Source of the DNA: Tubiluchus corallicola
Taxonomy: Eukaryota > Priapulida > Priapulimorpha > Priapulimorphida > Tubiluchidae
Direction: 5' to 3'
DNA length: 60,000 nt
Assembly (NCBI GenBank): GCA_030141605.1
Contig: JAQGDQ010000140.1
Coordinates: 201,001 to 261,000, forward strand
Shown: one piece after another, positions 1 to 60,000 of the stretch
Numbering within the stretch: the stretch's first letter is position 1
Layout: each line of letters begins with the position of its first letter
Made by a program: the position numbers and the translations under genes
Notes under the pieces: model-generated
What the model was told of the DNA's origin: nothing
Seen by the model: only the letters and a program-made list of their open reading frames with translations
The model's database searches: none

Positions 1-2494
1 AAACCTTGCTAACAAACCTGTGCCATGTTTGCTGGTTTGTGGTTAACTGTGATGGAAGGTTAAACAACTCATTGATATTTCTGTATACTTTAAAAAAACA
101 GTATATACATATAATTATTCGCTGTTTATTTAACCCAGAACTAATACTAGTATTATATGAAGAATCTAAAGGCTTGTGGTGCATAGTGTAAAATGTTTTT
201 GGAAGAATAGAAACTGCATGAACTAGGGAGAATACCAGGTAGGTTGCTCACACCACATATCTTATTCTCAACATAAAAGTTGCCTGCAAAAGCACAACAA
301 ACACATATTTGGCAACGTTATGTACAAAAGCTCGGAAAGCCAACTGGCCAGGTAAGGTTTTAGCCTACAATTTAGTTGCCTGAGACTGGTTGAAATAAAA
401 TGTCATGCATACTGGTTAAAATAAAATAAAATAAGTAGGTGATAGAAGTTCAAACTGTAAAAGAAAGAGAAATAAATGAATTTTATATCTGAAATTTAGT
501 GTGTTCTTTGCATGAGATTAAATTTAATGTTGCAGCAAAAGAATGTAATGCATGACTAACAGATTAGTAGACTAACAGATTAGTAGACTAACAGACTAAC
601 ATGACATGTACAGTGAAGCTATTTATAACCACAATGATTAGTAAACTAATTAACAATTGAATAAATTAATAATCGTGTACTTGACGACACATTATAAAAT
701 TAAGAAAAACATTATAAACAAAAGTGAAATCAATCATTTAATCAGCAATAGTTAGTTTTCATACATATGAAAGTGGGAAATGAATAAGCTTGTGAAACTC
801 TTAAAAATAGCATATACACTATAAGACTTAATATTTTGATAGGGCTTTCACTGAATGAGTTCTTTCAACAGGGTTCAAGCAGCATGGTTTCTAGAGCTGT
901 AAATAAAACCATATATAAGGTTTGTGTATGACCGTGTGCTTATTTTTTGGGAATATTTAAAGAAAAGAAGAAACCTCAGTTGAGAAATTTTAGTGAAAAA
1001 GGTGTCACAATCCAAAGTAATTAACGCAGGAAATAAAAAGCATTTTTAGGAAAAAAGACAAGCATGAAAACGTTAATGCATGTAATAAACCATTTCTATA
1101 AAAAAATCGCTTTTGCAGAGGCATACAATAAATTTTTTTTAATGGCACAACCTTCGTGTACCTGCACAGGTATCACCATATAACTTCTTAGTTAGAACAG
1201 ACTTAGTGAAATAAAGAATAATTATGTGGATCTATAAATTATGGATAAGATAGGCACTCAGATAGAAGAAATATTTCTAAAAATCATTTTTTGTAGTCAG
1301 TTTTGATAAAAAATAATGCTTTGAATAAAAAAATAATAATAAAACAACTAAGTGGCTGATTAAAAACAGCTCTGATAATGAGTTTGGTTTGAATTTCCAT
1401 GCGCCATGCAAAAGCTGGTAATTTTAACTGTAACACTAACAAAGCGTTCAATGGAAGACGAAATTGAGTAAGTTTAAACTGCCTTTATGTAATGTATTGC
1501 TGTCAGTAACAAAATTTTTCTTAACAATGCGTTTCGTAGGTTGAATTGAATGAATGCCCAAATATTCAATGCCAAACACGCAAACATCACCACAGTAAAA
1601 TTGGCTGTACCAAATTTCCAGTAGCCATTGTTGGCAGATTAAATATAGAATGCTAATATAAATAAAGTCAACGTCATAAATTAATACAATTGGCTACACA
1701 CACATACTAGTCAATGAGTTAAAGGACTTAATCATTAAATATTTTCAATTTTTTTAAAATTTGCTAAGGCATTTCCAAGGAAATTTTCATTTAATGCTTT
1801 AAAACGTAAGAACTGAATAATGAAGATGCTCAGTTTGGAACAAATAACAATAAAAATCATTTCACTGCCACCTATGTTTTTCTTGTAAGGGACGAAAGGT
1901 GGCAGACTGCCGCTTGAGCTCAACAATAAGCACAGTTACCCAGGTTTGTTTATTTCACTGTTATGGCCTTGCAAAAACATTGTCGAAAAGTTTAACAATC
2001 GTGGGATTGTGTTTGCTTCGCAACAAGTAACGCTAAACAGCCAATCAGCATCTGAAGACAGGTACTTTGTATAATATTGTACTGTATAGTACATACTCAT
2101 GCAAAACTGCTTGTTGATAGTCCGTGAAACACATTTAGTCGCTTGCTCTGCAATCTTATAAAATAATTGCGTAAATTATGAATTAGTAATATATTATGAC
2201 TTTTGTGAAAATTGGCTTCTAATTATAACAATGTGCTTACTTGTGTGGTTGTGCACATGTGTGCTTGTATAAGTGCATATATGTGTGCACTATGCATGAG
2301 TACAAATAAAACTAACATTCAATATTAGTGTTTAATAACAAATGGCTATTTATTTACAAGATTCTGTTTAGTAACACACCACAATAAGTTAATGTCAAAT
2401 GCGCAAAAGCCAATGCGGTCCTGTTAAAAACCAACTACGTAGTGAAAGGGTTAATTGAGACGTAGCATGAGTCATCAATTTCTGCTTTACTCAC
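1..2494. other. Presumed first intron of the PSMD6-like gene; no exon seen
   Basis: This stretch lies downstream (minus strand) of the PSMD6 first coding exon and is probably its first intron. I searched it for a second exon and found none, so the remaining exons should lie past the left edge. It is very AT-rich, with many A-runs. The only structure noted is a short direct repeat near 557-602 built on ACTAACAGATTAGTAG. Confidence 0.5.
557..602. repeat. Short direct repeat, 16-bp unit, about 2.8 copies
   Basis: The unit ACTAACAGATTAGTAG occurs back to back and then as a partial third copy. It is a simple local duplication with no visible coding role. Confidence 0.7.
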
Positions 2495-2639
2495 CATTCT
2501 CTTTCACTATTTGTATCAATTCACTTTTCAGCTTATCATTTTTCTTATTCTGAGGTAAACTTAAAAAGAATTTCGTCTGAGCTAGTTCTAGATTTGGGTT
2601 TTTGGCAAGACCTTCTTCTTCCAAATTTTCTGACGGCAT
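2495..2639 (-). CDS. 26S proteasome non-ATPase regulatory subunit 6 (PSMD6/Rpn7), first coding exon
   Basis: Reading the minus strand from the ATG at 2639 gives 48 residues beginning MPSENLEEEGLAKNPNL and ending at a GTGAGT donor (phase 1). The N terminus matches the conserved start of PSMD6/Rpn7, with ENLEEEGL, then KNP, AQ and FLSLP in the same order and spacing as I recall for the human protein. Rpn7 is a PCI-domain subunit of the lid of the 19S regulatory particle, which helps hold the deubiquitinating module of the proteasome. The TPR-like and PCI regions are not in this window. The start context is AAAATGC. The exon is too short to stand out as an open reading frame, so the call rests on residue similarity plus a good donor. 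Confidence 0.88.
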
Positions 2640-3948
2640 TTTTCTGATAAATTCACGTACAAACACAAAAACTACAAACGCACAAGGCTACAAACACCGG
2701 CGCAATAGAAGAACTCTTTGTACAATAAATTTGCCTCATCATGCTTGTGACGATACGTGCTTTTCTCAATACTTCCTTCGTTGATTGGGGCAAAACTTAT
2801 TGAAGTAATCAGAAATCCATGCTTTCGCGCTACAACAATAAAATTTAGCTTGACCAGACTTGAAGATGTTTATCGATGAAGCCCCCTTTAGCCCTGTTGG
2901 GAAATTATTACAGTTCTTATTTTAATGACTCTGTTTTCAAAATTTAATGCCAAGTGGTTAGTACTGCACTTTGTTTTAACAGTTTCCTGACGTGGGCCCT
3001 CAATTACATTGGACTTCTAGCTCTTTGTCACACAGCAGTAGCCATCTTCATTCGTTTGGTCAATTATAATTATATGGGAAATGATACATTGGCAGTAAGT
3101 CACCTTTTTCCTCCTAATTTCCCCAGAAAGGATATGTTCCAGTTGAGAATTGGCAATCACTACCATCCATATGTTATTCTGTGTACTCTGTCCTTTCGAT
3201 GCTGCCATCACCCTAGTGCCTGGTAAAGCCATTTTGGCAGCATTTTGTTCTTTTCAAATTGCTAAAATTATAACAATTCACTTCTCCGGAAACACGTTCA
3301 TATCTTCGCCTTCTTATTACAGCATATCACTTTGAGTAGCCATTAACTTTGCTTAGAACAATATGTACGAAAAATTACAATATGTCATTGCTATACTTTT
3401 TATTTTACTAAGAGATTGCACCAAGATAAATATCATACTGCTAGTTAGGCGTCTAACAATTGCCCTATGTGATACCTGTACCTTCAAAACAAAGTGAGCA
3501 AAGATTCAGCAGCTTGAATTGCTGTGAAATCTGTAAATGCACTTAGCTAGTATATAATAGCTATATACATTAATGGGAAAAACCAAATGGGAAATTCAAC
3601 ATTACCACGTTTTCATAATTAAAGCCAAAGAGCTAAAGAAATGAGTTTATAAAATCTAAAATGTTGTTTCTTCGGGTGCAGTATCAGTTAATAATTAACA
3701 CAGGACGGAATGGACGGTTTAATGATCATGGTAGCGCTTGTCTGCAAAAGTCAAGTAATGCACAGTATTGATGAAATTTTTTTATCAGGTTCACATTACA
3801 GTGGGCTTATACAAGCCTTTGCTTCTCTAGCCCACTGCAGTACAATTAATATTTTATGATAACGATAGTGTATGAAACATAAGAATTTAATATAATAGAT
3901 GTAATAATTTTGATGTGAATGTGGCTTTATATTTTGTACTGAATGTGA

Positions 3949-3969
3949 TAATAATAATAATAATAATAA
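3949..3969. repeat. (ATA)n microsatellite
   Basis: About seven ATA/TAA units in a row. It is a simple sequence repeat in a non-coding stretch. Confidence 0.9.
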
Positions 3970-5264
3970 GTGGAAGCCTGTAAGGTTGACTGTTCAGACA
4001 AATGCATCAAATCAGCTTTAAATGCCCATATATATATATCACATTTACGGAAGATTTAAGCATTCAAATTAAGATCGTCACTGTAATAAAACAGTAGTTG
4101 CAGCTTAGTAATAATAACAATAATAAACAGACAATAAAATCAGTTGCATTTTAGAGCCATTTAGTCTGGAATTACTCCCATAAAAACTACTGTTAAGAAA
4201 ATTTGGTTAAACCATAATTAATAAGACATAATTTTTCAGTAACAGGTGACAAAAGCAATAACAAAATGAAAAAAAATAAATGCATTTTTGGAAGTTGGCC
4301 CATTTTTAATATAAGCAGTTGAAATTTAAGTCCCTCTTCCTAAATAACTTTTTAAAATTATTTTTAACATTGTGGTATCTTGGAGGAACGTGATATTTTT
4401 AAGAAAAGACAGGATTCGGCAGACTATACTATTCCTATCCACTACGCAACTCTTAGTTGTTCAAGTATTTATCCATGACTGTTTCCGCTTTGCGGCCGAA
4501 GTGGCTAAGCCAGAGAATTAATCCACTTGCAGTAATTTCAGAAATCCTTATCTTATGTAACAGAAAGAATGCTTTGTTATTATGTAAAATATCACATCAT
4601 AATTTTATTTCATAAGATATCATGCACAGTGTCACCAAATTATCAGACGAACAGAATTAAATCTGAAGTGCCTGGAAAGGGTTGTTTTTCTGAATTTTAT
4701 CCAATTAAATTGCTTATAAATGCTTAAACAAATAGTATGATTGGATAGCCAAGATTCTCCTGGATAGAACGATATCTAATTTGAAATCATTTAGTTATGT
4801 CTGTGCTCATATAACAGCAGAAAAGTAACAAGTCTTATGACGTGGTCTTGTAGGCGATAAATAAAGACCGGACCCAATCTTAAATTGTAGAGAAAAAATC
4901 TAGACTGTTAAATATTAAAAAAATGCAATTTTTTTCAAAAATGAGTTAGATGAAAGAGTTATTACCAGAGAAATGCAATTCTGCATTCGTGCGGCTAGTT
5001 CTTCACTGTACATGCATTTCACATTTGCTAGTTAGATGGGGACTAAATTTGTTTTCACCCCTCTACATTGTAATGGTTCAATTCATTACAAAGCTATTGC
5101 ATGTAGATACTGAATAGTAGATACAAAATTGCCTGCAGATAATGGATGAGTTGTTCAGTAGCAGCACAGGCAAACATATCTACCATCTCAGCACCTGCTC
5201 CACAGACCAGTATCACAGGAGATGCAGGACAAGTTTGTTTTAACTAGTTTAATTTTAACTACAA

Positions 5265-5470
5265 GGTATAATCCACTTATAACGAGGCCCTGGTTATTAC
5301 GAGGAAATTTTGTCAATTTGGAGTCTCGCCAAACATTAGGCTTAAATAATGTATTTAAACCTTAGCTTATAGCAAGGCCCGATATGACGTGATTTTGCTT
5401 ATTACGAGGAAATTTAGAAGTCCTGTGATCATTCTTCCCCTGCATATAACAAGCGCGACTTTTAAAACAA
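5265..5470. mobile_element. Possible pogo/Tigger-type DNA transposon end (relic)
   Basis: The phrase CTTATAACGAGGCCCTGG, then TTATTACGAGGAAATTT, and a second TTATTACGAGGAAATTTAG about 110 bp on resemble the CGCTTATAACG-rich ends typical of pogo-like elements. No matching opposite end or transposase was identified, so this is a tentative reading of a decayed copy. Confidence 0.3.
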
Positions 5471-6013
5471 TGTGTATCAAATGCAGGCGTGCTGGGTCCT
5501 GGTAAGTCTGCAGCTATGTGCATTGCTCTAATGAAGCAGCTAGCCAGCTACGATGATTCGAGCAAGGAAAGGCGGCCAGTTTGTCAACAAGTTAGGTCGA
5601 AATGCTTATTGTCAAATATACTGCAGCTACATTTTCGTGTTTCTACTAACTGGCAGAGCAGACATCTAGGGTCTTGTGCAGGGATTTAAATGATTACAAC
5701 GCCCACGCAAAATGCACTCGTCTATCAGCAGCTAGGTCTTATAATGAATCACAGCATTGATTTAGCAACTTACGCGACCATTTTACACAGGAATTTATTG
5801 CATAAATACTGCCTTAATCCTAGAAACAACAGAGTTTACACACTATAAGAGTTGTAAGTTTACTCTTCTATGGTAAAATAGTTGCTAAACAACAGCAGTC
5901 ATTTAAAAACTTGTGTCTGCCTCAAAAGAAAGTGCTCTTTTCATCATTATATCAAATCTGCCTTATAGCTTTCAATTCTATCTTGCACATACACTCAAAA
6001 ATTTGCGCACGCG

Positions 6014-6042
6014 CGTGCTTGGTGTGTGTGTGTGTGTGCGCA
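6014..6042. repeat. (GT)n microsatellite with CG-rich edges
   Basis: A short GTGTGT run is flanked by GCGCGTG on the left and TGCGCAC on the right. It is a simple repeat with no gene attached. Confidence 0.85.
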
Positions 6043-7145
6043 CCCATTGCTGACTACAGCGAACAATTTTTCACGGTCCCTTGAAACTCGTTATTTGTGC
6101 ATTATACTGCACTCCTTCAACTTTGGCATTTTGCACAGTTTCTGGAGAAACTTTACAACACGATACAGCCGCATGAACTTCAACACAAGACTGCTTGGTT
6201 GCCTTATATTGGCAGTTTAATACATTACTCACGTTAAGTAAAAATTGACTCACATAAAAACTGTTCAAGTACAGACGATGTAGAACATTAGCTTTCACTT
6301 TAATTTCCTTGAAGTGGATCTCGCAAGTTGTAAGCTCAGAAAATTCACAAGTTTCATGATTAAATAAGACAAAACAAATTATACTCAGAGAATACACTGT
6401 AATCAATAATTAATAATTAAGAGAGTTCATTGGGATATGTCTGCATCACAGACCTGAGATTCACATCATAGTTGCAGGGGTGTGATGTTAAACACACAAA
6501 AGTACGAAAACAGACTTTGGGACATTGATGAAAAACATCTTAGATCAAGCAGAATTCTCTATAGCACGTTATGTTTACCAACGCATACAACAGATTGAAC
6601 CACAAACCACAAAATGAATTCCTGATCTTGCAGTCCTGCACAACTGTCATTGCATGATGATTCAGGAATCATTGGCATCAGTCAAGCAACCAAGCTAGAT
6701 AAACAACCTATAATACGCATCAGAGTCTAATTTTTGCTGCACATTTTTGCTTCTAAAGTGACTTGATACAAAGTTTTTTCACCTGATTCCCACACTGCAC
6801 AAAGAGGTTGTGTTGCATTTGCTTGTACCTCATTAATTTGCATTTTGAACCATAAGTTTTGCGGCAAGTCATATTTGCAAATTCTTTAATTTCGTCAGTG
6901 TCCCATCCTTAAATTGGAGTTTGTTGATTATAAATCCAGTCTTGGAACTAGGAACTGTTTTAAGCTTAACTAACTTCCAGTCAAAGTGAAAGTCTTTTGC
7001 GACTTCATATCCATATGAAAGATCATTCAGAACAATGAACTATGCTGTGATCTTTGCTTGACAACCCAGCAACATGTGCGAAATGTTTATGGCAAATTTC
7101 CAAGGGCATTTTCCTGCTATGTGACATCCAAAAAATTATCGAGAA

Positions 7146-8147
7146 TCACGAATTATGCAGTGGCTTGTGCCTGCTTAACCCGCCAATTTGTGTGAAACTC
7201 TTATGACATACGTCACACTTGTAAGGTCGTTCACCCGTGTGAATCCTCATGTGGATTTTTAAAGAACCAGACTGTGAGAAACATTTCCCACACACCTTAC
7301 ACTCGAATGGTCTCTCACCAGTATGCGTTCGCTGGTGCATTTTTAGACTTGCAAGGCTGGAGAATGCTCTTCTACACCACTCGCACACAAACACAGTCTG
7401 TCGATTGTCCCTCCCGCCAAGCTTTGGTTTTCGTCCTCTTTTAACGACCATCCTAGTCAGCTGCGGTGTCTTGAAGGTGGACATGTGTGCCTCAGAATAG
7501 TGATCCCTTATATTCAGAATTTCATTCTTGTCTGACTGTGGTCTTCGTCCTCTTTTAATAACCGGTCTTGCCAGATGGAAAGCTTCGGAAGATGGAAGTC
7601 GTGTCTCAGAACAGCCATGAGCCAGATTTACAGCTTCGCTTTCATGAGATGAAATTTCACTGAATGGTTGGCCAATTCTAAGCGATGCATCAGCATCATC
7701 CAATACAATGCACTCCATTTCATTGTCAACAACTGGTTTTTGTTCTACCTGTTCATCTGAGCTTTCGTTTGCATCTTGATTTTTGTTGGGAAAGTCATAA
7801 TTGGTGTCAGAGTGTTGCAAACTATACTTTGAACTGAAAATGTCTTCACTATCAGCAACAGCAGGTTCACTATGTGCAGCTGGCTGAGCAGCGTCTTCGA
7901 TCAGGATAGGAGAAACATCACAACAAAATGATTTGCCAGTCAATGATGTCTTTTCAGTTTTGCAAACTGCGTCAGCATCATCAACACCTAAGCCGAATGG
8001 AGAATCATTGACACTGTTGATGTGCTGCCCCTCACTAACCAGTATTTTGCAATGCCAAGCTCTTGTATGAGCAAAAAAAATTTCCTCTGCGATAAAGCAT
8101 TCGGAGCAGGCAGTGCACTTGTAATAGAGAAGCAATTCAGATTCCAT
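7146..8147 (-). CDS. C2H2 zinc-finger protein with AT-hook-like motifs, 333 residues
   Basis: This single uninterrupted coding exon encodes a likely nuclear DNA-binding protein. An N-terminal finger covers residues about 9-32 (C11, C14, H27, H32). A long acidic, serine-rich linker follows. Two AT-hook-like motifs, KRGRRP (about 198-203) and KRGRKPK (about 236-242), sit in an imperfect internal duplication. Three canonical fingers close the protein (about 253-275, 281-303, 309-331), joined by TGERP linkers, and the protein stops two residues after the last histidine. An acceptor (TTTGCAG) lies at 8171-8172, 23 bases before the ATG, and a TAG is in frame between them, so a 5' UTR exon probably lies upstream. 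Finger fold and AT-hook type are clear; target and pathway are unknown. Confidence 0.88.
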   Translation of the reverse strand: MESELLLYYKCTACSECFIAEEIFFAHTRAWHCKILVSEGQHINSVNDSPFGLGVDDADAVCKTEKTSLTGKSFCCDVSPILIEDAAQPAAHSEPAVADSEDIFSSKYSLQHSDTNYDFPNKNQDANESSDEQVEQKPVVDNEMECIVLDDADASLRIGQPFSEISSHESEAVNLAHGCSETRLPSSEAFHLARPVIKRGRRPQSDKNEILNIRDHYSEAHMSTFKTPQLTRMVVKRGRKPKLGGRDNRQTVFVCEWCRRAFSSLASLKMHQRTHTGERPFECKVCGKCFSQSGSLKIHMRIHTGERPYKCDVCHKSFTQIGGLSRHKPLHNS

Positions 8148-8580
8148 GCTTTCACGTGAGTTCTACAATGCTGCAAAGTACAAATTAAATTACACCTTAA
8201 ATAACATATTATAGTAAGTTTTTGCTTAAGGGTGCCGTTTTGTTTAGTGTCATTTCGTTTTAACAATGCTGATCATTTGACAGCTTTTTTCACATTTTTA
8301 AGTAGTGAAGTAGTGTTGCCTGCAATAGTGTTTTACAAAGAAGCCCTATTACTAAAAATCTTCCCCTATTACTAGAAATAATTTGGCCTACTATAGAGGA
8401 TGATTCACTGTTGGCCATTTGCTAATTGATGGCACTTTCTCACATAGAAATTGAATTCCTCTGATAAAATTAACTCATGTTAAATTGTTGGGCTAACTAC
8501 TGCTGGGTTCAACTCACTTGCATTATGTTGTCTAAAAAACAAAAATAGAACTGCTTCTCAGATAGTGTAGTATCAAGTAC

Positions 8581-9057
8581 TTGTGGCACATGTGGGCAAA
8601 AGAAAATTTTGGTGCCCTACCCTTTTATAAGGCTTTGATTATTTGTTTCGTAGGTGAAGCCACGTTTGTGCATGTTTTTGTGTCCCTGAGCCCCAATTTT
8701 CTTTTTGGACATAACGGGATAAAGACAAACAAATTTTTTCTAAGAATCACCCTGAGTTCGATTTGCAGTAGGCCTGTTGCAAATGACCAGAATAACTCTT
8801 CTATGTGTTCGTCTAGGGATATTACTCATAAGACGACAGTCGCTAAACATTCAGCTCCAGTATTAAAACGTGCAAAGATCATGAAAGATACAAAACACTA
8901 CGGGTTTTCAATAAAATTATTACAATCGGCATTAAGAGAATATAATGCCACTGTTACTCCCAAAATTATCGATCTGCCAAGCCACGTGCTACCCAACAAA
9001 TGCTGTCAAAGTAACAGCATCAACTTTTTTCTAGGGTGTATCCTGCATAGTAATTAA
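8581..9057 (+). other. Unrecognised 158-codon open reading frame
   Basis: The frame is open for 158 codons in DNA that is about two-thirds AT, which is longer than expected by chance for a window this size. I recognise no domain. The first half is hydrophobic and looks like read-through of non-coding DNA; the second half is more polar, with a basic stretch (KHSAPVLKRAKIMKDTKHY). A possible acceptor (TTTCGTAG) lies inside it near 8654. It could be a coding exon, a transposon relic or chance. No function is proposed. Confidence 0.2.
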
Positions 9058-10059
9058 GTCAGCTACGATCTCTGACTAAGCAGTTTTGCTGTAGTTTGAA
9101 AACTTTTTTAATTCCTAATTAATTGGCAATAAACTCTAGAAGAATTATGCGCCTCTCACTCCTGCATCTAGGGACGATTGTGCCCTGCTATACCGAAGTA
9201 TTAAACAGAAATGCAGAAACATTCTGCATGAAGCTTTTAAAATACTGATGCTAGACTTGGATTTTTTTGCGAAAATAACCCAGACAGAAAGCGAGGTTCA
9301 AAAAGTCTAATGTTGTTAATGCTTTAGTGTGTTGTAAAGATGTTTTGGCAGAAAAACGAGAGTCTATGTAACTAACACTAAGATTTTTTCTAAAAAACAA
9401 AAACAAAAACGGAAAAAATGGCACTAGGGAAATAATCAGAAAAAGATACATGTAAGAAAAAAAAACCCGTGTTCATTTGCCAGTTTTTCGTATAACTGAT
9501 TGCTACAGAAATATAATGGTGGTTTACGATCTTAGGCGCAATTTAATTTTGATTTGAATTTCCACTGCCACATTTCTTGCACATTTTACTGATTTAGATC
9601 ACATTCACTTATTTTACTTCTAATCTAATTTATCGTTTAATTTATACTTTTTAAAATTCATAATAGCCTATATGCATAGAAGTAAACAAAAGTACTAGGA
9701 TTAGTGTAAGTTTAAGCTCTATCTTTTCAAAATTCCTATTATAGTATTACTATAGTATAGTATTAATTATCTTTTTCCAAAACTAAACTAAACACAACAA
9801 TAAATATACACACACACATATACAGGCAATAAAAAATCGCCGCTTTGTATTGAGGAATAGTTTCTTGCTGGTTAGAATGGATTTATGCTGGATAAAACCA
9901 TGTATTCCTTGCTCTTTTTAATTTTTAATATTGATTTAACACTTTTCGATTTTTCCTCAACAAATATTATGGAAAATCTTAAAAAGTCTTATTTCCGTTT
10001 AATTCAGTCCCAATTTATTTACAGGTAACACACATGTACGGGATTCGTTCCTTCTAGCT

Positions 10060-10377
10060 CAGTGGTTCCCAAAGTAGGGGTAAATTACCCCCCGGGGGTA
10101 ATATGTTTTTTTGGGGGGGTAACGGGTACCCCTCTGAAAATTTTTAAATCACTCAGTAATGAGCAGGTTCAGTAATTGTAATTCTTGTTTTGGCAACAAT
10201 ACAACAACAACACCTGGAAATTTATTTATGTCACGAGCAAACATAAATAATTTTGCTTGCTTGAGGCATATACGTGTGTTTACTTTTTGAGTTGGAGAAG
10301 TAGTACTAGGTGGGGGTAATGGACACGACCGGGTTTCCCGATTTGGGTAACGGTCCGAGAAAGTTTGGGAACCACTG
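10060..10377. mobile_element. hAT-type MITE, 318 bp, with 8-bp target site duplication
   Basis: The element begins CAGTGGTTCCCAAA and ends TTTGGGAACCACTG, a textbook hAT-superfamily terminal inverted repeat. It is flanked on both sides by the identical 8-bp duplication TTCTAGCT (10052-10059 and 10378-10385). The inside is rich in G/C runs such as CCCCCGGGGG and has no coding capacity. Matching ends plus a perfect duplication make this a secure call of a non-autonomous element, probably not very old. Confidence 0.93.
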
Positions 10378-10439
10378 TTCTAGCTCCATCACGAATTAAT
10401 ATTAAAATCAAATAAAAAATAAAAATGCATCATAATAAG

Positions 10440-10890
10440 CAGGATGGCAACAGTGAAAACATTGTGAGGACGGCAATGATGATGGTGAATTGATGATTAC
10501 AGTAATATGTTGAGAATTATAATGATGACAATGATAATGACAATGGTGACACCATTGACAATAATAAATTTAATAATTTTTAAGAGCAATTATAATGGTG
10601 ACAATAATGATTGTAATGGGTGACAATGACGATATATGACACGCAACCAAGACAAAGGGAACTTAGACAAACAAGAGGCATGAGCTCGAGCTACTTGGTT
10701 AGGCAACGGTTAACCAAGATATTTGAATGTTTAAAGTGTTGAACTAAACAACTATACGATATATATACATGCATCATGATGATCATGGCAATGACAATAT
10801 ATGATTATAATGGTTATGCTAATAAGAAGAACAATGATGACGGCCAATTTAACATTAGGATAACATTACGATAATAATGATATCATAATA
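10440..10890. repeat. Degenerate ATG/ACA-rich low-complexity stretch
   Basis: Irregular runs of ATGATG, ACAATG and AATAAT recur over about 450 bp. The pattern looks like a decayed trinucleotide repeat. No gene is visible in it. Confidence 0.5.
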
Positions 10891-12212
10891 ATTATTACGG
10901 TAAGTTCATAATCATAATTACTTTTTTCTATTTCGTTAATTTTTCCATCTCTTCCACACTTTGTTTCTAAAATCAACTTTTGTTTCCTCAGCTTCTGCAA
11001 TCCATTTCAGGGTATACTTCTTAGTGAAACAGTTTTTAATAACAATTCTTCTCACGTTCACTACGTATTAAATTTTCTAATTGGGTTAATGGAGTTTTAG
11101 CTTAAGTTTAGAATATTTTTCAAACAATGTTTTCCCCCAACTCAGTATTCTGTATCAGAACTACTTTACTGCAAAGGTAAGCCTGCATAACTTGCGAAAA
11201 AATCCATAAGAGTGCTAAAATTGAATATCTCTTCTGTTCTGAAATATTGTAATGTTGCCTTTCTTTTCGTACACTTGCTAACTACATGTACCTTAAAATT
11301 GATTTGAAAATATCAGGAAGAAAATGTGTAAAGCTCGTTGGTAAGAACAATGAACATGTGATTCTTGACCATATTGTTTTGTGGAATGAGAATGATTTTA
11401 ATGTTAAAGAAAATTGACAGATAACTACATGAAGAATTTGTTTCTCCCACAAAAAGTAAGCCTTCAAGAACAAATTGTTTAAACTTTCATTTGTTCCCAC
11501 TTCAAAGCATTCAAGCTTCAACACTTTTCTATTTTTTAAATTTCTTTTAATTGTTAACGTTTAGATTTATATGTACAGTTGAAGTTAATTACAGTTGCAA
11601 ACTTGTTATGCTAATTATAATCTGGTGCAAAGCATGGTGGAAAATTTTATGTAATATATGACCAATAAACTGTCTGACTCTACATGTGTAAGGCATTAAT
11701 ATTACTGTAGAGAGCAACTCCTACAACTGGACTTCGCGAAGTGAATGTAAGAGGCCTTCGCATCAAATAAAATTAGTAGCTCGTCAAGATTAATTTCTTT
11801 GCGTGTGAACATAATGCAAGTTGATATTTTCGAGTTTTCATGTTTATTTCTGTGATAATTTGTTTAATTTCATTCTCATCAAATAATAATTTAATAATGT
11901 CATAGTTTAGCAGTTTACCACAACTTAAAAATTACAACTTTCAGAGTTTCATTACAGCACTGTGATTTTTTATATTCAAGTAGTGAAATACAGTTATGAT
12001 ACATTATGTACAATACACTACAATCTGATGCTGCAATAACACAACAACATTTGATTTACAGCAAAAAATATAAAAAAACAATACAACATATGCATTTTAC
12101 ATCAAACTAACATTATTAATGAGAAAAAAGCAAAAAATTACTACTGCATAGTTTCGTTTAAGAATTGTTTACTTTTCAGAATTTCAGTTTTAAATCACTT
12201 ATTGTAACTATA

Positions 12213-12369
12213 CTGGATGTTCCAAAAGAAACAGTGCTGTAAAAATATAATAAACTTAATCTGGAGTTCCGCTAATGGGACTTTGTATGGTGTAATACTG
12301 ATATATGTTTGCATAGCTAGCATTAAAGTTTGTTAGTGCACTGTGCACTATTTCTTTTAGAACACCCTG
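12213..12369. mobile_element. Tc1/mariner-type MITE, about 157 bp
   Basis: The left end CTGGATGTTCCAAAAGAAA and the inverse of the right end, CAGGGTGTTCTAAAAGAAA, form an imperfect terminal inverted repeat of about 25 bp. TA dinucleotides flank both ends, as expected for the Tc1/mariner superfamily. A related element lies at 46987-47231. There is no coding capacity. Confidence 0.72.
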
Positions 12370-13727
12370 TACAAACTCCATTTTCAAATTACATCTATAT
12401 TTGCAACTTTGAATATGAGTAAAATTTATTATAATTATGAAACTGCTAAGAATGGTCATAGATCCCAGATATTAGCATTCACAGTGATATTGTTTATAGC
12501 AAACAAAGGTAAATGAAAATGTACGTATGCTTACACATCTAGTACACAGAAGTGATGAGTTCAGATATGAGTTCAAATCAAAGAATGATCTTACAACGCA
12601 CAGATCCTGCAGACAGACGCCAAACTCAAAATAATGTGCAATCTCAGCGGTGCCCATTTTTATCTTTAAATTAACATCTAATTGTTATATTACTGACAAT
12701 GACAGCAATACTTGATAATGAAATGTCTTTACACAATTTTTGCTGTAAATAAAACGCTGCAAAAAGCGACCAACGTCCAGATTCAACTTGAAATACACGT
12801 AGTACATCTTTGCAGGCTTTAAGTTTTAACGAAATTATTGTAATGCACTAAAATCCAGTATTTCATTAGTAAAAATACAAAAGTGTGTAGTATAATGCAC
12901 ATCCAAAGGTGCAATAATAATCAATGTTCCATAATTTTTTATATATAATTCATCACTGAAATAAATCCACACCGCATGGCATTAATCATTATCTACTAGA
13001 AATGCTATAACAAAATTCACTTTATTAACATTATTTTAACCACTGCTTTAACTATTACACAGTTTTGCTGTTTCACAATAATTTCTACTTTTAATTAATG
13101 CTGTAACAGATTCTAGTTAAACTCATACTATGTCTGTACAGATTTTGGCATCATGCCAAAAAACAAATTACAATATCCTACACGTACACACCCTTCTACA
13201 TTTCATTTTGCATCTATTCTCAGAGCAAAGAAAAAGTTGCAAATCCAGGAAAATTATCACAGGACATACATGATATTATAACTCATAATCAAAGCTCTAA
13301 GTTAACAACTTTAAACATTTAAAATGCTCGTTGATTGTCAATAATATAAGTAAATAAAATGCAATACTTCAGAATAGCTGGGTGCAGACGGCTATTGAAA
13401 AATGGGAGGCTCGTCAAAGAACAAGCAAACTTTGTTTGGGGTGTTTAGGCACATTAACGGGAACGTTCATTTTCAATTCAGTATCATAAATCATGAAATT
13501 ATTTCAGATGTTGTTGTGTACGCATCATAAAAATATTGGAAACTGAAATGTGATTAACAAACAATGTAAAATATAACGATGTGATTAACAAACATGCACA
13601 TGCAAAACATAATGAATAAACTTAATTATGTTACACAATTCTAATTCAGCACAAATTTTGAACGAGAAAAAGAACCGGTTTCTGTGTGCCTTGACACCAA
13701 TATCAAGTTATCAGTTATTATCATTAA

Positions 13728-13972
13728 TTAGTTAGATTATGACTGTGATTGCCAGAGTGTTTATAAACCATTGTGGTTTACTTTTCAGCAATTATTACTA
13801 ATCGCAGGTAATACTTCGGAGAAAGGAGATGCTGGAAAATTGTGGACAAGTCAGGACTTTTCAGCATAACCATTCTTTCTCCAACTCATTACCCACAATG
13901 GGTAATAAATGTTAAAAATTAAACAGCAATGGTCTATAAACACTCTGGCAATCACAGTCATAATCTAACTAA
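13728..13972. mobile_element. Palindromic MITE-like element, 245 bp, near-complete hairpin
   Basis: The arms read TTAGTTAGATTATGACTGTG and continue identically for about 38 bp on both strands, then pair imperfectly to the centre (for example GGAGAAAG against CTTTCTCC and TTTCAGCAT against ATGCTGGAAA). A transcript across it would fold into one long hairpin. Class and target duplication are unclear. It may be a MITE or a small-RNA precursor. Confidence 0.75.
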
Positions 13973-15428
13973 ATAAAGATATCGCTAGTAGCCAGGTAAC
14001 TTGAAAAAAGTGTTGTTGTCAGATCATCCTTGTCAAGTTCATAGCCTAACTTATATAAGCAATATGCGTTCTTATGCTCATACACCATAGTTATTGCTAG
14101 CCTATTCAAAAAAGTATAGAGAGACAAGTGAATGATGTCTTACTATCAAATTAATTGTGGGGAAATGCCTTTTTTAATTTTAAGGTCTATTGTAACCAAG
14201 CAGCACCATTAATTACTGGCCCACGATTTTAACAAATTTATAAATACATATACGGAATAAAATTTGTCATAAAAACAATCAAACCAGGGAAATTACCCCT
14301 CAAAATTAAGAAATTACAGAATTATATTATCGACTGAATTGTGGTCTAGTTTCAAAACTTGCAAAAAATGAGCAATTATTTTACATTCACAATTGAGACT
14401 ATATGATCTTAAGCTCATAGTACAAGTTACAAAATTTGATGACATTGCCTGGTGGTCAAGTTAAATGTATTAATGTATTAGAGTAATTTATTCGAAGCAC
14501 CATAGTGCTATGCACATAAAATTTTTTCACAAGTTTATATCAATGCCATCACACATACGAATATTGAACATGCCTAAGTGAAGTGATCGTATTTAACATG
14601 TATCCTATGATTTTGACTGACATAAGTTACCTAACCAGTAGAAACCCATTTTTTTAAAAAAACTACTAATTATGTCCATCGCTAACTGCAATGTCATAGC
14701 AAACAGTATTTCATTCTAAGAAATATCATTTATAGTCACCACTACATCTCATTATAAATTTAATCATGTGTACATCATATACTCTATTTATAAAATTCAA
14801 TACATTTCGTTCTACAGAGCTGTACATGCATTAACGTAATCATTTACAATTATAAAATTATCAATATCCTTTTACAGAATCAATTATAAAAGCTGATATC
14901 CTTGCAAAATAACCTAGTGTTCTGTAACATAATTATCTTGTTTTACAAGTTGTCTCTTTTCCATACTTAAGCTAAAGCTATTAACAATAGCGCAGAGATT
15001 ACGCCAATTGCGTTAAATTCACATTGTACAGGAATATACGTTATAAATGAGGACAGTAATTTTAAATTCACACACATGATCAGATTCAAGTTCTGGGAAA
15101 CAGAACTGTAGACACTTGCTGCTAACACTTTGTCATCATACAGCACTACTTTACTTAGTATTATCAAGCTAACTGCATGTCTCTGATGCTTTTTTTTGCT
15201 TGTACTCCCAACAACTTGTCTTATACCATATTACAATAAAGAACAAGACTAACCAAAGAGCATTTGTTATAAAACTCTGCAATACACATTTTTCCAAGAA
15301 GTTGCTCCATAGACAAGAAAATAAGAAATAAAAAATGGGAGTTTCTATACGCAGAAAGTTAGCAAGAGGCTTGCACAAGCAGGTCTGTACATTGTTCCTA
15401 ATCTGTTATTACAATGGCAGCAACAGGT

Positions 15429-17142
15429 TTATATGGTAAAATAAGGAAAATGATAATCAGGTGGAAATTGTGGCTGAAATTCCATGATTTGTGGTCTGTA
15501 GTCCGATGTCGGAAGTTGCGGCCGCAGATCAGGCCTGAATTCTGGCCGCAGATCAGGCCGAAAGTCCGGACGAATCTCAGCATGCGGAAACTGAGCCCTG
15601 ATTAAGCCAGGGTGTGGACCATGCTGTACCAGATTGGAGTGAGTCAAGTGTGGATGGGCTGGGGGTGGATGTGGATGAGACTCTGAATGTGGAGGTCGTG
15701 GTGGATGTGAAGGAGATTGTGTATGTGGAGGTAGAGCTGGAGCTGACGGTACTTGTGGCAACTGTGCTTTCAGCTCATATTGGGGCAATGCTGCTTCTAA
15801 TTGAGGTGGATGCTGTTTCTGTTCTAACTGGGGTTGACGGGGTTGAGGCGCTCGACGTGGCTTAACATCTGGTGTGCTATTAGCATGCGATTTCTCATGT
15901 TTTCTCATTTTGTCTTGCCGTGCAAATGCTAAACCACAAATACTGCAATTGTATGGCTTAAGACCAGTGTGTGTTAATGCATGTCTTCTCAAGTCACTTG
16001 ATGTCAGAAAAGCTTTTTCACATTTATCACATTTATGAGGTTTTTCGCCTGCATGATTTCTCATGTGTTTACTCAAACCGCTGGACGTTGCAAAAAGACC
16101 TCCACAAAGCTTGCATAAATACGGCTTTTCGCCAGTATGAACTCGTTTGTGCACTTTCAGAGATCCGGACTGTGTGAATCGATTACCACACTCGTCACAA
16201 ACGTACGGTTTCTCACCCGTGTGAGTTCTTTTGTGCACTATCAGCTTAGCTGCTATTTTGAAGTGAATACCGCACTCGTCGCACTGAAAATCTTTTTCTA
16301 AGGAATGGCTCCGTTTATGGCGTGCTAGCTTATCAGCTCGGGAGAATGTTGCCTTGCACACAGAGCAAGTGTATGGCTTCTCTTCACTGTGCGATCTTTT
16401 GTGAATTAGTAACTTATAGCGATTGTAATATTCCTTACTGCAAAGGTCACACTTAAATACTTCTTGAGGTTCTAGACCAGGAGGAGGGTGCCGAATTTGG
16501 ACGTGAGTTTTAAGGCTACTGTACGTGTAAAATATCTGATCACATTGCCTGCAATTAAATGGCTTCGACTCTGAATGAGTTTCAATGTGTTGTTTCAGTG
16601 CTAGTTTTCCCTTCATCTGCTCATCACATATCACACATTTGTACTCACTCATGTCATGGGAAGTTAACACGTGATGGTTAAACTCACTGGCAAGTAAAAA
16701 GGAAGAGTCGCATTGATCGCAATTAAACGGTTTGTCTCCGACATGGATATAATTATGACGCTGCAGTGCAATATTGTTTGGAAACACCAAGTCACACAGC
16801 TCACATTTAAACTGTGTGTGTTCGGGGTGCTTATCACTATAGTGTGAATTCAGGCACTTAAATGTGAAAAAGCTTTCATTGCACAACCTACAATCGTACG
16901 GTTTTTCGCCCGGGTGAATCTTAGCAATGTGACTGTTGAGCTTGTCACGACGTGCAAACGCAGCCTCACACTTAGTGCAAGCAAACGGTTTTTCTCCCGT
17001 GTGAGTTCTGATGTGCAGTTTGAGTGCATAGCTGCGTACAAACACGGCATCACACCAATCACATGTAAATGCTTTCTCTCCAGTTTTCTGTAAATCTTGG
17101 ACAATTTCCTCCAAGCCTATAGAAGCTGCAGCTGAAAGATGA
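15429..17142 (-). CDS. Zinc-finger cassette C: third (most distal) candidate alternative terminal exon, 14 C2H2 fingers
   Basis: On the minus strand this exon follows a strong acceptor (TTTTGTTTTCAG) and opens with one base (T) that completes a codon left by the shared exon 2, giving serine, then HLSAAASIGLEEIVQDLQKT. Fourteen C2H2 fingers follow, the last four joined by conserved linkers. The tail is rich in proline, glutamine and histidine, with RPDLRPEFRPDLRP-type repeats, and ends PPDYHFPYFTI before the stop. The exon adds 570 residues, so with exons 1 and 2 the protein would be 672. Fingers 11-14 are almost identical to cassettes A and B; fingers 3-6 and 9-10 differ. It is probably a nuclear DNA-binding factor; the target is unknown. 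No nearby AATAAA was seen. A separate gene with a missing 5' exon is the alternative reading. Confidence 0.85.
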
Positions 17143-17931
17143 CTGAAAACAAAATAATTAGCGTGAATTTTCGAAAGAAATTAAAAACGAACAATTGGTA
17201 GCATTTAGTAATATTAATATGGTTGCTCTGCAACTGCGTGAAGAAAACTGTAGAAACTACTGTGCCATAACATACATAAAATCATCACTAGACGATAATA
17301 AAGTTTGAACTGGTTGTTTGCTATCTCACAATAGTTCGGCACTGATGCAAACGAGAGCAAACTTGCCATTTTTATCAAGACTGTATAATTCATATCACAA
17401 GATGCAATAGAGACAAAAGATAATATGTGATCACACAACACTCATGGAAGAAAATATCTCGCTTTTGGCTGTGCACATCCCATTATCAGGTGATCCAGAT
17501 GTAACGCAAAATACTATAGCAGAATACATGTGATTGGTGCTGTGCCGTGTTTGGTACAAAGCTCTGCAATAAGAAAAATGACTGGTACCAGTCATCATTA
17601 CATTAGTAAGTAGATCTTAATGTAAACAGTTGAATTTAACAACATTTCTAACTGCACTGGCACACAACTAAAGTAATATTACACATATTTTGATATAAAT
17701 CTAGTATTACTGTCAGTAACTGAAACAACATTCTTGTCAAGTAAACACACAGTGAATTACTATATAACCTTTACATAGTAACTAAGTCTAACTTTTACAC
17801 TGCATAGGAACAGTTAAATTTAAAAGCACCAAAGCAGCACAAAAGAAATGGGGAAGACTAATTGTTCCACACATTTTATTGTAACAGTGGCAGCTGCTAA
17901 ATTATTGCTTCTTGAACTAAACTGTAATGAT
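17143..17931. other. Spacer between zinc-finger cassettes C and B
   Basis: This 789-bp stretch would be intronic for isoform C and 3' UTR or flank for isoform B. It contains TTTATT at 17875-17880 (AATAAA on the minus strand), about 52 bases past the stop of cassette B. No exon was seen. Confidence 0.6.
17875..17880 (-). terminator. Likely polyadenylation signal (AATAAA) of zinc-finger cassette B
   Basis: Minus-strand AATAAA lies about 52 bases after the stop codon of cassette B. A poly(A) signal here supports cassette B as a terminal exon rather than an internal one. Confidence 0.6.
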
Positions 17932-19561
17932 TTATATAGTGAAATAAGGAAAATGCGGATGGTAATCTGGAGGAAGTTGGGACTGCAATTCCAAGACTTG
18001 TGGTCTGTAGTCCGATGTTGGAACTTGTGGACGCATGTCCGGGCGGAGTTCGTGATGAGGGCGGATTTCTACTTGTTGGAACTGAGGCCTGATCATTTCG
18101 GCTTGTGAAATGTGTGGCGCAAATTCAGGAGGAGGAAAAGTAGGGTGTGGATGCATGTGAGCGGGCGCTGGCGGATGTGCAGGCTGTGACACCGGTGCTT
18201 TTATTTCGAACATTTGTGACTTCACCTCAAATTGAGGCGTACGTGAAGTGTGGCTTCGAGGAGCACGAGATTTAACCTCTGGGGTGCCGTTAACGTGAGA
18301 TTTTTCGTGCTTTCTCATTTTATCTTGCCGAGCAAATGCCAAACCACAGATACTGCAATTGTATGGCTTAAGACCTGTATGTGTTAATGCATGTCTTCTT
18401 AAGTCACTTGATGTAAGAAAAGCCTTCTCACACTTATCACATTTGTGTGGTTTTTCTCCAGCGTGATTTCTCATGTGTTTACTCAAGCCACTGGAAGTTG
18501 CAAAAAGACCCCCACAAAGCTTACACAAATACGGTTTTTCGCCTGTATGAACCCTTTTGTGCACCTTCAAAGATCCAGACTGAGTGAATCGATTACCGCA
18601 CAAGTCACAAACGTACGGTTTCTCACCAGTGTGCGTTCTCCTGTGCACAATCAATTTAGCTGCAATTTTAAAGCGAAGTCCGCAGTCTTCGCACTGGTAA
18701 TCTTTGACAGAAGAGTGAGTTTTCTTATGACGGGCTAGCTTGTCACTACGAGCGAATCTTGCAGAGCATTCATCACAAGGATAGGGCCTTTCACCGGTGT
18801 GAGAACGTTGGTGCACCAGCAACTTGTACCGATGAAAATACTCTTTGTTGCACAGTTCACACTTGTACACTTCTTGAGGTTCTTGACCAGGAGGTGGATG
18901 ACGAAGCTGCACATGCGTCTTGAGGTTACTGTACGTGTAATATACATCCTCAGTGTCAACACAGTGCTTACACTTGAAAGGTTTCTCGTCAGCATGAGTA
19001 TCTATGTGCTGCCGCATGGATACTTTACCGCTCAACTGTTCATCACATATTACACACTTAAACTGGCTTAAATCGTGTGCATTCTTTACATGAGCATTAT
19101 ACTTAGACAGTCTCACAAAGGAGGCATCGCATTGGTCACAGTTATATGGCCTACTCCCACTATGCGTATAACTGTGACGTTGCAAAGCCGTTTTACTCGG
19201 AAACCCTTGTTCGCACAAGTCACATTTGTACAACGCATGCTCAGGATGTGTAGCATTATGATGTATGTTCAGGGCTTTAAACGTGTAAAATGCTTCGTTA
19301 CAAAACTTGCACTCGTACGGTTTCTCGCCTGGATGAACCTTAGTAATGTGATTGTTGAGTTTGTCACGACGAGCAAATGTTGCATCGCATTTGCTACAAG
19401 CGTGCGGTTTTTCTCCTGTGTGAGTTCTGATGTGCAGCTTTAGTGCATAGCTGCGTGAAAACACGGCATCGCAAAAATCACACGAAAATGTCTCTTCACC
19501 GGTTTTCTGCAAATCCTGTACAATTTCCTCCAATCCAAAAGCAGCTGCGGCTGAAAGAGGA
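17932..19561 (-). CDS. Zinc-finger cassette B: second candidate alternative terminal exon, 14 C2H2 fingers
   Basis: The exon starts after TTTTTGTTCCTTTCAG and, like A and C, opens with a single T in the phase left by exon 2, then PLSAAAAFGLEEIVQDLQKT. It encodes 542 residues (644 with exons 1-2): 14 fingers and a proline/histidine-rich tail ending LPPDYHPHFPYFTI. Finger 7 has three extra residues between its second cysteine and first histidine (CVDTEDVYYTYSNLKTH), unlike A and C, which have the usual 12-residue spacing. B is the most divergent copy. The reading frame stays open upstream of the acceptor to an ATG at 19704, so an independent start is possible, but the strong acceptor and shared phase favour splicing. 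Confidence 0.85.
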
Positions 19562-19859
19562 CTGAAAGGAACAAAAACTCTGTAACTAAGTGGTTTTACA
19601 ATACGTTCTCTGAAGGAGCTACACCCAAAAATTAAAAAAATATGGCGAACAAATAAAATATTTTTGCTGTTTTTGTTGGCAAAACCACGTTGGTTAGCAA
19701 TCAACTATCTCCATTACTGTCCTCTAATGTATCAACAAATCTCTGAAAATTAAAGTGGCAGTAAACATTTAAGACGTTAAATACAAAACGAGCAAATTTT
19801 ATGATTTGTGACATTCGATCAATCTTTTATCAGCACATAACAATCAAATACCTATGTAA

Positions 19860-20095
19860 TATTTGTACAGGAGGTCAATTAGCTTATGTTAATCTACAAG
19901 GACATCAACGACAATGTCAACTTGGATTTTTTTGTTCACAAAAGAGTGAACACAACATACAGAAAACCGGAGTTGTGCGATGCCGTGTTTGTAATCCGCT
20001 TTGTAGCCAGTTTGCGGAACCACATAATAAACAAGCCATCAAAAAAATCAGAACGGACAAATGTACACGTCACTAGCAGTGTCCAGTTTGAAATT
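19860..20095 (+). pseudogene. Decayed zinc-finger relic in inverted orientation
   Basis: The plus strand at about 19935-20060 reads FFVHKRVNTTYRKPELCDAV and then FVIRFVASLRNHIINKP. This lines up with the finger-linker-finger pattern of the cassettes (VHKRTHTGEKP, C, D, then L-HxxxH), but zinc ligands and the linker are lost. DNA similarity is also visible by eye (CACAAAAGA, AAACCG, TGCGATGCCGTGTTTGTA). It lies opposite to the surrounding cassettes, so an inverted, dead duplicate is the likeliest explanation. Chance similarity is not excluded. Confidence 0.42.
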
Positions 20096-20099
20096 TATT
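20094..20099 (-). terminator. Candidate polyadenylation signal (AATAAA) of zinc-finger cassette A
   Basis: Minus-strand AATAAA lies about 510 bases past the cassette A stop. A TATAAA variant lies nearer (about 20540). Either could end isoform A. This is weaker than the signal after cassette B. Confidence 0.35.
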
Positions 20100-20609
20100 A
20101 ACTAAGATGCACCTTACACTATCAGTCACCCAAACAACATTCATAATTCTAGTTATCATCAAAGTCATCTTCAAATCAACTAATATTGCAATTTGAACAA
20201 ATTTCGATGATTAGCAAAGACTTCTAAAATCATTTTCATACTTAATTCAATTGCTTAAAAGAACAGAGAAATAGTTACTTAAAAATGGAAATATAAATTA
20301 CCTAATGGACTAGACTAGAATGGCTGAAAAATTTTTCAGTTTACTATTGTTAATGAATTTAAAAGAATTCCATAATTTGTGCAACCAAAAAATCTTTATG
20401 CACTAACAAAGATAAGCTGGCTGAAACAATATGCATGAGGCGCAACCAAATTAATTGGCCCTCTTAAGTAATTATATTCGACAAATTATGTGTGAAAAGC
20501 TCATTATTATATGAAAGAAAGCTATTAAATGTACAAAATTTATACAGCAATAAAATCCATCTCTGAATTACAATGCACTGTTCTTACAATAACTTAGTAA
20601 ATATACAAT

Positions 20610-22248
20610 TTAAATTGTAAAATAAGGGAAATGTGGGTGGTAATCTGGGGGAAGTTGGGGTTGTAACTCCATAATTTGGGGTCTGTAGTCTGATGGTTGA
20701 ATCTGAGGAGGCCTAAGATCCGGTCGGAGCTCATGGGGGTGGCGGAGATCAGGGCGGATCTCCGGCTGAGTAAACTGAGGTCTGATCATTTCTGGCTGTG
20801 AGTTTTGCTGCTGCATAAGCTCTGGGTGTGAAAGGTGTGGATGAGAAAGAGGGTGAGGTGGAGGTGGCGGAAGTTGCTGCGGATGTGATACTTGTGGTTG
20901 TTTGATTTCAAACTGGGGTTTGACCTCAAAGCGAGGAGGGCGCGGAGCAAGGTTACGAGGAGCACGAGGTTTAAAGTCTGGTCCGCCATTGATGTGTGAC
21001 TTCTCGTGTTTTCTCATTTTGTCTTGTCGTGCAAATGCTAAACCACAGTGACTGCATTTAAAAGGCTTAAGACCTGTATGTGTTAATGCATGCCTTCTTA
21101 AATCACTCGACGTTAGAAAAGCTTTTTCACATTTATCACATTTGTGAGGTTTTTCTCCCGCGTGATTTCTCATGTGTTTTCCTAAACCACTAGAAGTTGC
21201 AAAAAGACCTCCGCAAAGCTTACACAAATATGGTTTTTCTCCAGTGTGAGTTCTCTTGTGAACTTTAAGCGATCCGGACTGTGTGAATCTATTACCGCAC
21301 AGGTCGCACACAAATGGTTTCTCGCCTGTGTGAGTTCTTTTGTGTACGATTAACCTAGCTCCCACCTTGAACCTAATTCCGCATTCGTCGCATTGAAAAT
21401 CCTTCTCAGAGGAGTGCATTTTCTTGTGCGAAGCCAGTTTATCACTGCGAGCAAAGCTAGAAGGGCATTCGTCACAATGGTACGGCTTCTCACCTGTGTG
21501 AGAACGCTGATGTACCAATAGCTTGTAGCGATTGTAATATTCCTTGTTGCAAAGCTCGCATCTAAACACCTCCTGAGGTGTCTGTCCGGGAGGGGGGTGC
21601 CGTACCTGGACGTGAGTTTTAAGACTGCTGTAAGTGTAAAATATGTCTTCACAGTCTTTACATTTAAACGGCTTGCTGTCCGCATGGGTTTCAACATGCT
21701 GCTTCAGTGCTAATTTGCCTTTAAGTTGCTCGTTGCAAATTATACAGGTGAATTGATTCGTTTCGTGTGCTAACTTATGTGCATTGAATTTTGAGGCCTG
21801 TGCAAATGAGCTATCACACAGATCACAATTAAATGGTTTTTCACCAGTGTGATGAAGGCTATGACGCTGCAGGGCATTTTTGTTAGGAAATCCTTGATCG
21901 CAAGAGTCACATTTGTAAAGAGAATGTTCCGGATGCTTATCATTGTGGTGCGCATTCAGGCACCTAAATGTATAAAACGTTTCGTCGCAAAACTTGCAAT
22001 CGTATGGCTTCTCTCCCGGATGAACCTTAGAAATGTGATTGTTCAGTTTATCACGACGAGCAAACGCAGCCTCACACTTAGTGCAAGCAAACGGTTTTTC
22101 TCCTGTGTGAGTTCTGATGTGCAGTTTGAGTGCATAGCTGCGTACAAACACGGCATCACACCAATCACATGTAAATGCTTTCTCTCCAGTTTTCTGTAAA
22201 TCTTGGACAATTTCCTCCAAGCCTATAGCAGCTGCAGCTGAAAGATGA
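20610..22248 (-). CDS. Zinc-finger cassette A: first candidate alternative terminal exon, 14 C2H2 fingers
   Basis: This is the cassette nearest the shared 5' exons. The acceptor is TTTTCGTTTCAG. The exon opens with one T that completes a serine codon, then HLSAAAAIGLEEIVQDLQKT. It adds 545 residues (647 with exons 1-2): 14 C2H2 fingers with mostly TGEKP-type linkers, then a long tail of prolines, histidines and PHELRPDLRPP-type repeats ending LPPDYHPHFPYFTI. Its first roughly 200 bp are almost identical to cassette C, including bases inside the acceptor, while the middle fingers differ. Contact-helix changes lie mainly in fingers 3-5, 9 and 10. It is likely a sequence-specific nuclear factor. 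Default use is expected if the first acceptor wins; reaching B or C would need skipping of A. Confidence 0.86.
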
Positions 22249-22997
22249 CTGAAACGAAAATAATCAATAAGAAAAATCTAAAATGCAGCGAAAATCTAAT
22301 GTCACCACCTGAATCCTAGGAACTTGAAAAATCCTGCCTGAAAAGTATGTAGGACACTAAAAAGCACATTGGTTTATTATTTTTTATACTCTTAATTAAT
22401 TCTAGAAATGATTTTACTATCCAAGGGAAAAATTGAATTTGATATACTGCTTAATCAACTGGTGCTTTTCTCTTTAAACATATCAGACCACCGGATGAAA
22501 GCATTTCCAAAAAATGTAGCTAGCAATGACTGATAAATTGCTAGTGAAAATTCATGATAGTTTAAATAAGTACTAAGGTATTAAGTTTTTATACTTGGAC
22601 GACAACATGCTAACTTTAAGCAGAAAATTGCAAAATATTCGAAAAAAATGCACTGGAAAAAATGCATCAAAAATCATTCATTGCCAAAGTATGAATATAA
22701 AAGTATGTTTTGATAAAAATACAAGCAGCAGTGTTTGTAAAACGAGTGAAATGCTTGTAAAATTGCTTGCTGCACATAGTAAAAGCATTAGCCTTGCTAA
22801 AATAAATTGGAAAAGGATTCAGTGCAAAATTGTTAAATATTGTCTGCACTCCGACAATTACTGAAAAAGTTGGTCTTTATTTTCATACAATTTTGCTCAT
22901 AAATAAAAAACATGAAACAATAATTAATACATCACACGTGCCGTATTGATTGCCAAAAAACCAGTACATTTTTAAAATAGGTAGACTAAGCCCAAAG

Positions 22998-23319
22998 TAC
23001 TGATTTTGGATGTTAAAAACCTTCAAAGTTACATGAGGTGGCGATATGCTGCAGATTTTGATGGTCGACCTTAGGGTGCTTGTCCAAACGTTCTTGCAGA
23101 AAAGAAAGGTTTTGCTTTGATTTGCTTGGTTTTTGCACTCCTTGTAAAAAAAACCAGAAAGATGAGCATACACGATGAAGGGTGCAAAAGCCAGGCAAAG
23201 CAAAACCTTGCTTTTCTGCCAGAGTGTTTGGACAAGCACTCTAAGTTCAACAAGCAAGATCTGCAGAACAATGCTACTTCACATAACTTTGGAGACTCTT
23301 TTACCCATCCAAAATCAGT
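22998..23319. mobile_element. Imperfect palindromic MITE-like element, about 320 bp
   Basis: The ends TACTGATTTTGGATG and CATCCAAAATCAGTA are exact inverses. Inner blocks also pair, for example GTGCTTGTCCAAAC with GTTTGGACAAGCAC and CAGAAAAG with CTTTTCTG. The whole segment could fold as one imperfect hairpin. No coding capacity was seen; superfamily and target duplication are not clear. Confidence 0.7.
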
Positions 23320-24097
23320 AAATTATTGTTTTCAAATAGGCATCTTTGCTTTAGCTTTAAGTAACTAATCCCATAAAAATTGCACAATGTTACTCATTTT
23401 GAGGAAAAAACGTGAAAATTTAATCACTCGGTATTTTCATCCCTTCATCACGGAAAATCAGTAAGAATACGTTTGCATCTATATATTAATTCTCTTGGTA
23501 TGGGCTTAATATACATATAAGATTCGAGGCTACAGCTCGGACGACGGCACCATTTGTGGAGATCTATACATCAAACGAAAGATCTCGATCTAGTATATAA
23601 ATAAAAAGGGTTGTACGTTTATCAATGGCCAATACAAAAAGCATACTAAATCAAGATCTTACTCTTATTTAGAATTCTGTGATGAAAATGCGGTGCAAAA
23701 CACTATATGCAAAACGTTAAAAATGATGTGGATATCTTGATGCATTAAAAACGTTTGAAAAAAGTTTTTTCATTGACTCACTGACTCTGTTCTAATTTCT
23801 GGTCACTGATTAAGCATTTGAAGAACAATCAGATCAATTCAGGTTATCACAAAACCTAATTTCAGGTAGATTCTAATAAAAAAATCTGTGTTCAACACTC
23901 AATATGGAAAATCTCAGACACGAACAAGGTGCTTAGCCATAACTTAAGGACAGTGACAAAGTCAAAGCGCATCAAGTGATAGGAAACTCACAATACGTCA
24001 CACATAAATAAAGTGTTTATTTATTTAATTCACAGTTTGATACAGCTCCTCTACAAATATAATCTTCGAATATAACTTTTTATCGCACGTTTACTAG

Positions 24098-24955
24098 GTA
24101 TGTCACGAAACTCCGACAGAACAGGAGAAATCGAATCCGAATTGAAGCATTAATTCAATTCGATCCGTCTGCGTTACCTTAGGTCTGATCGGATTCGGCA
24201 CAAACTTTTAGAAAATATCCAGTTTAGCCTCGGTTGCAAAGACGATTCAGTGGCGGTTTATTATAAAAGCATTATATATCTCATTTATCTTTAAACTTTT
24301 TTTGCAAAATCCAGAAATCGCTGCCTTTTTTTGATAATTTTGTCTTATTGAAACATGTCAATGGCGCCATGTTCACTTTCAGCATGTGTCAAACTTATGA
24401 AATCCCCTGCAAAAGCATGCACGCATTACGGTTTTTACTGCTAGTTGCAAAAAACGCTAAGATTTTTTGTGCTACTTTGACAGAATGTGGTTTTCGCTAA
24501 CTAAAGCTTAAATGAACATAGTTTTTTTGTCATCCACATTACACAGACTCGGTAAAAACAAGGAATTTTTTGACTAACTGATCATTTTATATTGTTAGTC
24601 ACCAGCAGAAAAAATCTGTTACTGAATAATTAGATCATCTATATTCTTTATTATTGCAGAATTACTGTCACACGTGCTGCTCAGACAGGTCACCTGTAAT
24701 CTTTGTGAAAAACACTGCTGTCTTACCAATCTGCCTTAGTTTAGTTGGAAACTGGGTAGATTCAAATAAGATTCAGCTCAAAGAACTATCAGAAAAACTG
24801 AGATTACAATTCGATTCGGTTGTGAAAATTATTTTAAACTGAGATTTGGATTCAATCAGGATTCGAAAATTATTTTAAACTGGCTTTCAGAATCAAAAAT
24901 TATCATAAAATGAGATCCAGATTCTGTAATTTCAGATTCGTGACATGCTTACCAA
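24098..24955. mobile_element. Possible DNA transposon with GATTCG-rich interior
   Basis: The left end reads TATGTCACGAA and the right end TTCGTGACAT, a short inverted match about 860 bp apart. The flanks TTACTAGG and TTACCAAG are similar and could be a decayed 8-bp duplication. The interior is rich in GATTCG and GAATC words. It is plausible but weak; a related GATTCG-rich stretch lies at about 56260-56370. Confidence 0.33.
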
Positions 24956-25925
24956 GCAACTTAAACTTGGTTGCACAAGCTTAGCTGAAAGCTTGGGAAC
25001 CTTTTTTAAATAAAAACCCCAAAAGAAAGTTAAAATACAGCAAAAATTCTGTAAAAATTAGAAATGTTAGCATGCATGATGTAAGGTACATGCAGTATAC
25101 TGTGCAAACTGTAAATGCAAAGAAAGCTGAAAGATTCATAATTATAACGACTGATGATTACAAATGAAATATTTAAGAATTTTTGTTATTTTGGCATATT
25201 AACGATTAGCAATGGCTGATTTTCTGCATTAAAGCATATACAATTTTTACCCATTCATATATGAAATTCCTTGAAAGATGCTAAGCAGATCTAAAAGAAT
25301 TTCAGTCTGAGCCCTGCTAATGACATCTCTGTTATTTGGTAGACCTGAAGAGACCCACAGAGCCACTGTTTTGCAGAAAAACCACACTGGCACTATACTG
25401 TTGAGGAAGGAATAAACATCCAAATAATGCTAAGGCACCTCTACTGGTTCAGTATCTTGTACAACAGAAGTTTACCTTCAAATGACAATGAGTAACAGTC
25501 CGGTCCCACCACAGACAATTGCCATTAATACGAGGCCCAGTCAAACTGCCATGATGTACTAGATTTTGGTTTGCAGTTCGATGAATCGTATGGAAAGTAA
25601 ATCTTATTTCACTACGAAATGGGCCTGCTTATTGAAGTAATCATAATAAATATAGCATTTTTAGTCATAATAACAAAACAAATTCCACAATTTTTTTGAG
25701 TTAGTTACACAGAAAAATGCAAGAGCCACATCAAAAACCTTTCATTGCTGTGTGTTGTAGCACATGGTACGCCACATTTTCTTGGTAGCAAGTACAGTTT
25801 AAAGCAAGGCGATTAGTCTATGAAATACAATATCAAATAAGCTGCAAAATAATCAAGTATGGTGCATGTTGTCACATGTTACCCTATGTCAAAATTTTGC
25901 GAACTCCACAGCAATTAATTTGTAC

Positions 25926-26018
25926 CTTAAAGAATTTGACGTCAGCGACCTTGGCTTCCTAGGTGCTCTCTTGCGTCGGCGGCCTAATGTCAAGGCTGGA
26001 AATTTCCTCTTGTGAAAC
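25926..26018 (-). CDS. Zinc-finger locus shared exon 2 (basic linker)
   Basis: This 93-bp exon lies between a good acceptor (TTATCTTGTTAG) and a donor (AAG|GTACAA). Its first base completes a glutamate codon begun in exon 1. The 30 full codons read FHKRKFPALTLGRRRKRAPR, then KPRSLTSNSL. Its last two bases (AG) join a T that starts every one of the three zinc-finger cassettes, making serine. The other usable frame hits a stop, so this frame is the only one that works. GRRRKRAPRKPR is strongly basic and could be a nuclear localisation signal or AT-hook-like contact. The phase agreement at both ends with exon 1 and with three separate cassettes is the main support. Confidence 0.82.
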
Positions 26019-27596
26019 CTAACAAGATAAATAAAATTATAATAAATATTTATGTAGGATTTTTAAGTTAACATATTCACACATATCTTTCAAAGCTATT
26101 TTCAGATATACTAAAAAGATAGGCCAGCAACAAAAAAAGTTTTGCTTTTGTCTTACCTCATATGTTCAAAAAAGGAAATTTTTTTTAAAGCTTTGTAAAC
26201 GTTTAAGCTTGAATAGTGAAATATTTAAAATGAATAGTTGAAATATTTCCCACTAGCAGTAATGTTTTAAATTTTTCCAGCAGTAATGTTTTAAATTTTT
26301 CCAATGCACAATTTTTCACCACTTCTTTTTTAGTTTTACATACTAAAATATCGCATGATTATCAATTATTGTATAGTCTATTTTTTGCATCATAAAAGTA
26401 TATGTTCCGATAATTATGATATAAGCGGCAACACTACTCAGCCATTAATACACCAATTTGGCAGAAAATTTGATGCTTTCAACCTCCAATAAAATGAGCA
26501 TCATACAAGATGGCAACCCTGGCCATCTCTAAACTCTACTGGCTTTGTTTGTTCCACTCATTAATAATTCCTTATAGCTTAAAAAAATTAACTGCGACAC
26601 AGACAGTGTATGAAACAAAGCACCAGGTTATGCATTTGTGGGATACGTTTGTTTTCAACAGGTGCAGTGTGTATTTATACAAAGATATTTGATACTTTGT
26701 TATATATATATGACGTCTCTGGGAATGGTTAAATGGTTAACCGACCACAATTGAAAAAGTTTAAACAGTCTCAGCCCTAATAAAAACGTTTAATGCCTTT
26801 AACAGTCTCACAATGATTATTCATTTATTTCAGGAGCTGAATTATAATAAGCCTTAATTTTTAGGTAATATAATTATTTTTCTTCACGTGACATTTCAAC
26901 CTGTTCAGATCATAATTAAAACTCATGCATCTGTAAGAAATTACAGTTTGTACTCCATTTAAATTTCACTTCCTTTAAATTTTATTAAAGAACGTTTTTC
27001 TGTTTATAATTATTTTAACCTGTAATTATAAATTCATTATCTAGATAATGATCCAATACTGCTAGGCAATAGAATCGAAATATCAAAGATAAAAAAAATA
27101 TTTTCTTGTTATAATATTTATTAAACTTTGCACACCAAGTACTGCATGACATAAGTACTTACATAATGCACAAAATTTGGCAGTAAGTCATAAACTTAGA
27201 GCCTACAGTATGCCAACTGCAGCTACCATAAGCTCATTAAAATTATTTTGCATTTAGTCAGATATATTGCAGGATTGTGTAGTCAAAAATGTCAACATTT
27301 TATTGCTTAAAGTGAAAAAGAGTTCAGAATTTGCATCACATTTTATGTAACTTCTTGCAAATTTCCACAGGGTTCTCTGCAGAAACTTCCCGTTTGTGAT
27401 CGCGCACGGAAAAACATGGCGCATCTACTAAAATTTTTCCAATATTTTTGGCACGAGTTTCAGTTGAATGCAATTAGCTCGCGAACTGTTTTCTATACAG
27501 CTACATGCAACGAAACTACAGCAAACACAAATTTGTTCAACATTACCCTCATTTTCAAATAACCGATATTTTAAACACTTATTTCGTCATACTTAC
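26019..27596. other. First intron of the zinc-finger locus
   Basis: AT-rich and non-coding. A 23-bp near-perfect direct duplication (AGCAGTAATGTTTTAAATTT core) lies at about 26257-26303. Near the exon 1 end, CpG-containing words (GATCGCGCACGG, CTCGCGAAC) hint at a promoter-proximal region. A 49-codon plus-strand ORF at 27416 was judged chance. Confidence 0.55.
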
Positions 27597-27808
27597 TCGT
27601 CAAGAAGAACCTGTGCAGTCTCTTCGTCGGATTTAACGCCTAATCTTTGCTTAACCAACTGCCAGCGATGAAATTCCTTTCCCAGCGATTCTCTAAATCC
27701 TTTTGACTTGATAAAGTTGCGTTTCAATTGATCCAAACGTCGTTTCGACGGAAAATGTCTGTATCTTCGAATAATAGAAAAACCTCCTTTCTTCTTGATG
27801 CCAGCCAT
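27597..27808 (-). CDS. Zinc-finger locus shared exon 1 (common N-terminal domain)
   Basis: This exon starts at MAGIKKKGGF in a strong context (AAAATGG) and encodes 70 residues, plus two bases of a split codon, before a consensus donor (GA|GTAAGT). The sequence is very basic, then has the pattern RWQLVKQRLGVKSDEETAQV followed by LLD. From memory, W-x-LK-x-x-LG-x-K-x-D-x-E-A-x-LLD motifs occur near the N terminus of several animal zinc-finger proteins, where they may act as an interaction module; I cannot name the domain with certainty. No BTB, KRAB or SCAN domain is visible. The exon splices in frame to exon 2 and supplies the shared N terminus for isoforms A, B and C. Confidence 0.8.
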
Positions 27809-28549
27809 TTTGACGGTTGACGTTCAAGATTCCGGTTAGAAATCTCACAGTAGGAACGCACCGCCAAAATGTCATCGAAGCAAACTGCAGCTATTATCTT
27901 ACAAGTATTTGTAGAATTAGTTATATTCACCGCCAAATAAAAACCAGTAAAAGCTACGTCCGCGCCCTTTTCGTATTTAATAAAATCAAACTACTTACAA
28001 CACTAAAACAAATTTTAATACTCCGAGTAAACGCCAGAAATTAGTAAAGTACGACAGTTCACTTCCAATGGCGCTCCGTATTTTTGTTGAGAGGATACGC
28101 CCTAATCACTCAATCAATGCAGAGCTTTGATCTCAAACTGCCTTCTCCAGTCTGCACCGGAGAGTGACGGAGTACACCATAAGCTTTGAACGTACGAGTA
28201 CAGATTCAGCCAACCTACAATGCCAGCAATCTGTCAAGACATGATTTTAAAGTTGTAAAAAGGAAAATTAATGTTGATGGTCAGATTCTAAAAAAGTTGC
28301 AGCATAGTAAGGAAGCAAAGTGTATAAGATAAAAATTTCGCACTATATTAAAAAGCTCCTAAAATGACAAAATTCACAACAAGTCTTGACATGATACTTA
28401 TAAAGTACAAAAATATATTATTTTTATGATTTTACTACAACTTTGGCAAAATCTTTCGCAAAATCTTCTGTCAGTTGCAGCTTAAAAGTTTATTAAATTT
28501 ACACATTTAAATAAAATATGTTGCACGTGCATTTGCACATCATAGCAAA

Positions 28550-28856
28550 GGCAACCAGCTAGCCAGTCAATCAATCAACTAACTAGCAAAACAACCGAAA
28601 GATCTCCCAACCAACTCACCAACAATTAAACCAATCAATCATCTACTAACCAACCAACCACCTGCCAACCAAAAAACAACAAGCTAACCAATCACGAACT
28701 AACTAACCAACAATCAGTCAATCAGCCAACCAAGTGCTCATCCATCAACCAACAAAAACTAATCGACCAATCGTTATTCTATGCAAACAACCAACGAAAA
28801 AACAGTCAGTCAAACAGTCAAGCAAGCAGCCAAACAAAAACCGGCCGACCAACTCA
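28550..28856. repeat. Degenerate CCAA/TCAA tetranucleotide array
   Basis: About 300 bp is built from CCAACCAA, TCAATCAA and AACTAACT words, with almost no G on this strand. It reads as a decayed tetranucleotide repeat. A second, shorter array of the same kind lies at about 29545-29640. Confidence 0.75.
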
Positions 28857-29504
28857 TGGGCGCCGCCAGAGTTAAAAAAATGTCACATACAAGCAGCTAG
28901 GAGCTGTGGGAGCGCTATTAGCCCCTCCAGCGTGGTTCAACGCATTTGCCTGTATTTAAGAAAATTTTGGAGGCCTTGAATGAGATTTAAAATCTGGTAC
29001 ATAGACATCCTCAAATGTGGACAATTCTGCTTTAATAAATATATTTTACCTACATTTACCTCGGTAATATTCATTGTATTTTATTTTAGTAGTCATATAT
29101 CTGAAAAGCGCAAGTTCGTAATACACTGCTTCGGATGACCACTTAAGCTTAATTTGTTTAGTGCCAAGATTATCTACACAGCAAAATGTGGATAGGCAAA
29201 CATAAAGCTGATTTGAGACTGCTAAGTTTACAGCCAACCCACTGGTTCATACAAAATTTAATAAGTTTGCGTGCGTGCTAATTTTTCCCACCGGACACAG
29301 CTAAACGGCAGAACATCTCGGCCACACATGCATTTAACTGCATTTTAGACCATTTTGCGGTTGCTAGAAGCTATTTCCTCAGGCAAGTTCACTAGTTTAA
29401 AACTCATTATTGCGCAAACAAACAAAGGTTAGTGTGTTTCTTGGTTTACTGCTAAAAAATTTTATTTAAGCATAAAAAAATTAATTTAAGAAATTCTGTG
29501 GAAG

Positions 29505-29640
29505 CACTTGCGGTAGTGCGTCCGCCTGCCGACGCCCGTGGTCACCAACTGACTGACCGACTAGCCACCAACAAACAACGAACCAATCAGCCAATAAACC
29601 AGTCAACCAAGTGAACCAACCGACCAATTGTCCTGTGTCC
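29505..29640. repeat. tRNA-like fragment followed by a CCAA/TGAC tetranucleotide tail
   Basis: CACTTGCGGTAGTGCGTCCG resembles the A-box end of tRNA-derived SINEs. It is followed directly by ACTGACTGACCGACTAGCC and more CCAA-type tetranucleotides. It could be a truncated SINE with a tetranucleotide tail. No good B box was found, so the head assignment is weak. Confidence 0.3.
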
Positions 29641-29867
29641 ACCCACAAATAACCATAATAACGAAGTAATAAACAAATAAAAAAATGTAAACATAAAGTA
29701 TTATAATAATAATCATCGCGTCTGTTCAAAAGAAGTAAACTTGCATAGGTTGAATTATAAAATGCAACTAAAAGAGAGGAAAAGGAAAAATGAATGACGA
29801 TGGAATAGAGAAATAAATTTAGATTTATTTATTCATCCTTTTAATCCTACAACTATATAATTATATA

Positions 29868-29871
<4 letters not shown>

Positions 29872-29950
<79 letters not shown>
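29872..29950. repeat. (TG)n microsatellite, 79 bp
   Basis: An uninterrupted TG tract upstream of the phosphatase gene, on the strand of its transcription. Long TG tracts can adopt Z-DNA; any effect on the neighbouring promoter is speculation. Confidence 0.97.
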
Positions 29951-29954
<4 letters not shown>

Positions 29955-30897
29955 TGAAAAATGATAAAAATGAAAATCAGAGATTAGCGCTTAGCGAGAA
30001 AACCTTAAGATAAGAAAATCCTCCATTACCTTACTATAAATGTATAAGATATGTTTAGTAGTCTTTATTACGCTCCTTTGAGCATTTTACTGAAAGAACC
30101 ATTAAATAATATTTTTATTAAGGTGACATAATTTCCGTATTACGTATCTAGGTTACGACCTATCAAATACGTTTAAAGATTTTTATAATTTATTTTAAAA
30201 ATCTAATTCATTGAAATTTTACGCTATTAGGCCCATATAGAGAGACAAATCCAAATTTATTTTCCCGTGACGCTAATGAAATGTATGGCAGCAGAAAATT
30301 TTTTTTAATATTTACGATGACGTAAAACCCTAAGGCGTCAGAATCACAGAAAGTTTTTCCTACTTTCCTCATAATATTTTAATTATTAGCACTGAGAGAT
30401 TTTTACTTAGCAACTTTTACGACAGCAAAAACGCATATGACATCAATAACCGTATTTGGGACACATCGTACTTCATTGGCTGACAACCTGTCACGTGATC
30501 ACTCATTCACAACTCTAGTTAGTGGTGCTCAGTGCTCACGCCACGGCACTAGACGGATAGGAAGCGCAGTATGGAGTGTGTGTAAGGTGCAGCCACGAGT
30601 TTACCTAACTTGCTTTTGATTTGAGACGTTCATTCTGAGTTTGGACTTTGCTATCGTACATTGTAATGACAAGCCACTGCTATGCATCGTTACTGCTAAA
30701 GCTACTAATTATTTTTATGTAGAAGGTTTCAAAGCTGAGCAAAACCGTGTGTTTTCTCCGGGAAATTTTTTTGCAATGTTCAAGGGTTTACGTGAGCAAA
30801 CTATTCAATTTTTGACATTTGGTCGAGATTGATGTTTCTGATACTAGACTCGTGGGTAGTCTAGGAGAGAACGTTTAAGAGCAGCGGAATAAGACAA

Positions 30898-31279
30898 ATG
30901 CCCGAACGAGTGGCTAGTCGCATAATGTCGGTTAGTGCAGAATGGTTACATGAACGGGTCATGAAGCATCGTGATGCGGAAATGCTGGTGGTGGACCTTC
31001 GGTGCCAAAAAGAGTTTTTGGAAGCTCACTTATCCGGCTCCATCAATATGGTTTTGCCCAGTTCAAGTTTAATGCTACGTCGCTTGGCGAAAGGTGCACT
31101 ACCGTTGTCATCATGCATACCATCAAACAAAAGTAGAAGGAAATGGGAGAATACAGTTAAGAAGAAACGACTGGTCGTTTTAATAGACAGCAATGACAGT
31201 CTTCCTTCAGCCGCTATCGACACAGTGCAGAATCGATTGTCACAAGACAACATTTCATGTACATCTGTCTATTTGTCAG
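30898..31279 (+). CDS. MAP kinase phosphatase (DUSP6/7/9, MKP-3 type), exon 1: rhodanese/ERK-binding part
   Basis: The exon encodes residues 1-127, starting MPERVASRIMSVSAEWL, with the donor TCAG|GTAATA in phase 1. It covers most of the rhodanese-like (CDC25-homology) domain: LVVDLRCQKEFLEAHLSGSI, then the kinase-interaction motif MLRRLAKGALP (R61, R62, L63), equivalent to the paired arginines by which DUSP6 docks ERK. The stretch SRRKWENTVKKKR adds further basic charge. In this family the domain binds ERK, keeps it in the cytoplasm and activates the phosphatase allosterically. An alternative in-frame start is M10. The family assignment is firm because the later exons match equally well. Confidence 0.94.
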
Positions 31280-31491
31280 GTAATAGCAATTTATTATTTT
31301 TTAATTTTTCAGTGTGATTGTATTATTTTAAAAGCTAATATTATATTACAATTAAAATCTATCTTATAATTGCTAACTGTTTGATTACCTAAAGGGCTAA
31401 TGTGAAAACGTCATATGGTGAGCACAATAACTATGTGATCGGGCTACATAAGCCTATAATTAAACTTCAAGTTTCTTTTTAACTATTTCAG
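31280..31491 (+). other. Phosphatase intron 1 (212 bp)
   Basis: A short GT-AG intron (GTAATA ... TTTTTAACTATTTCAG) that interrupts an aspartate codon. No other feature was seen inside it. Confidence 0.85.
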
Positions 31492-31923
31492 ATGGTTTTT
31501 CAAATTTCTTTGCCAAGTTCCCATCGCTTTGTTCTATGCCAGACCTTCGCTCATGTTCGGAAGAGGAAGTAAACGCAGATGAGGATGATGACTGTCAGGA
31601 GGACTCTACCATCTCTCCGATCATTGGCTTACAAAACTTGCGTATAGAACATAAGTCGCCAAATCCAGACGAGGATGAAACTCCGGACAGTTCGTGCGAG
31701 TTTCCTGTAGAGATACTTCCGTACCTGTATCTTGGGAATGCTAAGAATTCTCGTGATTTAGATACATTGAACAAACACAATATAAAGTACATACTCAACG
31801 TTACGCCAAACTTACCCAATGTATTTGAAGGGAACGGTTTAGTAAAGTACATGCAGATTCCGATCAATGACCATTGGTCACAGAATCTTTACGGATTCTT
31901 CCCAGAAGCTATCGAGTTTATTG
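31492..31923 (+). CDS. MAP kinase phosphatase (DUSP6/7/9, MKP-3 type), exon 2: linker and start of the catalytic domain
   Basis: The exon runs from acceptor ATTTCAG to donor TTG|GTGAGT and encodes residues 129-271, with split codons 128 and 272. It finishes the rhodanese domain ([13 protein letters not shown]), then gives an acidic, serine-rich linker (about 140-175, [12 protein letters not shown]). The dual-specificity phosphatase domain starts at [36 protein letters not shown] and [14 protein letters not shown] are near-diagnostic for the DUSP6/7/9 group. D254 is the expected general acid, and its distance from the catalytic cysteine matches human DUSP6. Both exon boundaries are phase 1. 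Confidence 0.95.
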
Positions 31924-34900
31924 GTGAGTAAATGAGATTTCAGTAATTTCGTTATTTGTTGATTTTGATTGTGATTATGTTTATTATAATATTTTTGTCT
32001 ATTCTAATATGTATAAATATTAAGTGCATTTGTGCGAGTAGTAACTAAAAGAATGACTGTCTGCTTCACCTGAGTCGCAGGGGTAGTAATATTGGCGAGC
32101 CCATGGTGCAGTTTTCGTAGGACGTGGCCGAGAAAGAGGAGTGCAGGATTGAAAAAGAAACGCCGAAGTTATGGTGTTAAAATGTTCTTTTTTCTTTTTT
32201 TGTTTAAATTACTCAGTTAGAACAATAAAGTTTTGTAAAATTAAGACCAACAACTTAGAAGTATGTAATCTCAGCAGACAGTAAAATGAGCCAAACTACA
32301 GACCCAAGTCAGGCATTCATAGCACCACTATGAAATCTTTACCTGTTATCAGGTTTTATGCCTATTGATAAATGTGGACTATGATAAATGATTTTTAGTT
32401 AGTGGTTATTGCCCTAATTTTGCATTATCTAGAATTTACTGTAAGAATAAATTGGGCAGCTTCAATTGGCAAATGTATTCGGCGTAAAAAACTAGTTTTG
32501 GACCCAAGCAGAATTTACACTCGATGTGGCTGTATGATGCAATCTGGTTCTTGCTGCCAGTGTGAACTATGAAACTATGAAAAGCTTATATAGAAATCAT
32601 GATTTATACTTGCTGGATAGACGTCAGTTAAGCGAATACTGTATAGTCATCTTAGAACACAGAAAAATGTTTTCAATATTTTTCAATGCTTAAATTTGGG
32701 TTAAGAATTTTCATTTCAAGGGTTTTACTCACAATCCTGTTAGTACGTGTTCTTAAGTGTAAAGTTAATTAATATACTAAACAATAATACTACTGACTAC
32801 TGAATACCCTTATGGCATTTATAGCCTGAAAATTATATGGTCAGGGAGCTATCTTCTTGCAAGTACATGTTTCTGCTGTCAGGCCATCGGCGATGTTTAA
32901 TCTCTTTTTGCGTAAACAGTCTCCGAGAGCCTCAGTCTAAATTGTAAAGCATAAACCAGTTTTAACTTTGAGAATTGTAAAGTATTACTGGAGGCGGTGG
33001 AGTTGTAGAAACATTTCGGTTGTCTCTACTGTGTCGCGCGAATTGTTAATGAGTTCATTTAAGACGTAGCGGTTTTTGTGGAATTGGTTGATGGCAGTCA
33101 GTCACAATAACATTAACATTACAACTAATTTATATTCAACCCCAACAAAAACCGCCGAGGAAACTATAGCAAAAACTTTTTCGCTCGATTACGATTTTTA
33201 TTTTTGCCATCCTTGTAAGGGTATTTATTTATTTTATGTTATTCACACCCAATGGTATAAAACAATGTACATGTTGGCAAAAAGCATACAAATGCAATAT
33301 TTGCAAGAATAGTGTGGTAAAGACACAAAGAGATGAACTAGTTACATATGTCGATCGCTCTTGTTTCGTGTTCTAATGAGAAAAGTCAGTTGGTTAACAA
33401 AAGTTAATAGTGTGGCGAGCGAGCGCTTACTGCTGTATTTTTATAAATTTACATCCCATTGGTTTGCGTTTCTTATGACCTACCCAAACTATCCTAATTA
33501 AACGCCTGTCGTACTTATTTCTCTGTCTAACTAGTGTATAACTTTGGGCTTTACTCTGGAGGTTCAGGTCAATTTTTGAATTTGTGTACGTGTGATTGTA
33601 TAGTATATTTTGAGTACTTTGTTGAATACTCCTAGATTTTGTAACTTTTGTTAGTCTGTTATCATTGAACTTTGTATTTGTCTTAAGACAAAATGTAACG
33701 TCATAATATGGTGCAATATATTCACCTATATATAATATATAGTGTTTATGCCCGTGATTTAAAGTCCTTATCATGGTCACAGGCAAAAGCATAGCTACTG
33801 TAGCTCACAGTATCTTGCGTGCCATCTTTTGCAATGGCGAGTCTTGCTGACCTAAATAAATCATGTAAACTTACGAGTGCTGATGCGTGGGTGCAGAGGC
33901 GTTTTACGAGTGACACTAACCAGTACAATTTAGTGAATTTACGCCAACGCAAAGTTATTATAACTTGAGTTACGGACCAATAATGCGTAGGGGTGGTGGA
34001 AATATAGAGGCGTGCAGACTTTTATTTGACACAATGAGAATAATTGCAGTAGCCTATAGATATGAAACAATAGCACCAGTAAAAAGAAAACTGAAAAACC
34101 AAAAATCGAAACAGAGGAATCGTAAAAAAATCGTAGCATTTCGGGCCAGTAGCCTCTTACTGTCTTTCATATTATTATTATTTTATTTCGTACCGAATCA
34201 ACAGTCATAATACACACACAAAATATAACAAGGGAGTTAGTATATATAAAACAACATAACAGAAAGAAATTAGTATGCATAAAATAAACAATTTATTAAA
34301 ACGACGAAATGCAGATATTCTTGTAAACATACATTAAAAGCATTAATATTCTTTGCTAGGTATTATGTACATTATAGTCGTTCCTGGTTAGTTGTTAATT
34401 GTCTAGGTATATTGTTTGAAAATCGTTTTATGCAAAATATCACTTAAGTGTATTCACCACCAGGCGTATTTATTTTGATATGGTTTGGAATCTCTCTTGA
34501 TACAGTATTGAGCTTTGAGTGCACGTTTCATGCAAGTACGACTAGCTTTTGTTTTGGTTTCAGGTTGGTTTGCTTCACATCTGCATGTGTGAGGCTGTAA
34601 GCATAACCAAATCTTACCACAAGTCACAAAGTGACTTTACCGTGGAGATGGGGGAGGGGGGGGGTAGAGACATCGTATGCGCTGTAAATAACTCTAAATG
34701 TGCAACGCATTATTTACTCGTATGTCCTCTGCGCTGTGTGTAGGGAGCGTCCAATTCATCATTTTACTATGAATTATCTGACAAATCAATTTCCTCTCGA
34801 CTCATTTCGTCTTGCCACTGGAGATTCCATTTGTGTTCTGGTTCACGGTAGTCCAATATTAAACAATGCCCAAAACAGTTATTTTATCATGTCCACAGTT

Positions 34901-35649
34901 TCATTTTTAATAGCGACAGATTTTCTTCTCAAAAATAGTACATTTTTTTTCACAACATGCTACCATCGCTTGTCTACATTAGCTGACTGATGATTTGTTT
35001 AGTATTTTCTGCAGTCTAGTTATGGAATGTTGCCTGAGGATTTTTTCAGTCAGTTGTAACCTGTAACCACAGTCTTGAAAAATAAAAAGACGTTTAGAAA
35101 AAATATGCAGTGGTCACTGTGTGGGTGTTAACGAAACTTCAAGGAGACAAGAGGTGTGTTTACGGCTGTAGAGATGTCAAAAAATCGCAAATATAATGTA
35201 TTGAGACTTCTGTGTAAGCTATTTTTTGTTTATATCATAATTGGATACCATAATTATTTAATTATACATACATGGCAGTATTATTGTATGTAATGTACCA
35301 ACGCTAGGGGTTGGTTTTTGTTTATTGGCAAAATAGATAAATTAAAATTAACTGAACAGCTTGCAGTTTTGGACTGAACATCGTTAACACGCATTTACAG
35401 TTTTCACGATTTTTATCTACATAAGTTTTATATTTGCAATAATAAGTAAGTGACCAGAATTGGCTATTTACAATACAATATTTACCAATCAATCATTACC
35501 TACGGTGCTACTGTGGTGTAAATAATTGTGGTCTCGGCTGTGAAGTTAAGCAGTGTTAAACTTGATTAGAAACAGAAATGGATGGTGAGCTTCGGAAAAA
35601 ACTACTTCACAGATCTGCGCTTGTCGAGGAAATGTACGTTTGCACTAGT

Positions 35650-35740
35650 CGGGAAGTCACAAGTAAAGAAGTCACAGGAAAAAAGAAACATTACTAACCC
35701 TAAGTAACCCTAACTCTAAATATTGAACAAAACGTGAATT
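35650..35740. repeat. Partial copy of the AAAGTCAC/TTAGGG dispersed element
   Basis: GGGAAGTCACAAGTAAAGAA, then AGTCACAGGAAAAAAG and CCCTAAGTAACCCTAACTC, match the inner part of the elements at 37246 and 39880, here in the same orientation as the latter. It is truncated, with no clear ends. Confidence 0.55.
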
Positions 35741-36443
35741 TTTTCACATACATGTAATGTCGTCATATATATATAGTGTTGTCAATATGTACAAGTCATG
35801 TGTTGCCAGTTAGTAACTGATTTAGTATTTATCTTTTTGGTTTAATTGTTTAAGGTACTTGAATAAATTGTTTGCTATTGTGACAATACATTACATACGT
35901 CTTATCTGCAGTATTTACAGCACTATAAACTTACAGCAAAAACATTCAAACGCCATGCTAGCGTTTCCTGCCCGAAATTTGGGAGGTGGGTTGTAAAGCG
36001 GTTCACGGAAGAGCAGTAACAGCTGACAGGATGCGGCTCCTTCATCAGTACTTTCCAGCTGGTGGCAATCTGTCTTCTCCCACATCAACCACAGGTCACG
36101 TGACCCGGCTGCAGTAAAGTCTGTAAACATCCATGTGGCGCGATTTCTCCTTGGCACTTTAATTCAACTATATTTGTAGTAAAGAATTAACATCTTCCCT
36201 TTTTCTTCCATAAATTAATTCAATAATGAATTAATTGCATATCTTAAATCATCACTAATATATATGTGGCGTAAGTTATGTTCTGGTATTTCCTGAACGC
36301 AATGAATTACTTGGATACACAAATGAAGAAATAGCGCCTATTTAAACGAAATAATAATTTATTGCGCACTGTGCAGACTGTACAGTAACTAAGTGTATGG
36401 TACAGGCTACAATTATTAGTAGTAGACAGGCAACGGTAAGACA

Positions 36444-36600
36444 CCGGGTGGCGTAGTTCAACGACAGCGTGCTCACTTCCCGCCCGGGAGGTCAACTCCT
36501 GACCGAGTCATACAGAGACGTAAAAATGTATCCAAGTAACGTGCTGGTAATAATAATCGGGACCTTTTTGGAAGTAAGTACTGATTTGCTAGGGAATTTG
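36444..36600 (+). mobile_element. tRNA-derived SINE
   Basis: GGGTGGCGTAGTTCAACGAC, then GCGTGCTCACTTCCCGCCCG, GGAGGTCAACTCC and GACCGAGTCATAC, follow the head pattern common to tRNA-derived SINEs of many animals: an A-box-like TGGCGTAGTTCAA and a degenerate B-box region. The downstream AAGTAACGTGCTGG is also typical of the body of such elements. The anticodon arm is not functional-looking. The 3' end is uncertain. Confidence 0.68.
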
Positions 36601-37245
36601 ACCTAAAGGAATTTTTTTATTTGTGATTTGTTATTATACGAAGGTGCACCAGCAAAATTGTAGTTCTTTTAGTTTATAGTTGAAAAGGTAACTAGAAAAA
36701 TACTTTGTTCAAGAAATTCTATTTATCGTTCTCATTTATATTATCAAAAATGTTCTTAGAATTGTTAATCCTTGAAATACGTTTTTGTTATTATACCGTG
36801 TTTATTTAAAAAAATCGCAGTTAATTTTGAACAATTTTATTTTTCCCGTTCATGTTCCTTAATAGTAGTGTACCTTGATTTCTTATAATAGTTATCTTGG
36901 CATAATGAAGGCAGTTTTATCAAGCAGGAGTTCACGCTTGGGCTTGGCTGTGCGTATTAGCCTAGGTTAAATACACATCTTTGAGTGTTTGCTTAGAGGC
37001 TTATGAGGCGGATACTGCAATAGATCCCCCCAAGGACTTTTCAAGAACAAATTCATTCATGAACGGCCATGGGGAGGACTCAGAACCCTACCCAAGTAGC
37101 ACACTCCACCTTCAGGCTCCCTCCCTCACTTCTGATGTTCTCAGTGCGTTTTTGATCGCGCAAAATGTAACCTCGTTACTCATTTTTTAAATTAGTGTTT
37201 CGTATGTTTCTAGAATGTAATGTATCATTTATTCCTGTTTGTTTG

Positions 37246-37430
37246 GTGACCGGTATTAAAGTCACTCGGAAAAGAGTCACGGAAAAGTCGCAATTTTGTT
37301 TGATTTTGGCTAGGGTTAGGGTTATTTCTTTTTTTCCTGTGCCTTTTTTCCGTCACTTTTTCCTGTGACTTTTTCCCGTGACTTTTTCTGTGCCCTTTTC
37401 ACCTGTGATTTTTTTACCAAGATTCGTTTG
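37246..37430. mobile_element. AAAGTCAC/TTAGGG MITE-like element, copy 1
   Basis: The element starts GGTGACCGGTATTAAAGTCA and ends near GTGATTTTTTTACC, giving an imperfect terminal inverted repeat (GGTA..AAAGTCAC). Inside are GGCTAGGGTTAGGGTTATT, with two telomere-like TTAGGG units, and a run of TTTTTCC(T/C)GTGAC repeats. Related copies are at 39880-40051 and 35650-35740. No coding capacity. The superfamily is unknown to me. Confidence 0.6.
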
Positions 37431-37750
37431 TTTGTCTGTTAATACGATTCGTTATTACTTTGAATTGTTGCTGAGGAGACGAAAGACAGGAGGCATAATG
37501 GCGTACACGAAATGAACAATTATATTAAATTTAATGCTTTTTGATTTTGCTTTAAGATGGCGTTTAATGATATTTGCATTCATTACTGCTTATCATAAAA
37601 AATTGTGAGTAACAAGATGCTCTGGAACTAAGACCAGACTTGTGCTTGATTTACTTATATTGATGGGTGTTCTGCAGAGAGGGATTCTCAACTTCTTCAT
37701 TTTTCTATTTACTACTTTTTAATTCGACAGTTTATCGAAAAGCACGTCTG

Positions 37751-37797
<47 letters not shown>
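37751..37797. repeat. (CA)n(TA)n compound microsatellite
   Basis: About 17 bp of CA followed directly by about 30 bp of TA. A simple sequence repeat. Confidence 0.95.
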
Positions 37798-37799
<2 letters not shown>

Positions 37800-38759
37800 C
37801 TTGCTGAATATGAAGGATTTTGGGGAAATATTTTTAATGACTTATTTGCATTATTAAAAAACTGTATGCTTGATGTAAAATGTCGCCTTACTTTAAAAAT
37901 AAGTAAACTTATTTATTTGTTGACCGATCAGCTCAACTTACGAACCAACTGTCAGTTATCTGGCTATAATGGAAATGCATTATTTCTAGACAATTAATAT
38001 ATGAGACTGAGTACCATAACTAACATTTATAAATGCCTTGCAATGTATATGGTACGCTTACACTATGTAGGCTTGAAAATAGACGAATTATCGAGGTGAA
38101 TTTATTTACCTATTTCAGAATCTAGTCCGGAAGTGATGGCCTAGAAGAACATAAGATTACATTGTTTGACCATGTAAATACTATGCTATTATGGTCTATC
38201 GATATACAAAAACAGTATAATTCTAGATAAATATTACATTATATGCGCATATAAATGTACATCGCGAGCTGTTTCTAGTCTGTCCTTGCAACGTCAAAAG
38301 TCTATGCACCCAGTCCAGGTTTAGTTCTATAGTTAAATTTACACAGCTATAGACATGGTGGCTATCCCATCTGCATGGTATGTTGACTAACTTGACTTAC
38401 TTGCGGGCATCGGGCTTGCGGATGTGTAGATAACATTAATTACGTCATTGTTTGATTTGCGCAGTCTTTTGCGTAATGTTTTTGTCACGTTATTAACTTG
38501 TCTGGCTGCGCAAATTATATTATTCTTATGAAATTCCTCGCTTGCAATTTACTTCGATGTCTCTACGGTAGTCGGTCATGCGTAAGCCACGCACGTTATC
38601 CTGCAAGTCAGGACGTCGTGGGCGTTCCGTTCTAAAATGATTATGTTGATTACGTTTTGGTTTGCTTATGATTGTGATTATCTAATCTCAGCAAGTTTTC
38701 GTCGGGTTACTCGGTATTGTTTACAAAATTCAGATAGTGAGGTCTAGTAGCGAGGAATT

Positions 38760-39861
38760 CAGAAACTGATGATCGGAGAAATGTCTGTCAGAAACTGATG
38801 ATCGGAGAAATGTCTGTCCGAAATTGATGATCGGAGAAATGTCTGTCAGAAATTGATGATCGGAGAAATGTCTGTCAGAAATTGATGATCGGAGAAATGT
38901 CTGTCAGAAACTGATGATCTGAGAAATATCTGTCAGAAACTGATGATCTGAGAAATGTCTGTCAGAAACTGATGATCGGAGAAATGTCTGTTAGAAAGTG
39001 ATGATCGGAGAAATGTCTGTCAGAAATTTATGATCGGAGAAATGTCTGTCAGAAACTGATGATCGGAGAAATGTCTGTTAGAAACTGATGATCGGAGAAA
39101 TGTCTGTTAGAAATTGATGATCGGAGAAATGTCTGTCAGAAATTGATGATCGGAGAAATGTCTGTCAGAAACTGATGATCGGAGAAATGTCTGTTAGAAA
39201 CTGATGATCGGAGAAATGTCTGTTAGAAATTGATGATCGGAGAAATGTCTGTCAGAAATTGATGATCGGAGAAATGTCTGTCAGAAATTTATGATCGGAG
39301 AAATGTCTGTCAGAAACTGATGATCGGAGAAATGTCTGTCAGAAACTGATGATCTGAGAAATATCTGTCAGAAACTGATGATCGGAGAAATGTCTGTCAG
39401 AAACTGATGATCGGAGAAATGTCTGTCAGAAGCTGATGATCGGAGAAATGTCTGTCAGAAGCTGATGATCGGAGAAATGTCTGTCAGAAATTGATGATCG
39501 GAGAAATGTCTGTCAGAAGCTGATGATCGGAGAAATGTCTGTCAGAAACTGATGATCGGAGAAATGTCTGTCAGAAACTGATGATCGGAGAAATGTCTGT
39601 TAGAAACTGATGATCGGAGAAATGTCTGTCAGAAATTGATGATCGGAGAAATGTCTGTCAGAAACTGATGATCGGAGAAATGTCTGTTAGAAACTGATGA
39701 TCGGAGAAATGTCTGTTAGAAACTGATGATCGGAGAAATGTCTGTCAGAAACTGATGATCGGAGAAATGTCTGTCAGAAATTTATGATCGGAGAAATGTC
39801 TGTCAGAAACTGATGATCGGAGAAATGTCTGTCAGAAACTGATGATCGGAGAAATGTCTGT
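38760..39861. repeat. 29-bp minisatellite, exactly 38 units (1102 bp)
   Basis: Each unit carries CTGATGATCGGAGAAATG followed by TCTGTCAGAAA. By hand count there are 38 units with no insertion or deletion. Variation is confined to a few positions: the first base C or T, AAACTG/AAATTG/AAATTT/AAGCTG, and GATCGG versus GATCTG (units 6, 7 and 21). Units 11-14 and 15-18 share the same variant order, showing a four-unit duplication. Each unit contains CTGATGA and GAAA, words also found in hammerhead ribozyme cores and (in part) box C/D snoRNAs, but the stem between them is lacking. Confidence 0.96.
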
Positions 39862-39879
39862 TCTCTACGAATCCAGTAA

Positions 39880-40051
39880 ATAAAGTCACAAGTAAAAAAG
39901 TCGCAGAAAAAAAAACATAGAGAAAAAATGTAATAACTCTAACCCCAGCCCTAGCCAAAATTAATTGTGATTTTTTTTCTTGTTAGTATTTCTGGCTAAA
40001 ATTGTGACTTTCCCTGTGACATTTTCCCTCTGACTTTCTTACCGATCACCT
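39880..40051. mobile_element. AAAGTCAC/TTAGGG MITE-like element, copy 2 (inverted)
   Basis: AAAGTCACAAGTAAAAAAGT through CTTACCGATCACC is the inverse of the element at 37246: its reverse starts GGTGATCGGTAAGAAAGTCA and contains TTTTGGCTAGGGCTGGGGTT. It begins about 20 bp after the end of the minisatellite. Confidence 0.6.
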
Positions 40052-42542
40052 ATAGAGCAAACAGCAGCAGTTCACCGTTTTCTATACTACAAGTGTAACT
40101 GTTAGATTAACATGAGCATATAGTTGCTCATTAACAATATTTAGACACCTTTTCTAAATACACTCGTTAATGGTTTGATTAATACTAGTCTTGCTTACTG
40201 ATTGTACTCTTTGAATAGTGATTAAGATGTACTCTCTAATGTTATGTTATCTAGTAGATATACTACTAACGTTGTTTGTAGTTGACTTGCAAGAGAAGAT
40301 CATAGAACTGACAATAGAGGTGATAGATGATAGTTTTGATAGCAGCGAACCTTGCTTTTATCTTGAAGACCTTTAAGACTATAGAAGTCTTGACATCTTA
40401 TGTAAATCTTGTGCAAACGAGTCCATCGTGTTTGCACGTGTTTAATAAATTTAAAGACAAAGTCTCTGTTATTCAACATTAGCGTATGTTAAGGAGATCG
40501 CTGTTTGATTTAATAATGTTGATTGGGCCATATTTTGTTATAGTGAATCATAGAAAAGTGTTGATAAGAAGTTGATATCAATGCCATTCATAAATCAACG
40601 CTTTGCAGTGGCGTTTCCTCCAGTAAAAAAGCTTGGTAAACTGGATATGTTATCTTTTCCTTTTTCCACTTTAATTTAGTTCAAAGCTGCAAGTGTTGCG
40701 GCAGTAAACTGAAAGTTCCAACTGTGAAGAGCTAAATAATTCAGAACAGTGTGCCAGTGGAATTAGTAGAGCGCGCATGCGTTATTGGTTTTTGGGATAT
40801 GATTATCTGGTTGCGTGGGATGCATTGAAAGATCTATGAAGCTGTGTTCGGCTTCTAAGCGTTTTTTCCTCCTAATACTTAAGGATGGCTGTGTAATATT
40901 TTAGTCTCTCACAGTCTGTGATGTGACACTAAATTTCATTGCAGTTAGATGTGAAGTAAATTATCTACCTGGCGAGGCGAAGGCATTCTTTAACTTTCCT
41001 TTTTGCAACAATTTGCAAACAGAAAAAAACAACAAATTAACATTAAGAAGCGCAAAGACTTATTTGTCCGCAAACAGTTGATTATTAAAAAGCAAGACTA
41101 AGTTTGTTTTGAGTTTAGTTTTGTTTGTAGACCATTAGTTTTGACAGAGAAGAGATCATGGTGCATGGTTCACTTTTTGTGTCTTTAAAACTACATGCCT
41201 ACATCTAAAAAGTTCTTGTTGCAGTATTACGTATGTTGAAGTATATGCATAATGCATCAACAAACCAGGGCTCCTAGTTAGATTTCAAATATATTAACTA
41301 TGATGAAACTTGTCCATGCTATTGATTTATTGCATCGCTGTTTCTTTTCGTTTTCTGTCTTCGCTTTTTATTGATTTTTTTTCTAGTTCAAAGATGGTTC
41401 TAAAATGACCTAAACCAGGGCCCCGCGCAGACATACAATTTTCAGTTGCGTAATTAAAAGTTACAAAATCTGTAAACGACCAAAGTTTATATGTAAGGAT
41501 TTCGAATCAGTATATAATTTGGACCACATCATGTGTACCCTACGATGTGGGAGTAAGGACTTCCATGTAGATCTGTACAGATAGTGGAACAGGAAATGAC
41601 GTCACTGACGTGTCAAAAAATTTGAGAATAGAAAGGGCCAATTTGCAAACAAAATAACAAATGGGGGTAACGCTGACTGATAAATATAGCCTAATGCATG
41701 TCAAAGTAGGACATGTACTCGTGCAAGTGGCACATAAAAACTTGTGTGAATAAAATTATTGACGTCATTATTGGCGCTGTAACATGGTTTATGAGCCATG
41801 TTTTCGTCTTGTGGTTTTCTTTGGTCTTTCTTCAGCTGTTATAAATGACGGAAATCGATTGTCGGTATCCCAGCGTGCTGTGCGGCGCGGTGCGTGGGAT
41901 TCCAGAATGAGTCATCATCACTACCAGGCTTCATCGTAACCAACTGTAATCATTACAGAGATCTCGTGGGAGTTGTTGAATGGCACTTATGAAGGGAAAA
42001 TTAACTTGCGGCTACCTGCGGTGAGAGTGGGGAGGTCTAAGTAGGAAACCCTTTCAGCTAATTTAAGTTGAAGTGTTCATCGGTTCTTTTTTTCCTTGCC
42101 TATTTTACTATTGGACATCAAATTCGGACTTCAATTTATTTTTACTTTTTTCGTAAATTGTATATAATTGTGTTTCAGTTATGCGGTTCTTGTTTTCGTC
42201 ATTTTATTATCTTTTGTGTGTCTTTGTAATTAGGCGTAAGTTATCTAGCACTATACTTGCTGAAATAAAATAAAAATGAAACTTTTCGTTTATATTTCGA
42301 GTTTTTGTATTTGAACCTTGTATTTCAATTTATCACTTCTTTTGAGCTTTGTAGTGCAATCTGTCTGTACTTGATTAAAATTTTGAGTGCTTGACAGACT
42401 CATCAAATCATAATACGATTTTTTCAAATTCTCAAATCTTGTCTTGTAGAGTGACAAAATCAAATGTTTTGGTAGATCTTTTGCCATCTTTCCGACAAAT
42501 CGTACTCAATGTGTAGGCTACTTGTCATAAACACTTTTTCTG

Positions 42543-42671
42543 AATGTCGTTTTAACACAATTTCTGGCACGCCGCAGGGTTTCATACTGTGTCCGGTTTT
42601 ATTTGTTTCATTTACTAACAACCTGCCCGATGTTCTGAATTGTGTCGGCGTGCAATGTTTGTGTTACCCTT
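42543..42671 (+). pseudogene. Reverse-transcriptase relic of a non-LTR retrotransposon
   Basis: One frame reads RFNTISGTPQGFILCPVLF and then VSFTNNLPDVL, the signature of non-LTR reverse transcriptase (family pattern SG-PQGS-LGP-LF, then INDLP). The catalytic YADD/FADD motif is not recovered and the frame closes soon after. This is a short dead fragment in the phosphatase intron. Confidence 0.75.
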
Positions 42672-44965
42672 GAAGACCACGAATATAATAAGTCTGCCTA
42701 CCCAATTGATTATTTAATAGTTTGCGTTGCGATGCTATTGTGCTTTCAAGCCTGTGAAGCAGACTAGTACGTGCATTTTGTGAATGAATGAATAAATGAA
42801 TGAACGCAAGCCTCTCACCTGGCTCACCTAATCAATAACCGATGACTCATCAGTCATTCAGCTCGGTTTGCGGTTTCCCTACTGCGTGGGTGGACGATCG
42901 CTACTGCTGTTTGAACGATTTCTATTGGGGGGAGGTAATCACGTGATCATGCTTCCATATGGCTCTGGTCACAGACATCACGCCAGGATTTGTGATAAAA
43001 TTGGCAATTATTTAATTTAGCCGGAAGTTAAAATCATCAAGTCCGCACACTAATACTCCAATCCTACTGTGCTTTTATAATTAATTAATGTTATTGAAGG
43101 TTTAAGACGACGTTTGCGGATTGTAAATTGGGAGGGATGTCTTTATGTTAGTGGTGGAGAGATTACTTGATTAATTACTAAATTCAAAAGTTCTGATAAA
43201 ATATTCGAAAATGCGAATAATTTGTGATTCAAAAGGATTTTGCAGTGTGGTTGACAGAAACTACACTTGTTGGTAGCTTGACGCTTTTGAAACATTTCTT
43301 GCATTTTTCATTTCTTTATTTTTTTTCTTACGTGCTTAACACTAATAAGTCTAGTTCTAACTTTGTAAAACACACCTTTTACCCAAGCATTCATTTATTT
43401 GCTCGGAATCTTATTTTATTTTAGGCCTCATGCGAATCCGTAACCGTAGTGTAACAATAAAAATGTAACTTATTGATTATTCCTTAATGATTGGCCAAAA
43501 ATTATGATCGTTGACACATAAAGAATTTCTTTTTTACACCGAATTTTTGAATATAAAAGTATCTGCGGAATCCTGTACGTGTGTCTGGCATATGTGCACA
43601 CGCACATTATTGAAAAAAAAACATTTTGTCAGAGAAATAAAATTAAACCCATTATAATTAAGAAAAAATTATTTCTATGTTTACATTAATCTTTTTTAAT
43701 TATTTTTCTTTAAAGATAGATTGTCGCAAGGGGTTATTAGTTTTCATAACAAAGGTCTGGATTTGAAAGTTTTTGAAGATCTCTACGAGGTTCGGATATT
43801 ATAACAGTGAAAACTTGTCGTAACTTGTTATAGGGTGCCAAAGCAACTGTGGTAACAGCCGTTCGGTTATAGGGAGTGGAAGTAGTTGTGGTAACCGCCA
43901 TTTCTCACAGTCATTAGGAGTATTTCACATACCTGAGTAATCGTTAGACTTCCGCTTGACGCCTTGAGCCCACAAAAGAACTGATTATGTATACTTTATG
44001 ATTCCTTGAAGGTGTGCCACTGCCAGCATCAGCCTTTCAAAAGATACTGCAGTTATTTTTCTTGTAATACGTTAAAATAGTTTTTTTTTTGAAAATACAT
44101 TCAGTCTGAGAATACTTGTGCCCTAACCGTGGAATGGGAAGCTAAAAATTATAACTTTAAAGCGAGCACGTTACGGGGAAATTTGAAGTTATTGGATGGG
44201 AAATTTGACTTCTATTCTACAAGTTTTGATAATGATTCATAATAAAAAGATAAAGTGTACGGAGGGAGCACTAAATTTGCCAACGAATTTTCTTCTATTC
44301 TGACAAATGCAAATATTTTATTATTTGCTACAATAATAACATTTTTCTCTTAACTCAGCTAATTAAAAGCATTTAAGAGTTGTGACGCTGTGAGTAGATT
44401 TATTTTAAGACTGTAGAGTGAAAATATGGCCTATCTAGGGTAAGTAAAGGGAACACCTTGAAAACTTTGTCCCTACCCCTCTCCTGGGAAGGGAGGTAGG
44501 GAAGAGGGTGAGTACGGGGTAATATTGTAGGAATTATATATTGAATTGCGACTATTTACATTATTATTGTTGTCGTCATGTATGTATTTTTAAAGAATAA
44601 TTTGTGGTCTACCAGATAGTGCGAGCAAGCGAACGAACAAATAAAACAAAAAACAGATAGCTGAAATAAATCAGTACTCTATTTAAAAGTTAGGAATAAT
44701 CTCTGTAGCTATAAAACCTCCCCCTGCCTAAGAAACTGTGCTGTAGGGGTTGGAATTTCCCATTTATTGCGCTTACAAATCGTTCATGAATTTTTAAAGC
44801 AATGGTAACAGCAATTTACATCCTACCCGTGTCGTTTTGTTTAAGTGAAACCTTTCACTTCATCAAAAATAAATGTTTTTCACTTTCGTTTCATTTTGTT
44901 GGCATGATCAAATCTCATTGTCAAGTTTCACACGATTTCCGAGTTAGTTTCATGACTTATTAGAA

Positions 44966-45468
44966 ATCTTTGAAGATGGCTGTCACATACAGTTATTAAA
45001 ATTTCTTTAAAGGTGGCTGTCACATACAGTTATTAAAATTTCTTTAAAGGTGGCTGTCACATACAGTTATTATAATTTCCTTAAAGGTGGCTGTCACATA
45101 CAGTTATTAAAATTTCTTTAAAGGTAACTGTCACGTACAGTTACTAAAAACTTTTTAAGGATGTCTGCCACGTGTTGCTATTAAACATCCTTTCAAGATG
45201 GCTACTATATACTATTATTACAAATCTTTTAAAAGTCTCTGTGCATACAGTTATTAAAAACCTTTTAAAGATGACTGTTACATGTATACAATTATTAAAA
45301 ACCCGTTTAGGATGGCTGCCACATGCAGTTATTAAAACCCTTTAAAGATGGCTGCTTCATAAGTTTTTAAAACCCTTTTAAAGATGGCTGCTACGTGCAG
45401 CTATTAAAAACCCGTTAAAGATGGTTGCCACATGCAGTTACTAAAAACCTTTAAAGATGACTGCTGCA
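44966..45468. repeat. Degenerate tandem array, about 37-bp unit, some 13 copies
   Basis: Each unit has GGCTGTCACATACAGTTATT followed by AAAA and TTTAAAG. The left copies are nearly identical; the right ones diverge to AAGATGGCTGCCACATGCAG. The AAGATGGCTGCC form resembles the YY1-type motif AAGATGGCGGC, but whether any factor binds is unknown. Confidence 0.85.
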
Positions 45469-46986
45469 CAAGTGCATCATTCGTCAAAACTGATGTTATC
45501 CGAAACTTATTCATTTTATGCCCTTTCTTGGAAGGTGAGGCGAAAGTGTGGAACGAGGTGGGCGGAGGAAATCAATCAGGCGTGTGCAGTTTAGTATCTT
45601 TTTGTTGGCTTCGCGTGTGGTGGCAAACAATGGAAATGTTTGGTGAAGCCAGTTCACTGACATGCTCTTGTGTGTACCTAGCTGTCAAAAATCGTAAACA
45701 TTTAGGAAGCTTTCAGCTGAATTTGCCTAGCTATTATTGTCTCATCCATTACAAATATAAATGTGTGCTTTTGCTGTGTTATCTTGTAAATGGCGCTGCA
45801 AATGTGGGTAGGTTTTGATGAAACGCAAATGAGCCGAAAGAAAAAATTAATGAATAAACGAATGAGCTTTCAGTTTCATGCTATTCCCCCAGAAGAGAAA
45901 CCATCTGGAATAGATTAATACACACAGTTACAGGCATTTCGTACTAATAATATGACTAGATAAGAGAATAATAAATAGAAGCTATACAGTGAAGTTTGCT
46001 CGTTTAATGGCTTCATCACGCTACAGCTTTATCTCTATTATTGTCAAGTTTGATGCTCATTCACTGTCTCATTATCTGTACTAACTATCGCTAACTAGGG
46101 CTTCATTAAATAAATTTCAGTTAGAATTGTTCACTACTTACGTGAGCGCGTATTGAATTTCTGGCTGGATTTAATGTTTTGTACTTTGCGCAACTTGTTT
46201 TTTGTACTTTGAATACTAAATCCCGTATAGTCTTGCTAAATTAATTTGAACTTTGAAATACTTGATCAGTTTTTTAGCTACCTCAAAACCTACTTAAAAA
46301 CTCATAAACTTTCTACCATATTAAATAGCTACTATTATAAAACATACTTATTGTATTATACTGTCAAACACGGTCTGTGATATGGACAGATGTAAACTTA
46401 TACGACTTGCCATTTGCTAAAATGTCTATAAGGCGTATAATATCATGAAAGCATTCACTGAAAAATACATAATACGTGAATGCCTTAAAGTGTTGGGCAG
46501 TACTGCTGCAACACTTCTGTGAGTCGTTGATTAAGTGCTTCATTTTTGTTGCTTAAGTTTTTCAGTTTTTATGTACTTATTTTGAAAAATTTACATGTAA
46601 ATTTTGTTTAAAATTACTCTTCTTTAAGAAACTTTATTGAATTAAAATTGAATTGAATTGAATTTCACAGAGAGCATTACTCATTTTTGCACCAACTGCG
46701 AATAATTACTACATTGTATCCCAAAAGTATTTTGCATTGATGTCATATAGCTAAAAATTTTTGTAACATCCGTCTTAATTAAATGCATGGAGGTGCAATA
46801 ATGGTGCTGTCATACTGCACATCCTCTATGTACCGTCTAGCTGCATATTTTACTGCTTTTTATTGCCAACCTCCCCGGCGCCTCCATCCTAATAAAACTC
46901 GCTGAGGGGCAAATTTTTGTTAATAAGAAAGATGCCCAGCTGCTGATAACTTAAACTTATGAAACCCTACCGCTGCGACACTTGTA

Positions 46987-47231
46987 CAGGATGACCTAAA
47001 AGAAAAGTGCTCTAACAAAATGTTGCAGGCATACTAATAATGCATCATGTACAAAGTCCAATATGGCGTACGTCTTAGGCATACTTCCAGCAGTTATTGT
47101 AGTTAATGTAGTATAATCTCTTGCCGTGTAACTTAACACTCAACCTCGTGTGTCTGTGATTTGTCCAGCACATTTCAGTATATCATGTTTTTAGTCATTT
47201 TTTACTGTACTGTTTCTTTTGGAACACTCTG
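46987..47231. mobile_element. Tc1/mariner-type MITE related to the one at 12213
   Basis: The left end CAGGATGACCTAAAAGAAAA and the inverse of the right end, CAGAGTGTTCCAAAAGAAAC, form an imperfect terminal inverted repeat close to that of the 12213 element. TA precedes the left end; the right-side TA is displaced by a few bases. Older and longer (about 245 bp) than the first copy. Confidence 0.6.
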
Positions 47232-47816
47232 CTTACACGCCTCGGTGACTACTGACTATGGTTGAGCATTGTTAGGAAAATTTGTTGAGCAATTTTCAGT
47301 ATAAAATGTAGGGTATTTCGTATTCTTCAGTGCCCGTATCGTCAGCATCCACGAATTCAATGCCTGTAAGCTCATCTCCCAGGACGTCAGTGCCAGTATT
47401 CCCGGCATCCAGTACTTTGGGGTCTGTATTTACAACCATTGTGCCAGGTACTTCAGTACCCGGCGTAAACGTAATACTCAGTACTTCGGTACCCACAACC
47501 ATTATACCTGCGATGAGGAATGTCAGCCTGTGCCGGTTGCTTCTGTCTGCATTAATTATTATATTTTGGAATTTTTTAACACTTATAGAAGCAGCAACTT
47601 ACCACAGTCGACTCACCATAATACGCAAGTACCACGTGTTATATTAGGAACGAGGAAGGTGATTCTGTCAATTCATCATGGTGGTTAGGTCTGATCTACA
47701 CATGGTGTGATTATATTCGGATACATTTCACGTTTAATGTTATTCTTGTAGCTTCTTAGTCATCCCCTGAGATCCGAACATCAACGCTGATGACATTTTC
47801 TACCTTATCCTGTTTC

Positions 47817-47818
<2 letters not shown>

Positions 47819-47875
<57 letters not shown>

Positions 47876-47920
47876 CTCTCTCTCCCCCCTCTCCTTCTCT
47901 CCCCCTCTCTCTCCTTCCCT

Positions 47921-47974
<54 letters not shown>
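47819..47974. repeat. (CT)n polypyrimidine tract with CCCTCTC interruptions, about 156 bp
   Basis: Pure CT dinucleotides at both ends surround a centre of CCCC-CTCTC blocks. Such homopurine-homopyrimidine mirror tracts can form triplex (H-DNA). The apparent coding frames here (Arg-Glu or Ser-Leu repeats) are by-products of the repeat. Confidence 0.97.
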
Positions 47975-47978
<4 letters not shown>

Positions 47979-50645
47979 TGCAGTGGTTTATAGTGAACAG
48001 ATGTTGGATTTTTCCGCGTGCTGTGTCCATGTTTAGTGTCTGGAGAAACCTGCTTTCTTGAAAGCTCACAATCAGAGTACTGAAGCCTGAAGTATGTTTC
48101 TTCTTTTTTTCGGCGAGAGGGGGGTGTTGTTAGCTTGGCCAATGAAGGTCACACATTATTTGAGACTGATGCGTCATATCGTATTTAATATTAATACAAC
48201 TAGCTTTGTCAGAAACTGATACGTGATTTATTATGTTTGCAGGCCTAACCCTATACTTGATGGTTTGTGGAGCTGGTACATCATATATGTTTACAGACCT
48301 GTAAATTCAACAAACTTTGCTTGGATACACTAATAAATAAGACTAGACTTCAATCGGAGGTGATCAAGGAGTAGACTGTTTCTAGTGAAGCTAGTAAAAT
48401 AAATTAGGACAGGTCCCTGCCGCACTAAATAAGCACAGATGGTATTTCACAGTTTAGTGGTCTACCTCAATAAGTGAAGACCAGACATCGGTTGAAGGTT
48501 CACCTATCCACAGATAATTTTATTGTTTATGACGATGTTCTGTGTATCCTTGTGAGACCATATAGATGCAAAGTACGACATTCTGTTATTGACCATATCT
48601 GTTACGTTGAACTGAGTGAATTATCATTTATGTTTACAGGTCTATTTCCAAAAAACAAGGGACGGACTTTAGTGGAGGGGTGGTATATCGTCTATGTTTA
48701 CAGGCCTATAGGCGCTTACATTAATACTCCAATAAGTGCGGAGTAGATATAAATTAAAGTTGATCGTCCTTAGTTTTTATTGTCTCGTATCGTTGTTCTC
48801 TGTTCGCTCGTGAGGCTACAGACACACTGAGCGACATTCTAATATTGAGCAAATCTGTTATCATGGCCCGCGACCATAGATAATCAGTGAATTAACATTT
48901 ATTCGCATGCATGCGAAATGCGCTGGTTTCATATTTCTGAGAAATCAAATTTCAACCGAGATAGAATGCAGTGGTTATTGACGTGCCGACGACGGACTAA
49001 TCCCAAGTTTGACTAAATCCGGCTCCAGATTCAGCCACTCGTATACTGTTTGTAGAATTCTATATCATACAGAGTCACCTATCGTGATTTTATTTGAAAA
49101 CGAATGATGTATCTTGTTAGTTACAGCTCACCATTGATCAGTGCTGGAAGAATTGATTTCACGTGAAACACGTTATTACGGGCAGAGCGCCATGAATGGC
49201 CGTCTTTCACTTGAAAAGGGTAAAATGTTCTAGAGTTTTTGAGCGTGAATAATGCGGTTTGCTTGATTGGGACGGTGTAAGAGCTTTTAACTGGTGATAA
49301 TTGCGTAGAGACTATTAAACGGAGAGGTGCTAGTATAATTGTTTTAAATAGTTGGCTTCATGGGAAGCTGCGTAATGCATATTCTCATCTTGGATGTGCC
49401 TTGTTAGCATGGCTTCAACTAATGCCTACATGCTGCTAATGCCTTATAGGGTGAACATGCGGTCAGTCATATTGGGTGGGCGGAAAAAACACGTGAAAAT
49501 GAAAATCAAAAACAAACCTAGTTTGATTTACTGTCATCTACTTATTCTAACGATGTTTGGATACTTTGTGAATGATATCATGACCGCCAACATTGTTTGT
49601 TCTAGTGGAGAGAACAGCAAATAGATGCTTAAGGCATAAACTCACAAATTTTAAACTTTCTAGTAGCCCCAACATGTACGTTAGAAATTCCTGGGACAAT
49701 TATTTCGTCTCTTACTTGTACAACAACGGTTGATTTTTGTAACACATTTATTACTCTGGTTTATTTATCACAAACAGTAATAAACATACACCACACGTAT
49801 GTGTCTAATCATATAGTTTTTTAATAGCAAGTACACTTACAATAAATAAGAAATAAGACTGAAAATGTGGCAATTAATCCATGTATACATTGGTGATCAA
49901 CAATTCAATCTATTTTCGTGTTTGCTTTCACCTATCTGGCACGTTGCGTTCTAATTTAGTAGTAATCTAATCACTTTCAGAAACGTGTGCATAATTTGTG
50001 TCTAGTTTGTGATACCTCCTATATTAAATTATACGTCAAATAAGTAAGGCAGCAAATGAATGTGAACAACTGTTTACTCATTAATGCGTAGGGTACGTCG
50101 TGGGAGAAGCTAGATTCAATGATCACCTTCAGCGTTTGTGTTGCCATAGTGACAAGGGGAAATTCGTGTCCTTATATAGATATTTCTAGATTAGAAATGA
50201 TTAAGTGTAAGGTCTATGACTGTTTTTATTAAAACGAATCAATGTTTCTGTGTCGATAAAGAACAGCTGAACGCAAACACTGGTGCGCCCACGCTAACTT
50301 ATTGATCACAGAATTCATGAATGGTAGATTTTCCCTCGCATGGTTTCCATCTTTATAGGAATAGCTTTGTGGCGTGTAATTTCTGGAAAAATCCCACGTC
50401 TAGCGTTTGTCCTAACTCGTGATGTTTTACATATTCTTAACCGTTTTCCCAGTGTAATAAAATGGTTGCTAAAATGGTTATTATTAACAGCAGTAATTTT
50501 ACAAAATATCTATTACTGAATGTAAATATAATAGCTGCTTATGGCCACTGAAAACATGATCCTTTCATTATACACTAGTACACGCGAGTAGAAACCAACT
50601 GCACGTTTCAACATATAAAATCAGCATATCATAGAACGTCCTTTA

Positions 50646-51038
50646 TATAAACTCGTATGTTATCGCTCTGTTAAAAAACGAATTTGTAACTCACAGATGT
50701 GAATAATTATCAGATTACTTCAAAGTTGGACCCATTTATAGGTGGGGTTGGGAAAAAGTTAACATAAATAATTTTCATCGTTTTCAATACAGAAAGTTCA
50801 GTGAAACTGTCTAAATTTTTCATTTAGAGAAAGTTCAGTGAAATTTTTAATTTTCATAAACATTAAAATTCCGATGAACAATGTCTGTGGTTCTCATGAA
50901 TTAAGGGATGCATACTTCAAAAATTTAGTTTTTAAAAAATGCATATTTCAAAAAAAATTATGTTATCAAAAGACTTGAGCTAAACAATTATATATACTTA
51001 ACTGGTAGAAACAGTTAGATATCCATATTTATGAATTA
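50646..51038. repeat. Left arm of a long inverted repeat around phosphatase exon 3
   Basis: This arm of about 393 bp, starting TATAAACTCGTATGTTATCG, is repeated in inverse orientation at 52662-53058 with roughly 90% identity by eye, including GGACCCA(T/C)TTATAGGTGGGG and AGAAAGTTCAGTGAAACTGT. It lies about 600 bp before the last exon, inside intron 2. Confidence 0.92.
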
Positions 51039-51634
51039 TAAAAAATGCCGGTACGTAATCGAGTGTGCTAGTGTACAATAAAAGGATCATATTTTCAGTG
51101 GCAGTTGTAGCTATTTTATTTCACTTTAAGTTAGAATTTCGAGTGATAGATCGAATTACAGATTGAAGTTATTGTATAGAACACCGTTAACGAGCTAATG
51201 GTCGTTACTACGCAAGCTAAATTCGTATTAATAAAGTCAGTAAGTATAGTTGCTAAAGTCAGCAAAACATCTGCAAAGCTGGAAATTGTCTGAGTTTTTT
51301 TGCACATTTTACTTAGAAATTATAATAACGTCAACAACAACAATAGAAACTAAAAATTCTCGAATAACCTATTACAGTGATTATCTTAATTCCTTTTTTA
51401 ACTACATGTATTAGAGTTTGATCCACAATACGGTGCGTATCTCAAGTGTGGTTTTGTCAATTTTAATAGACAAGACTAGTATAAGCACTGGGATCCAACG
51501 TTTCAACCAGTAACAGTTCGAGTGTCAAATAACTAATCGATTCTGGTGTTATTCGTACTACAAGTAAATTATTTTTCCTACATTTGCAATATTATAGTAG
51601 GGCCTTTACGTAATCCTGACATTTTTTGTTACAG

Positions 51635-52020
51635 ATGCGGGACGTCGTGAGAAAGTCGGCGTATTGGTACACTGTTTGGCTGGCATCAGTCGCAGCGTTA
51701 CCGTCACCGTAGCTTACTTAATGCAGGCTTGCGAGATGTCATTGAACGATGCCTATGACTTTGTCAGACAGCGTAAGAGCAACATTTCTCCAAATTTCAA
51801 TTTCATGGGCCAATTGTTGGACTTTGAACGTGCTCTCAACTCTAGTCCAGCCTGCTCTGACTGTGCCTGCTCTCCCAGCAGTGACGCCGACCAGAGAAAC
51901 TGTAGCTGTCGCCGCTCACTGGAAGCCAATATTGCACAATTTGGTTCCCCTGTCGGAAATAAATGTGGCTCTAATGATGAGCCTGCTCAATGGTCAGAAA
52001 GTGTCGATCGCTGCTTATAG
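51635..52020 (+). CDS. MAP kinase phosphatase (DUSP6/7/9, MKP-3 type), exon 3: catalytic core and C terminus
   Basis: After acceptor TTTTTTGTTACAG the exon completes D272 and reads [20 protein letters not shown], with the HCxxGxxR signature: C285 nucleophile and R291 phosphate-binding arginine. It continues [20 protein letters not shown], then [20 protein letters not shown], all typical of DUSP6/7/9. The total protein is 399 residues (human DUSP6 has 381; vertebrate DUSP6 also has three exons). The enzyme dephosphorylates threonine and tyrosine of activated ERK as negative feedback on the Ras-MAPK pathway. The tail is unusual: five cysteines in about 20 residues ([11 protein letters not shown], then NCSC) followed by a polar end. 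An inverted repeat flanks this exon on both sides. Confidence 0.96.
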
Positions 52021-52661
52021 CTACTTTCATAGTACTTATTTTTTGTACTGTGCCAGTACAGTTCTTTTAGAATGAGCGTTTAGTCAAACGATACTGGTGA
52101 CATTTTGTGTACAAACATAAAATTAAAAACATAAGTAGATGCATGTATGTAATGTTAACTGTGTTAGAGAATTGTTTTGTACATATTCCTGTTAAAACAA
52201 GTCGATTACTTTGTAAGAAATACGTTTTTGAATTTAAGCAAATAGTTAGTAAAAATGCAGGGCTTTAGATGAATATTGCACGATTTTTGTACTCACTTGT
52301 ACAATTTTGATAAAATATCACTTGATATTTGTACATACTACTATGTACGTGTATTGTAATTTTGTGCCTTACGTTTTAACACATCTAAAATGAAGTATCT
52401 GTGCTGTTTTTGTTATTAGTGATAATACGTGCGATGTTAAGTGTCAGTTTGTTCTTAGAATATGCGACCTGGGCGCCTTTAATTTGAGGAACTTCTAACA
52501 GATGTAATTCATGCTTCTTTTGAGAGTGTTTTTGTGGTTCGACAACGGACGTCTTTGACACCTCGGTTAGAAAGATATATTCTTGGAGGAGGCATGTATT
52601 CTAAGATATAAATCTTCAAAAAAAGGGCTGCATTAGCTTTTGATGACATGTTTAACCAGTT

Positions 52662-53058
52662 TAATTCATAAATATTACTATCTGACTGTTTCTACCAGTT
52701 ACGTATATATAGTTGCTTAGCTCAAGTCTTTTGAAAACTTTAATTTTTTGAAATGTGCATTTTTTAGAAACTGAATTTTTGAAGTATGCATTTATTCCCT
52801 TAATCCGTGGGAACCACAGACATTGTTCATCAGTATTTTATTGTTTATGAAAATTAATAGTTTCACTGAACTTTCTCTAAATGAAAAATTAGACAGTTTC
52901 ACTGAACTTTCTGTATTGAAAACGATGAAAACTATTTATGTTAACTTTTGCCCAACCCCACCTATAAGTGGGTCCAACTTTTGCAGTAATCTGATAATTA
53001 TTCACATCTGTGAGTTACAAATTCGTTTTTTAACTGAGCGATTACATACGAGTTTATA
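52662..53058. repeat. Right arm of the long inverted repeat around phosphatase exon 3
   Basis: The inverse counterpart of 50646-51038, about 397 bp. It lies about 640 bp past the stop codon, so it would be in the 3' UTR if polyadenylation occurs at 53740 or later. Confidence 0.92.
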
Positions 53059-53739
53059 CGCGCGTGATACATAAAGCAAGTTCTAGAATATTTTGTATAT
53101 AATTATAGCCAAGTAGTGTGCCAATAAGTGTTGGTTGTTCTTGTTATCGCCCGTTGTTAAAAGTTTTCGGGAGCCTCAGCGTGATGTGTAGCCTTGGGAT
53201 GTACAGTCCGATGCGTACAGCTTATTTCCTCTCTCTGTTAGTTTTAATACTGAAAACTTTCCATTCAGAAAACGGTTGCGGTTTTTCGTACTCGTCTAGC
53301 CACGGGGCTTTTGCTGTGGACGAGTATGTGTTCTCGAAACTTATTGAATACTAAACACTTTTTATTAGTGTTTACCAAGGCGCTAGGCTTATAAAATAAA
53401 ACACGCCCGTAACACCACCCACACTTTGGAACCTTAGAAACCGAATTTGCCAAGCATGATCGCTACTGTACTTGAAATCTTGGACTTGGATTTTATCCCT
53501 TCATTGCTGTTAATTTTAATAATTATCGGTTATAACCTATTATGTAACACGTTACACTTGATATAGGGATCATTATGAATCTGTTATTGTTTTTAAGTCA
53601 ACGGTCACATAAAATTACGCAATAACGTGTTAATAGCGTTTGTAGATGTACGTTACCGTAATTGTGTTTGATTAATTCCAATTTTATGTTTCGAAACAGT
53701 TTTGTGGATTTTGTAATAATTGTCGAAGTCCGAATCATC

Positions 53740-53745
53740 AATAAA
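53740..53745 (+). terminator. Candidate polyadenylation signal (AATAAA) of the phosphatase gene
   Basis: AATAAA is followed by GGTAGTTGTTG, a suitable GT-rich downstream element. Use of this site would give a 3' UTR of about 1.7 kb that includes the right inverted-repeat arm. Alternative AATAAA sites lie farther on. Confidence 0.4.
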
Positions 53746-54117
53746 GGTAGTTGTTGATTTAACTGTATAATAATGTGCACACCTATAAAAAATTATTCAA
53801 ATAGATAAGTTTTGTATGATAAATTACAGCCTTGTGGGCTTTGCTGTTAAATTTAAATTTTGTGTTAAATTGCAAACTTTCATTAGTAACCTAATTAAAC
53901 CAGCTTTATTTTATTTTGCAGTAATAACTACCTTGCTGTATGTAATCTATGTTTTTAATTTGACATTAATTAGAAAAGTATGTTGAAAAAGTCATTTAAA
54001 ATACATAATTATAGTTGAAACACAGCAATAACAAATTATAACAAGCAGTTGTTTGCTGTGTAAATCTATAAAAAAATTTGTAAACTTTAACTTTCTTGCC
54101 CATACGATCATTACATT

Positions 54118-54159
54118 TTAATAATAATAATTGATAATAATAATAATAATAATAATAAT
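54118..54159. repeat. (AAT)n microsatellite
   Basis: About 42 bp of AAT/ATA units with one TTG interruption. Confidence 0.92.
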
Positions 54160-56851
54160 GTCTATTATAAATGTCTCGTTTGACTGTTCAGGTTATCTTA
54201 ATTAATGTCTGGAAATTGTTTGTAGTCTCTCATTGTTGACATTTTATAGATGAATTTTAAATGCTGCTTTAAGATATATTTTGTGATAATTAAGTGCATT
54301 TGTGTACGTATTGTTGGCACAGAGATATTTTGCTTGCAGTGAAACTGTATTGTTTTATGTACTATAATTATACGTCATGTGAACGTTGAAATTATTTGTA
54401 CTCAGTGTAGTGACGTCACAATTGCCTTTTACATAATCAGACATGTTGATCAGTTTACTAGAATTCCCGTAAATTGTTGAGAGATTTTTTGTGTACAAAA
54501 TTTGTTGTAAATAATGAAAAAATAAATAACGTCTTGTGACAAAACTGTGTTGATCTTGAATGTATAATCGAGTACATAAAATTATTCACACTTCGTTCTG
54601 TAAAAAAGATGATTGTAAACATACTGTAATTAACAGGTGTTGTTAAATAGTTCACTAGTTAGCCAAAAATGATTCATTTCTTCGCCTGAAATAAAGGTAG
54701 CACCTTATTTGTGACAGCTAATCTATACGTTTTTACAAGATTTATTTTTCTCCTATAGGTGGCACTACAAATCAATGCTTTCGCTAATGCTCCGACCGGT
54801 GTTTTAAGAGCAATAATTATTATTACTACAATAAAAATAAATTATTCCCGGTTTCACTTGCCACAATCTTTTTAACAACACACCAGTATAGGCATAATAA
54901 TAAACCTGGCAGAAGCATAGAGAAATTATTGTTCTAATCACCGGAAACGACCTTTTCCGGCGAGGAAATGAACTCATTGTTGACTACAATGTGCTGCATC
55001 TTACTCAGCTTCCTGTAATTACCAACAACTAAGTTGTTTAAATAAGAAAATGTAAATAAACAGGAAACTTACGAAATTATATTCGAGTCCTTTACGCCTG
55101 TCATGATAAAAATCAAGATTAAAACAGTCACTTGTCGCCTATTCCCAGAAAGTAACTAAGAGGTGATGATGTAGGTACGTGTACTGGGGGAACTTCATGT
55201 GTTCTTTTGCATCGAGATCAGAAACGCGTATAGACCAAAATGCAAAATCGACAAGTGAAAATATACTACATAAAATAAATATTTATATACTGTCACATAA
55301 CTATGATAACAATATTCAAAAAGTAAAAGTGTAAAAGACTGAAGGCCTATATTGCATGCATGTGGGCTTTTCAGGAATATTAATATGGCCCAAAAGGCTA
55401 AGTCCATTGTGTACAAAACTATACGTGTTACCACCAAGTAAAACAAAAAGCAATTTTAACATATTTTGCGGCGTTTCGGCAACGTGTTGCACCATTGAAC
55501 AGATTTTTATGAAAAGAATAAAGACCGTTGGCCGTAGAAAACTGACAGTGCCACAGCAGTGGATTCGAGGTCCACATTGGGCCAACTTGTCAAAATGTGA
55601 AAATTTAATTTACAGTACCTTTGCCCTGTTTATGCCACATTTGTTATTGTCTTATATTCTGAGTATTAAGTGTACTGTAGTTAACAATGTTGCGTGTACA
55701 CCATTAAGCTATAATAGGCGACCATGGGAGGGGCATCAGAGATGTGGGAAACTATATTAGGGACTTACTTCTGAACTAAGTCAGAAGACAGTGAAAGGAC
55801 TTTCGTGTTTATTCTACACACCATTCACTAATCTAATAATTACATCTTTTATTTTTCGACAGTGACGCATTTTATTAATATGGTGCTTGTGACAACAAAG
55901 CGATATGTGTTTATACAACCATGGTTTCGATAAGCTTGAAAATACATTTTATTGTTGTTAGTCTTAATTCGACACAGGTAAAAACTACAGATGAACACCG
56001 ACTGTTCGAGCTCACACTAGTTTTTTTAGTGTGAGTTCGATTCGAACATCACATTTTTTATTCCAATAAGTTAGAACTTCAACTAAATGTGTTCTTTATC
56101 ACAAAAGTGTTTGAAACAGCAATCAGTCAGCATAATTTAGTTGTGATTTCTGTGTACAATTTCTAAACAAGTTATTGCTGTTTTACTGCAAACATGGAGT
56201 AAATGTATGATTTTGTCACACTGCTTTTTACAAATGGTTCAAAAAACTTAGTAAACTTATTCGAAAATTTTTACAAGCGAATTTGAACTTGATTCGGATT
56301 CAAAATCTCAAAATTTGATTTATTCGAATTCGAAAATTACAAATTTGGTTCGATTCGAATTCGCTTTCTGGTAGAAAACGCTCACTCCTAGTAAAAACAG
56401 AACAACAGCTGTGAAAATACACCTAAATGATGCAAAAAACATAACAAAGTTTTAATAGCTTATTTAGAAACGAAATTGCTAATAATTGATTTCCTTCGAT
56501 GATTATAAGTCAATGATGATCAAAATGTGCCCTTTTATTAGGGTGTTACCAACAATATTTTGGCTTCTTCTTTGATCAATAATAAAAAATAATTGGGAAT
56601 CATGCGAATTAATTATGATGTAGTATAAAGAATGAAAATAGGCTGGTACAAATATATTCACCATTTATAAAACGAAATTGCGCTGCATACTTTGGTCTTT
56701 TCACCACCCTGTCTCTCTTAGCAGTCACAACATTTGTTAATGCCATGTTTATTATGTTATTGAGACAAATAAATTATTCTGTATCTGTATTGTGTACTCA
56801 TTGTTATAAATAAATGTGACTTAAGTGAAATGATAATAAATTAATAAGGCT

Positions 56852-56966
56852 ATGGAACATGTACTTAAAGTTGATACAGAAAAACACTTCATTCGTTTAA
56901 GCGGTTCGTTCAAAACCCTGGATATCACCAGCACTAAAATGGCTGCTCCCGTGGTTTATGATTTAG
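56852..56966 (+). CDS. Serine racemase/threonine dehydratase-like gene, first coding exon
   Basis: The frame is open from an ATG at 56852, but the more likely start is the ATG at 56939, which has a stronger context (AAAATGG) and gives MAAPVVYDL before the donor TTAG|GTATGT (phase 1). From the upstream ATG there would be 29 extra residues, including GSFKTLD, which happens to resemble the catalytic GSFKTRG motif encoded later. The exon joins in frame to 58177. It has no domain of its own; it is assigned by phase and position only. Confidence 0.65.
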
Positions 56967-58176
56967 GTATGTCTAGGTTAATACATTTTCATATATATTT
57001 TAGACATTTAACACTTGTTTATAGATGCACGATATGTACACAGTAAATATAAATCAAGTTCTCTCATCCGTACAATTTTTTAATTTTAATATTATTTCCT
57101 CTTTTAATGATTTATGACTTGGTTTAATGCCAGCTTTGCTATCAACCAATATCCATGTTAGTGAATGGAAACCATTACAGCAAATTTAGTATAAAGCACT
57201 AAACAAACTACTAAAACTAAGAAACAATGCACCATATTGGGGAACACTAGGTCAAACGAATGTATGGCCAGTGAAACAGAGAGTTTTATATATAAAAAAT
57301 GTTTTTACTTTTTAGAGAATTTGCTAAAATCAGATGGTAACAGATTAGCAAAGCAAATAATACTAGAACAAAAGGAAAGAGAATACTCTAATTGCTAGTA
57401 TGCAGAAATCAGAGAAATCATTAAAAATTATTATATAGAACAGCTAGCAGAAGATTTGTTACAAATAACTAAATCACAATTGAAAAAGGTTAAACTTATA
57501 CTAATCGAGGATATAGAACAGGAACTTGAACAGAAAAAAAATCAATGTAAAAACTAAGATTTTTTGAAAGAAAGTTTTTTTCAGAAAAAATCGTATTTTA
57601 TAACTGGCAGTGAAGCTCAAGTGAAATATGAAATGAATATTAGGATAAAGATGATAAATGTTAAAGAAAGTTACCCGAGTAGTAGTAAGAAAAATAACCT
57701 CAATTGCCCTATATGTTGTGAGGAAAAAGACTCTACAGAGCATGTGCTGGAATGTGAGGAACTAAAGCACTTAAAGATGTGGCTAGTGAATGCCAATGAC
57801 CTATTAAGTGACTGGGAAAACCTTGCAACAGGTGCATCAAACTATTCAAGGGCTACTCAACTACAGAAACGAATTTAAATAAATTCAGATTTCAATAAAC
57901 GTCAAATATGGTGAAGTGATTTATTGTATTGCAAAGTGCACTTATATTATTTGAGTGATTGCTATTTGGTAGAGAGTGTACTACAGAAGCACTGTTGCAA
58001 ACTAGTACTTTTGTTTATGTGCTTTAGCTGTTTGCCACAAACACATGGTGTTTACATTTCTTGACTCCCTCTCTAAGTTCGAATTAAGACTGTAAGTGCT
58101 GTAGCTTTGTGCTATGCTAGTTGGCAATGCAAATTGTATGTTACGTGACTTAGAAATTTCTGTGCTTTTTTGTTAG
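56967..58176 (+). other. First intron of the serine racemase-like gene
   Basis: Contains a decayed LINE 3' fragment (57215-57878). The remainder is AT-rich without recognised features. Confidence 0.6.
57215..57878 (+). pseudogene. 3' fragment of a LINE (non-LTR retrotransposon), C-terminal region
   Basis: Broken frames read MWPVKQRVLYIKN, then LAKQIILEQKERE, then SEAQVKYEMNIRIKMINVKE, then CPICCEEKDSTEHVLECEEL. The last is the C-terminal CPxC...(D)(S/T)TEHxLxC motif of several LINE families. A stop after SNC and a frame change near 57555 show that the copy is dead. It lies in the sense direction within the intron. Confidence 0.8.
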
Positions 58177-58347
58177 AATATTCACCGCCACCTTTGCTAA
58201 CGCTAGAAGAACTAAAAGATGCAGCTGATGCAGTTGCTAAAAGTAAGCTCTGTCACCGAACTCCTTTGTTAACCAATGTTCAACACGTCTTTGGTCTCGA
58301 TGATGGCACCGTTCTTCATCTAAAACTTGAGAACATGCAAAAGACAG
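58177..58347 (+). CDS. Serine racemase/threonine dehydratase-like gene, second coding exon
   Basis: From acceptor TTTTTTGTTAG to donor ACAG|GTATGT, phase 1 at both ends, 56 full codons. It reads TLEELKDAADAVAKSKLCHR, then TPLLTNVQHVFGLDDG, then LHLKLENMQKT. This is the N-terminal lobe of fold-type II PLP enzymes: an initial helix, the RTPL(L/x)T substrate-site strand, and (K/L)xExxQKT leading into the PLP-lysine motif of the next exon. Confidence 0.9.
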
Positions 58348-59133
58348 GTATGTGTGTGTGCGTGTCGCTTAAAGTTATTATTATCACAAAATCGTGCTAT
58401 TGTTACAATGTATAGCAAAGAATGTAAACTGTGTCAAATTACCATACGTTGTTTTTGCATGAAAAGTGAATGCTTTTATCTTATCTGAGCCTTCAAAGTG
58501 ATCATAGCTTTTGTATGCTTTAATGAAATACAGTTTTCCATGCTCTTTTTCCATGTTAGAACATAAATTTTTCAACGACTGGTTACTAAACTAATGGGGG
58601 TTGTATTTTTAAGTAATATTAAGTATTTCACATTTTAAGTAATAGGGGGTTGCTTTCTCTTTAGACAAATGTACCATGGAAACTTCGTCAAAGACTTTCC
58701 CATGTTCCCCCAAGCACTGGAGTACAGTGGTACTATAGTTCCTGGTGTCCGAGAATTTCAAACAGTTAAGAAAAATAGATAGACATCACATTTACTTGGT
58801 CTGCCTGTGTTCATAGAACTGTCTTTGAGCACTCTCTGTATTTTCGTATTTAAGATTAATGGGTACCATGAATCTTTATGAATTTTTGAAAATTTATTGT
58901 ACATTTAATAACTAAAAGAATGGACGTCATGTGGCATAGTGATGGTTTAGAATTTTAGCATTTGGCTGAAAATGACCTTGGTAAGCACACCAAAACATTT
59001 AAAAGCATTATTGCTGCATTATCTTTATATTGCAGAATTTGCTTTCATTAATAAACTAGAAGGTAAGCATTTGTTACTTTGTTAAGCTTTATGCAATAGC
59101 ACCTTGATATTTATGCACTTATTGCATTTTCAG
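58348..59133 (+). other. Second intron of the serine racemase-like gene, with a possible microexon inside
   Basis: A non-coding interval of 786 bp. It contains a 27-nt segment with good splice sites at 59036-59062 that would keep the frame (listed separately). Nothing else was recognised. Confidence 0.6.
59036..59062 (+). other. Candidate 27-nt cassette microexon
   Basis: The acceptor TTATCTTTATATTGCAG and donor GAAG|GTAAGC bracket 27 nt. The segment is phase 1 at both ends, so inclusion leaves the frame intact and would add nine residues (EFAFINKLE) directly before GSFKTRG, the PLP-lysine loop. Skipping gives the normal family sequence QKTGSFKTRG. Splice-site quality and phase are seen in the sequence; actual use is inference. 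Confidence 0.4.
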
Positions 59134-59334
59134 GATCATTTAAAACTAGGGGACTGTCTTATCAACTTCACAATATGCCATCTGCTGTCGCCGATGGCAA
59201 ACTCATTCCGCTTACGTATTCCGGTGGAAATTATGGAAAAGCTTTTGCACGTGCTTTTTCTGAAATGGGATTGACTGGTACAGTAGTCATGCCAGATACA
59301 GTACCAGCCAACAGAGTCGACTTGATACAAGTGG
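59134..59334 (+). CDS. Serine racemase/threonine dehydratase-like gene, third coding exon with the PLP lysine
   Basis: After acceptor GCATTTTCAG the exon reads GSFKTRGLSYQLHNMPSAVA, with the PLP-binding lysine in SFKxRG (about K70 from the ATG at 56939). It then has YSGGNYGKAFARAFSEMGL, matching the S(S/G)GN(H/Y)G phosphate/cofactor loop, and GTVVMPDTVPANRVDLIQ. These are core motifs of serine racemase and threonine dehydratase/ammonia-lyase enzymes. Usual loop residues are SSGNHG; here they are SGGNYG, which may indicate a divergent substrate group. The donor is either CAA|GTGGGT (59330) or GTGG|GTAATG (59334); the second keeps the phase-1 pattern of this gene. The remaining domains lie past the right edge. 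Confidence 0.92.
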
Positions 59335-60000
59335 GTAATGAATACTGAGATATGTTACTGTTATCTCCTAGGCTAGCGTGCGTATAATGAAACCAGGTGT
59401 GCAGATGTGTAGAGAGTTGTTATTGTGCATTACCTGTAAGTGTGTTTATTTATTTATTTGGGTGCTCTAGTATGAGAAGTTAGATAGTCTTTGAATAGGG
59501 GGAAAATCCTGTTTTTAAGTTGTATAGACGCTGGTAGTTGTGTGAAAATTGGCTGGACGTTTGCTTACTTTTACGTAGAGCTTTGCAATAATTTATCTGG
59601 TCGCTTAATAGTTTCTGGTCACATTCATGCCACATTATTGATTTTTTGTAACTATTTAAAGTGCAGGCGTGCGTGCGTGTACAGAGATGCATGCTGTGTT
59701 GTGTGGGTTAGAAGGTTTATTAGTAAATTTTGCTTTTGTTCTATAATGGTGTAAAGGTTTAAATTCATGTCTTTTTCTGCTTATACTTGTTATTAATGTG
59801 TTAGCCCTTGTTCCTTATTTAGTTGCACATTTGCCGTTGCTTTATTTTTGTTTGATGTTCTTTTTTCTTGTTTGTATTACAGTTTCACCTTTTTGCAATG
59901 AGTGGAAAATAAAAGACTGTCAAGCAAACAGCCATTTTTTACAGTTATAAAAAACTAAATTTATATTTGATTCGCATGATCCATTTGTGCGTTGGTCTGT
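59335..60000 (+). other. Intron of the serine racemase-like gene up to the window edge
   Basis: T-rich, non-coding sequence. No further exon of the enzyme was recognised before the edge, so the rest of the gene is outside the window. Confidence 0.6.

Follow-up and report, generated by a model that had tools for sequence, protein, structure and literature searches.

The window analysed in this study, the whole 60,000-nt stretch at positions 201,001 to 261,000 of the Tubiluchus corallicola contig JAQGDQ010000140.1, carries on its minus strand a zinc-finger locus with a span of 12.4 kb, along which exon 1 is followed by a probable exon 2 and then by three terminal cassettes in the order C1, C2 and C3 (for details see Table 1). 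The gaps are 1,048 bases between C1 and C2 and 789 bases between C2 and C3, and each cassette begins after the acceptor sequence ..TTTCAG/T [note that the slash marks the exon boundary]. The exon coordinates, phases and frames proposed in the initial annotation all hold on re-reading of the sequence, and so does the AGT junction codon that it had claimed for every cassette (C1, C2 and C3). After the join of exon 1, exon 2 and cassette, the frame stays open to the stop for all three cassettes. A phosphatase gene neighbours the locus.

Table 1. Features of the zinc-finger locus, in positions of the window.
Feature	Positions	Strand	Description
Exon 1	27597..27808	-	ATG plus 70 codons, basic N terminus, phase-2 donor GA/GTAAGT; single match in the assembly
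Exon 2 (probable)	25926..26018	-	93 nt, rich in Lys/Arg; both ends in phase 2; donor AAG/GTACAA is weak
C1	20610..22248	-	terminal cassette: linker, 14 C2H2 fingers, Pro/His-rich tail, stop
C2	17932..19561	-	terminal cassette: 13 regular fingers plus irregular finger 7, tail, stop
C3	15429..17142	-	terminal cassette: 14 C2H2 fingers, tail, stop
C1 side of probable conversion tract	22060..22248	-	cassette nt 1-189
C3 side of probable conversion tract	16954..17142	-	cassette nt 1-189
E1	19953..20047	+	decayed linker/finger-1 copy in antisense, core 19970-20003; lies past the C1 poly(A) signal and ahead of the C2 acceptor
E2	17494..17597	+	antisense copy of linker/finger 1 (core 17525-17568), between C2 poly(A) signal and C3 acceptor
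AATAAA, candidate C1 poly(A) signal	20094..20099	-	sole A[AT]TAAA in 1,500 bases past the stop
AATAAA, candidate C2 poly(A) signal	17875..17880	-	sole A[AT]TAAA in 1,500 bases past the stop
AATAAA, candidate after C3	14487..14492	-	one of three A[AT]TAAA in 1,500 bases past the stop; the others begin at 14764 and 14178

Exon 1 (212 nt) ends two bases into a codon at a donor that agrees with 7 of the 9 consensus positions, and no other exon of 30 nt or longer that opens with ATG and closes at a phase-2 donor of at least 7/9 occurs in the 8,560 bases scanned (30808-22249). Exon 1 gave one match in the 343.5-Mb assembly, and tblastn within the window detected no second exon 1, together with one insignificant 13-residue match to exon 2. 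Exon 2, which we regard as probable, is the least certain part of the gene model. It ends at ..TTAAG/GTACAA, a weak donor with 6 of the 9 consensus positions, and a strict scan for donors of at least 7/9 returned no internal exon and missed it. The relaxed scan gave five internal-exon candidates from four acceptors, two of them sharing the acceptor of exon 2. In pyrimidine content this acceptor ranks first (12 of 15 positions vs 10, 7 and 7); another candidate is longer than exon 2 (303 nt, 23240-22938). The GC content of exon 2 is 0.495 vs 0.298 and 0.336 in the flanking introns. Because its length is a multiple of three, skipping of exon 2 would also be in frame, and exon 1 could then be joined directly to a cassette.

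With respect to the N terminus, for which the initial annotation had suggested a possible interaction module (in exon 1), Pfam (E <= 10) returned no family for exons 1 and 2 plus linker (125 aa) or for exon 1 alone (70 aa), and KRAB, SCAN and ZAD domains were not found there at the same threshold. No relatives were detected in the protein collection at E <= 1 among 251 candidates; comparison with solved structures gave one insignificant match, RecX (E 0.39); and two regular expressions, written to pick up an N-terminal motif of familiar type, found nothing useful in the 120 listed cassette matches. A single-sequence structure model of exon 1 was helical, with low confidence (mean pLDDT 66.3, pTM 0.33). 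Since no relatives are detectable, the coding nature of the N terminus is argued for by its frame alone.

The cassettes encode 545 (C1), 542 (C2) and 570 (C3) amino acids after the junction codon. The count of 14 fingers per cassette claimed in the initial annotation is correct for C1 and C3, where all 14 are regular, but C2 has 13 regular fingers and a finger 7 with three extra residues (C-x2-C-x15-H). For the cassettes Pfam returned models of C2H2-type fingers along with a few short related ones, and past the fingers lies a Pro/His-rich tail with the ending PYFTI in all three. Pairs of cassettes share about 65-75% amino-acid identity, with pS of 0.76, 0.69 and 0.69 and pN of 0.13, 0.15 and 0.16 for C1/C2, C1/C3 and C2/C3, respectively. 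Given the near-saturated synonymous sites and the kept amino acids, all three cassettes look maintained, and by these values they are old duplicates with preserved protein sequence. Between C1 and C3, only 2 differences fall in the first 189 cassette nt, followed by 24 in the next 111, and this step in divergence points to a probable gene-conversion tract that takes in the linker and finger 1 and reaches into finger 2.

The predicted contact residues (-1, 2, 3, 6) are identical across the cassettes in fingers 1 and 11-14; at each of the other nine fingers, among which the irregular finger 7 of C2 is counted, one or more cassettes deviate. The proposal that contact residues are the fastest-evolving was unsupported, the variable columns being 18 of 56 for contacts vs 29 of 81 for other loop/helix positions vs 49 of 181 for the remaining finger. 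An assembly search with C1, in which 80 of 836 candidates were scored, gave 270 matches, including C1 itself, C2 over residues 2-545 and C3 over residues 1-475; the remaining matches listed covered at most 195 residues at up to 58% identity, and most of the length of C1 was covered at these three places only, among the assembly matches listed. Searching the protein collection with the cassettes, where only candidates sharing most words were scored, placed 7,629 of 7,939 scored candidates at E <= 0.001, and the 120 matches listed were generic finger proteins of up to 43% identity, with no cassette orthologue among them.

None of the three cassettes carries an in-frame Met before its fingers, the first being residue 277 in C1, 182 in C2 and 164 in C3, that is, after 9, 6 and 5 of the 14 fingers. 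Translation begun at that Met would leave a cassette 5 to 9 fingers short. As a control, Met was found to precede the first finger in 10 of 10 other ORF rows with four or more fingers from the same genome, taken from nine other zinc-finger loci (L005-L013) that were best-scoring rather than random, with some rows repeating one ORF (L009 and L010 overlap, and L011 is a copy). Scanning for start exons that are coding and end at a consensus donor gave no candidate in the C2-C3 gap, and in the C1-C2 gap only three nested weak start exons with one poor donor and an ATG frame of 10-18 codons; first exons that are non-coding, lie far upstream or use a non-consensus donor may still exist.

Alternative terminal exons behind one common N terminus are the best reading of the locus, and a likely one. 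The initial annotation had proposed that whole finger arrays are swapped behind a basic, non-BTB N terminus; the phases, the lack of an early Met, the lack of a convincing rival start exon and the one copy of exon 1 agree with this proposal, and we infer that exon 2 is spliced to more than one cassette, in cis, with use of the poly(A) signals and with products acting as DNA-binding regulators. The AATAAA past each stop and the pS well above pN count for this reading as well, and the weak donor of exon 2, missed in the strict scan, and the lack of relatives for the N terminus count against it. A single transcription unit would begin upstream of 27808 and provide one N terminus (exon 1, probably with exon 2), which would be spliced to one of the three homologous terminal exons. 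Each of these has an acceptor and a stop of its own, and probably a poly(A) site too. The outcome would be three zinc-finger proteins with an identical start, alike in the predicted contacts of fingers 1 and 11-14 and mostly different elsewhere. In the simplest model C1 would be the default ending because it comes first, and the AATAAA about 0.5 kb past the C1 stop would permit transcription to read through into C2 and C3.

Tandem finger-gene clusters are ordinary, and the cassettes may instead belong to three separate tandem genes, C2 and C3 having their own promoters and small undetected 5' exons. Other finger ORFs lie near each other on one contig of the same genome, an AATAAA stands after each cassette, and the one weak donor of the C1-C2 gap, after its short ATG frame, could serve such a gene. 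The gaps of merely 1,048 and 789 bases and the lack of a candidate start exon between C2 and C3 speak against it, as does the failure to find a second exon 1 copy either by tblastn in the window or in the assembly; moreover, all three linkers have the same acceptor phase and lack an in-frame Met before the fingers. We consider separate genes improbable. Alternatively, the cassettes might be transcribed apart and joined to exons 1 and 2 by trans-splicing, as is reported, for the closest design, of part of lola and mod(mdg4) (PMC11426971). Such joining is not required by the sequence, all parts lying on one strand, in order and within 12.4 kb, and it appears very improbable. Least credible of all is the use of one cassette with the other two as recently silenced duplicates, for the three frames are intact despite near-saturated synonymous sites, with pN about one fifth of pS in all pairs, and any silencing would have to be very recent.

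The locus contains a new element, antisense copies of finger 1 (E1 and E2) upstream of C2 and C3 only. They came from a blastn comparison of the cassettes with the rest of the window on both strands (E up to 0.5), in which E2 matched over 17525-17568 (84% over 44 nt, E about 4e-6) and E1 over 19970-19993 (95% over 19 nt, E 0.08), both to the same part of finger 1; the alignment of E1 needs a gap of about 20 nt. The cassettes also gave a sense-strand match at 13.3 kb (E 0.28), and a finger gene near 7.2 kb of the window matches them as well. After dinucleotide shuffling of the gap, the score of E2 was reached in 0 of 500 shuffles and that of E1 in 1 of 500. No antisense finger-1 copy was found upstream of C1, and the antisense controls stayed at shuffle level, the observed score being reached in 46 of 200 shuffles for the intron before C1, 281 of 500 for its last 1,048 bases and 243 of 500 for the 1,048 bases past C3. 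On the sense strand, resemblance to the cassette starts was absent in the C2-C3 gap (457 of 500 shuffles reach it) and weak in the C1-C2 gap (19 of 500). The arms are separated by similar distances, 457 nt from E2 to C3 and 490 nt from E1 to C2. Between the two gaps, blastn detected no similarity other than the antisense pieces, and the survival of E1 and E2 therefore hints at constraint; the two may also be of recent or independent origin. A place for E2 in a dispersed repeat was rejected, since the stretch around it (17480-17640) matches the assembly once, very common words being skipped.

Fold models predict that E1 and E2 form base pairs with the cassettes, spanning the acceptors, more clearly so for E2 before C3. 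In 681-nt folds, E2 formed 41 pairs with finger 1 of C3, and E1 formed 14 pairs with finger 1 of C2, with a further linker block in the drawn structure; the matching stretch before C1 gave 0 pairs. The fold z (20 shuffles each) was -6.25 for the C3 region, -2.80 for C2 and +1.10 for C1, and in a separate run -4.39, -3.76 and +0.77, respectively, with 30 controls, evenly stepped over the window and a few of them within the locus, ranging from -3.97 to +3.18. Accordingly, the C3 region lies below 30 of 30 controls and the C2 region below all but one (-3.97). When duplexes were scanned along all cassettes, the linker/finger-1 region was the best partner of both E1 and E2. The duplex energy of E2 was -79 kcal/mol with C1 and C3 vs -59 with C2, and E1 was nearly indifferent (-73 to -76). 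In the wider windows the real pairs lay below all 300 single-base shuffles; in the narrower windows the lowest E1 shuffles (-55.5 and -52.2, also single-base) fell under the real pairs (-53.2 and -42.9). Synonymous change between C1 and C2 is low in finger 1, at 1 of 11 codons vs 44 of 107 (P 0.05), 8 of 28 vs 37 of 90 (P 0.27) and 3 of 23 vs 42 of 95 (P 0.008) in windows chosen after looking; the constraint suggested by these codon counts is window-dependent.

A speculative use of these elements, which we think rather unlikely, is that RNA steers the choice among terminal exons through docking of E1 and E2 on the finger-1 coding sequence. Carried only by read-through transcripts, E1 or E2 would bind the finger-1 sequence in the cassette that follows and loop in its acceptor, or would bind that of C1 and mask C1. 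The docking partner would be the coding exon itself, and finger 1 would be kept alike by a joint protein and RNA constraint. On this side question, however, E1 and E2 are probably functionless, decaying leftovers of an inverted partial duplication: E1 is weak when taken alone (E 0.08; 1 of 500 shuffles) and aligns only across the gap already mentioned, the low synonymous change in finger 1 is no more than suggestive of constraint (P 0.05, 0.27 and 0.008), and the fold z of the C2 region is equalled by one of the 30 controls. Less in line with leftovers is that the same stretch is copied in antisense in both gaps, each copy lying about equally far ahead of the cassette that follows, with no other similarity between the gaps by blastn; so is the folding of the C3 region, which surpasses that of all 30 controls.

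The BTB loci broad, tramtrack and fruitless have constant 5' exons and alternative 3' ends, many of them with C2H2 fingers, and the ends at loci of lola type carry few fingers each. For lola, constant 5' exons are followed by alternative 3' ends, and C2H2 ends that differ from one another are found in 17 of 20 isoforms (PMC11426971). At the sequence level, the present locus agrees with these in having constant 5' exons and, in frame with them, several alternative terminal exons with C2H2 fingers, but differs in having no BTB domain in the constant part (Pfam, E <= 10), far more fingers per end, and ends that are recognisable duplicates of each other. As BTB is absent, the locus would work like lola and yet not be a BTB locus. 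The mammalian PEG3/ZIM2 finger genes have common 5' exons and no BTB, but their fingers and N terminus are different, and their two final exons are not known to be tandem duplicates of the present kind. The principle of alternative finger ends behind a common start is thus already known from BTB loci such as lola, and the view in the initial annotation that no locus of such design had been described is too strong for the principle, because lola-type loci swap C2H2 ends; for 14-finger cassettes swapped behind a non-BTB start, none appeared among the papers listed in literature searches of mostly open-access coverage, which is weak evidence of absence.

In Dscam1 the variable exons are internal, with constant flanks on both sides, and the pairings are intron-intron. 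Tandem homologous exons are common to Dscam1 and the present locus, but here they are terminal, each with a stop and then an AATAAA, and the antisense pieces match the finger-1 coding sequence, with predicted pairing to more than one cassette. Docking site and selector sequence exons, in insect Dscam1 and others, are tandem homologous exons with sequences capable of competing base pairings (PMC6071210; PMC8042237). Such pairings are known at mutually exclusive exons, and duplication of stem-loop arms is their proposed origin (PMC6071210). If docking holds, a coding segment would double as docking partner in splice choice, for which the antisense copies make a testable case. If transcripts confirm the alternative terminal exons, the choice of terminal exon would exchange a whole 14-finger array at once, with no BTB start involved, placing related binding proteins under one promoter. 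Such proteins, alike at the predicted contacts of fingers 1 and 11-14, would form a natural set for probing the role of the middle fingers in target choice.

The zinc-finger locus has as its divergent neighbour a phosphatase gene, modelled with three exons as joined in this analysis. The separate piece of a finger gene has a long N-terminal region and terminates in HNS. In the inverted repeat upstream of C1, the first terminal-exon cassette, the 107-nt arms are 79% complementary and the outer arms of 22 nt are 86% complementary, and it looks like a small hairpin element.

Features accompanying the zinc-finger locus (window positions)
Feature	Position	Strand	Remarks
Dual-specificity MAP-kinase phosphatase gene, DUSP6/7 type	about 30898-52020	+	rhodanese-like and DSPc domains
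Long AC repeat	about 29870-29955		between zinc-finger locus and divergent phosphatase gene
Long inverted repeat	22998-23320		intron separating exon 2 from C1
Perfect 18-nt palindrome	17578-17595		immediately adjoining E2 (antisense copy of linker/finger 1)
Finger gene piece, separate from main locus	7146-8162	-	three C2H2 fingers close to its end

Elsewhere in the 343.5-Mb assembly, an open frame of 3,945 residues with many finger matches was found on five contigs (C45, C2048, C2100, C2197 and C2212), and the five frames are near-identical, as judged from the equal match scores on all five; the gene may be mobile or have been amplified, or the copies may be duplicates made by the assembly. One and the same 27-finger ORF of 895 residues was present at two other zinc-finger loci, L009 (contig C1585) and L011 (contig C1335), representing either a duplicated region or unmerged haplotypes.
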